From Crocosphaera sp. (GTDB lineage: Bacteria > Cyanobacteriota > Cyanobacteriia > Cyanobacteriales > Microcystaceae): a stretch of 64,000 bases of DNA. Made by a program: the position numbers and the translations under genes. This document shows, in pieces, positions 1 through 64,000 of the stretch. Where the stretch lies: NCBI RefSeq assembly GCF_030064895.1, contig NZ_JASJEB010000062.1, forward strand, positions 1 to 64,000, in the 5' to 3' direction. Position 1 is the stretch's first letter. Each line of letters begins with the position of its first letter. The notes under the pieces were generated by a model. That model saw only the letters and a program-made list of their open reading frames with translations. It was not told where the DNA came from and ran no database searches.

Positions 1-312
1 CTCAGACTTTCTCAAATAGCGAGGGTTATCAACAGTATTTCCCTGAGCATCAGTATAAAACTCTTTTAAGCCCAGATCAATTCCTGTTACTTGTCCCGTT
101 GGTTCATGGTTTTCTTGACGTTCTACATCAATGAGAAACTGGCAATAATAACCGTCAGCACGTCTAACAACTCTTACCCGTCTAATCTGTTGTTCTGAAT
201 ATAACGTTCTTTGACTACACCATAAATCAAATTCTCCTGCTTTAAATCCATCGGTGAATTTAATTTTACGTCTATCATCAGATAGCTTGTACCCTAATTT
301 ATTGGTCGGATT
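1..312 (-). pseudogene. TnpB (IS200/IS605 OrfB) remnant, 5'-truncated, runs off the window
   Basis: Reading the minus strand from 312 down to 1 gives 104 open codons typical of the central part of TnpB, the RNA-guided nuclease of IS200/IS605 elements. It includes KLGYKLSDDRRKI, FDLWCSQRTLYSEQQIRRVR and the first RuvC motif in TGIDLGLKEF with its catalytic Asp. A TGA at 313-315 lies directly upstream in frame and no start codon is present, so the N-terminal third is missing. A hairpin lies immediately beyond the break. The C-terminal zinc-finger part and any guide-RNA end would lie outside the window. It is read as a relic because the 5' end is lost. Confidence 0.8.
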
Positions 313-374
313 TCATCCCCCGCTAATTTTCATGAGTATTTTGTGGAAAAATGTAGCGGGGGCATTCATCCGAC
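305..374. repeat. Imperfect inverted repeat next to the TnpB relic (possible IS605-type end hairpin)
   Basis: Two 21-base arms, 305-325 (GTCGGATTTCATCCCCCGCTA without its last base) and 354-374, are inverted copies. They pair through 7 bp, a 5x5 internal loop and 9 bp, with a 28-base loop. IS200/IS605 elements end in imperfect hairpins, so this may be the left end of the element joined to the truncated tnpB by an internal deletion. That interpretation is inferred; the inverted repeat itself is seen. Confidence 0.6.
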
Positions 375-396
375 ATTTTAGGTAAAAGGTTTCCGT

Positions 397-424
397 GGTT
401 AGGTAGGCAATGCCCACCTAAACC
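397..424. terminator. REP-like palindrome downstream of pgk, possible terminator
   Basis: A near-perfect 28-base palindrome, GGTTAGGTAGGCAATGCC followed by CACCTAAACC, lies 9 bases past the pgk stop codon. It can fold into a long stem and shares the GGTGGGCA/TGCCCACC core of the REP-like family found elsewhere in this window. No long T-run follows on the minus strand, so it is only a weak intrinsic-terminator candidate. Confidence 0.5.
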
Positions 425-432
425 AAATAAAA

Positions 433-1635
433 TTAAGCTTCGTCTAAAGCCGCAATACCAGGTAAAACTTTACCTTCTAGCAGTTCTAAACTAGCACCAC
501 CACCGGTAGAAATATGGCTCATTTTCTCAGCAACACCAACTTTTTCAACCGCGGCAACAGAGTCACCACCGCCGATAATAGTTGTGGTTCCGGTGCCGGT
601 TAACTCAGCTAAAGTACGGGCGATCGCTTCGGTACCAGCAGCAAATTTATCAAATTCAAATACTCCCATAGGACCATTCCAAATAACTGCTTTACAATCT
701 GATAAAGCTTCTTGGAAAAGTTTAATGGAGTCAGGCCCAATATCTAAGCCCATCCAACCATCTTCAATGCTATCAACGCTAACGGTTTTAGCATTAGCAT
801 CGGGGGCAAAGTTATCGGCTAAAACCACATCAGAAGGTAACAAGAAATCGACACCTTTCTCTTTAGCTTTGGCTTCGAGAGACTTAGCTAATTCTAATTT
901 ATCGTCTTCTACTAAAGACTTACCAACGCTTAAGCCACGGGCTTTATAGAAGGTGAAAATCATACCACCACCAATGATTAGCTTATCGCATTTTTCTAAG
1001 AGGGTTTCAATTACACCAATTTTACTAGAAACCTTAGAACCACCGATAATAGCCACTAAAGGACGTTGGGGGTTTTCGATGGCAGCTTGTAAATATTGCA
1101 GTTCTTTTTCAATCAAATAACCAGCAACACTAGGACTTAAGTAATGTGTTACTCCTTCAGTGGAAGCGTGGGCGCGGTGGGCGGTTCCAAAGGCATCGTT
1201 AATGTATAAATCTGCGTTAGCTGCTAACTGCTTGGCGAACTCAGGATCGTTGCCTTCTTCTTCTGCGTGGAAACGGAGATTTTCGAGTAAAGCAACTTGA
1301 CCATTTTCTAGCCCTGCAATAGCTGCTGTAACGGACTCTCCAACACAATCATCACACATGGTGACTTCTTGCCCTAATAACTCCCCTAAACGGGCTGCAA
1401 CGGGCTTTAAACTCATGCTCTCAACTACTTTACCCTTGGGACGACCCATGTGGCTACAGAGGATAACTTTGGCCCCATTGGTGATTAATTCTTTGATGGT
1501 GGGTAAAGCAGCACGAATACGGGTATCATCGCTGATGGTTCCGTTGTCGAAAGGAACGTTAAAATCAACCCTTACTAATACTCGTTTTCCAGCGAGATCG
1601 GCTACTGATAAATTGGCGATCGTTTTCTTAGACAC
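433..1635 (-). CDS. pgk: Phosphoglycerate kinase
   Basis: This cytosolic 400-residue enzyme transfers phosphate between 1,3-bisphosphoglycerate and ADP in glycolysis, and runs in reverse in the Calvin cycle. The length is normal for a bacterial PGK. Visible signatures are [11 protein letters not shown] near residue 20, SHMGRPKGK near 62, GGSKVSSKI near 200, the nucleotide-site [11 protein letters not shown] near 315-330 and the C-terminal [11 protein letters not shown]. The start is GTG at 1635-1633, supported by a GGAGGA Shine-Dalgarno 8 bases upstream. The gene is transcribed alone, divergently from the downstream usp gene. Confidence 0.97.
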
Positions 1636-1726
1636 AGTTAATATCCTCCAATGATTGCTTAGAGATGCTAAAAAAAAGATTAAATCAGCTTGTGCCTAAA
1701 TACAAGCACTCCAACCCCTGAGAGAA

Positions 1727-1840
1727 TAAAATGGAGACTGGGAGATAGGGGAGCAGAGGGAGCAGAGGGAGCAGGGGGGCAACATATTAATATTGTTTCT
1801 AGTCTTCCCACACTTCCCACCCTTCCCACCCTCCCCACTT
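1727..1840. repeat. Low-complexity tandem repeats: GGGAGCAGA-type units and CTTCCCACA nonamers
   Basis: The pgk-usp intergenic region holds a purine-rich run of GGGAGCAGA-like units (about 1739-1776) and then four CTTCCCACA/CTTCCCACC nonamers at 1804-1838. These are preceded by TATTAATATTG and TTCTAGT. Nearly the same composite recurs at 43847-43897, and shorter forms occur at 52609-52644 and 54740-54813. It resembles the short tandemly repeated repetitive (STRR) sequences known in cyanobacteria. No gene is supported here. Confidence 0.8.
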
Positions 1841-1911
1841 CATAAAGTTTTCTTGCATTGAAATAGGGGCAGGTGATCACATAGTGTTGGTATTCAAAAG
1901 AGGGATAAGTT

Positions 1912-2325
1912 ATGTTTAAAACAATTTTGTTTCCGGTGGATCAAAGTCGAGAAACCCGTGAAGCGGCTGAAACAGTGGTTAATTTAGTTAAGACTTATGA
2001 CAGTCGTTTAATTTTGTTGTCGGTGGTGGAAAAAAACCCCGATGGTGAAGGTGTTTCTCAAGGAGGAATAATGACTTCTGCTGAAGCGGTCGCTCAATTA
2101 TTACAAGGGGCCCAAGCTTTGTTTGCTGAGCAAGGGATTGAAGCGGAAGTTATGGAAAAGGAGGGGAAACCTCCGTTTGTTATTTGTGATGTGGCCGATG
2201 AAAACAATGTGGGGTTAATTGTGATGGGATCACGGGGACTCGGGTTAACAACGGAAGGATCTTCTGAGAGTGTTACTAATTTAGTGATTAATTTGGCTCC
2301 TTGTCCTATCCTAATTGTTCCTTAA
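1912..2325 (+). CDS. Universal stress protein, UspA family
   Basis: A 137-residue single-domain Usp protein. It has the N-terminal KTILFPVDQSRETREAAE, the central LLSVVEK strand and the C-terminal nucleotide loop VMGSRGLGLTTEGSSESVTN followed by APCPILIVP. The loop follows the G-x2-G-x9-G(S/T) pattern of ATP-binding Usps, but the third glycine position is Glu (ES rather than GS). These proteins are soluble and linked to stress tolerance; the ligand cannot be decided from sequence. It is monocistronic and faces the Uma2 gene tail to tail. Confidence 0.92.
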   Translation: MFKTILFPVDQSRETREAAETVVNLVKTYDSRLILLSVVEKNPDGEGVSQGGIMTSAEAVAQLLQGAQALFAEQGIEAEVMEKEGKPPFVICDVADENNVGLIVMGSRGLGLTTEGSSESVTNLVINLAPCPILIVP

Positions 2326-2335
2326 TTTTTTTTTC

Positions 2336-2360
2336 AATGGGCAATTATTAATTGTCCATT
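2336..2360. terminator. Bidirectional hairpin terminator between usp and the Uma2 gene
   Basis: AATGGGCAATTA and TAATTGTCCATT form an 11-12 bp stem with one G-T pair. It is preceded by a T8 run on the plus strand and followed by TTTTCATT, between two convergent genes. Confidence 0.65.
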
Positions 2361-2365
2361 TTTCA

Positions 2366-2950
2366 TTATTGATCTAAAATTTTGGCTACTGTTAGCTGAG
2401 ATGTTAAATTTAGTTCTGATAATATTGGTGAAGCGATCGCCTCTTTTTCTTTAAATATTTTTTCTTTATATAATCCTTCTACTAGGTTAAATATAGTGAT
2501 TTTTTGTTCAATTGGATCAACAATCCAATATTCAAGAATTCCTCTTGCTTGATATTGCGATCGCTTATAACGATAATCTCTATCTCTATTTTTTTTCCCT
2601 GGTGATACCACTTCTACAACTAACTTAGGGGGTGGCATATCCATTGTAATTGTTGAACGAGAGGCCGATTTTAATGCTATTACTAACTCTTCTGATAGTA
2701 TTATTAATTCAGGTAAACGGACCGTTGCTTTACTTCCTGTGACTACAATTTCTGTACCGATTCTTAAACGATCAGAGGAAATTCCTTGGATAGCAAAATA
2801 AGCAAATAAAAATGAAGCGATACGAAGATTTAAGTCACTTTCAGGAGGCGTGATTAATAATTCTCCATTTTCTAGTTCATAACGATTTTCTGTCTCATTT
2901 TCGTATTTAAAATAGTCTTCTAATGACATTATTTGAGGTGCGATAACCAT
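2366..2950 (-). CDS. Uma2 family endonuclease-like protein (DUF820)
   Basis: This 194-residue protein has the fold signature of the Uma2/DUF820 family, a PD-(D/E)XK-like group greatly expanded in cyanobacteria. KLVVEVVSPGKKNRDRDYRYK around residues 110-130 supplies the E/D...K core, and GILEYWIVDPIEQKITIF around 140-157 is the conserved second half. The length is usual for the family. The substrate and role are unknown; members often accompany accessory and mobile DNA, as here. It starts at ATG 2950 and no partner gene is evident. Confidence 0.88.
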   Translation of the reverse strand: MVIAPQIMSLEDYFKYENETENRYELENGELLITPPESDLNLRIASFLFAYFAIQGISSDRLRIGTEIVVTGSKATVRLPELIILSEELVIALKSASRSTITMDMPPPKLVVEVVSPGKKNRDRDYRYKRSQYQARGILEYWIVDPIEQKITIFNLVEGLYKEKIFKEKEAIASPILSELNLTSQLTVAKILDQ

Positions 2951-3000
2951 AGTTACTTAACCTTTGATTTTAGAATCATCTAAATTATAATATATTTTTC

Positions 3001-3372
3001 TTAAGAAATGTTAGGAATGGGTAAGTGAATAATTTGGTCTTGATATTCAGTCTTAAAAGAATATTCAGCAATCAAAATAAGTTCATCTAATGTTTCTCCA
3101 ATAGTCATTCCAGGACTGAGGATGAAAATACCTGGAATATGACAATTTTTTTGTAAATGATCTTTTAAATTAACAGGCATAGATGTACGATTATTAGTAA
3201 CAAGAATAAAATCATGTATCTCACACCAAACCAAAATTTCTGGGTCTAAAGTTCCTTTTGGAGGAGTATTTGGATCTCCAATTGACCAAACAACTAGATC
3301 GGGTTTCCGTCTTCTTAATTGTTGAAAATAAAGAGGAGATACATTTTCATCCATGAGATACTTTAAGGTCAT
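3001..3372 (-). CDS. DUF5615 PIN-like protein, probable toxin of a DUF433/DUF5615 pair
   Basis: The 123-residue product opens with LKYLMDENVSPLYFQQLR, the acidic first motif of the DUF5615/Mut7-C PIN-like family. It continues with PEILVWCEIHDFILVTNNR near residues 45-62. This family consists of predicted small RNases and is typically coupled to a DUF433 protein. Its start overlaps the end of the upstream DUF433 gene by 26 bases, the usual arrangement of a toxin translated after its antitoxin. Catalysis and toxicity are inferred from the family and context. Confidence 0.82.
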   Translation of the reverse strand: MTLKYLMDENVSPLYFQQLRRRKPDLVVWSIGDPNTPPKGTLDPEILVWCEIHDFILVTNNRTSMPVNLKDHLQKNCHIPGIFILSPGMTIGETLDELILIAEYSFKTEYQDQIIHLPIPNIS

Positions 3373-3685
3373 TATATTTTTTTTCTTCTTTAATTTTCAT
3401 CAATTTTTGAACAATAGGAGAAGGATTATTTTTTTGTTCTTCTCGCATTTTTTGACCCCATTCTAACCATTCAGCTATATATTTACTTACGGACTCTTTG
3501 TTATGTAAATAGTATAAAATGGTTGCATAAACTTGTTCTAAACTTAAAGTATAAGTTTGAGCAATTTCTTCTGGAGTTTTGGCTTTGTAGATAAAATCAT
3601 ACAAGATTGTTTCAATTCCAATTCTAGTGCCTTTGAGTCTAATATCATTAGAATTAATAAAGTTGAAATATTCTTCTAATTGCAT
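3347..3685 (-). CDS. DUF433 domain protein, probable antitoxin
   Basis: A 112-residue protein with a DUF433 helix-turn-helix-like core at about residues 15-62. IRLKGTRIGIETILYDFI is followed by TPEEIAQTYTLSLEQVYATILYYL. The C-terminal tail (about 63-112) is charged and likely unstructured, as expected of the toxin-wrapping part of an antitoxin. It precedes and overlaps the DUF5615 gene, so the two are probably one VapBC-like operon. Confidence 0.82.
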   Translation of the reverse strand: MQLEEYFNFINSNDIRLKGTRIGIETILYDFIYKAKTPEEIAQTYTLSLEQVYATILYYLHNKESVSKYIAEWLEWGQKMREEQKNNPSPIVQKLMKIKEEKKYNDLKVSHG

Positions 3686-3728
3686 TAATTTACCTTATTC
3701 ATGGGTAATTTTTACTTATCTTATTATT

Positions 3729-3875
3729 TTATAACAAATAACCTCTGATTGCTTCATAAATGTTCTGTAATAATTCCTCAAAAGTGTCTCCTTCAGTTGC
3801 ACAACCTGGAAGTGCAGGAACTTCTGCCCAAAAACCTCCTTCTTCTGCTTCATGGACAATAATTTTTACTTTCAT
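3729..3875 (-). CDS. Short HicB-like antitoxin (48 aa)
   Basis: From ATG at 3875 the minus strand encodes 48 residues beginning MKVKIIVHEAEEGGFWAEVP and continuing ALPGCATEGDTFEELLQNIY before a TAA at 3731-3729. GGFWAEVPALPGCATEGDT is the signature of the HicB N-terminal partial RNase-H-like fold. The product lacks the C-terminal DNA-binding part of full HicB proteins. No hicA-like gene is adjacent. It may be a minimal HicB of the many solitary ones in cyanobacteria, or the remnant of a hicAB pair. Confidence 0.75.
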   Translation of the reverse strand: MKVKIIVHEAEEGGFWAEVPALPGCATEGDTFEELLQNIYEAIRGYLL

Positions 3876-4041
3876 AAGGTAATTTTTGGTTATTAATTAT
3901 GATTAAACGTGATTATAACAGAAAATTATCAAGCTCAACTAATTGTTAATGTTTTGTTGTAATTAGGATATTTTAGAGAAGATTTTGTTATAATATTTCC
4001 TATTAGTTTTCGTTAAGCAACTTTATTAGAAAGGAGAATCT

Positions 4042-4467
4042 ATGAACAATAATGAGCCTGATTTAAACAATAATCTTGAGGATAAAATATTACCTGAATA
4101 TGATTTTAGTCAGGGAGCAAGGGGGAAACATTCTCAAGCTTACCGGGAGGGACATAGTTTAACTATCAATAAAATTAAACTGAAACACTTAATCCAAGAA
4201 AAACGCCAACAAATTATTGATATTGCGGCTAAACATGGGGCATATAATATAAGGATTTTTGGCTCAGTTGCCAGAGGTGAGGAAACAGAAAATAGTGATA
4301 TTGATTTATTAATTGATTATCATTTAGATAAAATTACTCCTTGGTTTCCTTCTGGTTTAATGCAGGATTTACAATCAATTTTAGGTCGAAAAGTAGATAT
4401 TGTTACTGTTAATGGTTTAAAAGAAAGGGTTAAAGAAAAAGTATTAGCGGAAGCAGTTAAGTTATGA
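4042..4467 (+). CDS. mntA: MntA-type nucleotidyltransferase antitoxin with an N-terminal extension
   Basis: Residues about 50-141 are a minimal nucleotidyltransferase: IRIFGSVARGEETENSDIDL holds the GSx10DxD motif (G74, S75, D86, D88). In MntA/HepT systems this enzyme adenylylates the HEPN toxin and neutralises it. The first 45 residues are extra and contain LPEYDFSQGARGKHSQAYREG, a segment I associate with small cyanobacterial antitoxin-like proteins; that link is from memory and not verified. The start is ATG 4042 behind AAGGAG. It overlaps hepT by ATGA. Confidence 0.88.
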   Translation: MNNNEPDLNNNLEDKILPEYDFSQGARGKHSQAYREGHSLTINKIKLKHLIQEKRQQIIDIAAKHGAYNIRIFGSVARGEETENSDIDLLIDYHLDKITPWFPSGLMQDLQSILGRKVDIVTVNGLKERVKEKVLAEAVKL

Positions 4468-4787
4468 GAGATGATCAAGAAAGATTACGAGATATTTTAG
4501 ATGCAATTAATCAAATAGAAAAGTATTCAGTACAAGGAAAAGATAAATTTATGGAAGATGAATTAATACAAACTTGGGTAATTCATCATTTAATGATTAT
4601 TGGTGAAGCTTCTAGTAACATTTCTCAGGAAATTAGAGAAAAATATCCTGATATTCCTTGGGTGGGGACTATTGATGTTAGAAATATTATTACCCATGAA
4701 TATTTTAGGGTTGATCTTAATATCATTTGGATGATTGTTGAAGATAATTTACCTGATTTTAAAAAGAAGATTGAAACTATTTTATAA
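4464..4787 (+). CDS. hepT: HepT-type HEPN toxin (DUF86)
   Basis: A 107-residue all-helical HEPN protein of the DUF86 family. The RNase motif R-x4-H-x-Y is intact as RNIITHEY (R73, H78, Y80); this tyrosine is the residue modified by MntA in characterised pairs. Its ATG overlaps the mntA stop as ATGA, so translation is coupled. It is probably a functional RNase toxin held in check by the preceding gene. Confidence 0.9.
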   Translation: MRDDQERLRDILDAINQIEKYSVQGKDKFMEDELIQTWVIHHLMIIGEASSNISQEIREKYPDIPWVGTIDVRNIITHEYFRVDLNIIWMIVEDNLPDFKKKIETIL

Positions 4788-4860
4788 TTACTTTTTACTC
4801 CATTATTATAATATGAAATTACCTGATATTTAATGATATTTTCTTACATATAGCTTATTC

Positions 4861-4922
4861 GGTGGGCAAATTAATATTATTTAATGGAAGATTCTTAACT
4901 TATGAAATTTTCCCCACCCTAC
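4861..4922. repeat. REP-like element
   Basis: GGTGGGCAAATTAATATT at the left end and TTTTCCCCACC at the right end form an imperfect inverted repeat. The left 22 bases are identical to those at 7834-7855. It belongs to the same palindrome family as the array around 36.2-37.4 kb. Confidence 0.65.
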
Positions 4923-4935
4923 CTTAATCAGATGA

Positions 4936-6519
4936 TTATTTTTGACGAGATTTTTTCCATTTATCATAATCTTCCTCAGTTCTAATTAAAATCATTCCTG
5001 CTTTTTTGGGGTCAAAATTATCAGGGAAAGTTGTTGAGCAATCATTATTTGAACACCATCTCAATTTTGATTCTGAATCAGTATAAATTGCCCCTGATAG
5101 GTTAGCATCTGTTAAATTAGCATCTGTTAAATTAGCATCTGTTAAATTAGCATCTGTTAAATTAGCATCTTGTAGATTCGCTCCTTCTAAAATAGCATCT
5201 TGTAGATTCGCTCCTCCTAAAATAGCAGCTTGTATTTTAGCTGATCTTAAATCAGCATTTTGTAGTTTAGCTTCAAATAAATTAGCATTTTGTAGTTCAG
5301 CTAATCCTAAATCAGCAGCTTGTAGTTTAGCTGATCTTAAATCAGCATTTTGTAGTTTAGCTTCAAATAAATTAGCATTTTGTAGTTCAGCTAATATTAA
5401 ATCAGCATTTTGTAGTTTAGCAGATTCTAATTTAGCATTTTGTAGTTTAGTTTTAAGTAAATTAGCATTTTGTAGATTAGCTAATCTTAAATCAGCATTT
5501 TGTAGTTTAGCTTGAAATAAATTAGCATTTTGTAGTTTAGCTTGAAATAAATTAGCATTTTGTAGTTTAGCTTGAAATAAATTAGCATATTCTAGATTAG
5601 CTGATTCTAATTTAGCATATTCTAGATTAGCTCCTCGTAAATCAGCATATTTTAGATTAGAATTATTCAAAGTAGCACCACATAACTTAATTTTAACAAG
5701 ATAAGCATTTGGTGCAAATAAACCGTTTAAAGGCTGTCTTGGAAACCGATAACCAAAACTTCCTCTGTTTTTACATTCTTTACCATCCCAATACCAATGT
5801 TTATCTGTTGTGACAGTTATAAATGGAAATCTCGCAATAAATGGTAATCTTAATGGTCGAGAATTAAGAAATTCTAATGCCTCAATTCGTCCTCCACTTC
5901 CTGATTGTCCTGTTGCACTATTAATAGTTTGCCAAGCAGAAAAAATCGCAGAATTGCGACGGTCATCTTCCGTAACAATAAACATAATTAGACCAATAAC
6001 AATGGCTAAATTTCCTAATCTTCCTAATATATCAAAAAAAGCTTGTTTATCTGTCCATGCTAACCCTGGTTCTAATATTTTTCTCTCTAAAATATAGTAA
6101 GGTTTGCCAACAACAAAATAAAAAGGTTTATATATAATTGGTAATCGTTTAAACTTAATTTTTTGCTTTGCTTTTTCCCAATAATAGTCTTCATAATAAT
6201 CTAATTTATCCTCTGGTTTTCCATCTTTTTTCCAAAGAAAATAAGTCATTGATCTAATTTCTATTTCTATTTCCGCTTGCTGCAAATATTTTTGAAATTT
6301 TCCTTTAGGTTTTCCTGCTTCTTCCCAAAGTAAATAAGCAGTAGGTTTAATTTCTTGTTCTAATTGTGCTTTTTTATAATAATAATCAAAAGTTCCTTCT
6401 TCTCTTCCTGCTTCTTCCCAAAGTTCATAAGCTCTCTGCTCAATTTCTTGTTCTAAAGCATCGTTTTCTTGTAAATTCTTTAAACGAAAATTATTGAATC
6501 TATCTCTAAACCAATTCAC
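4936..6519 (-). CDS. Membrane-anchored DUF2934-like / pentapeptide-repeat protein
   Basis: This 527-residue protein starts with three copies of a helical repeat of the form AYELWEEAGREEG (about residues 28-45, 60-75 and 94-112), resembling DUF2934. One hydrophobic segment near 170-186 (LAIVIGLIMFIV) anchors it to a membrane. A polar region follows, and then about 40 pentapeptides of the A(D/N)Lxx type at about 283-480 that should form a right-handed quadrilateral beta-helix. The DNA encoding the helix shows near-exact repeats, for instance three successive 45-bp units at about 5497-5600, suggesting recent expansion. The function is unknown; pentapeptide proteins often act as scaffolds or DNA mimics. 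Confidence 0.85.
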   Translation of the reverse strand: MNWFRDRFNNFRLKNLQENDALEQEIEQRAYELWEEAGREEGTFDYYYKKAQLEQEIKPTAYLLWEEAGKPKGKFQKYLQQAEIEIEIRSMTYFLWKKDGKPEDKLDYYEDYYWEKAKQKIKFKRLPIIYKPFYFVVGKPYYILERKILEPGLAWTDKQAFFDILGRLGNLAIVIGLIMFIVTEDDRRNSAIFSAWQTINSATGQSGSGGRIEALEFLNSRPLRLPFIARFPFITVTTDKHWYWDGKECKNRGSFGYRFPRQPLNGLFAPNAYLVKIKLCGATLNNSNLKYADLRGANLEYAKLESANLEYANLFQAKLQNANLFQAKLQNANLFQAKLQNADLRLANLQNANLLKTKLQNAKLESAKLQNADLILAELQNANLFEAKLQNADLRSAKLQAADLGLAELQNANLFEAKLQNADLRSAKIQAAILGGANLQDAILEGANLQDANLTDANLTDANLTDANLTDANLSGAIYTDSESKLRWCSNNDCSTTFPDNFDPKKAGMILIRTEEDYDKWKKSRQK

Positions 6520-6538
6520 TGTTTATTCCTCTAATAGT

Positions 6539-7009
6539 TTAAGGTAAATAATCATCATTTAAAATGTATTCAACAGGGAAAGGAATCTCTATAGGAAGAA
6601 GATTATCAGATAAATTAGTCTTATCCAAAACAATTTTTCTTGCATCACTGTAACATTTAGGAAGATTCTCATAAAATAAGGGGTTTAAACTAGGACTATC
6701 TTCAAGCAATAATAAAATTTGTCTTCTTTGTTCTCTAATGGTTCCTTTCCAATTTCTTTGATTATAATCTCTTTCAGTTTCCCAATAAGCTAATTTTAAT
6801 AAGTATTCTAATAAAACAACTAAGAGACTTTTTATTTCTCTTTTATCGGACTTACCTAAACTATCTAATTCCTCAATAAGATTATCCCAGTCAATTTTAT
6901 CAAAGTCTTGTGCTTTTATTTGTTTAATAGTGGTTTCTATCCATAAACAAAAATCTTGCTCATAGAGTTTTTTTTGAGTAAGTACCGAGTTGATAGGATG
7001 GGTATTCAT
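6539..7009 (-). CDS. DUF29 family protein
   Basis: The 156-residue product matches the cyanobacteria-rich DUF29 family. It has YEQDFCLWIETTIKQIK near residue 18, DKIDWDNLIEELDSLGKSDKRE near 40-60, an LLKLAYW segment and the W..TI..QR..I pattern. The length is normal. The fold is helical and the function unknown. It lies 19 bases upstream of the pentapeptide gene on the same strand, so they may be co-transcribed. Confidence 0.85.
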   Translation of the reverse strand: MNTHPINSVLTQKKLYEQDFCLWIETTIKQIKAQDFDKIDWDNLIEELDSLGKSDKREIKSLLVVLLEYLLKLAYWETERDYNQRNWKGTIREQRRQILLLLEDSPSLNPLFYENLPKCYSDARKIVLDKTNLSDNLLPIEIPFPVEYILNDDYLP

Positions 7010-7125
7010 AGACAGAAGTTAAGTCAAGGTAATCTTATTATAATTCACTTATCAGATAATGAAAGTAGAATCATGAGATGGAAAAAAGAAATAATTCAGA
7101 TTATGATACAAGAAAATAAGTTACT

Positions 7126-7263
7126 CTAATTATGGAAACTAATAATAGAAAAAGCAAACTTATCCACAGGATATTGATTAATTCGAGTCAGCAATTTTAT
7201 ATACTCTGTTCCTGATCTTCGCTGTAAAAAGCTAATATGATCAGTGTCTAATAAATATATCAT
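7126..7263 (-). pseudogene. Truncated vapC (PIN-domain toxin), 45 codons
   Basis: From ATG 7263 the minus strand reads MIYLLDTDHISFLQRRSGTE and continues to FAFSIISFHN before TAG at 7128-7126. This is the N-terminal third of a VapC PIN domain with the first catalytic Asp (D6). Full VapC proteins run about 130 residues and carry further acidic residues, none of which are found downstream. The start overlaps the antitoxin stop as ATGA, the standard vapBC arrangement, so a pair has lost most of its toxin. Confidence 0.8.
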
Positions 7264-7478
7264 GTCTCCTCATCTATTTCATCCGTTAATTTTTCAGATT
7301 TACGCCATTTTTCACCATATTCTAATGCTTCTAAAAAAGCAGATTCATCAGAGATTGATCCTGTTATCTTTTCTAACCAGTTATTAGAATTAGGTTTATC
7401 ATTAATCTTAGTTTGTAGATCAGCGATCGCTTGTTCAATATCGATTAATCTTTTTTCTAGATTGGTTTCGTTTAACAT
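7260..7478 (-). CDS. Putative antitoxin of the truncated vapC
   Basis: A 72-residue acidic, helical protein starting MLNETNLEKRLIDIEQAIAD and ending SEKLTDEIDEET. It has no clear DNA-binding motif. Its assignment rests on position: its stop overlaps the start of the vapC remnant by ATGA. The 5' end of this gene is partly duplicated at 7545-7606. With the toxin truncated it is probably a solitary antitoxin. Confidence 0.65.
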   Translation of the reverse strand: MLNETNLEKRLIDIEQAIADLQTKINDKPNSNNWLEKITGSISDESAFLEALEYGEKWRKSEKLTDEIDEET

Positions 7479-7544
7479 AAGATTGATTGATTAAAAACAA
7501 TATTACTTTAATCTTAGTGTAGCATTTTATTATAAAATTTGCCT

Positions 7545-7606
7545 GAAATTGAGATCGCCTGTCAAATATTGTTTAATCTCTTTTCTATATTGGTTTCGTT
7601 TAACAT
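7545..7606 (-). pseudogene. Duplicated 5' end of the adjacent antitoxin gene, decayed
   Basis: From an ATG at 7606 the minus strand reads MLNETNIEKRLNNI, then a stop, then QAIS. This aligns with MLNETNLEKRLIDIEQAIAD of the antitoxin ending at 7260. It is a partial tandem duplication, inactivated by the stop. Confidence 0.75.
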
Positions 7607-7988
7607 AATATTAATTGATGATGTTAGATTTTACGTAGATATCGCATTTACTCATTGTTTGATTCTGTAATATATTATCTTATGATACAATAGAATAGAT
7701 TAGTGTCAAATTAAATTACTAAATTATAATGCAAAAAATAATCATTGAAGTAATCCCTTTAGAGATATTATAATTATTACTCCCAATAACTTTTTGAATA
7801 AGTTAAATTTAGAATAACAGATTAATCTTATTGGGTGGGCAAATTAATATTATTTCAGATAAGATTGGTAATTTATTAAAATTTGCCTAACCTACTATAC
7901 TTATGATATTATAAAAGTGGCGCGTCCCCAGGGAAAACTTACTAATAATTCAATTAACTGATTACTCCACATAAAAGAGGTAAATACA
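7607..7988. other. Intergenic region with a REP-like element (7834-7894)
   Basis: No gene was recognised here. A REP-like element spans 7834-7894: GGTGGGCAAATTAATATT at its left, shared with 4861, and ATTTGCCTAACC at its right. The TIR gene's Shine-Dalgarno AGAGGTAA lies just before 7989. Confidence 0.6.
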
Positions 7989-8531
7989 ATGACTGATATT
8001 TTTATAAGTTGTAGTCTCAAAGATATTGAATGGGTTAAGCGTATTCAAGAACATCTTGCACCTTTACTTGAAAGAAAAAATTTATCTCTTTGGTCTTATG
8101 ATTTTATTTATCCTGGAGAAAATTGGCAAGAGACTATAGAAAAGTCCATCAAAGAATCACAAGTTATCATTGTATTAATCAGCGAAAACTATCTGAATTC
8201 AAGTCTTCCAGAAGTTGAGCTATCTCTAATCTCTAAGAAATATCATCAAGATTCTGTTAAGATTTTCCCTGTTATTATTTCTTCTGTTTCCCAGTCGTCT
8301 GTTCCTGATCTTTTTCAAATGATACAAGCTTTTGGTTCTGTTTCTAAACCCTTAAGTGATCTATCAAAAGAAGGACAGGAAAAAGCTTTAAGTGAGTTAA
8401 CAAAAATAATAGATGATTGTGTGTCAGCTAAACCACAGAATATACATATAAAAATAGCAAATATGGGTAATATAACAGATAATGTATTCGTTAATATAGC
8501 AAATAATTTAGCCAAAGATCATGAACAATAA
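7989..8531 (+). CDS. TIR-domain protein
   Basis: Residues 1 to about 125 form a bacterial TIR domain. MTDIFISCSLKDIEWVKRIQ is the first strand and box 1, GENWQETIEKSIKESQVIIV is the BB-loop/helix region, and SENYLNSSLPEVELSLI carries the EL glutamate that is catalytic in NAD-degrading TIRs. The remaining 55 residues have no recognised domain. Bacterial TIRs act as NADase effectors or as adaptors in antiviral immunity. The gene overlaps the following membrane-protein gene by 11 bases, so the two are probably one unit. RBS AGAGG. Confidence 0.85.
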   Translation: MTDIFISCSLKDIEWVKRIQEHLAPLLERKNLSLWSYDFIYPGENWQETIEKSIKESQVIIVLISENYLNSSLPEVELSLISKKYHQDSVKIFPVIISSVSQSSVPDLFQMIQAFGSVSKPLSDLSKEGQEKALSELTKIIDDCVSAKPQNIHIKIANMGNITDNVFVNIANNLAKDHEQ

Positions 8532-9090
8532 TCCAGAGGAAATTCACTCTCAACAAATTGATAATGATGATCTTTTTCTCATTCAAGAAGATGAAGAAGT
8601 TTTTTCTATTCTTATAGCATCTACTAATAAGAATTCAAAACATGATGAATTATTAGGGATGGTTGCTTATGCAAAGTATTCTCTACAAAAACATCAATAT
8701 GTTAGTTTATATAAGCGAGAAAATAGACAATTACCAAGTAAAGAAGTTCTCAAAGCGATTATCACACCTTTCAAAGATGAAAATAGTGATGCTTTATCCT
8801 CACTAAAACAAAGTTCAGAGCAATTTTTAAAAGAATATACTCAAGAGTATTTAGAAAATACTAAACAAGAAAAAATAATACAGCCACTAGAAAAAGTTAT
8901 AGAAAAAAATACTAATTTTTGGGTTGCTGTTTGGGCTGGTATAGTAGGAGCATTTATTTATTCAGTTATAATAGCTTTAGTCATTCTCATTGTAACTGCG
9001 GCTATTCCTAATAATAAGTTTGCCAGAATTATTAAAATTTTACTCGAAGATAATACGACAGAAATAAAACAGCCACCCCAAAACCCTTAA
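8521..9090 (+). CDS. Helical-domain membrane protein coupled to the TIR gene
   Basis: A 189-residue protein. The N-terminal cytosolic half is helical and contains DELLGMVAYAKYSLQKHQYV near residues 40-60, then a regularly charged helical stretch to about 135. One strong hydrophobic segment, WVAVWAGIVGAFIYSVIIAL running into VILIVTAA (about 139-166), is followed by a short tail. I recall uncharacterised bacterial proteins with a similar 'LGMIAY.LYK' helical N-terminus and membrane tail, but cannot name a family securely. Translation is coupled to the TIR gene. It may sense or deliver a signal at the membrane for the TIR effector; this is inferred. Confidence 0.7.
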   Translation: MNNNPEEIHSQQIDNDDLFLIQEDEEVFSILIASTNKNSKHDELLGMVAYAKYSLQKHQYVSLYKRENRQLPSKEVLKAIITPFKDENSDALSSLKQSSEQFLKEYTQEYLENTKQEKIIQPLEKVIEKNTNFWVAVWAGIVGAFIYSVIIALVILIVTAAIPNNKFARIIKILLEDNTTEIKQPPQNP

Positions 9091-9181
9091 ACCTAAATAA
9101 AGGATTAGATTGTAGCAATAAAGGCAAAGACAGAGTATACAATAAATTCGGTTTATTCTATCTAACTCTACAAAAACGCTT

Positions 9182-12100
9182 ATGCCACGCCGCGAAGACT
9201 TAAAGAAAATCTTAATTTTGGGTGCAGGACCCATTGTTATTGGCCAAGCTTGCGAATTCGACTATTCTGGTACTCAAGCCTGTAAAGCACTACGAGAAGA
9301 AGGCTATGAGGTAGTATTGGTGAACTCTAACCCTGCCTCTATTATGACCGATCCAGGAATGGCCAATCGCACCTATATCGAACCCCTCACCCCCGATATG
9401 GTAGCAAAGGTGATTGCCAAAGAACGTCCCGATGCGTTATTACCAACAATGGGAGGACAAACTGCTCTTAATGTTGCCGTAGCGTTGGCAAAAAATGGCG
9501 TTCTCGACAAGTATAATGTAGAACTGATTGGTGCAAAATTACCAGCCATCGAAAAGGCAGAAGATAGGGACTTGTTTAAAGAAGCAATGAACAAGATCGG
9601 GGTTCCCGTCTGTCCTTCAGGTATCGCAAGTACCCTCAAAGAAGCACAAGCGATCGGTGAAGAAATTGGCTCTTACCCTTTAATTATACGTCCTGCCTTC
9701 ACTTTAGGGGGTACAGGAGGAGGTATTGCCTATAACCAGGAAGAATTTGAGGAAATGGCGCAGTTTGGCATCGATGCGTCCCCTGTATCGCAAATTTTAG
9801 TAGAAAAATCCTTATTAGGGTGGAAAGAGTACGAACTGGAAGTAATGCGCGACTTAGCGGATAATGTGGTAATTATCTGTTCCATCGAAAACTTTGACGC
9901 TATGGGTGTGCATACTGGGGACTCTATCACCGTTGCACCGGCGCAAACTTTGACCGATAAGGAGTATCAACGCTTAAGAGACTATTCCCAAGCTATTATA
10001 AGAGAGATTGGGGTAGAAACCGGCGGATCTAACATTCAGTTCTCTGTTAACCCTACCAATGGGGATGTGATCGTTATTGAAATGAACCCCCGTGTCTCTC
10101 GTTCCTCGGCCTTAGCATCGAAAGCAACTGGGTTCCCTATTGCTAAGTTTGCAGCTAAACTTGCAGTGGGTTACACCCTCAACGAAATAAACAACGACAT
10201 CACCAAACAAACCCCTGCATCCTTTGAACCCACCATTGACTATGTGGTAACCAAAATACCCCGTTTTGCCTTTGAAAAGTTCCCCGGTTCTCAAGCTATT
10301 TTAACCACCCAGATGAAGTCTGTGGGGGAAGCAATGGCCATCGGACGCACATTTCAAGAGTCCTTCCAAAAAGCGTTAAGATCCCTAGAAACCGGACGCT
10401 ATGGGTTTGGCTGCGATCGCACAGAAACTTTACCCTCTCTATCCCAAGTTCGTTCAAGTCTGCGTACTCCCAACCCGGATCGAGTTTACAGTATCTATCA
10501 TGCCATGAGATTAGGCATGACACCGGAAGAAATTTATGAGTTGACTGCCATCGATATCTGGTTTTTGGATAAGTTACAGGACATCATCGAAACAGAAAAA
10601 GTCCTCAAACAAACCAAGTTAAACGATATTACAGCGTCTGATATGCGCGCTATCAAACAAAAAGGTTTCAGCGATCGCCAGATAGCTTTTGCTACGAAAA
10701 CAACGGAAGATGAAGTGAGAAACTATCGTAAAGGTTTAGGGATCATTCCTGTTTATAAAGTAGTGGATACTTGCGCTGCTGAGTTTGAAGCTTATACCCC
10801 TTATTATTATTCCACCTACGAACCAGAAGAAACAGAAGTCACTGTTACTGAGAAAAAGAAAGTGATGATCTTAGGAGGAGGTCCCAACCGCATTGGCCAA
10901 GGGATCGAGTTTGACTATTGTTGTTGTCATGCGTCTTTTTCCCTCAGTGACGCAGGGTTTGAAACCATCATGGTTAACTCCAACCCGGAAACCGTTTCTA
11001 CTGATTATGATACTAGCGATCGCTTATATTTTGAACCATTGACCAAAGAAGATGTTTTAAACATCATCGAAACCGAGAACCCTGTGGGGGTTATTATTCA
11101 GTTTGGTGGACAAACACCTTTGAAACTTGCAGTTCCATTGCAGACATACCTGGATAGTCCCGAGTGTCCTGTACAAACGCAGATATGGGGAACTTCGCCC
11201 GACTCTATCGACACAGCAGAAGATCGGGAACGGTTTGAAAAGATTCTTGATGATCTCGATATTAAACAACCTCCTAATGGTATTGCGCGCAGCTATGAGG
11301 AGTCTGCGGTGGTTTCTTCTCGTATTGGTTATCCTGTGGTGGTTCGTCCCTCCTATGTACTGGGAGGACGCGCTATGGAGATCGTTTATTCTGATGAAGA
11401 GTTGGAACGATATATGACCTATGCAGTACAGGTTGAACCGGATCACCCTATTTTGATTGATAAGTTCTTACAAAATGCGATCGAAGTGGATGTTGACGCA
11501 TTGTGTGACGCTACTGGAAAGGTAGTTATTGGTGGCATTATGGAACATATTGAACAAGCAGGGGTACACTCTGGAGACTCTGCTTGTTCGGTTCCTTTTA
11601 CTACTCTTTCTAATAATGCTATTGAGACTATTCGTACTTGGACAACTCAGCTTGCAAATAGTTTAAAAGTTGTCGGTTTAATGAACATTCAATATGCAGT
11701 TCAAGGGGAGACGGTTTATATTTTGGAAGCGAACCCCCGCGCGTCTCGAACGGTTCCCTATGTTTCTAAAGCAACTGGTCGTCCTTTGGCAAAAATTGCC
11801 TCTTTGGTAATGTCAGGAAAAACCTTAGAAGAGTTGGGAATAACAGAAGAATTTGTTCCCCGTCATATTGCTGTTAAAGAAGCGGTTTTACCGTTCCAAA
11901 AATTCCCTGGTGCAGATACTTTATTGGGACCGGAAATGCGTTCTACGGGTGAAGTAATGGGAATAGATGAGGACTTTGGTAAGGCCTTTGCCAAAGCAGA
12001 AATTGCTGCCGGTGTTGATTTAGCTACGGAAGGAACTGTCTTTGTTTCTATGAGCGATCGGGACAAAGTTTCAACGGTTCCAGTGGTTCAAGATTTAGTT

Positions 12101-12427
12101 GAGTTAGGGTTTAAAGTAGTGGCAACTTCTGGAACCCAGAAAGTTTTAGAAGAGAACGGAATAGAAGGAGTAGAAGTAGTTTTAAAACTCCATGAAGGTC
12201 GTCCCCATGTGATAGATTGGATCAAAAATAAACAGATTCAATTTATTATTAATACCCCCAGTGGAGAAGATTCACACGCCGATGGTCGTCGCATTCGTCG
12301 CACTGCTTTAGACTATAAACTACCCATTATTACCACTATAGCAGGGGCAAAAGCAACCGTTGCAGCCATTCGTTCTTTACAGACTGAACCCTTAGAAGTT
12401 AAAGCGTTACAAGACTATATTTCCTAA
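9182..12427 (+). CDS. carB: Carbamoyl-phosphate synthase large subunit
   Basis: The 1081-residue CarB makes carbamoyl phosphate from bicarbonate, glutamine-derived ammonia and 2 ATP for arginine and pyrimidine synthesis. Two homologous ATP-grasp halves are visible. The first begins [20 protein letters not shown] and has [16 protein letters not shown] near 170. The second begins [20 protein letters not shown] near 560 and has [15 protein letters not shown] near 725. The C-terminal 140 residues are the allosteric MGS domain ([10 protein letters not shown]). Length and order are canonical. It acts with CarA, which is not in the window. Confidence 0.97.
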
Positions 12428-12437
12428 CATTTCGTCG

Positions 12438-12459
12438 GGTGGGCATTGCCCACCTTTTT
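12438..12459 (+). terminator. carB intrinsic terminator
   Basis: GGTGGGCATTGCCCACC forms an 8-bp GC-rich stem followed directly by TTTTTG, 10 bases past the carB stop. The stem is the core of the REP-like palindrome family of this genome. Confidence 0.8.
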
Positions 12460-12502
12460 GTTATATCATTAAGCTATCATCAAGTATAGGAGGTAAGATA
12501 AA

Positions 12503-12682
12503 ATTTTACCCACCAATGAACAAGGACAAAAATGTATTTATTTATGTCAGTCCTTAACCAATACTTATCAGCCAATTTATTTAGTACGTCTTGATGAAAG
12601 AGACGGTCAATTATTTATTTTGGCAGGTAATGATATTCAGATATTAATTAATCGTAATGGAGATTGGGAGTTTTTAACATGA
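12503..12682 (+). CDS. DUF6888-like protein, apparently starting at ATT
   Basis: An open frame of 59 codons reads (I)LPTNEQGQKCIYLCQSLTN, then YQPIYLVRLDERDGQLFILA and ends GDWEFLT. This matches my recollection of the cyanobacterial DUF6888 family, whose members begin M-x-PTNEQA. No ATG, GTG or TTG exists at the expected start and a TAA lies 6 bases before. ATT at 12503 sits 9 bases after a perfect AGGAGG (12488-12493), exactly where ATG is expected. It ends by ATGA overlap with the DUF6887-like gene. Either an AUU start is used, as in infC, or the gene has lost its start codon. Confidence 0.7.
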   Translation: MLPTNEQGQKCIYLCQSLTNTYQPIYLVRLDERDGQLFILAGNDIQILINRNGDWEFLT

Positions 12683-12876
12683 AACCAGATTTTAATAACA
12701 TGAGCAAAGATCAATTACGTCAATATGTTATTACTCATCAAGAGGATAAAGAGGCGTTTTATATTTATGTAGATCGTTTAAAATCTAATCCTTCTACTCA
12801 AGTATATTCTAATTCTCTTTCTCCTAAAGAAATTGATGAACTTGTCACTAATCATTTAAAAGAAAAACAAAATTAA
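12679..12876 (+). CDS. DUF6887-like protein
   Basis: A 65-residue protein starting MKPDFNNMSKDQLRQYVITH, a pattern I associate with DUF6887, the usual partner of DUF6888. The start at 12679 is chosen over 12664 because it overlaps the upstream stop as ATGA and matches the family's MKP(D/N)F beginning. The function is unknown; such small coupled pairs among toxin-antitoxin genes suggest a similar role. The next gene, brnA, begins 7 bases later. Confidence 0.75.
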   Translation: MKPDFNNMSKDQLRQYVITHQEDKEAFYIYVDRLKSNPSTQVYSNSLSPKEIDELVTNHLKEKQN

Positions 12877-12883
12877 AATAATT

Positions 12884-13174
12884 ATGGTTATTTGTAAATT
12901 ATCAAATCCTTATCAACCTTCCGATGAAGAATTAGCACAAATAAGAGCAATTTCTGATGATGAAATTGACTTTTATGATGCACCTGAAACTGATCTAGAA
13001 TTTTTGTCAAAAGCAACTAAAGTTAGTCCAAAAAAACAGGATAAAACTAAGGTATTAGTATCTTTAGATCAAGAATTAATGAACTGGTTAAAAAGTGAAT
13101 CTGAAAGTCAAGGACTTGATTATTCTTCTTTGATTACTTCAATTTTATTCTCTTACAAAGAAGAAAATAATTAA
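12884..13174 (+). CDS. brnA: BrnA-type RHH antitoxin
   Basis: A 96-residue protein with the BrnA-like segment ISDDEIDFYDAPETDLEFL (about residues 24-42). A C-terminal ribbon-helix-helix follows: TKVLVSLDQELMNWLKSESE and then the second helix. BrnA neutralises BrnT and represses the operon. Here it precedes brnT by one base, whereas the classical order is brnT-brnA. A decayed copy of this gene lies at 15225-15300. Confidence 0.82.
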   Translation: MVICKLSNPYQPSDEELAQIRAISDDEIDFYDAPETDLEFLSKATKVSPKKQDKTKVLVSLDQELMNWLKSESESQGLDYSSLITSILFSYKEENN

Positions 13175-13175
13175 C

Positions 13176-13472
13176 ATGGATATTTTTCATGTACATAATG
13201 GAATTACATTTGAATGGGATGAGAAAAAAGCAGTTTTAAATCTTAATAAACATAATAGTTCTTTTGAAAAAGCTTGCGAAATCTTTTTTGACCCCTTTTT
13301 ATTATCATTAGAAACAGAATATGTGCAAGGAGAAGAACGAGATCGTATAATTGGGTTAACCTTAGACTGGAAACTTTTATTAGTGGTTTATTTCTTAAAA
13401 CAAGATACCATAAGAATAATATCAGCACGTCCCACAACTTCTACAGAAAGAAAACAATATGAAATTCGATAA
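13176..13472 (+). CDS. brnT: BrnT-type ribonuclease toxin
   Basis: The 98-residue product has the BrnT hallmarks FEWDEKKAVLNLNKHNSSFE (residues 9-28), an FFDP turn, ERDRIIGLT, and the C-terminal IRIISARPTTSTERKQYE with the Arg and Glu residues used in RNA cleavage. The length is typical. It is sandwiched between two RHH genes, following brnA by one base and overlapping the next gene by 14 bases. Confidence 0.88.
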   Translation: MDIFHVHNGITFEWDEKKAVLNLNKHNSSFEKACEIFFDPFLLSLETEYVQGEERDRIIGLTLDWKLLLVVYFLKQDTIRIISARPTTSTERKQYEIR

Positions 13473-13743
13473 ACTTAAACAGCGTTTACATCAAGATAGA
13501 CCAAAGATTACAATCAATTTAGAAATTCCAGAAGATGTATTAAAAGACTTACAAAAAATTGCCCCAAAGTTAGGATTTTCTAATTATCAAGCTTTAATTC
13601 GTGCGTATATTGGTCAAGGTTTAAGAGTTGATTTGGAAAAACTCGACAATGATAGTATATCAAGTTTAATTGATAGTTTAAGAAAACATGGGGTTACTGA
13701 TGATGTTATTGCTGCTGCTGTAGCTGATACAAAACAATCTTAA
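13459..13743 (+). CDS. Second RHH/CopG-like antitoxin overlapping brnT
   Basis: A 94-residue protein with a likely RHH core, ITINLEIPEDVLKDLQKIA then LGFSNYQALIRAYIGQGLR (about residues 17-56), and an acidic C-terminal tail. Its start lies inside the end of brnT, so the three genes are one operon. It could be the true BrnT partner, with the upstream brnA serving as a backup, or a repressor. Confidence 0.72.
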   Translation: MKFDKLKQRLHQDRPKITINLEIPEDVLKDLQKIAPKLGFSNYQALIRAYIGQGLRVDLEKLDNDSISSLIDSLRKHGVTDDVIAAAVADTKQS

Positions 13744-13804
13744 TGTTAGTTAGCTGAAATATTTGGGAATACTAATACAAGGTATCAGTTAGATCAATTT
13801 GTTT

Positions 13805-15103
13805 ATGGAATGGAAAAATTGGCAAAATACATCTTTCAAGTCCAAAGATCATCTTCCCTCATATTCGGGTATTTATGTAGTAGCAGATAAAGATGATCGT
13901 GTTTGGTATGTTGGACAAGCTAAAAATATATACTTAAGATGGCAAGGTACAAGTCATCATCGATATCCTCAACTAAATCGATCGCATAAAAAATTCAATT
14001 ACACTATCTATTATTATCCATTTTCCCTTGAACAACTAGACGAAAAAGAACGTTACTATATCAATACCCTTAACCCAGAACTAAATAATAGTGAAGTTAA
14101 ACAATATCTTCCTAAAGTTCCCTCTCTTGAAGAAGAAATTAAACGTATTCTTAAGGTACTCAATAAACCCAATAGTCTCTATCCAACCGTCCGATCACTG
14201 ATTTTAGGCCAGTATCAAGATAATAATAATACTATTCATGTTTTGTGTCTTATTAATACTAATGACTATGACATATTGCAAAACTCAGCAACGAGAAAAA
14301 ATGGAGGTTTAGTTAGAAATGCTTGGTCTGGACTTTATCGACATTCTAAGCGTACAATTGTTTGGATAGACACCCCTATTTATACAATGTCTGGATATCA
14401 GTTTGAGTTTTATGGTGGGTCAGAAGTCATTAATCATTTGGAGAGACACAGTGATCAAAGAAGTCGTTATCTTGAAAAAGCAACTATCTTAGGGGTTGAT
14501 GTCTTGATGATAAAAGACTTGAGAATTCTTACTCTATCTAAATTACCTTTAAAAGACAAATTAAAAGACAAATTACCTTTATTAGAAAACAAAATGAATA
14601 CAAACAATCAACAAGAATCACAAACCCAGTCCGAAGCATTAGTAACACCATCTTTACCCAAAAAGATGAAGCGATGGTTAGTAAATGTAGAAGATGTTGA
14701 AGTAGAAATCTGTAAAGATGAAAATGAAAAATATTATGTCCGACATAATTTATATTGGTATATTTTCTCTGGGAGAAAAAATCCAGATCCTATTCATAAT
14801 TGTGTGATCAAGAACTGTGAAGATATAGTAAATAATAAACTAACTACAATTTGGTGGGCAGGTTACAGTTTTAAATTTGAAGAACTTGAGTTTGAAGAGG
14901 GACTTATAACCGAAGCTGTATTATTACCTTTAAAGATGTTTGAGGACTTTATTAAGTATTTATATGAAAACAATTTGAAAAATGACCGTTTTTCTGGTTA
15001 TATTCTTCCTCCTGGACCTCCAAAATCTATGGGTTCTTCTTATAGAATATATCAATTAGGTAAATGGCTTCAAAATAATAGTTTAGAACAATTTAAAAAG
15101 TAG
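13805..15103 (+). CDS. GIY-YIG nuclease-domain protein
   Basis: The 432-residue protein has an N-terminal GIY-YIG fold (about residues 18-95): SGIYVVAD, then VWYVGQAKNIYLRW, the ERYYINTLNPELN segment with the metal-binding Glu, and a final Asn. The middle (about 100-280) and C-terminal part (about 288-432, WLVNVEDVEVEICKDENEKY onward) resemble nothing I recognise. ATG at 13805 is preferred over TTG at 13799. It may be a standalone nuclease of an accessory system; the island context suggests a conflict role, which is inferred. Confidence 0.75.
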   Translation: MEWKNWQNTSFKSKDHLPSYSGIYVVADKDDRVWYVGQAKNIYLRWQGTSHHRYPQLNRSHKKFNYTIYYYPFSLEQLDEKERYYINTLNPELNNSEVKQYLPKVPSLEEEIKRILKVLNKPNSLYPTVRSLILGQYQDNNNTIHVLCLINTNDYDILQNSATRKNGGLVRNAWSGLYRHSKRTIVWIDTPIYTMSGYQFEFYGGSEVINHLERHSDQRSRYLEKATILGVDVLMIKDLRILTLSKLPLKDKLKDKLPLLENKMNTNNQQESQTQSEALVTPSLPKKMKRWLVNVEDVEVEICKDENEKYYVRHNLYWYIFSGRKNPDPIHNCVIKNCEDIVNNKLTTIWWAGYSFKFEELEFEEGLITEAVLLPLKMFEDFIKYLYENNLKNDRFSGYILPPGPPKSMGSSYRIYQLGKWLQNNSLEQFKK

Positions 15104-15224
15104 TTAATTTTAAAGCGATCGCTTAATTATGATGAACAAGGAAACTGGTTAGGAAATAAATGATATAATTTAACTAATTAACAGTTTTTACCTGAGTCTA
15201 TGTTGAACTTTTATTGTCCCTATT

Positions 15225-15300
15225 GATGAAATTGACTTTTCTAATGCACCCGAAAATAATTTATAATTTTGTTCAAACGCAACTAAAATTAGCCCAAACT
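15225..15300 (+). pseudogene. Relic of a brnA copy
   Basis: GATGAAATTGACTTTTCTAA and the following 55 bases align with the middle of brnA at about 12958-13035, giving DEIDFSNAPENN, a stop and then SNATKISP. Start and DNA-binding part are absent. It is a leftover of a duplicated brnA, sitting between the GIY-YIG and nucleotidyltransferase genes. Confidence 0.75.
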
Positions 15301-15314
15301 TAAAACATAAAAAA

Positions 15315-15635
15315 ATGAATGATAAGTTAAACTCTATTTTAAAATCAATAGACAACTATTTACAAAATATCTATCATGATGAACTAGATAAAGTCATTCT
15401 TTTTGGATCTCAAGCGAGGGGTGATGCAACTTTTCAATCAGATATTGATATTTTAATTGTTTTAAAACATTCTTTTAGTTATTATCAAGAAGTCAAAAAA
15501 ATAAGTGAATTTATTAGTGAATTATCTTTAGAATATAATCAATTAATTAGTTGTTGTTTTACTACATCACAGCAATGGGAAATAGAAAATAGTGCTTTTT
15601 ATCGTAATATTCATAGAGAAGGAATAGTTTTATGA
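15315..15635 (+). CDS. MNT-type nucleotidyltransferase (second MNT/HEPN pair)
   Basis: A 106-residue minimal nucleotidyltransferase. VILFGSQARGDATFQSDIDI carries GSx10DxD with G31, S32, D43 and D45. It is unrelated in detail to the mntA at 4042 and lacks its N-terminal extension. It overlaps the following HEPN gene by ATGA. It is probably the modifying antitoxin or partner of that protein. Confidence 0.85.
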   Translation: MNDKLNSILKSIDNYLQNIYHDELDKVILFGSQARGDATFQSDIDILIVLKHSFSYYQEVKKISEFISELSLEYNQLISCCFTTSQQWEIENSAFYRNIHREGIVL

Positions 15636-16003
15636 ATGAAATTCAGCGTAAATTTTTAGAAAAACCAGAAAAAAGTTTAGCCGTTGCTAGACAAATAAAT
15701 GAGACAGGTTATTCTGAGTTTGCCGTATCGAGAGCCTACTATACTATGTTTTATGTTGCTTCTGCTTTCTTAGAAGGAGAAAATTTATCTTATGGAAAAC
15801 ACTCAGCCATCATTTCTGCCTTTGGACAATATTTTGCTAAGACTGAACGAGTTCCTAAAAAGTATCATCGTTATTTAATTGAAGCAGAAAAACTTAGAAA
15901 AGGAGCAGATTATAATCTCGATATTGACATTAGTTTTGATGAAGCTAATCAAGTTATACAGCAAGCAGAAGAAATGTTAGTATTTGCTTTTGACCATTTA
16001 TGA
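15632..16003 (+). CDS. HEPN-domain protein (PF05168-like)
   Basis: This 123-residue four-helix HEPN protein has SEFAVSRAYYTMFYVASAFL (about 25-46), GKHSAIISAFGQYFAKTERV and the C-terminal LRKGADYNLD motif. Unlike HepT at 4464 it lacks an obvious R-x4-H RNase motif, so it may not be a ribonuclease. It is the coupled partner of the nucleotidyltransferase gene and faces psbA tail to tail. Confidence 0.82.
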   Translation: MNEIQRKFLEKPEKSLAVARQINETGYSEFAVSRAYYTMFYVASAFLEGENLSYGKHSAIISAFGQYFAKTERVPKKYHRYLIEAEKLRKGADYNLDIDISFDEANQVIQQAEEMLVFAFDHL

Positions 16004-16031
16004 AAAACTATTTTATCATTTTATAAACAAC

Positions 16032-16065
16032 AAAAAAGCACCCTCATTTCTGAGAGTGCTTTTTT
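16032..16065. terminator. Bidirectional terminator between the HEPN gene and psbA
   Basis: AAAAAAGCACCCTCA and TGAGAGTGCTTTTTT pair around a TTTC loop. The stem is flanked by A-runs and T-runs, so it can serve both convergent transcripts. It lies 27 bases past the psbA stop. Confidence 0.85.
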
Positions 16066-16091
16066 GTTAATATTTAATTTTTATCAAGGAA

Positions 16092-17162
16092 TTAACCATT
16101 GATTACAGGAGCAGATACAGGCTCAGCAGAAGCTAAGTCTAAGGGGAAGTTGTGAGCGTTACGCTCGTGCATTACTTCCATTCCGATTCCTGCACGGTTT
16201 AATACATCAGCCCAGGTTCCGATTACACGGCCTTGAGAATCAAGGATAGACTGGTTGAAGTTGAAACCGTTTAAGTTGAACGCCATGGTGGATACACCCA
16301 TTGCGGTGAACCAGATTCCGATTACAGGCCATGCACCTAAGAAGAAGTGTAAAGCACGGCTGTTGTTGAAGGAAGCGTATTGGAAGATTAAGCGACCGAA
16401 GTAACCGTGAGCAGCTACGATGTTGTAGGTTTCTTCTTCTTGTCCGAATTTGTAACCGTAGTTTTGAGATTCAACTTCGGTGGTTTCACGAACTAAAGAA
16501 GAGGTTACTAAGGAACCGTGCATAGCGGAGAATAAAGATCCACCGAATACACCAGCAACACCCAACATGTGGAAGGGGTGCATTAAGATGTTGTGCTCAG
16601 CTTGGAACACGAACATGAAGTTGAAGGTTCCAGAGATTCCTAAAGGCATTCCATCAGAGAAAGAACCTTGTCCGATGGGGTAGATTAAGAATACTGCGGT
16701 AGCAGCGGATACAGGTGCAGAGTATGCAACACAGATCCAAGGACGCATTCCTAAACGGTAGGAAAGTTCCCACTGACGACCCATGTAGCAAAATACTCCA
16801 ATTAAGAAGTGGAAGATTACTAACTGGTAAGGACCGCCGTTGTAAAGCCACTCATCTAAAGAAGCAGCTTCCCAGATGGGGTAGAAGTGAAGACCAATCG
16901 CATTGGAAGAAGGAACTACTGCACCGGAAACGATATTGTTTCCATAGAGTAAAGAACCAGCTACAGGCTCACGAATACCGTCGATGTCAACGGGAGGAGC
17001 AGCGATGAAGGCGATGATGAAGCAGGTGGTAGCAGTTAAGAGGGTGGGGATCATTAAAGTACCGAACCAACCTACATAGATGCGGTTGTTGGTGCTGGTC
17101 ACCCACTGACAAAACTGTTCCCATACGGAAACGCTCTCGCGTTGTTGTAAGGTGGTAGTCAT
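16092..17162 (-). CDS. psbA: Photosystem II D1 protein
   Basis: The 356-residue D1 subunit of the PSII reaction centre has five transmembrane helices in the thylakoid. All key residues are present: Y161 (YZ), H198 and H215, H272, S264 at the QB site, and the Mn4Ca ligands D170, E189, H332, E333, H337, D342 and A344. CtpA would cleave after A344, removing a 12-residue tail four residues shorter than the Synechocystis form. Residue 130 is Gln, as in the standard low-light D1 form. Cyanobacteria carry several psbA copies; only one is in this window. Confidence 0.97.
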
Positions 17163-17246
17163 TTTGGTATAATTCCTATTCGTTTTTCAAGGTACGAAGG
17201 TTGGCTTTTTTGCCCGAAGGCGTTTGCCGTTTGTATGTATGAATCT

Positions 17247-17275
17247 ATATTAACGAACCTGTAACGGTTTGTAAA
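17247..17275 (-). promoter_or_regulatory. psbA promoter (-35 TTTACA, 17 bp, -10 TAATAT)
   Basis: On the minus strand TTTACA (17275-17270) and TAATAT (17252-17247) are separated by exactly 17 bases, 84 bases upstream of the psbA ATG. The arrangement matches sigma70-type psbA promoters. The leader between contains short GC hairpins (GGC..GCC). Confidence 0.8.
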
Positions 17276-17544
17276 GGGGTGTAACGAAAGATTTACTTAT
17301 TATAAGTATAAGTAAGGTTAATGATTGTTAAAATCTTCTGTGGTATTAGCTGAATTACACCGAATCGGGGTAGGGTGATATTAGGGAGTGAAAATTTATA
17401 ATATTTAATATTTCGGTAAAATATTCGACTTTAAAGCTATTAATTGTTAAAAAATATCACAATCTATTCTTAACTCTTATTTTCTGCTTTTATCTTCTGA
17501 TTACTTCCCAAAAATATAATTTTTCTCATTAAGCAAACCGTAAA
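17276..17544. other. psbA - MoxR divergent intergenic region
   Basis: AT-rich DNA between divergent genes, with no ORF or strong repeat beyond the psbA promoter. Upstream regulatory DNA of both genes must lie here, but no specific operator could be identified. Confidence 0.5.
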
Positions 17545-18570
17545 ATGACCCCTACAGCCCTAAAAACCTATCTACAAAACCTCGTCACCCATAACCTGTA
17601 TATCAGTACAATGATTTGGGGTGCGCCTGGTATTGGTAAGTCTAGTATCGTTGCGCAAGTTGCCAGGGAAAATCAACTAGAGTTTATTGACTTACGTTTA
17701 AGTCAGCTTGCCCCCACAGACTTAAGGGGTTTACCCGTTGCCATTGCAGAAACGGACAACTCTCCCCAAGGACTTTCTACTTGGTATCCTCCGGAGTTTT
17801 TACCCAGAGAAGGGAAAGGTATTCTCTTCTTAGATGAACTTAATATGGCACCTCCGGCCATGCAAGGGGTAGCGCAACAGTTGATTTTAGATAGACAAGT
17901 GGGGGCCTATAAAGTGCCGGAGGGTTGGTTTATCTGGGCGGCCGGAAACCGCAAAGAAGATCGGGCTTCGGTGTTTGCTATGCCCTCTCCTTTGGCAAAT
18001 CGTTTTTTACATTTGAATGTAGAGGTAGATTTTGATAGTTTTAAGGCTTATGCGTTATTAAATAGCTTTCATGAACAGATTCTTGCCTTTTTATCCTATC
18101 GAACCAATCTATTACACTATCTTGACCCTCAAAATGCCGCTTGGCCTTCTCCTCGTTCTTGGGAAATGGCCAATTATCTCCATCAGGTTAACTTAGATAT
18201 TGCCTCGGCAGTAGGGGAAGGAGCAACAGCAGAGTTTAACGCCTTTGTTAATTTATATGAAAATTTACCGGACCTCAATGAAATATTAGACGGAAATGGT
18301 CATCATGTTCCTTTTTCCTCTGAACCCTCTGTGCGCTATGCCACTACCATTGGTTTAACCGTGAGGGCAAAAGATGTTAATCAAGCTTACAATGGGTTTC
18401 GCTGGTTAACCGATAAAGCTACTGCGGAATGGGTACAAATATACTCAAGTGATTTAATTGGTCAAATGAGGGCTAAAGGACAGGTCGGAAAATTAGCCCA
18501 GTTAATCCAAAAAGATTCTAAATTTAAGGAATTCTTCCAAGACTATAAAGAATTAATGGGAGTGTCCTAA
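17545..18570 (+). CDS. MoxR-family AAA+ ATPase
   Basis: A 341-residue AAA+ protein. Walker A is MIWGAPGIGKSSIVAQ (about residues 23-38) and Walker B is GILFLDELNMAPPAMQ (about 93-108), followed by sensor-1 FIWAAGNR and the arginine-rich MPSPLANRF. MoxR ATPases work as chaperones with VWA-domain partners. The VWA-type gene is 1.9 kb downstream with three LRV-repeat genes between, on the same strand, suggesting one functional cluster. Confidence 0.88.
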   Translation: MTPTALKTYLQNLVTHNLYISTMIWGAPGIGKSSIVAQVARENQLEFIDLRLSQLAPTDLRGLPVAIAETDNSPQGLSTWYPPEFLPREGKGILFLDELNMAPPAMQGVAQQLILDRQVGAYKVPEGWFIWAAGNRKEDRASVFAMPSPLANRFLHLNVEVDFDSFKAYALLNSFHEQILAFLSYRTNLLHYLDPQNAAWPSPRSWEMANYLHQVNLDIASAVGEGATAEFNAFVNLYENLPDLNEILDGNGHHVPFSSEPSVRYATTIGLTVRAKDVNQAYNGFRWLTDKATAEWVQIYSSDLIGQMRAKGQVGKLAQLIQKDSKFKEFFQDYKELMGVS

Positions 18571-18636
18571 TAGCAAAATCCGTAGGGACTTAATGGTATT
18601 AAGCCCTTGGTTAATAATATTAACATTGCTGGAATT

Positions 18637-19710
18637 ATGAATGAAAATATTTTAAATTTACAACAAGAAGCTATTAATGAAAACACTTCCCCTGAAAGAT
18701 TAGAGGAACTAGCTGATATGTCGGAATTGGCACATTTAGTTGCTCAAAATGTTAATTGTCCTTCAGAAACTTTGATAAAATTAACAAAAAATGCTAGTGA
18801 TAATATTCTGAAAGCTGTTGTTAGTAATCCTAGCACCCCAACAGAAATTTTAATAGAATTAGGTGCTAAATTTCCTCAAGAATTAGTCAAAAATCCCATT
18901 ATTGATCTTTGGTTACTAGAAGATGAAAATCCTTTATATTTTGACAATCAATTAACAGCAAAGTTAGCTATCAATCCGAATACACCCATTAACTTATTAA
19001 AACTATTAGCTCAATTTCCTGATTCTCAAGTTCGGATTGATGTAGCTAAAAATAGCAATACTCCTGCTAGTATATTAGAGAAGTTAGCTACCGATTCTGA
19101 TGCCAATGTTCGTCTTCGAGTATCTTACCATCAGAATACTCCTATTAGTGTATTAGAGAAGTTAGCCACTGATTCTGATTCTGGTATTCGTTGTTATGTA
19201 GCTTTGCATCAGAATGTTTCTGTTAATTTACTACAACAATTAGCCGAAGATTCTCATCTATTGGTTCGTTATAATGTAGCTAAAAATACCAATACTCCTG
19301 TTACTTTATTAGAAAAATTAGCTACTGACTTTAACTATGGTGTTCGTTGTAATGTAGCTAAAAATCCTAATACTTCTATTATTTTACTAGAACAATTAGC
19401 CAGAGATGCTGATGTAGTTGTTCGGTGTTGTGTAGCTGAAAATCCGAAGATTCCTCTTAGTTTACTGCAACAATTAGCCACTGATGATAAGAAATCTGTT
19501 CGTCGTAATGTAGCTGCAAATCCAAAGACTCCTATTAATTTATTAGAGCAATTAGCCAACGATTTTGATGTAGTTGTTCGTCGTGGTATAACTTCTAATG
19601 AGAACATTCCTATTTATTTATTAGAAAAATTAACCACTGATTCTGATGCTTCTCTTCGGTCGACTGCTAGAAAAAAACTAAAATATCGTAAGGATAATTC
19701 ACATGAATAA
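18637..19710 (+). CDS. LRV-repeat protein 1 (full length)
   Basis: A 357-residue protein. A roughly 120-residue N-terminal module (MNENILNLQQEAINENTSPE through PQELVKNPIIDLWLLEDENP) is followed by about nine helical repeats of 26 residues with consensus LLEQLAtDsDxxVRxxVAkNpNTP. These are leucine-rich-repeat-variant (LRV)/HEAT-like. ATG 18637 is chosen by alignment with the paralogues rather than TTG 18607. It overlaps the next paralogue by 8 bases. Such solenoids bind proteins, so it could select clients for the MoxR/VWA pair; this is inferred. Confidence 0.8.
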   Translation: MNENILNLQQEAINENTSPERLEELADMSELAHLVAQNVNCPSETLIKLTKNASDNILKAVVSNPSTPTEILIELGAKFPQELVKNPIIDLWLLEDENPLYFDNQLTAKLAINPNTPINLLKLLAQFPDSQVRIDVAKNSNTPASILEKLATDSDANVRLRVSYHQNTPISVLEKLATDSDSGIRCYVALHQNVSVNLLQQLAEDSHLLVRYNVAKNTNTPVTLLEKLATDFNYGVRCNVAKNPNTSIILLEQLARDADVVVRCCVAENPKIPLSLLQQLATDDKKSVRRNVAANPKTPINLLEQLANDFDVVVRRGITSNENIPIYLLEKLTTDSDASLRSTARKKLKYRKDNSHE

Positions 19711-20065
19711 TAACCTTTTAAACCTACAACAAGAAGCAATCAATGAAAACACTTCCCCTAAAAGATTAGAGGAATTAGCTAATATTCCAGAAGTGGCTCA
19801 TTTAGTTGCTCAAAATGTGAATAGTTCTCCAAAAACTTTAACACAGTTAGCAGAAAATTCCAGTGAGAATATTCTGAAAGCTCTTGTTGTCCATCCTAGT
19901 ACAGCAACAAAAATTTTAATCAAATTAGGTGATAAATTTCCTGAAGAATTAGTCAAAAATCCCATTGTTATTTCATTAGAACAATTAGCTACCGATTCTG
20001 TTGATTATGTTAGTTATACTACTAGAAACCAACTAAAATATCGTAAGGATAATTCATATGAATAA
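19703..20065 (+). CDS. LRV-repeat protein 2 (repeats largely deleted)
   Basis: The 120-residue protein has the same N-terminal module as its neighbour (MNNNLLNLQQEAINENTSPK to EELVKNPIV). It then jumps straight to a single terminal repeat and the shared C-terminus QLKYRKDNSYE, so the middle of the solenoid is deleted in frame. It overlaps both flanking paralogues by 8 bases and is probably an internally shortened duplicate. Confidence 0.75.
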   Translation: MNNNLLNLQQEAINENTSPKRLEELANIPEVAHLVAQNVNSSPKTLTQLAENSSENILKALVVHPSTATKILIKLGDKFPEELVKNPIVISLEQLATDSVDYVSYTTRNQLKYRKDNSYE

Positions 20066-20393
20066 TGACCTTTTGACCCTACAACAAGAAACTATTGACG
20101 AAAACACTTCCCTTAAAAGATTAGAGGAATTAGCTGATATTTCGGAATTAGCACATTTAGTTGCCCAAAATGTTAATTGTTCTCCAGAAACTTTAACACA
20201 GTTAGCAGAAAATGCTAATGAGAATATTCTGAAAACTCTTGTTAGTAATCCTAGTACACCAACAGAAATTTTAATCAAATTAGGTGTTAAATTACCTCAA
20301 GAATTAGTCAAAAATTCAATTATTGATCTTTGGTTACTAGAAGATGATAATCCTTTATATTCTTACAATCAATGTAGTGTAGCTGTTAGTTAA
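20058..20393 (+). CDS. LRV-repeat protein 3 (N-terminal module only)
   Basis: A 111-residue product retaining only the N-terminal module (MNNDLLTLQQETIDENTSLK to IIDLWLLEDDNPLYSYNQ), then CSVAVS and a stop. No repeats follow. It is a truncated member of the tandem family, ending 91 bases before the VWA gene. Confidence 0.7.
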   Translation: MNNDLLTLQQETIDENTSLKRLEELADISELAHLVAQNVNCSPETLTQLAENANENILKTLVSNPSTPTEILIKLGVKLPQELVKNSIIDLWLLEDDNPLYSYNQCSVAVS

Positions 20394-20484
20394 AAAACAC
20401 CAATTCATCATAGTAATTATTTTATATATAAGCCAATCTTTGCCTAAAAATCAGTAAGAAACTGCACCTCCAAAATCAACTCAA

Positions 20485-21780
20485 ATGACTGAAAACATCG
20501 ACAAAATTATCAGTGCTTCTCGCCTTCGAGTTCGCATGAAATCACCTTTCTTTGCTACTCTTTCTCTCTTTGCTAATTATAGACCATCTTCTTCTATCTC
20601 TACTGCTGCAACCGATGGAAAAGATGTCTATTTTAATCCCGATTTTCTATTATCTTTATCCAAACCTCAACAAGATGGATTACTATTACATGAACTACTC
20701 CATGCTGCTTTACTACATATTACTAGAAAGGGGCAGAGAGAAGCTAAATTATGGAATATTGCAGCCGATATTGTGGTTAATGGGTTAATCTTTGAACAAG
20801 GGTTATTTGAATTACCAGAAGGAGGAATTCGTAAACCAGAATGGGAAAAAATGAGCGTTGAAGAAATCTATGATTTATTACTTAAAGAATCTCCTCCCTT
20901 AAAATTATGCAACCCTGATTTATTATCCCAACCTCCTAAAGACTGTCAGGGAAATAGTTCAAGTATTTCTCACAATTCAGAAGCAGAGCAAGATAAAAAT
21001 AAAGATAAAGATAAAAAGGCTTCAGACAATACTCACAATACTCAAAAAAAAGAAGAGAAAAATAATAGCTCATCTCAGAAAAATAAGGATAATAAGCATT
21101 CAAAAACTAATCTATTTGATAGTTTAAGTGAAGTACAAAAACAAAAATTGGCATCCCATTGGAAAAATGCCATGCAACAAGCTGCGGTAATTCAAAGAAC
21201 AAGTAATCAAGGAAAATTCCCAGCAGGAATTATCAGACAGTTAGAAGAAATATCCCAATCTCAAATCGACTGGCGTAGTTATTTATGGCGATATTTAGTA
21301 CAAACTCCTAACGATTTTCAAGGTTATGATCGCCGTTTTGTTAGTCGAGGTTTATATCTAGATACTGTAGCAGGTGAATCGGTTCAAGTCTTTGTTTGTG
21401 TGGACACCAGTGGTTCTATTGGGAATCAAGAATTACAATTATTTTTAAGCGAAGTTGTGGGAATTTTGGGGTCATATCCTCATGTAAAATGTCAATTATA
21501 TTATGCAGATGCTGATGTTTATGGACCCCATTCTCTTACCTTAGATGAAAATATTCCTAAACCAGAAGGAGGAGGAGGAACCTCTTTTATTCCTTTTTTT
21601 GAAAAAGTAGAAAAAGATCGAGATCCTAACTTGGAAGGAGTCTGTGTTTATTTAACCGATGGTTATGGAACTTTCCCCGAAGAAGAACCATTATTACCGA
21701 CTCTTTGGGTAGTTACTTCAGGAGGATTAAACTTAAATAAAATTCCCTTTGGTGAATCTGTTAAACTATATATTAATTAA
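20485..21780 (+). CDS. DUF2201-type metallopeptidase-like/VWA protein
   Basis: This 431-residue protein combines an N-terminal metallopeptidase-like domain with HELLHAALLH (HExxH, about residues 68-77) and a C-terminal VWA-like domain with VFVCVDTSGSIGNQ (MIDAS DxSxS, about 306-319). Between them, about residues 155-205, is a Lys/Asn/Ser-rich low-complexity linker. The layout is that of the DUF2201 family, normally found with a MoxR ATPase. Here LRV genes separate the two, and another follows 15 bases downstream. Confidence 0.85.
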   Translation: MTENIDKIISASRLRVRMKSPFFATLSLFANYRPSSSISTAATDGKDVYFNPDFLLSLSKPQQDGLLLHELLHAALLHITRKGQREAKLWNIAADIVVNGLIFEQGLFELPEGGIRKPEWEKMSVEEIYDLLLKESPPLKLCNPDLLSQPPKDCQGNSSSISHNSEAEQDKNKDKDKKASDNTHNTQKKEEKNNSSSQKNKDNKHSKTNLFDSLSEVQKQKLASHWKNAMQQAAVIQRTSNQGKFPAGIIRQLEEISQSQIDWRSYLWRYLVQTPNDFQGYDRRFVSRGLYLDTVAGESVQVFVCVDTSGSIGNQELQLFLSEVVGILGSYPHVKCQLYYADADVYGPHSLTLDENIPKPEGGGGTSFIPFFEKVEKDRDPNLEGVCVYLTDGYGTFPEEEPLLPTLWVVTSGGLNLNKIPFGESVKLYIN

Positions 21781-21795
21781 CTATCTAATATTGCT

Positions 21796-22476
21796 ATGAA
21801 TGAAAAATATTTAGCCTTAGAACAAGAAGAAGAAGCACTTAACGAAAATACTCACCCCGAAAGATTAGATGAGTTAGCGGATGTTCCACATTTAGCTGCT
21901 TTAGTTGCTGAAAATGTTAATACTTCACCAGAAACTTTCACGAAATTAGCAATAAATAAAAACGAAGATATCCTTAAAGCTATTGTTCGTAATCCTAGTA
22001 CACCAACAGAAATTTTAATCGAATTAGGTAGTCTATATCCTCAACAATTAGTCAAAAATCCCATTGTTGATCTTTGGTTACTAGAAGATAATAATCCTTT
22101 TTTATATGAAAATACCTTTAAGAAAAAGTTAGCTTGTAATAGAACTACACCCGTTAAACTCTTAAAAATATTAGCTCGTGATTCTGATTCTAACGTTCGT
22201 TTAGAAGTAGTAAAAAATCCTAATATTCCTGTTAGTTTGTTAGAAATATTAGCTCGTGATTCTGATTCTAACGTTCGTTTAGAAGTAGTAAAAAATCCTA
22301 ATATTCCTGTTAGTTTGTTAGAAATATTAGCCTATGACTATGACCCATTGGTTTGCGATACCACATCTATTTATTTTGTCTATCGAGTGTTGACAGATGA
22401 TAATACCCCCGTTAGCTTATTACAAAAATCAGTGAATCAGCTAAAACATAATAAAGGTTTCTTATCTTTATTATAA
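21796..22476 (+). CDS. LRV-repeat protein 4, shortened by an in-frame stop
   Basis: The 226-residue product has the family N-terminal module (MNEKYLALEQEEEALNENTH to IVDLWLLEDNNPF) and about four 26-residue repeats. Two of the repeats are identical at DNA level. A TAA at 22474-22476 ends the reading frame, but the same frame continues with further LRV-like sequence to 22749. It begins 15 bases after the VWA stop, so it is probably co-transcribed. Confidence 0.75.
   Translation: MNEKYLALEQEEEALNENTHPERLDELADVPHLAALVAENVNTSPETFTKLAINKNEDILKAIVRNPSTPTEILIELGSLYPQQLVKNPIVDLWLLEDNNPFLYENTFKKKLACNRTTPVKLLKILARDSDSNVRLEVVKNPNIPVSLLEILARDSDSNVRLEVVKNPNIPVSLLEILAYDYDPLVCDTTSIYFVYRVLTDDNTPVSLLQKSVNQLKHNKGFLSLL
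22171..22326 (+). repeat. Perfect 78-bp tandem duplication (one 26-residue LRV unit)
   Basis: The 78 bases from 22171 (TTAGCTCGTGATTCTGATTC...) are repeated identically from 22249. Each copy encodes LARDSDSNVRLEVVKNPNIP plus VSLLEI. Perfect identity indicates a recent duplication, or a repeat number that changes. Confidence 0.9.
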
Positions 22477-22749
22477 TTATCTAAACCTATTGAGGAATGC
22501 TATCAGGTTTGTCATTTCAGGAGTAATGATCTTTTTGAACTTAAAGAATTAGTGCTGAAAATAGCTAATAATCCTAATACCCCTCTTAACTTACTCCAAT
22601 TTATAGTTGAACATTCTCCCAAATATGTTGATGAGATAGTTTATGTGGGAGTGAATTCTGGCATACGGGGATGCATAGAGACAACTGATAATACAATCTA
22701 TATAGTGGCATACCGCAACTTCTACAAACGTCACGGCAATCGCATTTAA
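22477..22749 (+). pseudogene. Continuation of LRV protein 4 after the premature stop
   Basis: Directly after the TAA the same frame stays open for 90 codons (LSKPIEECYQVCHF onward). It contains LVLKIANNPNTPLNLLQFIV, a clear LRV unit, before TAA at 22747-22749. The two parts would make one protein of about 317 residues if the single stop were a sense codon. Confidence 0.7.
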
Positions 22750-22973
22750 TTTTTGCTCATGCTGACTGCATAGAGGTAAGCGCGATCGCTGTTCATTTGT
22801 ACTGGAACTCTAAAATCTTTACTGGATCACGGATCTCAGATTTTAATGCGATTGCCCTGCCACAAACGTAAATTTAGGGTCTAATTCAATGACGAAAAAC
22901 CACAACCACAACAAGTACGTGGAGCAATCGCTAAACTATAGAATAATTCTACACACACTTAATTTATTACGTT

Positions 22974-24650
22974 ATGAGATGGTCTATTTTTAGCAAAAGT
23001 TGGCGATCGCTTTTAAAATCTCGCTTTTTACAACTCTTTTTAGCCACATTTTTCAGTACCATATTACTCAGTCACCCTTTATTTGCCTTTTCTCCTCCTA
23101 AAACAGAGATTCGTGGGGTTTGGTTAACTACAAATGACACTGATACTTTACTTGATAAACCCAAACTAGAAGAAGCGATCGCCGAATTATCTCGTCTCAA
23201 TTTCAATACAGTGTATCCGGTGGTTTGGAATTCCGGTTATGCGCTTTATCCTAGTGCGATCGCAGAAAAAAAAGGAATACAACCCTTTGTTCATCGGGGT
23301 TTTCAAGGGCAAGATCCCTTGACAGATTTAATCGACAAAGCACACGCTAAAGGTTTATTAGTCCTGCCCTGGTTTGAGTTTGGGTTTATGGCCCCACCCA
23401 GTTCAGAATTAGCCAAAAAATACGCTAGATGGTTGACTCAGAAACGAGATGGAACCCAAACCACCATCAGTGCAGCCGGTCGAGTAGTATGGTTGAACCC
23501 ATTTCGTCCCGAAGTCCAAGAATTTATTACTTCTTTAGTATTAGAAGTAATGGACTTATACGATGTAGATGGGATTCAATTTGATGATCATTTAAGCTTA
23601 CCCAGTGAGTTAGGTTACGATCCATATACAGTTAATTTGTATAAACAAGAAACGAAAAAAAATCCTCCTGCTAACCCAGAAGATCCAGCTTGGTTAAAAT
23701 GGCGGGCTGATAAATTAACGTCCTATGTTTCTCGACTAAATAAAGCCATAAAAGCGAAGAAAAGTAATGCTATTTTTTCTGTTTCACCTAACCCTTATGA
23801 TACGGCTTATCAGGGTCATTTACAAGATTGGTTTAACTGGGTCAAAAAGGATCTGGTTGATGAGATAATTGTGCAAGTTTATCGCCCAGATTTAGAAACT
23901 TTTATTAGACAGGTAGAAAAACCAGAAATAAAAGAAACTAGACGAAAAATTCCGACAGGTATTGGTATTTTAACCGGGTTAAGGAATCGACAAATTGAAA
24001 TGGAGTTTATAGAGGAAAAAGTCTTAGCAGCGAAACAAAATGGTTTAGGGGTTTCTTTCTTCTTTTATGATAGTTTGTGGAATTATGCACCAGAATCTAA
24101 AATAAAGAGACAAGAGCAATTTTTAGCTTTATTTCCTTATCCAGCAGAACGAAAATTACAAACTATTAAACGTCCCACTTTACCAAAACCACAAATAATA
24201 GAAATACCAGAAATACCAGAAAATACAACTAGAGTTGATGATTTTAAACCCTATCCAACTCAGCAATATAATAACTTTGATCCCTATAATGAAGTTCCAG
24301 AGGTCATGGAAAATGCTCTTCCTGCTCAACAACAAGAACTTATCATTCCTGTAGAAAATAATATCCCTAACCAACAACAAGAAATCATTATTCCTGTAGA
24401 AAATAATATCCCTAATCAACGACCAGAAAACAAGCCTCCAGTAGAAACAAATATCCCTAAACCACCACAACAAATTATTATTCCTGTAGAAACAGCTACC
24501 CCAAATGAAACCATAGAAAATATGCCAGAAATTGAAAATATTACTCCTTCTCGACCATCAGGAAAAGTTCCCTTTGATGAAAATTTTACACCCTATCAAA
24601 CACCAGAAAATATGCCTCTTGTAGAAGAGATGAAACCCTATAGACCTTAA
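22974..24650 (+). CDS. GH10-like (GHL10/YngK-type, DUF187) hydrolase with a repetitive tail
   Basis: The 558-residue protein has an N-terminal hydrophobic segment (about 18-37, LQLFLATFFSTILLSHPLFA), a probable signal. A TIM-barrel follows (about 45-370): EIRGVWLTTNDTDTLLDKPK, FNTVYPVVWNSGYALYP, GLLVLPWFEFGFM and DVDGIQFDDHLSLP with acidic catalytic candidates. The last 180 residues are low-complexity, Pro/Asn/Gln-rich, with repeats of PVENNIPNQ. It is likely envelope-associated, acting on a polysaccharide or peptidoglycan; the substrate is unknown. Confidence 0.85.
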   Translation: MRWSIFSKSWRSLLKSRFLQLFLATFFSTILLSHPLFAFSPPKTEIRGVWLTTNDTDTLLDKPKLEEAIAELSRLNFNTVYPVVWNSGYALYPSAIAEKKGIQPFVHRGFQGQDPLTDLIDKAHAKGLLVLPWFEFGFMAPPSSELAKKYARWLTQKRDGTQTTISAAGRVVWLNPFRPEVQEFITSLVLEVMDLYDVDGIQFDDHLSLPSELGYDPYTVNLYKQETKKNPPANPEDPAWLKWRADKLTSYVSRLNKAIKAKKSNAIFSVSPNPYDTAYQGHLQDWFNWVKKDLVDEIIVQVYRPDLETFIRQVEKPEIKETRRKIPTGIGILTGLRNRQIEMEFIEEKVLAAKQNGLGVSFFFYDSLWNYAPESKIKRQEQFLALFPYPAERKLQTIKRPTLPKPQIIEIPEIPENTTRVDDFKPYPTQQYNNFDPYNEVPEVMENALPAQQQELIIPVENNIPNQQQEIIIPVENNIPNQRPENKPPVETNIPKPPQQIIIPVETATPNETIENMPEIENITPSRPSGKVPFDENFTPYQTPENMPLVEEMKPYRP

Positions 24651-24982
24651 AAAATGTTGATTTTTTATAATCTCGATAATAAACTAAATTATTATTAATT
24701 AATAATCAAAAATCTTTTGATAACTATCAACTGTATCCTAAAGTATTAGTAAATATTATTCAGATTAATTTATCCACAAAACTGTTAGGTCAAACCCTAT
24801 GTATTGCTATTCGTATTAAATAGTTTAATTGAGTCTCTCAGAGATTAAATGAGTTTCTGTGTTATAATTCTAACTGTTAATTTTCCAGTAGCATAGTTAC
24901 TTTAAAATAACTTAATGCTATCCCAATTAATATAAATAATAATCATATTTTGTTTATAAACATTCTTTTAGAATTAATAATT
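24651..24982. other. AT-rich intergenic region
   Basis: Nothing recognisable was found here beyond A/T-rich DNA. The upstream reading extension of the ABC gene (TTG 24950) lies at its end. Confidence 0.5.
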
Positions 24983-26779
24983 ATGTCAAAAATGAAGAAA
25001 ATAAAAACAAATCAACATCCCATGCAACGGCTTTTTCAATATGGAAAAGCTTACCGTCCTCTTATTTGGCAAGCTGTTGCCTGTTCTATTATAAATAAAA
25101 TCTTTGATTTAGCCCCTCCTGTATTAATTGGTGCTGCTGTTGATGTTGTGGTTAAACAACAAGATTCTTTAATTGCACAGTTAGGGTTTAAAGATGTTTT
25201 TTCTCAATTACTCATTCTAACATTTCTCTCTGCTTTAGTCTGGGGATTAGAATCATTATTTCAATATACTTATGAACAATTATGGCGTAATTTAGCTCAA
25301 AATATTCAACACGATTTAAGACTAGAAGCCTATGGTCATTTACAACAATTAGAGTTAGCCTATTTTGAAGAAAGAAATACAGGTCTACTTTTATCTATCT
25401 TAAATGATGATATTAATCAACTTGAGCGTTTTTTAGATGTAGGTGCCAACGAAATATTACAGGTTGCGACCACAGTTATTATTATTGGAATTGCCTTCTT
25501 TATAGTTACCCCAGGAACTGCATGGATGGCTATGTTACCCATTCCTTTTATTTTGTGGGGTTCCATTACCTTTCAAAAATTATTAGCCCCTCGTTATGCA
25601 GATGTTAGGGAAAAAGTAGGCTTATTAAATAGTCGTTTGTCCACTAATTTAAGCGGAATTACTACCATTAAAAGTTTTACAACAGAGGCTTATGAATTAG
25701 AAAGATTACGGGAAGATAGTCAAGGTTATAGAAAGAGTAATCAAAAGGCGATCATCTTCAGTTCTGCTTTTGTTCCTCTCATTCGCATGGTTATTTTAGC
25801 AGGATTTACTGCTATTTTATTATACGGTGGCATGGAAGTAGTTGAGGGTAAATTAGCAGTGGGAACTTATAGCGTTTTGGTGTTTATGACTCAACGTTTA
25901 CTATGGCCATTAACTAAATTAGGACAAACTTTAGACCTATATCAACGTTCAATGGCTTCTACTAATCGGGTGATGAAGTTATTAGATACTCCTTTAACTA
26001 TTCATTCTGGAACTATTGCGTTACCCATAGGAACAGTCCAAGGAAAAATCAATCTTGACAATGTTACTTTTGCCTATCAGGAAGGTTATCCTATTATCAA
26101 AAACTTATCCTTAGAAATCCCTGCTGGTCATCGCATAGGTGTTGTGGGTTCTACAGGTTCAGGAAAAAGTACATTGGTGAAATTATTACTCAGATTATAC
26201 GAAATTAATCACGGTCAAATGACTTTAGATGATATCAATATTCAGGATATATATTTAGGAGATTTACGAAAAGTGATCGGCTTAGTTAGTCAAGATGTGT
26301 TTCTATTTCATGGAACCGTTAAAGAAAACATTGCTTATGGAAATAATGATACCAGCTATCGAGAAATAATAGAAGCTGCTAAGATAGCAGAAGCACATGA
26401 ATTTATAGAACAATTACCCCAAGGATACGATACTATTGTAGGAGAAAGGGGACAGAAATTATCTGGAGGACAAAGACAAAGAATTGCCATTGCTAGAGCA
26501 ATTTTAAAAGATCCACCTATCTTAATTTTAGACGAAGCAACCTCAGCAGTAGACAACGAAACCGAAGCTGCGATCGCTCGTTCCTTAGAAAAAATTACTG
26601 CCCAAAGAACTACTATTGCGATCGCCCATCGTTTATCGACTATTCGTCATTCTGACTGTATTTATGTTATGGAATTTGGCAAAATTGTTGAACAAGGAAC
26701 CCATGAACAACTATTAGAAAAGCAAGGTATTTATGCAGGGTTGTGGCAAGTACAAACTGGGGTTATCAGTGAATATTAA
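24983..26779 (+). CDS. ABC transporter, fused permease-ATPase (exporter type)
   Basis: A 598-residue half-transporter. A six-helix transmembrane domain occupies about residues 30-310. The ATPase domain follows with Walker A GVVGSTGSGKSTLVKL, signature LSGGQRQRIAIARAI, Walker B ILILDEATSAVD and the switch His in AIAHRLST. The layout is MsbA/LmrA-like and would work as a homodimer in the inner membrane; the substrate is unknown. ATG 24983 is preferred over TTG 24950. No accessory genes are adjacent. Confidence 0.88.
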   Translation: MSKMKKIKTNQHPMQRLFQYGKAYRPLIWQAVACSIINKIFDLAPPVLIGAAVDVVVKQQDSLIAQLGFKDVFSQLLILTFLSALVWGLESLFQYTYEQLWRNLAQNIQHDLRLEAYGHLQQLELAYFEERNTGLLLSILNDDINQLERFLDVGANEILQVATTVIIIGIAFFIVTPGTAWMAMLPIPFILWGSITFQKLLAPRYADVREKVGLLNSRLSTNLSGITTIKSFTTEAYELERLREDSQGYRKSNQKAIIFSSAFVPLIRMVILAGFTAILLYGGMEVVEGKLAVGTYSVLVFMTQRLLWPLTKLGQTLDLYQRSMASTNRVMKLLDTPLTIHSGTIALPIGTVQGKINLDNVTFAYQEGYPIIKNLSLEIPAGHRIGVVGSTGSGKSTLVKLLLRLYEINHGQMTLDDINIQDIYLGDLRKVIGLVSQDVFLFHGTVKENIAYGNNDTSYREIIEAAKIAEAHEFIEQLPQGYDTIVGERGQKLSGGQRQRIAIARAILKDPPILILDEATSAVDNETEAAIARSLEKITAQRTTIAIAHRLSTIRHSDCIYVMEFGKIVEQGTHEQLLEKQGIYAGLWQVQTGVISEY

Positions 26780-26800
26780 GCAACGGAAAACGATAAGAAA

Positions 26801-27211
26801 TTATGGAAATAAAATCAGAAAACCTTCTTGAGTAAAATGTTTATCATGACTCAAAACTTCTGTAATTTCTAATCGTTTCATCGTATTCATAGAAATACAA
26901 TCAGTCAAACTATATCCCTTATCTAAACGTTGTTGATATAGGGCAAATCCTAAACAAAAAGATTGATGACTTTGTTCGATGACTTGAATTTGATGATGGG
27001 TGAGAATACTTTGGACAAAAGTGACTGTTTTTTGCCTTAATTGATAACCAGATTTTGAATAAAAAGCTAGAACTTATCCCAAAATTTCTTCTGTTGTGAT
27101 TAATCGAGTTTGAGTCAAGGATTGACTCACTTGAATCACTCTCTCATACCAATCATCTTGAGGGTTAATTAAAGCAACCCAGTAAAAAGTATCAGCAAAA
27201 ACAAGTCTCAT
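26801..27211 (-). pseudogene. PIN-domain (VapC-type) toxin with one nonsense codon
   Basis: From ATG 27211 the minus strand encodes MRLVFADTFYWVALINPQDD (catalytic D7), the conserved TTEEILG, then TAA at 27076-27074. The same frame continues for another 90 codons, VLAFYSKSGYQLRQ to SLTDCISMNTM and HDKHFTQEGF, ending at 26801. Homologous PIN proteins have Glu near the stop position, so a single GAA to TAA change would explain it. The start overlaps the antitoxin stop as ATGA. Confidence 0.82.
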
Positions 27212-27516
27212 GAATTTATTTTCGGTGTTCCATAAATATAGTGGTCATGTTGTTCTGCACCATCTTTAGGAAGTTCTGATTTTTCATCTTCTGTCAAGTC
27301 TTCCATCAAATTTTGAGCAATTTCCCAAATTGGTTTATCTGTCTCTTGATCTGAAGTGGTAGCAGATTCTTCTAAATAGTTTGCAATAGTTGTTTTAAGA
27401 TTATTAACGACAATATCTAATGATTTAGCGGTTACTTTATACCCTTCAATTTCTGAACAGTAAGCAATGTAACCTGATTCATCTTTTTCGATTAGGATAT
27501 TGATTTTTTGTTTCAT
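27208..27516 (-). CDS. Antitoxin with a HicB-like N-terminus and VapB-like tail
   Basis: A 102-residue protein. Residues 1-50 resemble a HicB fold (INILIEKDESGYIAYCSEIE, then a YKVTAKSLDIVVNNL helix). Residues 60-102 (IWEIAQNLMEDLTEDEKSEL, then GAEQHDHYIYG) resemble tails of cyanobacterial antitoxins that pair with PIN toxins. It is coupled by ATGA to the disabled PIN gene. Confidence 0.78.
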   Translation of the reverse strand: MKQKINILIEKDESGYIAYCSEIEGYKVTAKSLDIVVNNLKTTIANYLEESATTSDQETDKPIWEIAQNLMEDLTEDEKSELPKDGAEQHDHYIYGTPKINS

Positions 27517-27744
27517 TATTACCTCTTTTAATGTTAAGGATCATTTTAAGCTATGAGCAAAGGAATATTAATCATTATGATACAAGGGAAAGCTTAGAAA
27601 GATGAAATTACTACCTCATAATTCAGCAAAATCTTAATAATGACAGATTAATTTAATATTTTGCCCTGTGAATAATTGCTTAAACCTGGGAATCTCTCGC
27701 TGATGGGTTTATTCTGCTTATATTGATAAAAAATAAGCGTTTTC

Positions 27745-27772
27745 TTGACAAATTTTGAGGGGGGGGTAGAAT
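27745..27772 (+). promoter_or_regulatory. Promoter with a G8 tract in its spacer
   Basis: TTGACA (27745-27750) and TAGAAT (27767-27772) are 16 bases apart, and the last eight spacer bases are G. It lies 76 bases upstream of the PEP-CTERM gene start. The surrounding region from 27517 otherwise holds no gene. Changes in the G-run would alter the -35/-10 spacing. Confidence 0.65.
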
Positions 27773-27848
27773 AAGGGCGTTTATTCTTTTTCAGTAATAA
27801 ATAAAGGATAAAAACCTGGTAAATTGCTTTATTTTGCCTGAAACGAAT

Positions 27849-28457
27849 ATGAACAAAACCACTTTAACCGCACTGACTGTTTTGGGTGTCTCTGCTACCT
27901 CCCTTTTGATCAGTAACTCTGCTCAAGCAGCACTTTTTTTTAACGTAACTGAAGATGGGGGAAATACCACTGTTACTCTAACTGGTATCGACTTTACTAC
28001 ATCTGGGTTAACTCCAGACTTTGTGACTTCTATCGTAGATACTTCTATCACTCCTTCATCTGGTAGTATTACCTATTCTGGAGCCACAGATACTTTTATT
28101 CCTTTAGATGGACCTGCTTTCATTATTCCAACATTTTCCTTTGGAACTGGTTCAGTTGAATCATCCGCTTTCGACTTAAGTTCTAGTAATCCTTTTATTA
28201 ACCTGGATGGACAGTTAGGGAATATTTATAGTCGTGCATCTTCTCCTATCCCTTCTGACTTTGTTGCCACCGCTACTTACGCTGGAACTATTGCCGATTT
28301 AGGGATAGACACGACACCACAGACAATTACTTGGTCAAATGGACAAGAGTTTCGTTTATTTCAACCTGTACCGTCTGCATCTACTCCTGAACCTGGAACG
28401 ATTTTAGGCTTATTAGCTTTCGGTTCTATGGGTGCATTAGCTCGCAAACGCAAATAA
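27849..28457 (+). CDS. PEP-CTERM sorting-domain exported protein
   Basis: A 202-residue protein with a signal peptide (MNKTTLTALTVLGVSATSLL then ISNSAQA) and a Ser/Thr-rich beta-type body. A C-terminal PEP-CTERM signal, TPEPGTILGLLAFGSMGALA followed by RKRK, is processed by an exosortase. Such proteins are sent to the cell surface or extracellular matrix. ATG 27849 gives a correct signal peptide and is preferred over TTG 27834. Confidence 0.88.
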   Translation: MNKTTLTALTVLGVSATSLLISNSAQAALFFNVTEDGGNTTVTLTGIDFTTSGLTPDFVTSIVDTSITPSSGSITYSGATDTFIPLDGPAFIIPTFSFGTGSVESSAFDLSSSNPFINLDGQLGNIYSRASSPIPSDFVATATYAGTIADLGIDTTPQTITWSNGQEFRLFQPVPSASTPEPGTILGLLAFGSMGALARKRK

Positions 28458-28463
28458 CGTTAG

Positions 28464-28491
28464 TTCGGAGTGCGGAGTTCGGAGTTCGGAG
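28464..28491. repeat. Four tandem TTCGGAG heptamers
   Basis: TTCGGAG, TGCGGAG, TTCGGAG, TTCGGAG follow the PEP-CTERM stop by 6 bases. This is STRR-type heptamer repetition. A separate hairpin at 28584-28609 (AAACCCCGT...ACGGAGTTT) may terminate transcription. Confidence 0.75.
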
Positions 28492-28639
28492 TTATGATTT
28501 TTTAAACGAGAGAATGAGGGTTTGATATTTCTGATTTGAGTCAGTTTTCTACAAATCTACTTATATCGAACTCAGGTTAAATAAAACCCCGTCGTTAACT
28601 ACGGAGTTTAAATAAAACATAAATTTCGGTGTGAGGAAG

Positions 28640-29461
28640 GTTTAAACCCCTTCTTTTTTTTGTATATTCCTAACCTTTTCAATGTCTAACTGTAGGTTTC
28701 AGCTACCTGTTCAACTGTTAACCCCAATGCTAATAAACGAGGGACAGTTTCTAGTTTATTCTCAAGTATTCCCTCCTCGCGGCCTTCTTCAAGAACATCC
28801 TGAAAATACCGAGTTTACTTTAATTCATCTAAACTAAACTAAACATCGCTTCTACCTCCCTACGGGTTAAACGGGGTAATTTATAAACAAGAATTGTCTC
28901 TATTAATTGTAAAAGTTCTTCAGGCTTTTGGTCTGGCGTTAACTCGTTTCTGACTCTTTGAATCAGTTGACGGGTAAGATCAATAGCTTCTGCTTCAGGT
29001 AAAGTAATTAACTGTACAGTTGCTAAACCAATTGAACTTTGATTAAGGTTTTCTAGTTCATCCAAATAAAGGCGAGTCACCCTACCAGAAGTTAACATAT
29101 CTCGATAGTGTTCAATATTATCTGTGTCCACTCGACGGTTAGGATAGATGATTACACCACGCCAATCATTGGTTAACTCGGTTTGACTGAGATATGAGAA
29201 TATTTCCGCAAAAAAGCGACCATAAAAGTCATCATCCTTTTGAAACTGTACCTCACAAAAGTAAATCGGTACATGAGGATTATTATTTTGCGGTAGAAAT
29301 ATCCCGTCAATGCGAAAAGATAACTGCTTAACCTCTAGGGAGTTAAAACAAACCGACTCGAAACAATAGTTATTTGCTTCCGTTGCAGGAAGTTGAATCA
29401 GTTCAAAGAAAATAGACGGAAAAGATTGAAAGATAGGATAAAAGATGGTATCTGTTTTCAT
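28640..29461 (-). pseudogene. Rpn-family nuclease/transposase (DUF2887), copy 1, frameshifted
   Basis: From ATG 29461 the frame encodes 210 residues of the recombination-promoting nuclease family. It has a PD-(D/E)XK core in LSFRIDGIFLP and VPIYFCEVQFQKDDDFYGRF, then ends at 28829 as FSLV. Compared with copy 2, an extra GTTTA (TAAAC on the plus strand, three copies at 28830-28844) shifts the frame where copy 2 continues FSLDELKQ. The displaced C-terminal homology is readable to about 28640. Confidence 0.82.
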
Positions 29462-29495
29462 GCTTTCATTGTACCTTTATAGGTGTGAGTAAGGT

Positions 29496-30425
29496 TTAAA
29501 GCCCTTCCTTTTTTTGTATATTTCTAACCTGTTCAATGTCTAACTGTAAAGCTTCGGCAACCTGTTCAACCGTTAACTCTAATGCTAATAAACGAGGGAC
29601 AGTTTCTAATGCTTTGTCAAGTCTTCCCTCATCGCGACCTTCTTGACGACCTTCTTCACGGCCTTCCTCAAGAACATCCTGAAAATATCGAGTTTGCTTT
29701 AATTCATCTAAACTAAACATTGCTTCTACCTCCCTACGAGTTAAACGGGGTAATTTATAAACAAGAACCGTTTCTATTAATTGTAAAAGTTCTTCGGGCT
29801 TTTGGTCTGACGTTAACTCATTTCTGACTCGTTGAATAAGTTGACGAGTAGTATCAATAGCTTCTGTTTCAGGTAAAGTGATTAACTGTACTGTTGCTAA
29901 ACCAATTGAAATTTGATTAAGGTTTTCTAATTCATCCAAATAAAGGCGAGTCACCTTACCAGAACTTAACATATAGCAATAGACAGGCTAGTTAGGACAC
30001 ATAAATTATATTTTAAGGGAACAGGGAACAGGGAACAGGGAACAGAAAAATGTCCTAATAGCTTTGGCGACTGCTATATCTCGATAGCGTTCGATGTTAT
30101 CCGTTTCCACTCGACGACTAGGATAGATAATTACACCACGCCAATCATTCGTTAAATCGGTTTTACTCAAATACATGAATATTTCTGCAAAAAAGCGACC
30201 ATAAAAGTCATTATCCTTTTGAAACTGTACCTCACAGAAATAAATCGGTACATGAGGATTATTATTTTGCGGTAGAAATACCCCGTCAATGCGGAAAGAT
30301 AACTGCTTAACCTCTACTGAGTCAAAATAATAGTTATTTGCTTCCGTTGCAGGAAGTTGAATTAGTTCAAAGAAGATAGACGGAAAAGATTGAAAGAGAC
30401 GATAAAATATAGTATCTGTTTTCAT
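29496..30425 (-). pseudogene. Rpn-family nuclease/transposase (DUF2887), copy 2, split by an insertion
   Basis: This gene has the same N-terminus as copy 1 (MKTDTIFYRLFQSFPSIFFE) from 30425 and the complete C-terminus ending in QVRNIQKKEGL at 29496. The latter includes the charged EEGREEGRQEGRDEG stretch. The reading frame is interrupted between 29972 and 30079 by a 103-bp insertion with inverted ends that introduces stops. Without it the product would be about 274 residues. It is a tandem duplicate of copy 1. Confidence 0.85.
29974..30076. mobile_element. 103-bp MITE-like insertion in the Rpn gene
   Basis: Terminal inverted repeats of about 27 bases (TAGCAATAGACAGG...TTAGGACA and its imperfect complement ending GACTGCTA) enclose four GGGAACA heptamers (30017-30044). 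The element is flanked by TA on both sides (29972-29973 and 30077-30078). Copy 1 of the host gene lacks it, which fixes the boundaries. It has no coding capacity. Confidence 0.85.
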
Positions 30426-30523
30426 GCCTCTATTTTACGTTTAATCCTGATGCGTCAAAATGTTACTATTTTTAATTGGTGGGCGTGTAGCGCATCCCCT
30501 CCCTTCATTGAAAAAAATAGACT

Positions 30524-31972
30524 ATGACATCTATCCGCGAACTCCATCAACAATTAGTCAACAAAGAACGATCTGCCGTTGAGATTACCACAGAAGCCTT
30601 AGAAAGAATCAACGCAGTCGATAAACAAGTTAAAAGTTTCCTACAAGTTACCGCCGATCACGCCCTGGAAACCGCCAAAAAAGTCGATGCCAAAATCGCC
30701 AATAACGAAGAAATTGGCCTGTTAGCTGGTATTCCCATCGGCATCAAAGATAATATGTGTACCACAGGCATTAAAACAACCTGTGGGTCGCAAATTTTAG
30801 CTGATTTTGTCCCTCCCTACGAATCCACCGTCACCCAAAAATTAAAAGATGCAGGGGCCGTCATGGTGGGCAAAACCAACCTGGATGAGTTTGCTATGGG
30901 TAGTTCCACCGAAAACTCCGGTTATCAAGTCACCGCTAACCCTTGGGATCTTTCCAGGGTTCCAGGGGGATCATCCGGGGGATCAGCCGCAGCCGTAGCC
31001 GCCTCAGAATGCGTTGTCTCCCTCGGTTCTGATACAGGGGGTTCGATCCGTCAACCAGCCTCTTTATGTGGCGTAGTGGGGCTAAAACCCACCTATGGTT
31101 TGGTGTCTCGCTATGGGTTGGTAGCTTATGCCTCTTCTCTGGATCAAATTGGACCCTTTTCCCGCAACGTAGAAGACGCAGCCATCTTATTAGGGGCGAT
31201 CGCAGGTTACGATGCCAAAGATTCCACCAGCATTAACACACCCATACCCGACTATACCCAATTCCTCAAACCCTCTTTAGAAGGGTTAACCGTGGGAGTG
31301 ATTGATGAAACCTTTGGGGAAGGATTAGATCCTGTGGTGGCTAAAACCGTTCAAGAAGCGATCGCCCATCTGAAAACGTTAGGGGCAAAGGTAGTTAATA
31401 TTTCCTGTCCCCGTTTCCGTTATGGTTTGCCTGCATACTATATCATCGCCCCCTCAGAAGCATCCTCAAATTTAGCCCGTTACGACGCAGTAAAATACGG
31501 TATTCGTGAAGATGCAGATACCCTCATCGATATGTACACCAAAACTCGGGCCAAAGGATTTGGAAATGAGGTGAAACGACGCATTATGATCGGAACTTAT
31601 ACCTTATCCGCCGGTTATTATGACGCTTATTATCTGAAAGCGCAAAAAGTTCGCACCTTAATTAAACAAGATTTTGATGCAGGGTTTGAGAAGGTTGATG
31701 TATTAGTTTGTCCTACCTCTCCTACAACCGCATTTAAAGCAGGGGAAAAAACATCTGACCCCTTGAGTATGTATCTGTCTGATTTAATGACTATTCCAGT
31801 TAATTTAGCTGGTTTACCAGGGATGAGTATTCCTTGTGGGTTCGATGAGCAAAATCTACCCATTGGCTTACAATTAATCGGTAATGTTCTGGAAGAAGGG
31901 AAACTATTTCAAGTAGCTTATGCTTATGAACAGTCTACAAATTGGCACAATCAATTACCTCCTTTAAAGTAA
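30524..31972 (+). CDS. gatA: Aspartyl/glutamyl-tRNA amidotransferase subunit A
   Basis: The 482-residue amidase subunit of GatCAB supplies ammonia from glutamine to convert Glu-tRNA(Gln) to Gln-tRNA(Gln). The Ser-cis-Ser-Lys triad is present: K75 in [10 protein letters not shown]150 in [10 protein letters not shown] and S174 in [13 protein letters not shown]. The length is normal. gatB and gatC are not in the window, as is common in cyanobacteria. An alpha/beta hydrolase gene follows after 46 bases. Confidence 0.97.
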
Positions 31973-32018
31973 GGTGAATAGAATATATTAATGTGCAAAA
32001 ATTGAGGATAATCCCTGA

Positions 32019-32906
32019 ATGTTAAATAACCTTCTTTTGAAAGGATTACTAACTGGTGTTGGTGTAGGAGTGATAGCCTATCTATCTCTTTGTGTTGCTT
32101 TGATTTGGGGTCAAAATCGACTGATTCTAAAACCTTCTTTCTCCATAAATACAACTCCTAATGAGTTAGGAATGTCTTATGAAGATGTCTGGTTACCGGT
32201 TACGACTCCTCAAGGCAACATAGAAAAAGTACATGGTTGGTGGATTAACCCTAATACTTATCCAGAAAAAGTCTTATTATATTTACACGGTATTGGTGGC
32301 AATGTTAGCTACAATTTAAGCACAGTTCAAACCTATTATGATCAGGGATATTCTATTCTGATTATTGATTATCGAGGTTATGGCCTCAGTAAAGGTCAAT
32401 TTCCCAGAGAGGCAGAAATATACCGTGATTCTCAAATAGCATGGGATTATTTAACCGAAGAACGTCAAATTAAACCGCAAAATATCTTTATTTATGGTCA
32501 TTCTTTGGGTGGGGCAGTAGCCATTGATTTAGCAGTTCGTCAACCAGACGCAGCCGGTGTTATTGTTGAAAATACCTTTACTTCTATGATGGATATGATT
32601 AATTATTCAGGGTTAATTTATCAACTATTTCCTGGCAAATTATTGTTACATCAACGCTTTGATTCTTTAGGAAAATTATCCTCATTAAAAGTTCCTTTAC
32701 TGTTGATTCATGGAACTAGCGATCGCACTGTTCCACATACCATGAGTGAAACCCTTTTTAAAACAGCTAATGTTCCCAAAAAACTTATCCTAGTTGAAGG
32801 TGCTGATCACGTTAATATTAGTGCGATAGCCCCTGAAATATACATCAAAGGTTTACAAGAATTTGAAAAATTAGTGACTCAAAATCAGACAAAGTTAGCT
32901 TTCTAG
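32019..32906 (+). CDS. Membrane-anchored alpha/beta hydrolase
   Basis: This 295-residue protein has an N-terminal membrane segment (about 7-28, LKGLLTGVGVGVIAYLSLCV) and an alpha/beta hydrolase domain of the BEM46/ABHD13-like type. Visible are LLYLHGIGGNVSYN (oxyanion), IFIYGHSLGGAVAIDLA (nucleophile Ser), LLIHGTSDRTVP (Asp) and EGADHVNI (His). The triad is complete, so it is probably active; the substrate is unknown. It may be co-transcribed with gatA. Confidence 0.85.
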   Translation: MLNNLLLKGLLTGVGVGVIAYLSLCVALIWGQNRLILKPSFSINTTPNELGMSYEDVWLPVTTPQGNIEKVHGWWINPNTYPEKVLLYLHGIGGNVSYNLSTVQTYYDQGYSILIIDYRGYGLSKGQFPREAEIYRDSQIAWDYLTEERQIKPQNIFIYGHSLGGAVAIDLAVRQPDAAGVIVENTFTSMMDMINYSGLIYQLFPGKLLLHQRFDSLGKLSSLKVPLLLIHGTSDRTVPHTMSETLFKTANVPKKLILVEGADHVNISAIAPEIYIKGLQEFEKLVTQNQTKLAF

Positions 32907-33003
32907 TTTTACTTTTTATGTCTTCAAACTATCATTCCGAGGAAAGAGAAATCTCTGTAACTTTCTAATTATAATATGGAGTTTTATAGAAATAATCAAA
33001 AAT

Positions 33004-33462
33004 TTAAGGATTACCCATAAAGAATGTTCTAAAACCTGCCGTTGCTATTGCCCCAGCTAAAAGTACAATTAAAGCCCAAACTTGATTTTTTTGGGTTCCC
33101 TCAACTGATTGTAATCGTTCATTCATTCCCTCAACTTTTTCGGTTAGTTTTGTCTGTCCTATTTCTAGACTGTTAAGACGTTCTTCTACTTTCTCAAATT
33201 TAGTCTCGAATTTCTGCTCAAGTGCATCTATTTTAGACTCAAACTTCTTATCAAGTGCATCAAATTTAGCCTCGAACTTCTGATCAAGTGCATCAAATTT
33301 AGCCTCAAATTTCTGGTCAAGTGCATCAAATTTAGCCTCAAATTTCTGGTCAAGTGCATCTATTTTAGTGTCGATTTTTTCATCAAGTTTATCTAACTTA
33401 CTATTGATATTTTTTAAAAGTTCTTCTAGGGAGTATTCCACTGCGATGGGTGTTTGACTCAT
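33004..33462 (-). CDS. Coiled-coil protein with a C-terminal membrane anchor
   Basis: The 152-residue product is almost wholly a coiled coil built from 11-residue units of the form ALDQKFEAKFD (about residues 25-85, hendecads). A C-terminal hydrophobic segment, VWALIVLLAGAIATAGF, follows. DNA repeats underlie the units and copy number may vary. No function can be assigned; tail-anchored coiled coils often act as tethers. Confidence 0.75.
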   Translation of the reverse strand: MSQTPIAVEYSLEELLKNINSKLDKLDEKIDTKIDALDQKFEAKFDALDQKFEAKFDALDQKFEAKFDALDKKFESKIDALEQKFETKFEKVEERLNSLEIGQTKLTEKVEGMNERLQSVEGTQKNQVWALIVLLAGAIATAGFRTFFMGNP

Positions 33463-33613
33463 GAATTAAATTCCTTAATGAACTGGACAATGATCATATT
33501 ATCATTATACAATAGTCCAAAAAATTAGTAAGTTAAAATCAAAGATAGTTAATCTGAAAATTTTACACAACTAATAAATTATCTAAAAACTATTGAATAT
33601 TGAAACAAAATCA

Positions 33614-34630
33614 ATGGCTTGGTCAAGAGGAAAAACATTAAAAAATAATAGATATATCATTCAAGAAATCCTTGGAAAAGGAAGATTCTCTCTTACTTAT
33701 TTAGCTAAAAATAGTCAAAATGATGATAAATTTGTTATTAAAACAGCAAAAGATGTATTTTTAAATTTAGGTAAATTCAAAGAATTACAAAACAGTTTAT
33801 CTGAAGAAGCAGTTAAATTAGCAAAATGTCATCATCCCCATATTGTTGAGATTAAAGATACTTTTTACGAAGATAATATTTATTGTATTGTCATGGAATA
33901 TATTAGTGGAAAAACTTTAGATAAAAGAGATAACAAAATCATCTCAGAAAAGGAAGCATTAAATTATATTCAACAAATAGGAAACGCTTTAATAGAAGTG
34001 CATAATCATCAATTATTACATCGAGATATTAGACCTGGAAATATTATCATCCGTACGGGAAAAGCAGAAGCAGTATTAATTGACTTTGGTTTAGCACTAA
34101 ATTTTGATCATGAATTAACCAAAACTAGAACCGAAGAATTAGCAAAAGGTTTTGCCCCTATTGAATGTTATTATCGTGACGGCAAACGGTCAGCTTATAC
34201 AGATATTTATTCTCTCGGGGCAAATTTATACGAATTATTGACAGGAACAACTCCAGTTAGTGCTATTGAACGTAAACTGGAAAATAAACTCTTAATTCCC
34301 CCAAAAACTATTAATTCTGCTATTAGCGATCGCACTAATCATGCTATTTTGAACGCAATGGAACTTGAAGCAAGCGATCGCCCTCAATCAGTACAAGATT
34401 GGTTGAAACAGTTGGATTTATCTCCCAATGGGGTGAAAATATCCTCAAATTCAGGGTTTTCTATTCGTGCTATCAATTGGACTGTGTTCTGGACTGCGAT
34501 CGCTGCGATCGCTGCCTTATTAACTGCATTGGGACTTCCCCAAATAGTTGAAACATTGTTAACACCCCAATCCACTCCTACTCCTACTCCTACTGTTTCC
34601 CCTAGTCCTTCTTCTTCGTCTCAACCTTAA
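33614..34630 (+). CDS. Ser/Thr protein kinase 1, single membrane segment
   Basis: A 338-residue Hanks-type kinase. It has GKGRFSLTYLAK (P-loop), FVIKTAKD (ATP-anchoring Lys), LLHRDIRPGNIII (catalytic loop) and LIDFGLAL (Mg loop). The usual catalytic-loop Lys (HRDxKPxN) is Arg here. A membrane segment (about 288-312) and a short TPTPT-type tail follow. ATG 33614 gives M-A-W, matching the second kinase, and is preferred over TTG 33593. Confidence 0.85.
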   Translation: MAWSRGKTLKNNRYIIQEILGKGRFSLTYLAKNSQNDDKFVIKTAKDVFLNLGKFKELQNSLSEEAVKLAKCHHPHIVEIKDTFYEDNIYCIVMEYISGKTLDKRDNKIISEKEALNYIQQIGNALIEVHNHQLLHRDIRPGNIIIRTGKAEAVLIDFGLALNFDHELTKTRTEELAKGFAPIECYYRDGKRSAYTDIYSLGANLYELLTGTTPVSAIERKLENKLLIPPKTINSAISDRTNHAILNAMELEASDRPQSVQDWLKQLDLSPNGVKISSNSGFSIRAINWTVFWTAIAAIAALLTALGLPQIVETLLTPQSTPTPTPTVSPSPSSSSQP

Positions 34631-34663
34631 AGCTTTTTCCAAATTCATTATCATTGAAGTTTA

Positions 34664-34880
34664 ATAGTACAAATAAATCTTTATAAAGATATTTATGTAT
34701 TGCTTGAGAGTTGAAAATTCTCTTGTTTTTATTATCTTGGCTGTTTTTTAGTACACAAAAACCTTTATAAAAATATTTATGTATTGTTTGAGAGTTGAAA
34801 GTCCTCTTATTTTTATTATCTTGGTTGCTTTATAGTACACAAAAACCTTTATAAAGATATTTATGTATTGTTTTAAAGAC
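34664..34880. repeat. 84-bp tandem repeat, about 2.5 copies
   Basis: The block around CTTTATAAAGATATTTATGT recurs at exactly 84-base steps (34679, 34763, 34847), with AGAGTTGAAA and TTTTTATTATCTTGG shared between the first two copies. It fills the gap between the two kinase genes. No gene is present. Confidence 0.85.
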
Positions 34881-34940
34881 AAAGTTCCATTTTCTTGTTT
34901 TCCTCGAGTACAATTTCAGAGAAAGATGTAAAACAATGTT

Positions 34941-36167
34941 ATGGTTTGGCAAACTGGCCAAAAATTACAGGGAGGAAAATACGAAATTATCAAAGTCTTG
35001 GGACGAGGAGGGTTTGGTATCACTTACCATGCGCGTCACATAAAGCTCAATACAGAAGTTGTCATCAAAACCCCTGATCTCCTGCAAAAAAAAGATATTG
35101 AATATGAACAATATGTAAAGCAATTTCAGGATGAAGCGCAAAGATTAGCCAAATTTTCAACTAAACCACATCCTCACATTGTTAAAGTTCGAGATTATTT
35201 CCTAGAAGACACATTACCCTGTTTAGTGATGGATTTTATCAGGGGACAAACCTTAATGGAGATTATCAAAACTCAAGGGCGTTTGTCAGAAGCACAATGT
35301 TTAATCTATATTCGTCAGATTGGCAAAGCTTTAGAAACCATACATCAAGCCAAAATGGTGCATCGAGATGTCCATCCTGGGAATATTATGATTCAAGATG
35401 GTGAGGCTATCTTGATTGATTTTGGCATCGCTAGAAACATTATTCCTGCAACTCAAAGTATTACAAGTAACGCCGCAAACCCCAGTTTTGCACCCTACGA
35501 ACAGATATATCGAGGCAGTAAGGAACGTCAATACACCATTGATGTTTATATCCTTGCTGCTACGTTTTACTATGCTGTTACAGCAGAACTTCCCACTCCT
35601 TCGATGCAAAGAAAGTTAGATAAAAACAGTATTCTTCTTCCTCCTAAACAAATTAATAATCAACTCAGTGAACATATTAATGAGGTTATCCTAGAGGGAA
35701 TGGCATTAGAAAAAGAAGATCGTCCCCAGTCTATCTCAGCATGGCTTGGGTTATTAGAATCCTCTCAACCACCTCCTTCTGTTGCGCCAGAGTATCGAAA
35801 AGAGCAGATTAAACCAAAACCAAAACCAAAACCAAAACCACCACCACCTAGAAGTGTTAATGTACGTCTTCCGTTGTGGCTTGCGGCATTGACATGTATA
35901 TGGAAATGGGCATGGGAATTGGCATCGGCATGGGAATTGGCATTATTGGCATTTGCATGGGCATTTGCATGGGTATGGCCATCGGCATTTCCATTACCAT
36001 TGGCATGGGGATTGACAGGTCTATTGGAATCGGCATTGAAAAAGCTAAAAGAAAAAAATTTTAGTCGAACTCATCAATTTTTAATCCTTTCAGGTGTTAG
36101 TTTAAGTGGGATAGGTTTAGGTTATTTAATATTTAGTTATTTTGGGGACGTTTTGGACGTTGAATGA
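34941..36167 (+). CDS. Ser/Thr protein kinase 2 with a repetitive membrane domain
   Basis: A 408-residue Hanks-type kinase. It has GRGGFGITYHAR, VVIKTPD, MVHRDVHPGNIMI (the usual Lys of HRDxKPxN is His) and LIDFGIARN. A KPKPKPKPKPPPP linker (about 292-305) leads to a hydrophobic low-complexity stretch rich in WA, WE and LA (about 318-355) encoded by TGGGCATT-like DNA repeats. A final membrane segment (LILSGVSLSGIGLGYLIFSY) follows. It begins M-V-W like kinase 1. Confidence 0.85.
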   Translation: MVWQTGQKLQGGKYEIIKVLGRGGFGITYHARHIKLNTEVVIKTPDLLQKKDIEYEQYVKQFQDEAQRLAKFSTKPHPHIVKVRDYFLEDTLPCLVMDFIRGQTLMEIIKTQGRLSEAQCLIYIRQIGKALETIHQAKMVHRDVHPGNIMIQDGEAILIDFGIARNIIPATQSITSNAANPSFAPYEQIYRGSKERQYTIDVYILAATFYYAVTAELPTPSMQRKLDKNSILLPPKQINNQLSEHINEVILEGMALEKEDRPQSISAWLGLLESSQPPPSVAPEYRKEQIKPKPKPKPKPPPPRSVNVRLPLWLAALTCIWKWAWELASAWELALLAFAWAFAWVWPSAFPLPLAWGLTGLLESALKKLKEKNFSRTHQFLILSGVSLSGIGLGYLIFSYFGDVLDVE

Positions 36168-36176
36168 AGTATTTTA

Positions 36177-36390
36177 GGGTGGGCAAAGCCAGAATATAGG
36201 TGAATTAATCTAGAATATAGATATCTTGCCCACCTAACACCTAAATGATAATGGTGGGCAATGATTATGGGTTAGTATTCAATAAAATAAATTACCCCAT
36301 TTGTCCACCCTACTCTAATTCTCATAATGATGGTGGGGAATCATTATCGGTTAATATTAAATAAAATAAATTCCCCCATTTGCCCACCCT
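36177..36390. repeat. REP-like array, left of the RAYT gene
   Basis: Three palindromic units lie here. The first, 36177-36235, runs from GGGTGGGCAAAG to CTTGCCCACC. The second, 36252-36310, and third, 36332-36390, run from GGTGGGCAATGATTATGG or GGTGGGGAATCATTATCG to CATTTGCCCACCCTAC. Units 2 and 3 share the centre AATAAAATAAATT. Confidence 0.85.
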
Positions 36391-36392
36391 AC

Positions 36393-36968
36393 CTATTCGC
36401 CGACTTGATCAATAATATCAGAAAAATCAGGTATTTTAGGTGACTTACCTTGACAACAACATCCCCATTCAACAGGATATAATCCCTTCTTTACCCATTT
36501 ATGAAAACTGGAATATTGCCAATTATGGGGACAAGAAACTAATCCATGTTTAACCGGATTATAATGAATATACTCTAAATGTTTTTCTAAATCTTTTTCA
36601 TCCCTAATGGTATGTTCCCAAAAACGTCTTTGCCATACATTACTTTCTCTATGTTTACCTCGTGAATTAGAAATATTATCCACTAATCTTAAATTTCTTC
36701 CAATAGAACGAGTAAATAAAACCTTCATCCGTGCAATACGTTGAGAATAATTACTATCATTTTTTGGTAATGACCAAATAAAATGTAAATGATTAGGTAA
36801 AATAACAGCCCCGACAATATCAAAAGGCTTCTCTTTTTTGACTGTAGAAACAGCAAGACGTAATTTAGCGATCGCATCAGGATCTTTAAATAAAGGAACT
36901 CGTTGATAAGTCACAATAGTTAAGAATACGGTGCTACCTTGACAATATAAACGACGATAATTTGACAT
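36393..36968 (-). CDS. REP-associated tyrosine transposase (RAYT, Y1 HUH)
   Basis: This 191-residue Y1 transposase has the HUH motif in VILPNHLHFIW (H60, H62). The catalytic-Tyr region is LEYIHYNPVKHGLVSCPHNW (Y133 likely), and VWQRRFWEHTIRDEKDLEKH is typical of the RAYT/TnpA_REP family. It lies within a field of REP-like palindromes on both sides, the expected substrates of such enzymes. It is probably intact. RAYTs are domesticated relatives of IS200 transposases that mobilise or process REPs. Confidence 0.92.
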   Translation of the reverse strand: MSNYRRLYCQGSTVFLTIVTYQRVPLFKDPDAIAKLRLAVSTVKKEKPFDIVGAVILPNHLHFIWSLPKNDSNYSQRIARMKVLFTRSIGRNLRLVDNISNSRGKHRESNVWQRRFWEHTIRDEKDLEKHLEYIHYNPVKHGLVSCPHNWQYSSFHKWVKKGLYPVEWGCCCQGKSPKIPDFSDIIDQVGE

Positions 36969-36999
36969 TTTTAAATCAATTTTTAATTATGAATCTTGT

Positions 37000-37370
37000 A
37001 GGGTGGGGAAAGCTAGAATATAGGTGAATGAATCTAGAAGATAGATATCTTGCCCACCTAATACCTAAATAATAATGGTGGCCAATCATTATAGGTTAAT
37101 ATTCAATAAAATAAATTATCCCATTTGCCCACCCTACTCTGATTCTCATAATAATAGATATCTTTCCCATCTAAATAATCATGGTGGGCAATGATTTTGA
37201 GTTAATCTTAAATAAAATAAATTATTTCATTTGCCCACCCTACTCTGATTCTCATAATAATAGATATGTTGCCTATCTAACACCTAAATAATAATGGTGG
37301 GCAATGATTTTGAGTTAATCTTAAATAAAATAAATTATTCCATTTGCCCACCCTACTCTCATTATCATAA
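37000..37370. repeat. REP-like array, right of the RAYT gene
   Basis: Four units are readable. The first is about 37000-37050 (AGGGTGGGGAAAG to CTTGCCCACC). Three others, about 37075-37135, 37172-37239 and 37298-37357, run from GGTGGGCAATGATTTTGA or a variant to CATTTGCCCACCCTACTC. The last two are nearly identical to each other. No gene is present from 36969 to 37451; two HIP1 octamers occur near 37402 and 37432. Confidence 0.85.
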
Positions 37371-37451
37371 AAATCGTTAAGTATATGGTAATTTATAAAT
37401 GCGATCGCTTAATAATAGATTGAGTTCAATAAGCGATCGCATTATTTGCTC

Positions 37452-37892
37452 TTAAGATTCCTGTTGTTTTCTATTCTGATTAAAAACTTCAAAAACTTGA
37501 CGGCAAAAACACTTAAATCTTTCCGCAATATCCTTAGCCGGTTGATAGTCACCTTCCAATTGCCAGTTTTCTACAGTTGAAAGTCGCCACGCTTGTCCCT
37601 GATGATTAAAAGCAGTTATTTCTAATCCCACTAACCTTTGGATTTTATCCACAGGATCTTTATGAAACCTAATCTGTACTAACATACTCCGACTTTGAAA
37701 GCGAGGACTCCATCCAGGTAAATGAAAGGCAATATCAATGGAGTGAGGATCGACTAATTCCAGGGTATCAGGATCATTACGCCAGGGTTTAAGGTCTGCT
37801 TTAGCATCAGGAAAATGGGTTTTAAATAAATGAACAGTAGATGCAATTTTTGTAGCGATTTCTACACCTTGAGCTTTTTCCGATGCGTTCAT
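37452..37892 (-). CDS. Conserved hypothetical protein
   Basis: A 146-residue soluble protein with no signal or membrane segment. It has a well-formed mixed composition (HSIDIAFHLPGWSPRFQSRS, then LVGLEITAFNHQGQAWRLST and a Phe/Cys-rich C-terminus). I do not recognise a named family. Good coding character and a plausible start at 37892 support it as a real gene. Confidence 0.7.
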   Translation of the reverse strand: MNASEKAQGVEIATKIASTVHLFKTHFPDAKADLKPWRNDPDTLELVDPHSIDIAFHLPGWSPRFQSRSMLVQIRFHKDPVDKIQRLVGLEITAFNHQGQAWRLSTVENWQLEGDYQPAKDIAERFKCFCRQVFEVFNQNRKQQES

Positions 37893-38272
37893 GTTTTAGT
37901 CTCCTCTTGATAAATCTTAAGCAACGGCTAAAATTAGCCATCCTGCTTTATTCTATGTCAGTATTTTAGTTAATTCATTGATTAAACAGGATAACAAACT
38001 TAAAAATTTTGTGTAATTTTTTATCAAGTAAATACGAAAATACTATTTATCAATTTTTTAACCTCCCCGTCTCCCCATTGGGGTTAGTGAGCAAGATGCT
38101 CATAGTCCGTAGACTTTCGACACTAAACCTAACCTAAAACTCTGATAGGGATTATCATAGCTGTAGAGAAGTTTCTAGTTGACTCACCAGATGGTGAATA
38201 AGGGCTGGAAACTCTAGTGTAGATATCCGCTTATTTGAAACTATTAATCCCCTTACAACTGTCTTTGAGGCA
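37893..38272. other. Long intergenic region with several hairpins
   Basis: No ORF is supported in these 380 bases. Three short perfect hairpins occur: CCCC/GGGG at 38073-38083, TGAGCA/TGCTCA at 38088-38102 and TCACC/GGTGA at 38184-38197. A small RNA or a structured leader of the next gene is possible. No known RNA family was recognised. Confidence 0.4.
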
Positions 38273-38572
38273 ATGGCCATTATGGCATCAAATCAAGATA
38301 AAGATGAATTCTTCTATCCTCGATATCCTTATCGTGGGGAAGTAAAACCGGAAAATGTAGTTTTTAATGCCAACCTACAAGAGTTTGCCCAAGAAGTTAA
38401 CTATCTTTGTAACTTAGAAACCGCGGGAAAAATTAAACCTGAACAAGCTTATCAAAAAATCAAACAACTATGGAAAAAACTCAAATTATCGAAAAAAGAA
38501 TTAAAAATAGGAGAAAATTTATTTAACCAAGAATTTGATGACGATGACGAAAAGGGGACTGACAATGAATAG
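38273..38572 (+). CDS. Small conserved cyanobacterial protein (DUF7219-like)
   Basis: A 99-residue protein. YPRYPYRGEVKPENVVFNAN followed by LQEFAQEVNYLCNLETAGKI and a Lys-rich helix fits what I recall of the DUF7219 family. It ends in an acidic tail. The function is unknown. Starts at 38273 or 38282 are both possible. Confidence 0.7.
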   Translation: MAIMASNQDKDEFFYPRYPYRGEVKPENVVFNANLQEFAQEVNYLCNLETAGKIKPEQAYQKIKQLWKKLKLSKKELKIGENLFNQEFDDDDEKGTDNE

Positions 38573-38577
38573 CTTGA

Positions 38578-38712
38578 CCGATCGCACGGTCTAAAGTAGA
38601 TAATATTATAACTCTGGTTTTCTTGCTATTACGGGCAACCCCTGGTGATCCGGCGTATGCTATTTTGGGAAACCCTGCGCCGGACCATTTGTTAACGGCC
38701 ATATCTTATTAA
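38578..38712 (+). pseudogene. Relic of an OppB/DppB-type ABC permease
   Basis: An in-frame stretch bounded by stops encodes DNIITLVFLLLRATPGDPAY then AILGNPAPDHLLTAISY. TLVFLLLRATPGDPA is the conserved first-helix end of peptide ABC permeases, which are about 300 residues long. Only the N-terminal fragment survives, ending 11 bases before the binding-protein gene. Confidence 0.8.
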
Positions 38713-38723
38713 TTTAGGAAAAT

Positions 38724-40487
38724 ATGAAATATTTAGATAAAATCAAAACAGTTTACAAACAAATTTTAACCCTAATTTTAGTTGGGTTTTCTATCTTAAA
38801 TTTAACCGCTTGTGCTGCTGCTGGTAATCAAAATCAAGTGGTTTTATCCATTTTAAGCGATCCTAAAACTTTTAATGCTGTCTTATCTCAAGAATCTCCT
38901 AATATTTTTGGTTTAACCTATGAAGGGTTAATTACAGAAAATCCTTTAACAGCAGAAAAGGAACCTGCTTTAGCAGAATCTTGGGATATTTCTGAGGATA
39001 AATTAACCATTGTTGTTACTTTAAGAGAAGGTTTAAAATGGTCTGATGGAGAACCATTAACAGCAGATGATGTTGTTTTTACTTACAATGATTTATATTT
39101 GAATGAGAAAATACCTAACCTTTATCAAGATCGTTTGCGAGTCGGCCGTAAGCGGGATTTCCCTACTATTAAAAAGCTAGATGCTCGAAGCATAGAATTC
39201 AAAATTACAGAACCCTTTGCTCCTTTTCTAGATAGTGTCAGTTTTCCTATTTTACCTGCTCATATTTTGCGTAAAACCATCCAAGAAACCGATGGGGAAG
39301 GTAGTCCCAAATTTTTATCAACCTGGGGAACAGATACCCCACCAGAAAACATTATTGTTAATGGTCCTTATAAACTTAAGGAATATGTGACAAGTCAAAG
39401 GGTTGTCTTTGAAAAAAATCCTTATTATTGGAAACAAGATCAACAAGGAAATCAGTTACCCAATATTGAAAATGTTGTTCAGGCAATTGTCGAATCAACA
39501 GATACTTCTTTATTACAATTTCGTTCAGGTAGTTTAGATTCTATTAGTGTCACTTCTGAATATTTCTCTTTATTAAAAAACGAGGAAAATCGCGGTAATT
39601 TTACTATCTATAATGGTGGTGCAGCCTACGGCACAGTGTTTATTTCCTTTAATCAAAACCGAGGTAAAAGGGAGGGTAAACCTTTAGTTAATCCCATTAA
39701 AGCTGAATGGTTTAATAATGTTAATTTCAGAAAAGCTGTTGCCTACGGAATTGATCGTCCTCGAATCATTAATAATATTTATCGTGGTTTAGGTAGTCCC
39801 CAAAACACACAAATTTCTGTGCAATCTCCCTACTACAATCAAGCAGTAGAAGGATATGATTATGATCCCGAAAAAGCCAAAGAATTATTATTAAAAGAAG
39901 GGTTTACTTATAACTCAGAAGGAAAGTTATTAGATAGTAAAGGGAATAAGGTTGAATTTAATTTAATTACCAACTCAGGAAACGAAATCAGAGAAGCAAT
40001 GGGAGCGCAAATTGAAGAAGATTTGGGCAAACTAGGAATGCAGGTGAATTTTAGTCCTTTAGCTTTCAATGTTTTGGTAGATAGACTTAGTAATTCCTTA
40101 GATTGGGAAGCACATATTATTGGTTTTACAGGAGGCAATGAACCCCATTCTCCTAGTATTTGGTACACAGATGGTAACTTACATATGTTTAACCAAAAAC
40201 CCCAACCTGGAACTAAACCTCTCACCGGAAGAGTTGTATCAGACTGGGAGAAAAAAATTGAACAGTTGTATATTGCTGGTTCTCAAGAAGTCGATATGGA
40301 TAAACGCAAACAAATCTATAACGAGGCACAGGAATTAGTATCAGAATACCTCCCTTTTATTTATTTAGTTAATCCCTATTCCTTAGCTGCGGTTAAAAAT
40401 CGTTTTGATGGTATTGAATATTCTGCTTTAGGAGGTGCTTTTTGGAACATGGAAAAACTGTCTGTTAAAGATGTTAGCCAAGAATAA
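38724..40487 (+). CDS. ABC transporter substrate-binding lipoprotein, family 5 (peptide/oligopeptide)
   Basis: A 587-residue SBP_bac_5 protein. The N-terminal lipoprotein signal ends in the lipobox LTAC (Cys about residue 29). The family signature AESWDISEDKLTIVVTLREG then LKWSDGEPLTADDVVFT is at about 80-117. It would bind peptides or similar solutes in the periplasm. Its permease survives only as a short relic just upstream, so it may depend on permeases encoded elsewhere or serve another role. Confidence 0.9.
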   Translation: MKYLDKIKTVYKQILTLILVGFSILNLTACAAAGNQNQVVLSILSDPKTFNAVLSQESPNIFGLTYEGLITENPLTAEKEPALAESWDISEDKLTIVVTLREGLKWSDGEPLTADDVVFTYNDLYLNEKIPNLYQDRLRVGRKRDFPTIKKLDARSIEFKITEPFAPFLDSVSFPILPAHILRKTIQETDGEGSPKFLSTWGTDTPPENIIVNGPYKLKEYVTSQRVVFEKNPYYWKQDQQGNQLPNIENVVQAIVESTDTSLLQFRSGSLDSISVTSEYFSLLKNEENRGNFTIYNGGAAYGTVFISFNQNRGKREGKPLVNPIKAEWFNNVNFRKAVAYGIDRPRIINNIYRGLGSPQNTQISVQSPYYNQAVEGYDYDPEKAKELLLKEGFTYNSEGKLLDSKGNKVEFNLITNSGNEIREAMGAQIEEDLGKLGMQVNFSPLAFNVLVDRLSNSLDWEAHIIGFTGGNEPHSPSIWYTDGNLHMFNQKPQPGTKPLTGRVVSDWEKKIEQLYIAGSQEVDMDKRKQIYNEAQELVSEYLPFIYLVNPYSLAAVKNRFDGIEYSALGGAFWNMEKLSVKDVSQE

Positions 40488-40614
40488 CTCAAAGTTAAGC
40501 AGGATTTAACATTATCTCTTGTCTTTTTGATAAATATTGGCTGGAGTGGAACGAGAATTATTGCAATTACATCTATTGTTTAAAAGAGATTACTCGTTCC
40601 TAACCAATAACAAA

Positions 40615-41685
40615 TTATACCCTGTTTAATAAGGGCAATTTAGATGCACTTATCTTGCCAAAAATACTATCTAAATTATTCAGTAACGCTTCTGAAATAA
40701 TTGAGGAAGCCCAAGAATAACGGTAATTTGGCATAGCATTGCAGCCATTATACCAAATAGAATGGCCTGACTGTTTAATTAACTTAAGAGGTTGAGAAAG
40801 TTCAGTTGTCTGGGTAAAATTAGCACCATGATCCGGTTTATGAATAGGATCAATAAATGCCATATTACATTTTAGTTGAGAAAATTTATCATCAGGAACA
40901 AAAGTCCATTTTGGTTGAGAACTAGAAGGAATTGTAGCGTTAACAATAATATCAGCTTGGGGTAACAGATTATCAATTAAAGGTAGCTTTAAATCCTCAT
41001 TAATCACCTCATAAGTATTATTATAATCATATTCCATCTGACGATATTCTACTCCTTCCAATTTATTAATTAGGCTTGAAGGTTGACGCTGAGTGTAAAC
41101 AACAATTTTCTCAATTCCTTGTCGAATTAATTCTTTTGTTGCACCAATTCCCAAATTTCCATAACCGAGAACTACTGCTAATTTTTTCTCTGTAATTGCA
41201 GGAGAAAATGGATCACTCTGTTGTAATGTTTCTAGGGTTTGAAGCACCCCACATTCACCAGAAATATGAGCATTTTTATAGAGTAATTTTTGGGGTCGTC
41301 CTTCGCACCAAATAATAATGTCTTCTAAATCTAAAAATTTTACATTGGTTGTATGTTTAGGAGGTAACTGAAGATGATTAAACCAACCAATTAAGACAGT
41401 TCCAGGACGCATATATTGCCATTCATCAGTAGGTTTGAGAGAAATTACAATATCACTTGATTTAAGTAAGGTGAACCTATCTACAACTTTACAACCGAGT
41501 TTAAGTAAATGATCATCGGCTGATTTTTCAAACGTATGTAAGCCAAAATTTTCCTCAAAAATAAACTCTTTAACTGAGTCATGATTAAGATGTTTAGAGG
41601 TTAAATGTTGGTACCAGATAGGTGAACGCATCTCTTTTGGTAAATTTGAGCGACTAATAAAGCCTAAAGAGTATTTATTATTCAT
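40615..41685 (-). CDS. AlaDH/PNT-family Rossmann dehydrogenase
   Basis: A 356-residue protein with an alanine dehydrogenase / transhydrogenase-like N-terminal domain (YSLGFISRSNLPKEMRSPIW). The NAD(P)-binding domain has KLAVVLGYGNLGIGATKELI. N5-(carboxyethyl)ornithine synthase has a similar opening, but the substrate cannot be set. ATG 41685 is preferred over 41742 because it aligns with the family start. It follows ado on the same strand after a terminator, in the position where many cyanobacteria have aar. Confidence 0.7.
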   Translation of the reverse strand: MNNKYSLGFISRSNLPKEMRSPIWYQHLTSKHLNHDSVKEFIFEENFGLHTFEKSADDHLLKLGCKVVDRFTLLKSSDIVISLKPTDEWQYMRPGTVLIGWFNHLQLPPKHTTNVKFLDLEDIIIWCEGRPQKLLYKNAHISGECGVLQTLETLQQSDPFSPAITEKKLAVVLGYGNLGIGATKELIRQGIEKIVVYTQRQPSSLINKLEGVEYRQMEYDYNNTYEVINEDLKLPLIDNLLPQADIIVNATIPSSSQPKWTFVPDDKFSQLKCNMAFIDPIHKPDHGANFTQTTELSQPLKLIKQSGHSIWYNGCNAMPNYRYSWASSIISEALLNNLDSIFGKISASKLPLLNRV

Positions 41686-41961
41686 GATTTTAAGCTGAAA
41701 ATTATTTAATATACCCGCTCTAATTTGATTAGGGCGTGGCAAGCAGATTATAAAATACTTTTGACAGAAAGTCTATGAACGTTTGGTCTGAGCAAGGCGA
41801 AAGCAATAGAGATAATTTTTGAATGCTTCGCCCCTAGAAAATGTAATTATTGGCTACTTGTTTATGCTGATGTTAACAGTTAGTTAAGTATCAGAAGAAA
41901 AGTAAGGTGTTGTAGTTCACCCAGTTAGGGTTACCTATATTTAATTAATTATCAATTATCC

Positions 41962-42012
41962 ATTAATAAAAATACAGGGTAAAATTTAGCAGAAACTAAG
42001 TTTTACCCTGTA
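41962..42012 (-). terminator. ado terminator
   Basis: TACAGGGTAAAACTTAG and its complement form a long stem (41973-42012), followed on the minus strand by TATTTTTATT. It lies 38 bases past the ado stop. The rest of 41686-41961 shows no gene. Confidence 0.85.
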
Positions 42013-42049
42013 TTATCAAAAGAGTTTTTATTTGTTAAGTTGTAACGTT

Positions 42050-42745
42050 TTAAACAGCAGCTAATCCATGAGCGGACATTTTCATGATCTCACGAGTAGA
42101 GAAACCAATCTCACCCAAAGCTTCTCCATAACTAATCATGAAGTCTTCTACTAAAGCATCTTTTTCCATCCCCAAAACTTTGGCATCGTCTTCAACTTCG
42201 TTGAGCATTTGCCAAACAATAGGTAAATTTTCTTTATTGGCTTGTTCTAATTCTGCTTTAGAGTCCTCAAAATGTTCTTTTAACCAAACTTCCCCAAAAT
42301 TAAGGTGAGTGTACTCATCTTTAACCACCCCTTCGGTGATTTTGCGAGCAAAGGGATCAGCCATGGGGATATAGATATTATAAGCAGCGATGGCAAAAGC
42401 TTCGATAATCAAAGATTGAATCAATAAACAGGTAACAATTTTGCCTTCAGCTTTAGCAGTTTGAAAGTTGCCATGAAGTTGAGAGAAAAATTTTTCAGCG
42501 TAGTCCATATCTGGGGTAACGTTGAGATTTCTGCCACAAGCTTGAAACCCCTTTTTATGACGGTTTTCCATCTTAGACAGACGGATTAACTCCTTCTTGT
42601 CCTGTGGAAGAAGTTCGCCCATATCAATATAATTTTCATAGGCTTCTTGTTCACCTTCAATGACAATAGCGTTGATGCGACTGTAAGCATCTTTATAGGT
42701 GTCGCTGTTAAAATCGAGTTCTGGGCGTAAAGCAAGCTCTTGCAT
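42050..42745 (-). CDS. ado: Aldehyde deformylating oxygenase
   Basis: The 231-residue ferritin-like di-iron enzyme converts fatty aldehydes to alkanes and formate. The iron-ligand motifs are ENRHKKGF (E, H), [17 protein letters not shown] (E) and [16 protein letters not shown] (E...H). The length and sequence are canonical. The partner acyl-ACP reductase gene (aar) is not adjacent, unlike in many cyanobacteria. It has its own terminator. Confidence 0.96.
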
Positions 42746-42924
42746 AAGCTATTTTATCTCCTGTGTTTTATGAACTAAGTTACTGGTTAAATGGGTTTCT
42801 CTAATTAGGTTAACGCAACTGACAATATAAGTATAAGTCAACCGTTATTAACTTTTGGCTATTGTCCATCTATGAGTTCTACTCTAATGTATATACTTTA
42901 AGCCGAAAAGACAATTAAACATAG

Positions 42925-43770
42925 ATGATCACAGAACAAACAATAACGATTGGTTCCTTAGAATGGTTTTATCGAGAAGTTACCCCCAACAACCCCAACA
43001 AGAAACCCCCAGTAGTTTTGCTTCATGGGTTGCCCAGTCATAGTTATATTTGGCGCAGGGTGATGGCTAATTTAGGAGACCAAGGGTTTCGAGCGATCGC
43101 CCCTGACTGGATCGGTTCAGGGTTTTCTGCTAAACCAGATAAACGGGACTTTGCTTATACCTCAGATGCTTATGAAAAGGCTTTAGGTGAGTTTCTTGAA
43201 GGGTTGGAATTGGAGCAAGTATCTTTAGTGGTGCAAGGTTTTTTGGCTTCTGTAGCCATTCAATACGCTTTTAACCATGCTGATACCATCCATCGCTTAA
43301 TTGTTCTCAATACCCCTTTATCTCCTGACGTTAAACTTCCTTGGTTGATGCAGCAATGGACTATTCCCTTTGTGGGGGATATGGTGACTCAAGATCCCTT
43401 ATTGGTGGATCGTACCCTGGAAAAAGGCAGTGGTTTTGTCATTGAGGATCAAGATTTAGATATTTTTCGACAACCCTATCTCAAAAGTTCTGCCGTGGGA
43501 CGCGCTTTGTTAACAACCACAAAAAATCTTAAGCTATCTCAAACCTTGAAAAACATAGAAAAAGATTTTTCTGCTTGGAGTGTTCCCACCTTGATGCTTT
43601 GGGGTATGAGTGATCCTTGGTTATCGTCTGATATTCCTGAAAAATTGACCGCCAATGTTTCTAATATTGAGATGGTTAAGTTAGATGAGGCGAAACATTA
43701 TCCCCAAGAACACTGGCCTAAAGAAGTTAGCGAAGAAATTATTACTTTTTTGCGTCGTCAGGTAGTTTGA
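42925..43770 (+). CDS. Alpha/beta hydrolase-fold protein lacking the nucleophile
   Basis: The 281-residue protein resembles haloalkane-dehalogenase-like hydrolases: VVLLHGLPSHSYIWRRVMAN, IAPDWIGSGFSAKPD, and C-terminal LMLWGMSDPWLS and EAKHYPQEHWP. At the nucleophile elbow it reads SLVVQGFLASVAI, so the expected Asp or Ser is Gly. It is therefore probably not a standard hydrolase. The late Asp and His remain. It is transcribed divergently from ado. Confidence 0.85.
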   Translation: MITEQTITIGSLEWFYREVTPNNPNKKPPVVLLHGLPSHSYIWRRVMANLGDQGFRAIAPDWIGSGFSAKPDKRDFAYTSDAYEKALGEFLEGLELEQVSLVVQGFLASVAIQYAFNHADTIHRLIVLNTPLSPDVKLPWLMQQWTIPFVGDMVTQDPLLVDRTLEKGSGFVIEDQDLDIFRQPYLKSSAVGRALLTTTKNLKLSQTLKNIEKDFSAWSVPTLMLWGMSDPWLSSDIPEKLTANVSNIEMVKLDEAKHYPQEHWPKEVSEEIITFLRRQVV

Positions 43771-43846
43771 TAACACTTTTTGCATAATTCTAGAATCCCT
43801 GTGGTTTTAACCCGGGGAATCTCAAAGAGTTTTCATTTGCATAGAG

Positions 43847-43897
43847 CAAAATATTAATATTGATTCTAGTCTTCCCACACTCCCCACACCTCCCACA
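43847..43897. repeat. CTTCCCACA-type nonamer repeat with conserved left flank
   Basis: AATATTAATATTGATTCTAG precedes CTTCCCACA, CTCCCCACA and CCTCCCACA (43871-43897). The flank and repeats match those at 1786-1830. Confidence 0.8.
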
Positions 43898-43965
43898 CTC
43901 ACTCAACCAAAATATATAATACACTCAATTGAAAACTGCTACAGACACCAAGGATCAAACCCACT

Positions 43966-44229
43966 GTGAGTTCTAAATATCTACCCAAAACCACTGCTTA
44001 TGTCCGTATTACTCAACAGTCTTGGCAACAAGGACAAATGGAAGGAGAAGTCAGGGCAGCAGAATATGAATGGCGGTTTAAATGGCATTTCCGTCAGGGA
44101 CAATTATTAGTACAACCATCCTTAGGTCGTGCCTTAATTTATGAACCTTTAGGTCGGTTTTTGGAACGATCTGACTATCAACTCGAACCAGGAGGAGATT
44201 ATGAGTTTACCCTGCGATCGCAGCTTTAA
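43966..44229 (+). CDS. Small conserved cyanobacterial protein (DUF3146-like)
   Basis: An 87-residue soluble protein: TTAYVRITQQSWQQGQMEGE, EYEWRFKWHFRQGQLLVQPS, then LGRFLERSDYQLEPGGDYEF. I associate this with DUF3146, a cyanobacterial family of unknown function. The start is GTG 43966. Confidence 0.72.
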   Translation: MSSKYLPKTTAYVRITQQSWQQGQMEGEVRAAEYEWRFKWHFRQGQLLVQPSLGRALIYEPLGRFLERSDYQLEPGGDYEFTLRSQL

Positions 44230-44412
44230 CTCGCCCTTGTGGGCAAAGTAAAGAGGCAAAAAGCAAATGTAAAAATTTAGCCCGAAATTTAGACTTAAAG
44301 GGTCTTTATTTATGAAGAAGAAAAACAAAAAAATAATTATTTATTGAATCCTACTTTTGTGCGATAGCGTGCCGGAACTTAGTGAAGAAATCCTGAACCG
44401 TATTCACGGCTT

Positions 44413-44694
44413 TTAATCTTCGTCAAATTCTGGCCATAATAACCGCAAAGCCATTACAGCAAAGCCTATAGCTGCCATCGCCTTTAATAGTTTCGTTGGT
44501 AAAAACTGGGCAATAGTTCCCCCAGCGATAACCCCTAAGAAACTAGCTAAAATTAAAGCAGTAATTGAACCAAAAAATACCGCACGAGGTGACTTAGAAC
44601 TCCCTCCTAATGCGATTGCTGCCAGTTGACTTTTATCTCCAATTTCTGCTAAAAAAACCGTAATAAAACTTAATCCAAATAATTGCCAATCCAT
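44413..44694 (-). CDS. Half-size GDT1/TMEM165 (UPF0016) transporter, subunit 2
   Basis: A 93-residue membrane protein with three hydrophobic segments and the family motif FLAEIGDKSQLAAIALGGSS (ExGD(K/R)(T/S)-type). Full GDT1 proteins contain two such repeats; here each half is a separate gene. Cyanobacterial members export or partition Mn2+, relevant to PSII assembly. It lies 12 bases after subunit 1; together they should form a heteromer. Confidence 0.88.
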   Translation of the reverse strand: MDWQLFGLSFITVFLAEIGDKSQLAAIALGGSSKSPRAVFFGSITALILASFLGVIAGGTIAQFLPTKLLKAMAAIGFAVMALRLLWPEFDED

Positions 44695-44706
44695 GCTTAA
44701 TTCACC

Positions 44707-45066
44707 TTAACTATTTAACACATCTCCTATCAATAACCCTGTAATTATTAGTAATAACAAAGCTACTGCTATATCTAACTTTTTAGGAGATAAACGACGG
44801 GCTAACCAATAACCAATTAATACCCCTAATAAACTGGTGGCAATTAAAGCGAGCGCCGACCCGGCAAAGACGACCCAAGGAGACTGAGATTCTGCACTAA
44901 TTAATAGGGTTGCTAGTTGGGTTTTGTCCCCCATTTCTGCTAAAAATATGGTCAAAAAAGTCGAACTAAAAACCGTCCAAAAACTCCATGATTTTTCTGG
45001 TTTTGAAGTTTCTTCAGAGGTCTGATTTTGCTGATTTTCAGTTTCATTTTGATCAGAAATATTCAT
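44707..45066 (-). CDS. Half-size GDT1/TMEM165 (UPF0016) transporter, subunit 1
   Basis: A 119-residue protein with a polar N-terminal tail (about 1-28), three membrane segments and the motif IFLAEMGDKTQLATLLISAE. It is a partner of the following gene and probably builds a heteromeric Mn2+/Ca2+ exchanger. psb28-2 lies just upstream on the same strand (23 bases), an association with PSII biogenesis. Confidence 0.88.
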   Translation of the reverse strand: MNISDQNETENQQNQTSEETSKPEKSWSFWTVFSSTFLTIFLAEMGDKTQLATLLISAESQSPWVVFAGSALALIATSLLGVLIGYWLARRLSPKKLDIAVALLLLIITGLLIGDVLNS

Positions 45067-45089
45067 GATAGAATAGGTTAAAGTTTAAA

Positions 45090-45461
45090 TTATTTTTTAT
45101 CTTGATAAGCCATCCCATTTGCTTCTGCATAACGTTCCATAAAACGCATAAACCGATCCCAATGCTCATCTTTTTCGAGATCAAATCCACATCTAACCTC
45201 TTTTAATTCATCCCCTTCATCCCCTCCCCAAATAATTTTTAAAGAAGAAGGTGTAACGCTAATTTCTCCCTCCGAATCAATTAAACGTAAATCACCATAG
45301 GTTTGTGTTGTATAACTTCTAAACCTTTCTAAAGATTTTAAATTCTCAAAAATCATCAATACATTACGGATTCCTGTTTGCTTGCTTCGTCGTAAACTCA
45401 CATTACTTAATTCCTCAGAAATGCCCACAAAAAACTCAATGGAAGGGCTGATATCGCTCAT
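45090..45461 (-). CDS. psb28-2: Psb28-like PSII assembly protein (Psb28-2 type)
   Basis: A 123-residue protein ending in DEHWDRFMRFMERYAEANGM, the strongly conserved Psb28 C-terminus. It also has IEFFVGISEELSNVSLRRSK near the start and LRLIDSEGEISV in the middle. The divergent N-terminal half fits the Psb28-2 paralogue better than Psb28-1. The family acts at PSII assembly intermediates on the cytoplasmic side. Confidence 0.82.
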   Translation of the reverse strand: MSDISPSIEFFVGISEELSNVSLRRSKQTGIRNVLMIFENLKSLERFRSYTTQTYGDLRLIDSEGEISVTPSSLKIIWGGDEGDELKEVRCGFDLEKDEHWDRFMRFMERYAEANGMAYQDKK

Positions 45462-45553
45462 AATTAATTATTTCGATATTTTATTAACAATAGGGATTTT
45501 AAATAAGGAGGAAAGTGAATACTATAAGCCAATTTCCTCCTAATGCTTATGGC

Positions 45554-45667
45554 TTATTCAGCTTCCCCTCCTTGAACTTTAAGAATAAGAAAGCCCCAAG
45601 CTAAGCCAAAAAGAACTAAAACCATTAAAACAACGGCACCATTAAACATCATACTTTCAGCAGTCAT
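45554..45667 (-). CDS. petM: Cytochrome b6f complex subunit PetM (37 aa)
   Basis: The minus strand from ATG 45667 encodes [20 protein letters not shown] then [17 protein letters not shown] and TAA. This is a single-helix small subunit closely matching cyanobacterial PetM (MTAESM...GLAWGF..K.QG). An AGGAG Shine-Dalgarno lies upstream. It stabilises the b6f complex in the thylakoid. Confidence 0.93.
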
Positions 45668-45821
45668 TTTTATTCTCCTAATTGAATGGATAAGTATTAA
45701 TAATTACCTGACAGTTTTAGCTTATCATTGAAGTTACCATTACGGTAAAAGTTCATCAATTTCAGCCAAAGTTTGCCCATCATCCTCTAAGTATTGTAGA
45801 ACACCAAGGCACAATCATAAG

Positions 45822-46913
45822 ATGCAATCTTCACACAACCCAAAACCTCAACGTCCCCATTTAGCCTTAACTATGGGCGATCCTGCTAGTATCGGACCAG
45901 AAATTATTCTCAAAGCTTTGTCTGATACCAGTATCACCGAAACTTGTGATCTCACGGTCATCGGAACGCGATCGCTACTTGAGCAAACTTATCGCCAATT
46001 ACACTTACAGGGACAGTCTTTAGCTCATCCGGACAGCTTATCCATCATTGACATTGCTCTCGACCCTAACACCCTTAGTCAAATTATTCCAGGATCGGGG
46101 AATGCAGCAAGTGGGAAGGCTAGTTTTCTCTATTTGGAGACAGCGATCGCCCATACCCTGGAAGGAAAGTTTCAGGGTATTGTGACGGCCTCCATTGCAA
46201 AGTCTTGTTGGAAAGCTGCCGGTTATGATTATCCAGGACAAACAGAAGTATTAGCCCAAAAAGCCAAAATTGAGCGATTTGGGATGTTATTTGTGGGGCG
46301 ATCTCCTTATACGGGTTGGACTTTGCGAAGCTTATTAGTCACCACACATATTCCTCTCAATCAAGTTTCTCAGACATTAACCCCTCAATTAATGTCCCTG
46401 AAGTTGGAGTTATTAATTAATTGTTTGCAGCAAGATTTTGCCCTGAAAAATCCTAAAATTATCATCTCAGGATTAAACCCTCATAGTGGAGAAAATGGAC
46501 AGCTAGGGACAGAAGAAAAAGATTGGTTATGGACCTGGTTAGAAAAAGCAAAAAAGCAGTATCCTCATGTAGAAATAGTTGGTTTAGTTCCCCCTGATAC
46601 TATGTGGGTTAACCCGGCCAAAGCTTGGTATGGAGATCCTTTAAAAACAATTGAAAGCGGTGATTCATCTCCTTTAAACATCAATAATTTAGGGGATGCT
46701 TACTTAGCCTTGTATCACGATCAAGGGTTAATTCCAGTGAAATTAATGGCCTTTGATCAAGCGATCAATACCACCATTGGTTTACCCTTTATCCGTACTT
46801 CTCCCGATCATGGTACTGCCTTTGATATTGCTGGAAAAGGTATTGCTAGGGAAACCAGTCTTAAAGCAGCCATCCGCTTAGCTGTTGAGTTAAGCCAACA
46901 AAGATTAATATAA
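45822..46913 (+). CDS. pdxA: 4-hydroxythreonine-4-phosphate dehydrogenase
   Basis: This 363-residue enzyme of the DXP-dependent pyridoxal phosphate pathway has [18 protein letters not shown] at the start (usually MGDPAGIGPE, here Ser). Metal-binding histidines are in [21 protein letters not shown] and [11 protein letters not shown], and [11 protein letters not shown] is near the end. The length is slightly above the usual 330. Confidence 0.94.
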
Positions 46914-46949
46914 ATTTACGTAAGTAGAATGTTAGAGAAACACATCTAA

Positions 46950-46965
46950 GGTGATCAAGATCACC
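46950..46965. promoter_or_regulatory. Perfect palindrome GGTGATC-AA-GATCACC
   Basis: A 7-2-7 inverted repeat lies 37 bases after pdxA and 116 bases before the FHA-GGDEF-EAL start. There is no T-run, so an operator is more likely than a terminator. No regulator is identified. Confidence 0.45.
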
Positions 46966-47080
46966 GTTTCAGTAGGATTTAGATCAGTGGAAATTACAGA
47001 TTAATCATTCATAATTAAGGACAAGTTTATGAAGTGATTCAGATAATTACATCGTTCTTCCGCTACTCTTGAATCTTATT

Positions 47081-49198
47081 ATGATACATTCTACAGAAAA
47101 GAAACAAAATATACAACATATATTGGCCTTTAATTTAACCAGTGGGCAACGAGTATTTTATCTGGAAGAACCAGAATATTGTATTGGAAGATATTCTAAA
47201 AATTCTATTTTTATCAATGCCGAAGGAATTTCTAGACAACACGCCACCTTGATCAAAAAGCAGAAAAAAAATGCTCCCTTTTCTTATATTTTAATTGATG
47301 GCAATAATCAAGGAGATAAAAGTACAAATGGACTTATGGTTAATGGGGAAATAATTGAAGAAGTGGAACTCAAACATGGAGACACGATTCATTTTACTAG
47401 AGATGTGAAAGCCCATTATTATATTATTGATAACAGGAGTCAAGAGTTTATTGATAAATTGAAACCCAAGGTCTTTTCAAATGCTATTTATCCGAAAAAT
47501 AATACCCTTTCTTCCGATACACAAATTGTACAAAGTACCGCAAAAAAACCAAGCTTATCAGAAATAAAAAATCTAGCTTCTGTTGTAGAGTTGAGTCCTA
47601 TTCCGATTGTTGAAATTAATTATCAAGGGACTATTACTTATCTTAATCCTTCTGCTAATTTAAAATTTCCCAACTTACAAAAAGCGCAACTTGAACATCC
47701 TTTATTGAAAGGATTAATTGAAAAACAAAATTATAAAAATGGCAGTCTAGTGATTCGAGAATTTGATATAGAAAACCAAAGTTTTGAACAACATATTCAT
47801 TATTTAGCACAAGAACAACTGATCAGAAGCTATATCTTTGATATCACCCAGCGCAAACAAGCAGAAAATAACTTAAAGTATCATGCTTTTCACGATAATT
47901 TAACAGGACTACCCAACCGCAGTTCTTTTAATCAAAAGATTTCTTTAATATCTCAAAATAGCCAAAGATATCAAAAATTATTTGCTATTTTATTTCTTGA
48001 TATTGATAATTTTAAAAATATTAATGACACATTAGGTCATAACATCGGTGATCATATTTTACAATATTTTGCACAACGTTTAAGCTCTCAAGCCCGAAAA
48101 AGTGATTTTGTTTGTCGTTGGGGAGGAGATGAATTTGTAGTGCTTCTTACAGAGATTAAAAGTCCCGATCAAGCAGCTAAATTTTCCCAAAGATTGCTAA
48201 AAAGTTTTGAATATCCTTTACAAATAGAAGGGCATGAAATATATCTTAAATGTAGTGTAGGAATTGCCATTTATCCCGAAGATGGAAAGGATGTAGAAAT
48301 ACTGATCAAAAATGCTGATTCTGCTTTATATCGTACCAAAGAATATGGGCGAAATCATTATCAATTTTATAACCCACAAATGAGTGTAGAAATTGCCGAG
48401 AATTTTACCCTAGAAAACCAGCTTCATCAAGCTATAAAAAATGGTGAACTCATTCTACATTATCAACCCCAAATTAATATTAAAACAGGTGAAATTTACG
48501 GTTTAGAGGCATTAATTCGCTGGAAAAATCCTCAACTGGGTTTAATTAGACCAAATAAATTTATACCTCTAGCAGAAAAAACAGGGTTAATTTTACCCAT
48601 GGGTGAATGGGTACTAAAAACTGCTTGTCAACAAAATAAAAAATGGCAACAAATGGGTTTACCACCTGTAAGAATTTCAGTTAATCTATCCGCACAACAA
48701 TTACAACAACCTAACCTACTTGAAACCGTAGAAAGTACCTTAGAAGCTGTCGGATTAGACCCCCAATGGTTAGAGTTAGAAGTAACTGAATCTATGTTGA
48801 TGAAAAATACAAAATTAGCAAAGAAAACCCTAGATGAATTAAGGCAAATGGGAGTTTATATTTCTATGGATGACTTCGGGACAGGATATTCATCTTTAGG
48901 TTACTTAAAAAAATTCCCCTTTGACACCCTGAAAATTGATCAAAGTTTTGTGAAAGAACTTAATCAAAGTTCTGAAGATGTGTCTATTATTTCTGCTATT
49001 ATGACCTTGAGTCGTGGCTTTAATATGAGAGTTATTGCTGAGGGAGTAGAGAATAAAGAACAGTTAAAACTCCTTCGAGAATTAGATTGTGAAGAAATGC
49101 AAGGATATTTATTTAGTCCTCCTTTAAACGCAGAAGATATACTAAACTATCTACTAAGTTTTAAAGAACAAAAAAATTTAATTTTTGCTTTACCCTAA
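47081..49198 (+). CDS. FHA-GGDEF-EAL signalling protein, complete motifs
   Basis: A 705-residue protein. An FHA domain (about 10-115; CIGRYSKNSIFI, ISRQHATLI, STNGLMVNG) would bind phosphothreonine. A PAS-like segment (about 155-255) follows, then GGDEF (about 270-430; RWGGDEFVVLL) and EAL (about 445-700; LEALIRW, SVNLSAQQL, EVTES, DDFGTGYSSL, KIDQSF, IAEGVE). Both c-di-GMP catalytic sites look intact. ATG 47081 is preferred over TTG 47069. With Ser/Thr kinases in the same genome, phospho-dependent control is plausible. Confidence 0.9.
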   Translation: MIHSTEKKQNIQHILAFNLTSGQRVFYLEEPEYCIGRYSKNSIFINAEGISRQHATLIKKQKKNAPFSYILIDGNNQGDKSTNGLMVNGEIIEEVELKHGDTIHFTRDVKAHYYIIDNRSQEFIDKLKPKVFSNAIYPKNNTLSSDTQIVQSTAKKPSLSEIKNLASVVELSPIPIVEINYQGTITYLNPSANLKFPNLQKAQLEHPLLKGLIEKQNYKNGSLVIREFDIENQSFEQHIHYLAQEQLIRSYIFDITQRKQAENNLKYHAFHDNLTGLPNRSSFNQKISLISQNSQRYQKLFAILFLDIDNFKNINDTLGHNIGDHILQYFAQRLSSQARKSDFVCRWGGDEFVVLLTEIKSPDQAAKFSQRLLKSFEYPLQIEGHEIYLKCSVGIAIYPEDGKDVEILIKNADSALYRTKEYGRNHYQFYNPQMSVEIAENFTLENQLHQAIKNGELILHYQPQINIKTGEIYGLEALIRWKNPQLGLIRPNKFIPLAEKTGLILPMGEWVLKTACQQNKKWQQMGLPPVRISVNLSAQQLQQPNLLETVESTLEAVGLDPQWLELEVTESMLMKNTKLAKKTLDELRQMGVYISMDDFGTGYSSLGYLKKFPFDTLKIDQSFVKELNQSSEDVSIISAIMTLSRGFNMRVIAEGVENKEQLKLLRELDCEEMQGYLFSPPLNAEDILNYLLSFKEQKNLIFALP

Positions 49199-49252
49199 CC
49201 ATTTAAGAGATTGTAATTGAACTTTTGCTAAAACCGATCATCTCTAAACATT

Positions 49253-51067
49253 ATGAACACTCATGTAAATCATTCTCACGAAAACCGCCACCTACTCGTT
49301 ATTGAAGATAAAAAGTATCGTCAAACTCTTTCTTTAGAAGAAGAAACCTATTCCATTGGCAGACATACAAGCAATTCTATTGTTATTCATTCCCAACAAG
49401 CTTCCCGTCGTCATAGTACCTTAATGAGACGAAAACATAGCTATACTAATAGTTATTCCTACTGGATTATTGACGGGGATTTAAATGGTCATAAAAGTCG
49501 TAATGGGATTTATGTCAATGGAGAAAAATGCTTAATCAAAGAGTTAAAAAATGGAGACTTAATTAACTTTGGATGTGAAGTCAATGCCACCTATTATGCT
49601 AGTCATGAATGGTCTAATACAATCATCAATGTTGTTCAAAGTAAACCCCAACCATTATCTAATAATTCCTCTGTAGTTAATAGTCCATATACCTCATCAC
49701 AACCTCATATCAATTTTAATACTGATTCTCAACCTCTTAATCCTAAAGATACACTTCAAGCACAAGAATATCAAGATCCGTTAACTAAATTACCTAATAG
49801 AATTTTATTTCAACAATACTTGTTAAATTCTCTGAAAAATGCTCAGCAATATCATACACTAATGGCAGTAGTTTTATTAGATATTAATCATTTTAGAGCC
49901 ATTAATAAAAATTGGGGTTATCCTGTGGGTGATAAAATTTTAGTAGAAGTAGCTAAAAGACTTAAATCAAGTTTAAGAGGAAGTGATATTGTTAGCCGTT
50001 GGGTAGATGATAAATTTATGATTTTATTACCAAAAATTAGCCAGGTAGATGATCTTGAAAAAATAACGCAGAGACTTCTAAAAAATATTGGTGAGTCCTT
50101 ACAATTCTCAGAAAAACTCTTACACTTAGAATATAGTATAGGTTCTGCTATTTATCCTCAAGATGCTCAAGATGTCAAAACCCTTCTACGACAAGCAGAA
50201 GTGAGGTTAGTAAATCATAAAAAAGAGATGCGATCGCAGGATAAAAAATCTCATTTGACAATTGATCCCAAAGCCTCTAAATTATTAAAAGCGAAAACGG
50301 CACTAGAAGAAGCTTTAAACCGTCAAGAATTAGAACTTTATTATCAACCTCAAATCAAAATAAACACAGGAGAGATTTCAGGATTTGAAGCATTAATTCG
50401 TTGGAATCATCCAGAATTAGGTCAAATTAATCCGAAAAAATTTATACCTGTTGCTGAACAAACTGATTCAATTCTATCCATAGGTGAATGGGTTTTAAAA
50501 GAAGCCTGTCGTCAAAATCGTGCTTGGCAGGATATGGGTTTACCTCATTTGAGAATGTCCGTTAATTTGTCGCCTTTACAATTAAAAGATACTAATTTTT
50601 TCAACATAGTTGAAAGCATATTAAGGGAAACAAAACTAGATCCTCAGTGGCTAGAATTAGAGATAACAGAAAAAGCAATTCTAGCTAATACAGAACTAGC
50701 GCATAAGGTTTTGCAAAATTTAAGACAATTAGGAATTCATTTATCTATGGATGATTTCGGCACTGGTTATTCTTGTATTAATCATCTTCCCCAATTTCCT
50801 TTTGGTACCTTAAAAATTGATCAATCTTGTGTTCAAGAAATAACAGATAAACCAGCAAATATTGCTATTATTTCGGCGGCTGTTGCCTTAGGAAACAGTT
50901 TAAATTTACGAGTAATTGCGGAAGGAGTTGAAACTCACAAACAACTAAATTTATTGGAAAATTTAGATTGTCGAGAAGCCCAAGGATATTTATTAAGTCA
51001 ACCCTTAAATTATCAAAAAGCAACCCAATTCTTAGAAATTTATCGAGACCAGAAGGTTCCTTGTTAA
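49253..51067 (+). CDS. FHA-GGDEF-EAL signalling protein with degenerate GGDEF
   Basis: A 604-residue paralogue of its neighbour. FHA (about 10-120; SIGRHTSNSIVI, ASRRHSTLM) is followed by a shorter linker without clear PAS. The GGDEF domain's active-site motif reads RWVDDKFMILL, so it should not synthesise c-di-GMP. The EAL domain (about 345-595; FEALIRW, EITEK, DDFGTGYSC, KIDQS, IAEGVE, EAQGYL) has its catalytic residues. It is probably a phosphodiesterase or sensor. It starts 54 bases after its partner. Confidence 0.9.
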   Translation: MNTHVNHSHENRHLLVIEDKKYRQTLSLEEETYSIGRHTSNSIVIHSQQASRRHSTLMRRKHSYTNSYSYWIIDGDLNGHKSRNGIYVNGEKCLIKELKNGDLINFGCEVNATYYASHEWSNTIINVVQSKPQPLSNNSSVVNSPYTSSQPHINFNTDSQPLNPKDTLQAQEYQDPLTKLPNRILFQQYLLNSLKNAQQYHTLMAVVLLDINHFRAINKNWGYPVGDKILVEVAKRLKSSLRGSDIVSRWVDDKFMILLPKISQVDDLEKITQRLLKNIGESLQFSEKLLHLEYSIGSAIYPQDAQDVKTLLRQAEVRLVNHKKEMRSQDKKSHLTIDPKASKLLKAKTALEEALNRQELELYYQPQIKINTGEISGFEALIRWNHPELGQINPKKFIPVAEQTDSILSIGEWVLKEACRQNRAWQDMGLPHLRMSVNLSPLQLKDTNFFNIVESILRETKLDPQWLELEITEKAILANTELAHKVLQNLRQLGIHLSMDDFGTGYSCINHLPQFPFGTLKIDQSCVQEITDKPANIAIISAAVALGNSLNLRVIAEGVETHKQLNLLENLDCREAQGYLLSQPLNYQKATQFLEIYRDQKVPC

Positions 51068-51150
51068 TTTTGATAAAATGGTAACATAGCCTTTTAGGCT
51101 GCGATCAGCAGTCTACTGGTGTTATATTATTGACGACTCAAATGTAAACC

Positions 51151-52599
51151 ATGTCTGAAGCAAGCGATAATAATTCTTGGAACTTTCCAGACTTAGACGA
51201 AGCGTTAGTGAATTTTGATGAAATTCAAGAACAATTAAACTATCAACAAGCACAAGATAGTCTCAGAAATTTAGTTAACCATTTAGATTTAACTAATAGG
51301 GAACAAATTGGCTTAGAAAGTGAGTTAAAGAACCTAACAGAGATGTTAGAAAAATTGGAATGTTCTCTGGTACAAATCGTTGCTTTTGGTATGGTAGGAA
51401 GGGGTAAATCTTCGCTTTTAAATGCCTTAATAGGAAAAAATATTTTTAAAACAGGGCCTTTACACGGAGTGACTCAAACTATTGATGCAGCAGACTGGAA
51501 ACTACAAGAAGATGAGCAAATAAAAGGGTTACAAACAGTAGCATTATCTGGGTGGGGACAGTCTCAAATACAGTTAATTGATACCCCGGGAATTGATGAA
51601 GTGGATGGAGAAAGTAGGGAAATGTTAGCCCATGATATGGCTAAACAAGTAGACTTAATTCTCTTTGTTATTTCCGGGGATATGACTAAAGTAGAATTTG
51701 AGGCTTTATCGCGGTTACGATCAGTAGGAAAACCGATTATTTTAATTTTTAATAAAATTGACCAATACCCAGAAATTGATCGCTTAGCTATTTATGAAAA
51801 AATACGGGATGAACGGGTTAAAGAGTTGCTTTCCCCAGATGAAATTGTTATGGTTGCTGCTGCCCCTTTAATCACAGAAATTAGTCAAGATGAACAAGGA
51901 AATTTAAAACAGAAAAGAAGTAGAGGAAAGCCAAAAATAGAGAGTTTAAAGTTAAAAATATTAGAAATTTTACATCGGGAAGGTAAGTCTTTGGTCGCGC
52001 TTAATACAATGTTATACGCCGATGAAGTTAATGAGCAAATCGTAGCTCGTAAATTACAAATTAGGGAAAAAGCAGCTAACCAATTAATTTACAAAGCAGT
52101 GATGATCAAAGCCATGGCTGTTGCTTTAAACCCCGTTACAGTAGTCGATTTATTCACAGGGGCAGTGGTAGATGTAGCCATGATTTTGTCCTTGTCCAAT
52201 CTCTATGGTATTGCCATGACCCAACAAGCAGCGATCGCCCTTTTGCAAAAAATTGGGGTGAGTATGGGTGGTATTAGTGCCACCGAGTTTCTCACCTCCT
52301 TGGGGTTGAGTTCCCTCAAAGGAATGTTAGGGTTGATGGTTCCCACAACCGCAGGGTTGTCTTTGCTTCCTTATGTTTCCATTGCCATTACCCAAGGTAG
52401 TGTGGCCGGGGTGTCTTGTTATGCTATTGGCCAGGTAACTAAACGTTATTTAGCCAATGGGGCAGCCTGGGGACCAGAAGGACCAAAAACAGTGGTGAAG
52501 CAGATTTTACTATCTTTGGATAAAACTTCGATTTTGAATCGCATTAAGTGGGAGTTGGGGGCTAAGTTGAAGCGAGATCAGGGTTTTAAGGTTATGTAG
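51151..52599 (+). CDS. Era-like GTPase with C-terminal DUF697
   Basis: A 482-residue protein. An N-terminal helical part (about 1-75) is followed by a GTPase domain: GMVGRGKSSLLNAL (G1), IDTPGIDEVDGE (G3), IFNKIDQ (G4). The C-terminal hydrophobic DUF697 region (about 305-465) associates with membranes. The family is linked to membrane remodelling or chloroplast-envelope-like functions in cyanobacteria; the exact role is unknown. Confidence 0.85.
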   Translation: MSEASDNNSWNFPDLDEALVNFDEIQEQLNYQQAQDSLRNLVNHLDLTNREQIGLESELKNLTEMLEKLECSLVQIVAFGMVGRGKSSLLNALIGKNIFKTGPLHGVTQTIDAADWKLQEDEQIKGLQTVALSGWGQSQIQLIDTPGIDEVDGESREMLAHDMAKQVDLILFVISGDMTKVEFEALSRLRSVGKPIILIFNKIDQYPEIDRLAIYEKIRDERVKELLSPDEIVMVAAAPLITEISQDEQGNLKQKRSRGKPKIESLKLKILEILHREGKSLVALNTMLYADEVNEQIVARKLQIREKAANQLIYKAVMIKAMAVALNPVTVVDLFTGAVVDVAMILSLSNLYGIAMTQQAAIALLQKIGVSMGGISATEFLTSLGLSSLKGMLGLMVPTTAGLSLLPYVSIAITQGSVAGVSCYAIGQVTKRYLANGAAWGPEGPKTVVKQILLSLDKTSILNRIKWELGAKLKRDQGFKVM

Positions 52600-52978
52600 T
52601 GATAGGGCGTGTGGGAAGTGTGGGAAGTGTGGGGAGTGTGGGAAGAATATTAGTCTAACCATAAGAGCAACTTTTGCTAAGCATTAAGAAAATTTACAAA
52701 AAGGGACTTGACGAATCCTTAAAATTTGCTGTACTCTTCTATAGTAATTAGACTATGATTTATTTAAAACAAATAGAAGTTAGTCTATAACGTTATCAGC
52801 AACAGACTTCTCGCTCTGTTGAGGGTGTAAGTACGGGATTCATAAGAGTCTTGACCCTTTGCCCCCTCATCCATAAAGTAACTTTTGTCTGTAAATTTAC
52901 GGAGATGTCTTAGCAAAAGGCACTAAGCACATAAAATCAAAAAATGAGAAAATTCTAAGCAAAACTTAACATTTAGTC
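52600..52978 (+). promoter_or_regulatory. bicA upstream region with nonamer repeat and inverted repeats
   Basis: Four GTGTGGGAA-type nonamers lie at 52609-52644, the reverse complement of the CTTCCCACA family. A spaced inverted repeat TAGACTA (52749-52755) / TAGTCTA (52781-52787) and a hairpin CAACAGA/TCTGTTG (52800-52821) follow. LysR-type regulators control bicA-like genes in related species, and the spaced repeat could be their site; that is inferred. No gene is present. Confidence 0.5.
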
Positions 52979-54739
52979 ATGCAAATAACAAATCGTATTC
53001 ATTTTAGAAATGTCAAGGGGGATATATTCGGCGGGGTAACCGCAGCCGTGATCGCCCTTCCCATGGCCCTAGCTTTCGGGGTGGCCTCTGGTGCCGGTCC
53101 TGCTGCTGGTTTATGGGGTGCAGTGTTAATTGGTTTTTTCGCTGCTTTATTTGGCGGAACTCCAACCCTCATATCTGAACCCACTGGTCCAATGACGGTG
53201 GTAATGACGGCGGTTATCACAAAATTAACCGCAGACAACCCTGAAAACGGTCTAGCGATGGCTTTTACCGTGGTCATGATCGCAGGGATCTTTCAGGTTA
53301 TTCTCGGTGTGTTGAAACTAGGTAAATATATTACCTTAATGCCTTATACGGTAATTTCTGGCTTTATGTCGGGTATTGGACTGATTTTAATTATTTTACA
53401 ATTCGGTCCATTACTGGGAACAGCTAACCCCAAAGGTGGGGTAATAGCAGCCCTACAAAATGCCCCCAATGTCTTGAGTAGTCTCAATATGAATATCGGT
53501 GAGGCTATTTTAGGGTTGTTAGCGGTAGCAGTATTATTTTTAATGCCCTCGAAACTGAAGAAAGTTGTTCCTCCTCAGTTAGTAGCTTTGATTGGTTGTA
53601 CTTTAATTTCAATCTTTTTCTTTGGCAACGCTGAGATTAAAACCATCCCTGAGTTTAGTGCGGGACTTCCTTCTTTAGTTATGCCAACCTTTAGCGCAGA
53701 TCAAGTACAAATCATGATTGTAGATGGTTTAGTGTTAGGGATGTTGGGATGTATCGACGCATTATTAACCGCAGTTATCGCTGATAGTTTAACCCAAACG
53801 CAACACAACTCTGATAAAGAATTAATCGGTCAAGGTATTGGTAACTTAGTCTCTGGTTTATGCGGTGGTTTACCCGGTGCTGGTGCAACTATGGGAACCG
53901 TCGTTAATATTCAAGCTGGGGGACGCACTGCCCTATCTGGTTTATCTCGTGCTTTCATCTTATTAGTTGTGGTGCTTTGGGCTGCCCCTTTAACCCAAAA
54001 TATTCCTTTAGCGGTGTTAGCTGGTATTGCCTTTAAGGTGGGTATCGATATTATTGACTGGAAGTTTCTCCAACGCGCTCATAAACTTTCTTGGAAAGCA
54101 GCGGCCATTATGTATGGGGTAATGTTGCTCACTGTCTTCTACGACTTAATTACTGCTGTTGGTTTAGGGGTATTTGTTGCGAATGTTTTAACCATTCAAA
54201 AATTAGCCAATATTCAAGCCGATCGCGTCAAAGCTATTGACACCCATGAAGATGATCGTCTGGCTAATCAAGAAGCTAAATACTTAATGAAAGAAGCCAA
54301 TGGACGCATTTTATTACTTGACTTAGGTGGTCCTATGAGTTTCGGTGCTTCTAAGGCCATTACCCAACGTCAGAATATCTTAGATAACTACGAAATGTTG
54401 GTCATTGACTTAACTCATGTGCCTTTATTGGGTGTCACTGCTACCTTAGCCCTTGAGAAAACGATCGATGACGCTTATGCTAAAGGTTTAGAAGTTTATA
54501 TTGTCGGTGGGGAAGGCAAACTCAAAGAAAGACTGCAAAAATTCGATATTTTGGATCGGGTTCCTCACAAAAACCGTGTTCAAACCCGTGTTGCAGCTTT
54601 ACAGTTAGCCGTGGCCAGTCTGAATGGAGACACCATCGAACAAATTGACAAAAATATGGGAATGAATGCTTCTTATTTCCCTGAAGATAATACTAACCCA
54701 TCTAATGGGTCTAGTTATAGCGATCCCATTTCTAAGTAG
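52979..54739 (+). CDS. bicA: Na+-dependent bicarbonate transporter, SulP family
   Basis: A 586-residue SulP protein. About 12-14 membrane segments occupy residues 15-425, and a cytosolic STAS domain follows at about 440-550 (GRILLLDLGGPMSFGASKAI, IDLTHVPLLGVTATLALEKT). The opening, QITNRIHFRNVKGDIFGGVT and AAVIALPMALAFGVASGAGP, and the PTLISEPTGPMTVVMTAVIT segment match BicA closely. It imports HCO3- with Na+ for the CO2-concentrating mechanism. The next gene is a Na+/H+ antiporter. Confidence 0.9.
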   Translation: MQITNRIHFRNVKGDIFGGVTAAVIALPMALAFGVASGAGPAAGLWGAVLIGFFAALFGGTPTLISEPTGPMTVVMTAVITKLTADNPENGLAMAFTVVMIAGIFQVILGVLKLGKYITLMPYTVISGFMSGIGLILIILQFGPLLGTANPKGGVIAALQNAPNVLSSLNMNIGEAILGLLAVAVLFLMPSKLKKVVPPQLVALIGCTLISIFFFGNAEIKTIPEFSAGLPSLVMPTFSADQVQIMIVDGLVLGMLGCIDALLTAVIADSLTQTQHNSDKELIGQGIGNLVSGLCGGLPGAGATMGTVVNIQAGGRTALSGLSRAFILLVVVLWAAPLTQNIPLAVLAGIAFKVGIDIIDWKFLQRAHKLSWKAAAIMYGVMLLTVFYDLITAVGLGVFVANVLTIQKLANIQADRVKAIDTHEDDRLANQEAKYLMKEANGRILLLDLGGPMSFGASKAITQRQNILDNYEMLVIDLTHVPLLGVTATLALEKTIDDAYAKGLEVYIVGGEGKLKERLQKFDILDRVPHKNRVQTRVAALQLAVASLNGDTIEQIDKNMGMNASYFPEDNTNPSNGSSYSDPISK

Positions 54740-54813
54740 ATAAGGCAGGGGGAGCAGAGGAAGCAGAGGAGGAAAATGTAAATATTCTTCCCATACTCCG
54801 CACACTCCCCACA
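54740..54813. repeat. GGGAGCAGAGG and CTTCCCACA-type repeats
   Basis: A purine-rich GGGGGAGCAGAGGAAGCAGA run is followed by AATATT and then CTTCCCATA, CTCCGCACA, CTCCCCACA (54787-54813). It is the same composite repeat as at 1739-1838. Confidence 0.75.
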
Positions 54814-54846
54814 CTTTTCTCAAAATTGTCCACTTATTAAAAAATT

Positions 54847-56214
54847 ATGTTCACAAGTCCACCTATTCCACTATTAGCCACAGAAACAACAGCCAATCTT
54901 GGCCCGATGGTTTTAGCCGGTGTTTTACTCAGTTTAATTGTCGTTTATTTAGCCAGTAAGTTAGGGGGAGAAATCTCAAGATCCCTTAATTTACCTCCGG
55001 TTTTAGGAGAATTAGTCGGTGGTGTAGTTGTTGGTGCATCGGCCTTACATTTATTAGTGTTTCCCGAAAGTGGTGCCACTGCTGCGGACTCAGTGTTGAT
55101 GAGTACCTTACAATTAGTAGCTGGTTTAAGTCCGGAAGCTGTTCCTGAAGTGTTTAGTACCCAAAGTGAAGTTATTTCTGTTTTAGCAGAACTTGGGGTA
55201 ATTATCCTTCTCTTTGAAATTGGTTTAGAATCAGATATCAGAGAGTTACAGGAAGTAGGTTATCAAGCTGCTATTGTTGCGGTTGTGGGTGTGGTTGCTC
55301 CCTTTACTGCTGGTACGGTTGGCTTGATGTTACTGTTTAATGTTCCTACTATTCCTGCTATTTTTGCCGGTGCAGCTTTAACCGCTACCAGTATCGGTAT
55401 CACCTCTAAGGTTTTGTCGGAGTTGGGCTATTTGAAGTCCAAGGAAGGACAAATCATTGTTGGTGCTGCGGTTATTGATGATGTGTTAGGAATTATCGTT
55501 TTAGCTGTGGTTGCTAGTTTGGCTAAAACTGGATCTGTTGATGTAGTTAATGTTATCTATTTGATTGTCAGTGCTACTGTCTTTTTATTGGGTTCCATTT
55601 TCTTAGGCAAATTCTTTAATAAGTCTTTTGTTGCCGTTTCTGAGGTGTTACAAACCCGTGGTAAGTTAGTGATTCCTGCTTTGATTTTTGCTTTCTTTAT
55701 GGCGTTTTTAGCTAACGTTATTCAACTAGAAGCTATCTTGGGGGCCTTTGCTGCTGGTTTAGTTTTAGATGAAACCGATAAGCGCAAAGAATTGGATCAA
55801 CAAGTGATTCCTATTGCTGATATTTTGGTTCCCATTTTCTTTGTTAGTGTCGGAGCAAAGGTTAATTTAGGGGTACTGAATCCTTTTGTTGCTGAAAATA
55901 GAGAAGGTTTAATCATTGCTACCTTTTTGATTGTTGTTGCTATCATCGGTAAATTAATTACAGGATGGACGATAACAGGACAAGAAAAAATTAACCGTTT
56001 AGCTATTGGTTTTGGCATGATTCCTCGGGGTGAGGTTGGCTTAGTTTTCGCTGGGATAGGTTCAGCTAGTGGGGTATTAAGTCAGTCTTTAGAAGCAGCT
56101 ATTATTGTAATGGTGATTCTGACGACTTTTCTCGCACCTCCTCTCTTAAGGTTTGCCTTTAAGGAGCCTTCAGAAAGCGCAGAAAAATTGCAAAATGCTG
56201 ATGTAGCTAACTAA
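54847..56214 (+). CDS. nhaS3: CPA2-type cation:proton antiporter (NhaS3-like)
   Basis: A 455-residue protein with about 12 membrane segments. It has LNLPPVLGELVGGVVVGASA, an LFEIGLESDI motif and the core acidic VIDDVLGIIVLAVVASL (two Asp) of CPA2 antiporters. Length and layout suit the cyanobacterial NhaS3 type, which exports Na+. Placement directly after bicA suggests removal of Na+ brought in with bicarbonate. The symbol is a best guess within the family. Confidence 0.82.
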   Translation: MFTSPPIPLLATETTANLGPMVLAGVLLSLIVVYLASKLGGEISRSLNLPPVLGELVGGVVVGASALHLLVFPESGATAADSVLMSTLQLVAGLSPEAVPEVFSTQSEVISVLAELGVIILLFEIGLESDIRELQEVGYQAAIVAVVGVVAPFTAGTVGLMLLFNVPTIPAIFAGAALTATSIGITSKVLSELGYLKSKEGQIIVGAAVIDDVLGIIVLAVVASLAKTGSVDVVNVIYLIVSATVFLLGSIFLGKFFNKSFVAVSEVLQTRGKLVIPALIFAFFMAFLANVIQLEAILGAFAAGLVLDETDKRKELDQQVIPIADILVPIFFVSVGAKVNLGVLNPFVAENREGLIIATFLIVVAIIGKLITGWTITGQEKINRLAIGFGMIPRGEVGLVFAGIGSASGVLSQSLEAAIIVMVILTTFLAPPLLRFAFKEPSESAEKLQNADVAN

Positions 56215-56221
56215 CAGTAAG

Positions 56222-56257
56222 AAAAGGGACAATTATCAACTAGATTTTGTCCCTTTT
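56222..56257 (+). terminator. Terminator after the antiporter
   Basis: AAAAGGGACAA and TTGTCCCTTTT form a perfect 11-bp stem with a T-run. It separates bicA-nhaS from the downstream psiE/mrp genes. Confidence 0.85.
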
Positions 56258-56290
56258 TGACCCTTGCTATGGTATGATGAAAAGTTAATC

Positions 56291-56797
56291 ATGGTCAACG
56301 CAGTCACAATGGTAAAAAGAAACCCGTCTAAAAACAGGTTTAAAAATTTGATAACTAAGACAACTAAATTATTGAAGGATGATAATTTTATGATCGGTAT
56401 TCACTTTGTTGAGAATGCCGTTTCTAAAATTTTGTCTGTTGCTCTGGTTATTGTGATTGGGGTTTCTATATTTGAGTTGACTTTGGTATTAGCAAAGGAT
56501 TTATTTACTACTGAACCGGTTGGTTTCTTTAATAAAACTTTAATTGAAATATTTGGATTATTCCTAAACATATTAATTGCCTTAGAATTATTAGAAAATA
56601 TTACTGCTTATCTTAGGAAACATATAGTTCAAGTAGAGTTAGTTGTAGTAACTGCTCTCATTGCTGTTGCTAGAAAGATTATTATTTTTGACCCTTCAAA
56701 ATACGCTAAAAATGATTTAATTGCCCTCGCTTTTGCTTGTTTTGCTTTGGCTGCTAGTTATGCTCTCATTCGTTTTGTTAATCAGAAAGATAGTTGA
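56291..56797 (+). CDS. PsiE-like membrane protein
   Basis: About 168 residues with four membrane segments (about 48-72, 83-105, 112-130, 137-155). It shows the PsiE-family pattern EIFGLFLNILIALELLENIT and VVVTALIAVARKIIIFD. PsiE is named for phosphate-starvation induction in E. coli; the function is unclear. ATG 56291 or 56309 is likelier than TTG 56264. The TMEM175-like gene starts 15 bases on. Confidence 0.78.
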   Translation: MVNAVTMVKRNPSKNRFKNLITKTTKLLKDDNFMIGIHFVENAVSKILSVALVIVIGVSIFELTLVLAKDLFTTEPVGFFNKTLIEIFGLFLNILIALELLENITAYLRKHIVQVELVVVTALIAVARKIIIFDPSKYAKNDLIALAFACFALAASYALIRFVNQKDS

Positions 56798-56811
56798 GAA
56801 GGGAGAGCAAT

Positions 56812-57405
56812 ATGAATCAAAAAAATGGCGATGAAACACAATCTTTGCAACGGTTAAAAAGAGTCTCTGATGGTATTTTTATGTTAGCAATGACTTTAAT
56901 GGTATTGCAGTTTGATTTACCGAATGTTGAAGCAGAGATGTCAACAAGAGAAATTAAAGAATTTTTAATTGCTCAACTACCAGCACTTTATATTTATTTG
57001 GGTACTTTTATTTTAATTGCTTTTTATTGGTTTAGTAATTTACAACAATTTACCCACTATAAGAAAACGGACACTGTTCATTTATGGCTTAATTTATTGT
57101 CATTAATGTTCGTTGTTTTGATTCCTTATACTAAGGATTTTATTAATGTTTATAGTTTAAATCCTTATGTACAAATCTTTTACAGTATCAATTTATTTCT
57201 GGTAGGTTTATTTTCTTCTCTAAGTTGGTGCTATGCTTCTAGAAATAACAGTTTGATAGATCCTAACTTAGAAAAAAAGGAGAGTGTAAAAATTGGCATA
57301 AAAAGACTGATTGAACCGTTGGTATCTCTATTTTCCACTATTATATCATTAATTAATCCCACTTATTGGAAATGGAGTTTTTCGTTATTTTTCCTTTGTC
57401 CCTAA
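56812..57405 (+). CDS. TMEM175-like potassium-channel-family protein
   Basis: The 197-residue product starts with LQRLKRVSDGIFMLAMTLMV, corresponding to the R-x3-FSDG...AIxxTLL signature of bacterial TMEM175 (DUF1211), with Val for Phe. It has about five membrane segments. Bacterial TMEM175 proteins form K+-permeable tetramers. ATG 56812 follows an AGGGAG RBS and is preferred over TTG 56794. It fits the ion-homeostasis theme of the locus. Confidence 0.8.
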   Translation: MNQKNGDETQSLQRLKRVSDGIFMLAMTLMVLQFDLPNVEAEMSTREIKEFLIAQLPALYIYLGTFILIAFYWFSNLQQFTHYKKTDTVHLWLNLLSLMFVVLIPYTKDFINVYSLNPYVQIFYSINLFLVGLFSSLSWCYASRNNSLIDPNLEKKESVKIGIKRLIEPLVSLFSTIISLINPTYWKWSFSLFFLCP

Positions 57406-57422
57406 TTTTATAATTGATAATT

Positions 57423-57761
57423 ATGTTAGAAGCTTTCATTTTTGCGACAATTTTATTCGGTTTCTTTGGCATCATTTTCAAAGAAAATTTGATGATGAAA
57501 ATTATTGCTATGGATGTGATGAGTACAGGAGTTATTGCTTATTATGTTATCATTTCATCGAGAAACGGTCTATTTACACCCATTTTAAATAAGACTACTG
57601 ATAGTAGTAATTATGCTGATCCTGTTCCACAAGCAGTCATTTTAACCGCCATTGTTATCGGATTTTCTATTCAAGCTTTAATGTTAGTCGGTGTGATGAA
57701 GTTAGCCCAAAATAATCCAACTTTGGAAACAAAAGAAATAGAAAAAAATAATGCACCTTAA
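57423..57761 (+). CDS. mrpC: Mrp antiporter subunit C (NuoK-like)
   Basis: A 112-residue three-helix protein with EAFIFATILFGFFGIIFKEN and DPVPQAVILTAIVIGFSIQA, the conserved MrpC/NuoK stretch. It starts the Mrp Na+/H+ antiporter gene set that runs to 61570. ATG 57423 is preferred over TTG 57414. Confidence 0.88.
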   Translation: MLEAFIFATILFGFFGIIFKENLMMKIIAMDVMSTGVIAYYVIISSRNGLFTPILNKTTDSSNYADPVPQAVILTAIVIGFSIQALMLVGVMKLAQNNPTLETKEIEKNNAP

Positions 57762-57834
57762 ATCAAGTTAATGTAGGTTTAATAATGTTAAGCCCCTAGA
57801 TAATCTCAACCCCCCTAATGTATAATATGGTCGA

Positions 57835-59295
57835 ATGAAAGCTCTAACAATTATTTGGATCGCCTTACCCTTATTTATCGGATTTAGTATTTATCTACTT
57901 CCCAAAATTGCTCGCTACCTTGCTTTAGGGGTCGCGATATTTTCTCTTGGGTATGCGTTGACTATATTTAATTTAGACTCATCTTTAGATTTTAATCTAC
58001 TGGATAGTTTTGGCGTTATTCTCTTAATTGATAATTTAACTAGCTTTTTCATTCTGACTAATGCTTTAGTCACCTTAGCTGTACTTTTTTATTGTTGGCA
58101 AACTGACAAAACAGCCTTTTTTTACACCCAAATTATTATTTTACACGGAAGCGTTAATGCGTCTTTTATTTGCGCTGACTTTATTAGTTTGTACGTCGCT
58201 TTAGAAGTGATCGGTATTGCCGCATTTTTACTTGTTGCCTATCCTAGAAGCGATCGCTCAATATGGGTAGCCCTGCGTTATCTTTTTGTTAGTAACACCG
58301 CCATGTTATTTTACTTAGTGGGGGCAGTATTGGTGTACCAGTCCCATCATTCCTTTAGCTTTGCCGGGTTAAAAGGATCACCCCCAGAAGCGATCGCACT
58401 TATTTTTGTAGGACTGTTAGCCAAGGGTGGTATATTTGTATCTGGTTTATGGCTACCCTTAACCCATTCTGAGTCAGAAACCCCTGTCTCGGCCATGTTA
58501 TCGGGAGTGGTTGTGAAAGCGGGGGTATATCCTCTCATTCGTTGCGCATTAATGGTGAGTGAGGTTGATCCTATTGTGCGTCTTTTTGGCGTGGGGACGG
58601 CTTTATTAGGGGTGGGATATGCTGTGTTTGAGAAGGATAGTAAACGGATGTTAGCCTTTCATACCGTTTCCCAGTTAGGGTTTGTTTTAGCGGCCCCAGA
58701 AGTAGGAGGGTTTTACGCTTTGACTCATGGGTTAGTTAAGTCTGCTTTATTTTTAATATCAGGAGTGTTACCTAGTCGCAACCTGAAAGAATTAAAACAT
58801 TTACCTATTCATACACCAGTTTGGATCGCTTTAGTAATAGCCAGTTTTTCTATTTCAGGGTTCCCTTTGTTGTCGGGTTTTGGGGCAAAAGTTTTAACCA
58901 TGAAAAGTCTTTTACCTTGGCAAGTGATTGGTATGAATATTGCTGCATTGGGAACATCTGTATCCTTTGCTAAATTTATATTTTTGCCCCATGAAACCAA
59001 AGAAGATAGTAAAGTCAAGTTGGGTTTTTGGGCAGCAATGATTTTATTATTAGGAGGACTAATTATTGCTAATGGTATCTACTATGAAGCCTATACTATC
59101 AAAAATACGATTAAACCTTTAATTACTATTTTTCTCGGATGGTTAGCTTATGGATTTATTTTCCAAAAAGCTGTTGTTAAACTGCCTCGTGTGGCCGAGG
59201 AATTTGATCATTTAATAGGAGTGATGATTTTAATGTTAATGTTTCTATTTTGGCTGGTACTATTCCCAGATATTCAGGCAATATATAAACAGTAA
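57835..59295 (+). CDS. mrpD: Mrp antiporter subunit D (NuoM/N-like)
   Basis: A 486-residue polytopic protein of the proton-translocating NADH-quinone oxidoreductase type. It has LYVALEVIGIAAFLLVAYPR (channel Glu), GLLAKGGIFVSGLWLPLTHS (channel Lys) and HTVSQLGFVLAAPEVGGFYA. It carries ions in the Mrp complex. Confidence 0.88.
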   Translation: MKALTIIWIALPLFIGFSIYLLPKIARYLALGVAIFSLGYALTIFNLDSSLDFNLLDSFGVILLIDNLTSFFILTNALVTLAVLFYCWQTDKTAFFYTQIIILHGSVNASFICADFISLYVALEVIGIAAFLLVAYPRSDRSIWVALRYLFVSNTAMLFYLVGAVLVYQSHHSFSFAGLKGSPPEAIALIFVGLLAKGGIFVSGLWLPLTHSESETPVSAMLSGVVVKAGVYPLIRCALMVSEVDPIVRLFGVGTALLGVGYAVFEKDSKRMLAFHTVSQLGFVLAAPEVGGFYALTHGLVKSALFLISGVLPSRNLKELKHLPIHTPVWIALVIASFSISGFPLLSGFGAKVLTMKSLLPWQVIGMNIAALGTSVSFAKFIFLPHETKEDSKVKLGFWAAMILLLGGLIIANGIYYEAYTIKNTIKPLITIFLGWLAYGFIFQKAVVKLPRVAEEFDHLIGVMILMLMFLFWLVLFPDIQAIYKQ

Positions 59296-59393
59296 CACAG
59301 GCTTCTAAGCTATAGAACCATTCTACTTTTATTAGACTTGTTCAACTCATTCAAAAACTGATAACTACTCACTTATAACTGTTACTTATTGTT

Positions 59394-59783
59394 ATGATTG
59401 CTTATTTAGATTTAATATTAAAGTTAGCCATTTGGTTTTTACTCACCTCTGATATTAGTCCAGCCAATATTATTATTGGGGTAATTATTTGTGTATTCTT
59501 GCCTAAAAAATTAAGTTCTCCAGGAAAATTAAAAGACTGGTACCGTGCGTTAGTAGAAGTTCTAATCGCTATTCCCCAAGCTTACTTTGAGGCAGTAGAA
59601 ATTATGTTATTTCCTCATAAAAAAGAGAAGATTAAGCCGGAAAGAGTTAAACCCGAAAGAACCCCAGGTTTGATTTTTTTAGATATTTTTGTAATTACCT
59701 TCACTCCCAAAACAATTGTGTTAAAATATCGTGAAGAAGGATGGTATGACGTTCATCTTATTCAACGGGAGAAACAGTCATGA
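59394..59783 (+). CDS. mrpE: Mrp antiporter subunit E
   Basis: A 129-residue protein with two N-terminal membrane segments and the MrpE pattern: TPGLIFLDIFVITFTPKTIV then the C-terminal GWYDVHLIQRE. Its stop overlaps the mrpF start by ATGA. Confidence 0.88.
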   Translation: MIAYLDLILKLAIWFLLTSDISPANIIIGVIICVFLPKKLSSPGKLKDWYRALVEVLIAIPQAYFEAVEIMLFPHKKEKIKPERVKPERTPGLIFLDIFVITFTPKTIVLKYREEGWYDVHLIQREKQS

Positions 59784-60046
59784 GTGTACTTGATGTAATT
59801 TTAATTGTGATGATTTTAGCATTACTGATCCCCATCTATGAAGCATGGCAAGACAATGACATTTGGCAAAAAATGTTAGCTTTTTCGAGTATTGCCAGCA
59901 AAACATCGATCATGATCCTGGTTATTTCTGTCTTAAGAGGTGATTGGATGATCGGATTAGTTGGGGTTCTTATTCTAAGTTTGGGTAATGCTTCTTTGAT
60001 GTTACTGGCACAAATTTTAAAACGGATAAAAATCACAGAAAACTAA
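59780..60046 (+). CDS. mrpF: Mrp antiporter subunit F
   Basis: An 88-residue protein with three short membrane helices (VILIVMILALLIPIYEAW, TSIMILVISVLRGDW, GLVGVLILSLGNASLML), matching MrpF. It is translationally coupled to mrpE. Confidence 0.86.
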   Translation: MSVLDVILIVMILALLIPIYEAWQDNDIWQKMLAFSSIASKTSIMILVISVLRGDWMIGLVGVLILSLGNASLMLLAQILKRIKITEN

Positions 60047-60073
60047 CAAATTTCATGATAAAATAATAAAGCT

Positions 60074-60346
60074 ATGATTGACTATTTAAGCTATTTTTGC
60101 ATTATTGTTGGCCTCATTTTTTGGTTTTGGGGAACCATTCCTTTAGTTGGCGATCGCTCAGTTTTATATAAACTCCATAGCCTTTCTGTAGCTGATACTT
60201 TGGGTTCAATGAGTATTATTTTTGGACTCTTTTTAAAGATACCCAGTGAATGGCCATTACTGATTTTAGCTATTATTTCCCTAGCAATATGGAACACTGT
60301 CTTAGGTTATGTTTTAGCTTATTGTTCCAGTAGTGAAGAGAATTAA
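60074..60346 (+). CDS. mrpG: Mrp antiporter subunit G
   Basis: A 90-residue membrane protein with GLIFWFWGTIPLVGDRSVLY then KLHSLSVADTLGSMSIIFGL, the MrpG pattern of R..Y.RLHA...ADTLG. Confidence 0.88.
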   Translation: MIDYLSYFCIIVGLIFWFWGTIPLVGDRSVLYKLHSLSVADTLGSMSIIFGLFLKIPSEWPLLILAIISLAIWNTVLGYVLAYCSSSEEN

Positions 60347-60367
60347 TAACCCTTATTTATTTTGGAA

Positions 60368-60907
60368 ATGAATGACATTTATCTCTATATCATTACCGCC
60401 TTATTACCCCTTTCTGCTTGTCTAACTGTCTTACAAATAAACCCTTATCACACCTTAGTTATTCGGGGTATTTTAGGGGCGATCGCTGCCTTGGTTTATG
60501 CCATGTTTGGGGCAGCAGATGTGGCATTAACAGAAGCATTAGTGGGGACAATGTTGGCCATTACTCTTTACGGGGTAGCGGTGCGATCGTCTATGGTAAT
60601 GCGCTTAGGAATCATAGAAAACGAAAGCCAAGAAAAAGATCAATTTAAACAATTAATTGATAATTTCAAAAGTATTTTAAATAAATATCATCTACGCTTA
60701 GAACTCGTTACTTATGAAGACGAAATAGCCTTAACAACGGCATTGAAAAACCAAGATATTCATGGAACTTGTCAGTTAAAGGCAGATGACGGTGATAGCT
60801 ATCATACTGTTACCAGAATAAAACGGCTTTATGAGATTATTCAACCGGAACTATCCTCATCTTTAATCACTTATTTTAACCCCTTAGATACCAAGGAGAA
60901 ACACTAA
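60368..60907 (+). CDS. MrpA C-terminal-like subunit (DUF4040/MbhD)
   Basis: A 179-residue protein. The first 80 residues are DUF4040: HTLVIRGILGAIAALVYAMF, then GAADVALTEALVGTMLAITL. In other bacteria this domain is the C-terminal part of the large MrpA; here it is a separate gene with a soluble tail of about 95 residues. It ends directly before mrpB. The large NuoL-like part of MrpA is absent from the locus. Confidence 0.82.
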   Translation: MNDIYLYIITALLPLSACLTVLQINPYHTLVIRGILGAIAALVYAMFGAADVALTEALVGTMLAITLYGVAVRSSMVMRLGIIENESQEKDQFKQLIDNFKSILNKYHLRLELVTYEDEIALTTALKNQDIHGTCQLKADDGDSYHTVTRIKRLYEIIQPELSSSLITYFNPLDTKEKH

Positions 60908-61570
60908 ATGAAATGGGTTTATCTTGTTGCAGGAATCGCACTTTATGTAAAAATGTTGGTCATGCCTAACCCTATGGCAGAAATGGTAGATTTATCTATT
61001 GTGGAAAGCGTTGTACTAGATAGTGGGGTTCCCAATGCTGTGTCAGGAATCATCTTTAGAAACCGTCTTTATGACACCATTTTTGAGGTGGTTGTATTTA
61101 CCCTTGCTGTGATGGGTGTTCGCTTTTTAATGAGTAATGATGAACCTTTGAACGTTATTTATCAATTTAACGATCAACCTTCCATTGTATTAGCACAGTT
61201 AGGGGCGACTATTGCAGCGTTGGTTAGTATAGAATTAGCTATTAGAGGACATCTTAGCCCCGGAGGAGGGTTTGCTGCTGGTGTTGCTGGAGGAACTGCC
61301 ATCGGACTTATTGCTATTACCTCCCCTTCAGAATGGATGCAAAAAATCTATCAACGTTGGCACGCATCTACTTGGGAAAAAATATCTGTATTGATCTTCA
61401 TTGTTTTGGCGGTTATTACGTTAGTTGGTTTAGAATTACCATTAGGACAAACAGGAACATTATTAAGTGGTGGAATTATTCCTATTCTTAATATTTTAGT
61501 TGCTATTAAAGTGGCTTTGGGATCTTGGGCAGTGATTTTAATTTTTATTCGTTATCGAGGGTTATTGTAA
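60908..61570 (+). CDS. mrpB: Mrp antiporter subunit B (MnhB domain)
   Basis: A 220-residue membrane protein. The MnhB domain is at about 85-215 with IRGHLSPGGGFAAGVAGGTA and LGQTGTLLSGGIIPILNILV. The N-terminal part (about 1-70) adds further membrane segments that resemble MbhE. It follows the preceding gene with no gap. Confidence 0.85.
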   Translation: MKWVYLVAGIALYVKMLVMPNPMAEMVDLSIVESVVLDSGVPNAVSGIIFRNRLYDTIFEVVVFTLAVMGVRFLMSNDEPLNVIYQFNDQPSIVLAQLGATIAALVSIELAIRGHLSPGGGFAAGVAGGTAIGLIAITSPSEWMQKIYQRWHASTWEKISVLIFIVLAVITLVGLELPLGQTGTLLSGGIIPILNILVAIKVALGSWAVILIFIRYRGLL

Positions 61571-61620
61571 GCACTAAATTGTTAACATTAAAGTTATTCA
61601 ATAATTTGTGACAATAAAAC

Positions 61621-63453
61621 ATGATAAGAAGCTCTCCCATTTTAAATTGTATTAACTACATTCATGAGCGTTATAGTAACATCAGTAATGGACAGGTAGC
61701 TACTTATATTCCAGAACTAGCAAAGGCTAATCCTGACTTTTTCGGCATTTGTATTACGACCCCAGACGGACAAACTTATGAAGTCGGGGAGTCTCAACAT
61801 TCATTTACCATTCAGTCTATTTCTAAACCCTTTGTTTACGGTTTAGCGTTAGCAGATCATGGAGTGGATAAAGTGATGAGTAAAGTGGGGGTAGAACCCA
61901 CAGGAGAAGCATTTAACTCGATCATTTTTGATGAAGTCTATAACCGTCCTTATAACCCTATGGTGAACGCAGGGGCGATCGCAACTACCGCTTTGATCAA
62001 AGGGAACGGATACGAACAAAGATTTAAGCGGATTTTAACCATGTTTGAAGAGTTCGCAGGACGTTCTCTAAGTATAGATGAAGAGGTTTTTCAGTCGGAA
62101 AAGTCAACGGGACATCGTAATCGGGCGATCGCCTATTTAGAGTTGAATGCAGGGATGTTAGAAGGGAACTTAGATGAACATTTAGACCTGTATTTTCGCC
62201 AATGTTCTATTCTAGTAACTGCTAAAGATTTAGCGATCATGGCTGCAACTTTAGCCAATAATGGGATCAACCCCATCACCCAACAAAAAGTGGTTAACCC
62301 GAAAGAAGTACGCGCTATTCTCAGTGTCATGGCCAGTTGTGGAATGTACGATTTTTCGGGAGAATGGATGTATCGTATTGGTTTACCGGCAAAAAGTGGG
62401 GTCGGAGGTGGTATTATCGCTGTTCTACCCGGTCAGTTTGGTATTGGTACTTTTTCCCCTCCTTTAGATGAAAGGGGGAATAGTGTGCGAGGAATTAAGG
62501 TATGTGAAGAGTTATCCCAACAGTTTAAGTTTCATTTGTTTGATAGTCATCCGGTGTCTCAAACCTGTGTCAGTCGTACTTATACTGGGGCCATGGTATC
62601 TTCAAAACGACAAAGACGGGTGTTTCAAAGGGATTTTTTGGACCAAGAATCAGAAAAAATTCTAGTTTATGAACTTAAAGGTGATCTTTATTTTGCCACC
62701 CTAGAAAAGTTAACCCGTCAGCTACAAAATCATCAACCAACGCCCCAATTTATTATTTTAGATGGTCATCGAGTCGGAAATGTTAATAGTAGTGCTATTA
62801 CCTTATTGTCAGAAATAAAGGAGTGGTGTTTGAATCAAGAAATAATTTTATTTTTGACAGGATTTGAGGATAAAATAAAGGTGAGTTTACAAGCTAATGA
62901 TTGGCAGAATGAGATGTTTATTAATAATGTCGATGCAGCCTTAGAATGGTGCGAAAATCATTTGTTATCTGAAGGAAATCAGCAAAATATAACTGTTACC
63001 GATCAGTTATTATTAGAAGACATGGATATATTTAAAGCATTCACGACGGAAGAAATGGCGGCGATTACTCCTTTATTTACTGAAGTTTTTTATCAACCAG
63101 ATGATTTTATTGTTTGTGAAGGAGAAGAAGCTAAACGTTTATTTTTATTAGCAAAAGGAAGGGCAACCGTTTCCTTAAAACTTCCTCAAAGTGAGGAAAG
63201 AAAACGGTTAACTACTTATATTCCAGGCATTGCTTTTGGAGAGTTAGCACTATTTGATATTGATATTAGTCAAAGAACCGCTGATATTATGGCAGATACT
63301 GAAGTTGTGTGTTATGTTTTGGAATTTGCGCGTTTAAAAACATTACTCAATACACATCCTGAAGTTTATATCAAGTTACTGCAAACTTTTGGGAAAAGTC
63401 TTGTTAATACAATTAAACGAGCAACCTTAGAAATTCGTAGTTTATCTGTATAA
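61621..63453 (+). CDS. glsA: Glutaminase A fused to STAS and cyclic-nucleotide-binding domains
   Basis: A 610-residue fusion. Residues 1-310 are a serine-dependent glutaminase: [16 protein letters not shown] holds the SxxK pair (S66, K69), and [15 protein letters not shown] and [12 protein letters not shown] follow. Residues about 340-455 are a STAS domain ([20 protein letters not shown]). Residues about 475-605 are a CAP-ED domain ([20 protein letters not shown]). The last two suggest that deamination of glutamine is controlled by partner binding and a cyclic nucleotide, linking it to nitrogen signalling. It is not obviously part of the mrp operon. Confidence 0.92.
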
Positions 63454-63556
63454 ATAATCACCACCAATCTAAGAAAAATATGAAATAAATCGAATCATCA
63501 CTGGTGAGGGATGTTATTATTAATATTTTCACTCTCAAGCAAGATGATTTAGATTT

Positions 63557-64000
63557 ATGACTACATTAGACTGGGTAGCAACACATTTAGATCAAGAAAG
63601 GCTGATTATTAAAGAAATCTTTACAACAAGATTAATTACTATTGGAGAAATTGAATTCTCTTTGTTGTCATTAGTGAATACAGCTTTTTGGGTATTTATT
63701 GCTTTTTGGGGATCAAAAATTCTGAGATTTATGATTTCTCGTTGGCTTCTATCTCATTTTAAATTGGAAAGAGGAAACCATGAAGCAATTACCTCAATTA
63801 TTGGCTATATTGTCTTGCTATTTTCTTGTATTATTGCCTTAGAAACCTTGGGAATAAATTTAAGTTCTCTCACTATTTTTGCTGGGGGTATTGGTATTGC
63901 TTTTGGCATTGGACTACAAGATTTAGGTAGTAATTTTATTAGTGGATTAACTTTATTAATGGGTAATCGTTTAAAGGTAGGAGATTTTATAAAAGTATAG
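63557..64000 (+). CDS. MscS-like mechanosensitive channel, stop codon at the window edge
   Basis: A 147-codon frame with three membrane segments, the pore-lining helix FAGGIGIAFGIGLQDLGSNF and FISGLTLLMGNRLKVGDFIKV at the start of the beta domain. The last three bases of the window are TAG in frame. MscS proteins normally continue for about 130 residues from here. Either the gene is truncated by this stop, or sequence beyond the window restores homology. Confidence 0.75.
   Translation: MTTLDWVATHLDQERLIIKEIFTTRLITIGEIEFSLLSLVNTAFWVFIAFWGSKILRFMISRWLLSHFKLERGNHEAITSIIGYIVLLFSCIIALETLGINLSSLTIFAGGIGIAFGIGLQDLGSNFISGLTLLMGNRLKVGDFIKV

Follow-up and report, generated by a model that had tools for sequence, protein, structure and literature searches.

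The window (the whole 64,000-nucleotide stretch of Crocosphaera DNA analysed here) contains one co-directional run of genes in the order MoxR, LRV1, LRV2, LRV3, DUF2201/VWA and LRV4, and open reading frames together with Pfam matches confirm both the genes and the order given in the original prediction. The features are as follows.

17545–18570, + strand: MoxR-type AAA+ ATPase, 341 amino acids (open reading frame; Pfam AAA above cut-off)
18637–19710, + strand: LRV1, N-terminal LRV-like module and nine 26-amino-acid repeats (PF01816, 132.8 bits)
19703–20065, + strand: LRV2, module followed directly by a last repeat and tail resembling those of LRV1 (repeat layout)
20058–20393, + strand: LRV3, module only, probably a truncated copy (repeat layout)
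20485–21780, + strand: DUF2201_N putative zincin metallopeptidase and C-terminal VWA-like domain in a single protein (PF13203, PF09967)
21796–22476, + strand: LRV4, module, three repeats and a degenerate end (PF01816, 63.4 bits)
about 22570–22647, + strand: orphan LRV repeat, a remnant in the LRV4 frame 3′ of the LRV4 stop codon (frame translation)

LRV1 starts with ATG (a TTG is present at 18607), and overlaps of 8 nt join LRV1 to LRV2 and LRV2 to LRV3. The orphan repeat past the LRV4 stop codon is probably why the region was originally drawn as far as 22749.

The MoxR protein carries Walker A (GAPGIGKS) and Walker B (ILFLDE) motifs, matches PF00004 (AAA) above its cut-off and AAA_3 and AAA_5 slightly below theirs, and is 65–71% identical to the MoxR partners at 13 other loci. 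Midasin is its closest solved chain and the sole kind of solved structure that it matched, RavA and CbbQ being absent from these matches at limits of E 0.01 and 0.001. Among 66 MoxR partners, 64 have the Walker A pattern and likewise 64 the Walker B pattern; a helix-2 insert and an arginine finger are described as features of the clade in the available text of PMC7159879.

The DUF2201 protein (PF13203, 131.9 bits; PF09967, 65 bits) has a HELLH zincin motif and, in its VWA domain, a DTSGS MIDAS motif. Residues 298–431 of its model resemble the LFA-1 I domain (Z 13.4, rmsd 2.3, 134 residues aligned) in a comparison that covered the VWA half and in which many structures tied, and a sequence search of solved structures with this protein gave no convincing match. 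DxSxS is present in all 80 VWA proteins surveyed, and the TDG and GGG-T/S patterns are both present in 73. HExxH is likewise found at 73 of the 80 loci, the remainder being five with HQVLH, one with HAVLH and one truncated gene; the catalytic glutamate of the zincin is missing in Herpetosiphonaceae/Chloroflexales loci (HQVLH or HAVLH), and a universal proteolytic role is rejected on the basis of the HQVLH lineages. That MoxR and VWA genes are normally adjacent, as first stated, holds for 55 of the 66 loci with both (gap of at most 500 bp), the gap being larger in the other 11.

LRV repeats and the solenoid face

The N-terminal module is common to all four LRV genes (64–75% identity of the other three to that of LRV1), and a module search of the genome to which the window belongs matched only these four places. 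As the AlphaFold2 model of LRV1 (mean pLDDT 93.8) is a single continuous helical solenoid that includes the module, the ‘N-terminal module’ is, in the model, itself a divergent LRV. LRV1 thus combines a helical solenoid with 26-amino-acid repeats above the Pfam cut-off, as is characteristic of the LRV family; relative to that cut-off (21.6 bits for PF01816), LRV3 lies above (23.1 bits) and LRV2 below (18.9 bits).

Repeat contents of nine, one, zero and four or more had been read as functional variety. The nine of LRV1 stand and LRV4 has three, a degenerate end and one more past its stop codon, yet the variety is not borne out and mostly reflects decay: LRV2 and LRV3 resemble deletion remnants, whereas the corresponding place in Crocosphaera watsonii is occupied by three full-length LRV genes. 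A 300-nt direct repeat (19617–19916 and 19972–20271, 85% identity) is evidence for LRV2 as such a copy, and judging from the sequence LRV2 and LRV3 are probably remnant copies that arose by internal deletion or truncation. LRV4 contains a 78-nt direct repeat (22150–22227 and 22228–22305, 92% identity) that makes up two of its three repeats; it is partly degenerate, and whether it works is doubtful. LRV1 is likely to be the working arm in the window. It is a conserved nine-repeat gene that appears to be orthologous 1:1 to LRVa of C. watsonii, with a dN/dS of 0.36; fast evolution of LRV1 itself is rejected on this value and because its face positions are conserved like the rest.

These face positions (columns 18, 19, 22, 23 and 26) form one face of the second helix of each repeat, and LRV1 carries nine different five-residue sets there. 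Between repeats of the same gene (86 non-overlapping repeat pairs from 36 genes), the face has a pN/pS of 1.96 on its own pS (95% CI 1.65–2.39) for columns chosen after inspection of overlapping data, as against 0.79 (0.70–0.89) for the other columns; without the divergence filter the face ratio drops to 1.12 (1.05–1.20), at a pS of about 0.5. Across the orthologous window of LRV1 and C. watsonii, the face is 89% identical (pN 0.057 versus pS 0.098). On these coding-sequence comparisons, the face diversifies between repeats and then stays conserved between orthologues. As an equal excess is seen in LRV genes that lie apart from MoxR/VWA (ratio 2.5; 22 pairs, 10 genes), this is a trait of the LRV family and not particular to the system. 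Of the ‘diversifying, duplicating solenoid adaptor’ originally proposed, tandem duplication and diversification of one face are therefore upheld and variety in repeat number is not, while the role of adaptor is one that the solenoid may have.

The LRV1 model matches the PF01816 family structure 1lrv, which also has 26-amino-acid repeats (Z 14.8, rmsd 5.2, 222 aligned). The Azotobacter LRV protein has a Cys-rich N-terminal Fe–S domain that LRV1 lacks, with one Cys in its N-terminal 109 residues. The top structural matches of the model are alphaReps (Z 17.0, rmsd 4.4, 238 aligned; Z values up to about 13 are common among repeats), designed binders with a repeat length of 31 residues that, unlike LRV proteins, are artificial and derived from other natural repeats. 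In these HEAT-like proteins, according to the available text of PMC3754942, positions 18, 19, 22, 23, 26 and 30 are variable, which gives the same i, i+1, i+4, i+5, i+8 spacing on one helix face, the equivalence being drawn from spacing and helix.

Recurrence of the trio across genomes

A scan based on VWA alone, in which the best 80 of 113 relatives were kept and many loci end at contig ends, placed LRV genes at 51 of the 80 loci, and at 45 of these the distance from an LRV gene to MoxR or VWA is no more than 1 kb (62 of the 65 LRV genes that close are on the VWA strand). The trio is found in six or more phyla besides Cyanobacteria. Unbiased clustering of the genes around these loci recovered MoxR at 64 and LRV at 51 (106 genes, of which 98 share the strand of VWA), with pentapeptide-repeat proteins near 15 as the third widespread close partner; next come an ABC-type gene at 13 loci, about 9 kb off, and clusters of local synteny. 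LRV also lies directly upstream of MoxR with VWA elsewhere in five genomes of the genus Chamaesiphon and one Hyella (loci L123, L225, L226, L227, L230 and L235), upstream of MoxR in 6 of 14 loci of a Chloroflexota draw (several others of which end at contig ends), and in seven tandem copies ahead of MoxR at locus L092. One locus with overlapping MoxR and LRV frames (L241) was left out of the LRV-linked count, LRV detection thresholds vary slightly among the locus scans, and the surveyed loci overlap in part with the genome set (for example, L243 and L185).

Among 243 genomes of the order, the module is present in 31 of the 34 with the DUF2201 type of the window and in 28 of the 209 without it (Fisher 1.5e-19), or in 26 versus 11 at E 1e-8 or better. 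Collapsed by genus, the counts are 21 of 22 versus 16 of 88 (Fisher 1.2e-11), a partial remedy given that Fisher tests ignore phylogeny. The class of 34 was hand-picked by score and frame length, and 18 genomes with only other DUF2201 types were kept separate; none of these 18 has the module, which occurs in 28 of the 191 with no DUF2201. The module or LRV is thus a recurrent third component of the MoxR/DUF2201 pair. The opposing expectation, that LRV genes occur widely without MoxR/VWA neighbours, is partly borne out, in that the family is not exclusive to the pair yet is enriched beside it well beyond chance: in 12 genomes, mostly picked for having LRV near VWA, 21 of 42 genes detected with PF01816 lie outside the VWA neighbourhood and 21 lie within such neighbourhoods of about 21 kb, where 0.11 would be expected. 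A broadened N-module HMM (nm2) matches 149 of 149 LRV genes, so that specificity of the module cannot be claimed from it.

A chance neighbourhood, or the hitchhiking of an expanding repeat family, might be entertained given that large filamentous genomes contain many LRV genes (11 of the 12 detected in Calothrix sp. PCC 7716 lie elsewhere). We regard it as refuted and highly improbable on the basis of the clustering, the count in VWA neighbourhoods just given, the same-strand LRV genes of several phyla in the VWA-only scan, the LRV–MoxR pairs apart from VWA and the Chloroflexota draw.

A second alternative is that LRV proteins are clients that do their job elsewhere, with MoxR–VWA as their dedicated assembly or maturation chaperone. 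MoxR–VWA pairs are often encoded beside a client (for example, CbbQ/CbbO with Rubisco, and NorQ/NorD), in the genus Crocosphaera LRV is encoded together with the pair and mostly lost together with it, and the same genomes also hold LRV genes at a distance. However, the 28 of 209 genomes with module-bearing LRV but without this VWA type indicate that folding cannot always need VWA, and at 29 of the 80 VWA loci the stretch examined is free of LRV genes, some of these loci having pentapeptide-repeat or WD40 neighbours instead; we consider this alternative improbable.

Known MoxR systems and a proposed model of exchangeable recognition arms

Pairing of a MoxR-clade AAA+ protein with a MIDAS protein, as in the window, is known from RavA–ViaA, CbbQ–CbbO and midasin, and we know of no LRV partner for any of them. 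In group 2.2 jumbo phages, according to the available text of PMC7824862, MoxR is likewise paired with a vWA protein that has an N-terminal metallopeptidase, and this two-gene core, which the window shares, is proposed to serve virion assembly. At E 1e-5, relatives of the window VWA protein occur in 193 phage records, a set that may include the PMC7824862 phages. No LRV partner is known for the phage pair, LRV1 having matched no phage record at that limit.

Similar in logic are the MoxR–vWA ternary conflict systems (VMAP, iSTAND, FtsH, beta-propeller, iSTAND2 and TERNS3), which, in the available text of PMC7159879 and PMC8195603, likewise join a MoxR AAA+ and a vWA co-chaperone to a system-defining third component, superstructure-forming repeats being common there. 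In the window this component is an LRV solenoid, and the vWA protein has an N-terminal zincin and no C-terminal effector: its VWA domain extends to residue 431, where the protein stops. Neither LRV nor DUF2201 is mentioned in the portions of the two papers available. The N-terminal extension of VMAP-type MoxR with WxhapG and PsWRxa motifs (PMC7159879, available text) is absent from the window MoxR, whose P-loop begins at about residue 26 and leaves no room for it. Pfam scans found no VMAP, iSTAND, FtsH or beta-propeller component, although such models may be missing from Pfam.

It is conceivable, although we think it unlikely, that the genes form an anti-phage or stress system in which LRV senses foreign or damaged protein and MoxR–VWA sets a threshold and releases or drives a zincin effector. 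Patchy distribution would fit (4 of 9 genomes of the genus Crocosphaera, one of the four disrupted, and 6 of 50 in the family; the five genomes of the genus without the system are 79–93% complete), as would the diversified solenoid face and the similar logic of the published ternary systems (Kaur et al. 2020, PMC7159879, as far as available). In Synechocystis PCC 6803, the trio of MoxR (SGL_RS00750), VWA (SGL_RS00745) and LRV (SGL_RS00715) is on the plasmid pSYSA, where a type I-D cas2 lies some 10 kb from the end of the VWA gene and some 4 kb from the LRV gene, and where the LRV gene adjoins a DUF262 gene matching PADLOC Orf5. In the wider survey, 72 nearest-neighbour proteins yielded 44 PADLOC families and 43 far ones yielded 6. 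However, among the 25 of these 44 families that were listed, none was matched by more than two of the 72 nearest non-core neighbours, that is, there is no recurring defence gene. The window proteins have no strong PADLOC match (best E 0.0016), no effector domain is fused C-terminal to the VWA, and the GHL10 and ABC genes downstream are common to Crocosphaera relatives, as at an ordinary chromosomal locus. The case for a defence-island context is thus weakened, with pSYSA as a telling exception.

We lean towards a conserved three-part system in which a MoxR–VWA machine works with exchangeable LRV recognition solenoids. As read from sequence, its parts are recurrently linked and co-occur, the Walker and MIDAS motifs are intact, and the LRV genes have undergone tandem duplication and loss. 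A MoxR AAA+ ring would act with a co-chaperone in which a zincin-like and a MIDAS-bearing VWA domain are united, and the exchangeable arms would be one or several LRV alpha-solenoids. The LRV face may bind a target protein and the solenoid may dock on MoxR or VWA; ATP hydrolysis by MoxR would then remodel the captured target or the LRV–target complex, and the zincin domain may cut the target wherever the catalytic glutamate is kept. Against this reading stand the 29 VWA loci where LRV is missing, the LRV genes that occur apart from the machine, the presence of the face excess throughout the LRV family and the loss of the zincin glutamate in some lineages. More speculatively, the five residues per repeat could constitute a specificity code, re-shuffled by recombination and positive selection, with which LRV solenoids would deliver selected proteins to the MoxR/VWA–zincin machine for remodelling or proteolysis, with pentapeptide, LRR or WD40 proteins as possible replacements for LRV.

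Among the publications available to our search, none joins LRV with MoxR. If correct, the model would give a common context to the little-studied LRV family and the DUF2201 metallopeptidase–VWA proteins, and would provide a case in which the specificity of an AAA+ machine evolves through the reshuffling of solenoid repeats, as with the repeats of immune receptors and designed binders. As the trio is carried on pSYSA in the genetically tractable Synechocystis PCC 6803, the idea is directly testable.

The window locus and its LRV array

The nearest named relatives found for the source genome are Crocosphaera watsonii WH 8501, Cyanothece sp. BG0011 and the unicellular cyanobacterium SU3. At 17545-22476 of the window, six genes run in one direction:

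17545-18570 (+), MoxR-type AAA+ ATPase (MoxR)
18637-19710 (+), LRV-repeat gene LRV1
19703-20065 (+), LRV-repeat gene LRV2
20058-20393 (+), LRV-repeat gene LRV3
20485-21780 (+), DUF2201_N metallopeptidase-VWA protein (VWA)
21796-22476 (+), LRV-repeat gene LRV4

The four LRV genes share a divergent, LRV-like N-terminal module (that of LRV1 is 64-75% identical to those of LRV2, LRV3 and LRV4), which a search of the source genome matched in just these four places. Given that AlphaFold2 models LRV1 as an unbroken helical solenoid beginning at residue 2 (mean pLDDT 93.8), the module is predicted not to be a separate domain.

On comparison with its relatives, the LRV set of the window appears to be a tandem array in decay. 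Between MoxR and VWA, C. watsonii carries three full-length LRV genes and BG0011 one. LRV1 pairs repeat by repeat with C. watsonii LRVa (nine 26-aa repeats, 89% identity), and dN/dS between the window and C. watsonii is 0.36 for LRV1/LRVa, 0.20 for MoxR and 0.28 for VWA. LRV2 consists of the module fused to a last repeat and tail, and LRV3 of the module followed by a stop; LRVb has the closest C. watsonii module for both (81% and 83%, respectively). Both junctions carry a 300-nt direct repeat (85%) covering tail and module, as unequal recombination would predict. LRV4 has a duplicated 78-nt repeat (92%), a degenerate end and one more repeat beyond its stop codon. Elsewhere in the window, a segment upstream of psbA (12884-16003) carries a BrnT toxin gene together with CopG-type antitoxin-like genes; it also encodes a GIY-YIG protein and a nucleotidyltransferase-HEPN pair.

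LRV genes beside MoxR-VWA across bacteria

The association of LRV genes with MoxR-VWA is general. Scanning genome_contigs (described as one genome per species, 84,980 species) by VWA alignment alone gave 113 relatives; among the best 80 of these 113, kept as loci, MoxR was present in 66 and LRV genes in 51. LRV lay within 1 kb of the core (that is, the MoxR-VWA pair) in 45 of the 80, and 62 of 65 such genes were on the VWA strand. When neighbouring genes were clustered all-against-all, without preset target families, the close recurrent partners in the 80 loci were MoxR (64 loci), LRV (51) and pentapeptide-repeat proteins (15); after these came an ABC-type gene, present in 13 loci with a median distance of about 9 kb. 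LRV-bearing loci occur in Meiothermus, Herpetosiphon, Hymenobacter, Limnohabitans, a Spartobacterium, a gammaproteobacterium and a myxococcal MAG, among others. In an additional draw, 21 of 151 Chloroflexota genomes had a VWA relative, and LRV was upstream of MoxR in 6 of 14 loci from those genomes (L242, L246-L249 and L252); of the others, one was ambiguous (L241) and seven, including one apparently on the same contig as a member of the 80-locus set (L243 and L185), were without LRV, some being ended by contig edges. Two further arrangements are a 1448-aa Limnohabitans LRV protein with a WGR domain fused at its N-terminus, immediately upstream of MoxR-VWA (L203:4509-8852), and a single run on Thermus oshimai pTHEOS01 in which an LRV-like gene, MoxR and VWA precede genes for a protein of 746 aa and a UvrD-type helicase.

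Of 243 genomes surveyed in the order, 59 had the module and 52 had PF13203, the 52 being split by hand into 34 with the VWA type of the window and 18 with other types only. The module was present in 31/34, 0/18 and, among genomes lacking PF13203, 28/191 (31/34 versus 28/209, Fisher 1.5e-19; by genus, 21/22 versus 16/88, Fisher 1.2e-11); restricted to module matches at E 1e-8 or better, the contrast was 26/34 versus 11/209. In five genomes of the genus Chamaesiphon and one Hyella, LRV is directly upstream of MoxR and VWA is apart from both, on another contig or, in one genome (G090), about 93 kb away. Within the genus Crocosphaera, parts of the system tend towards joint loss. Three sets are intact; in SU3, a deletion runs from the MoxR start into mid-VWA and leaves one LRV copy about 5 kb away; and in five genomes (79-93% complete) VWA and the module were absent and MoxR had no convincing match. 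A congener of Aphanothece hegewaldii (G259) retains LRV and a broken MoxR and is without VWA.

The association is not exclusive. In 12 genomes with PF01816 matches, mostly picked for LRV in the VWA neighbourhood, 21 of 42 LRV genes were detected outside that neighbourhood, and density alone would place 0.11 inside. No LRV was seen in 29 of the 80 VWA loci within the stretch examined for each. Some LRV-free loci have pentapeptide-repeat or LRR protein neighbours, and WD40 proteins adjoin 4 of 72 loci, which suggests, rather than shows, that other repeat solenoids can occupy the LRV slot. In eight loci without LRV (L157, L159, L160, L174, L179, L183, L197 and L198), pentapeptide-repeat proteins with similar N-termini follow soon downstream of VWA. 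Five further loci (L110, L112, L117, L121 and L238) encode small proteins (110-173 aa) that are barely more than the module, with no MoxR or VWA seen beside them in the stretch examined.

Diversification of one face of the repeat

Across 464 repeats from 88 genes, columns 18, 19, 22, 23 and 26 of the 26-aa repeat (the face), picked after a first column survey and hence post hoc, have the five highest non-synonymous differences and are among the most variable. They line the same side of the second helix, columns 18-26 being helical in the LRV1 model, and the nine LRV1 repeats carry nine distinct five-residue face sets. With each repeat used once (86 pairs, 36 genes; bootstrap by gene), pN/pS was 1.96 for the face on its own pS (1.65-2.39) and 0.79 for the other columns (0.70-0.89), these being Nei-Gojobori counts on short repeats in which gene conversion is possible, and so indicative only. 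The face value was 1.60 (1.37-1.87) without a filter on pS or face, and 1.12 (1.05-1.20) with all filters off, at a pS of about 0.5. LRV genes away from MoxR-VWA have the same face excess (ratio 2.5, 10 genes). Between orthologues, the face is 89-100% identical with pN no greater than pS (7 comparisons, 5-45 face codons each). Given this excess between repeats and conservation between orthologues, repeats seem to diverge after duplication and then stay fixed, as expected for a binding surface. AlphaReps top the structural match list for the LRV1 model; in these designed binders, positions 18, 19, 22, 23, 26 and 30 are varied (PMC3754942).

Shared activity, setting and proposed mechanism

The MIDAS motif DxSxS is present in all of the best 80 of 113 VWA relatives and HExxH in 73. 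Of the other seven, one gene is truncated and six, all from Chloroflexota loci, read HQVLH or HAVLH; four of these six loci (L188, L192, L194 and L196) still have an adjacent LRV gene. With the catalytic glutamate gone and the histidines kept, the linkage to LRV therefore persists where peptidase activity is not expected, so that remodelling, rather than proteolysis, is the more probable common function. Glutamate replacement by Gln or Ala, with the zincin histidines retained, was observed in L180, L185, L188, L192, L194, L196 and L241-L243, all Chloroflexota. A VWA relative occurs in 193 phage records, including cyanophages S-TIM5/54/61/66 and Bacillus phage G, and LRV1 had no match in phage records at E 1e-5. 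The two-gene core of MoxR and metallopeptidase-vWA is already known, having been described in jumbo phages (PMC7824862); a text search, with most subscription papers outside its coverage, found no paper joining LRV or 'leucine-rich repeat variant' with MoxR, nor DUF2201 with MoxR.

The setting of MoxR-VWA-LRV may be conflict or housekeeping. Conflict is favoured by Synechocystis PCC 6803 plasmid pSYSA (NC_005230.1 12361-41608), which has three CRISPR systems (PMC3575380): there, MoxR adjoins VWA, and the LRV gene, about 4 kb away on the opposite strand, has as neighbours a DUF262 gene (PADLOC Orf5) and type I-D cas genes, in a region that also contains several toxin-antitoxin genes. Likewise, the 72 nearest-neighbour proteins matched 44 PADLOC families and the 43 far proteins 6, but among the 25 of 44 families listed none was common to more than two of the 72. 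In the three Crocosphaera relatives examined, moreover, GHL10 and ABC genes lie downstream as in the window, which speaks against conflict, although psbA and the other genes that precede the locus in the window did not turn up in the stretches covered of these relatives. In MoxR-vWA pairs, the substrate peptide is captured by vWA and remodelled by the AAA+ ring (PMC7159879), and by analogy we propose that the LRV solenoid would pick the target and pass it to the MoxR-VWA pair.
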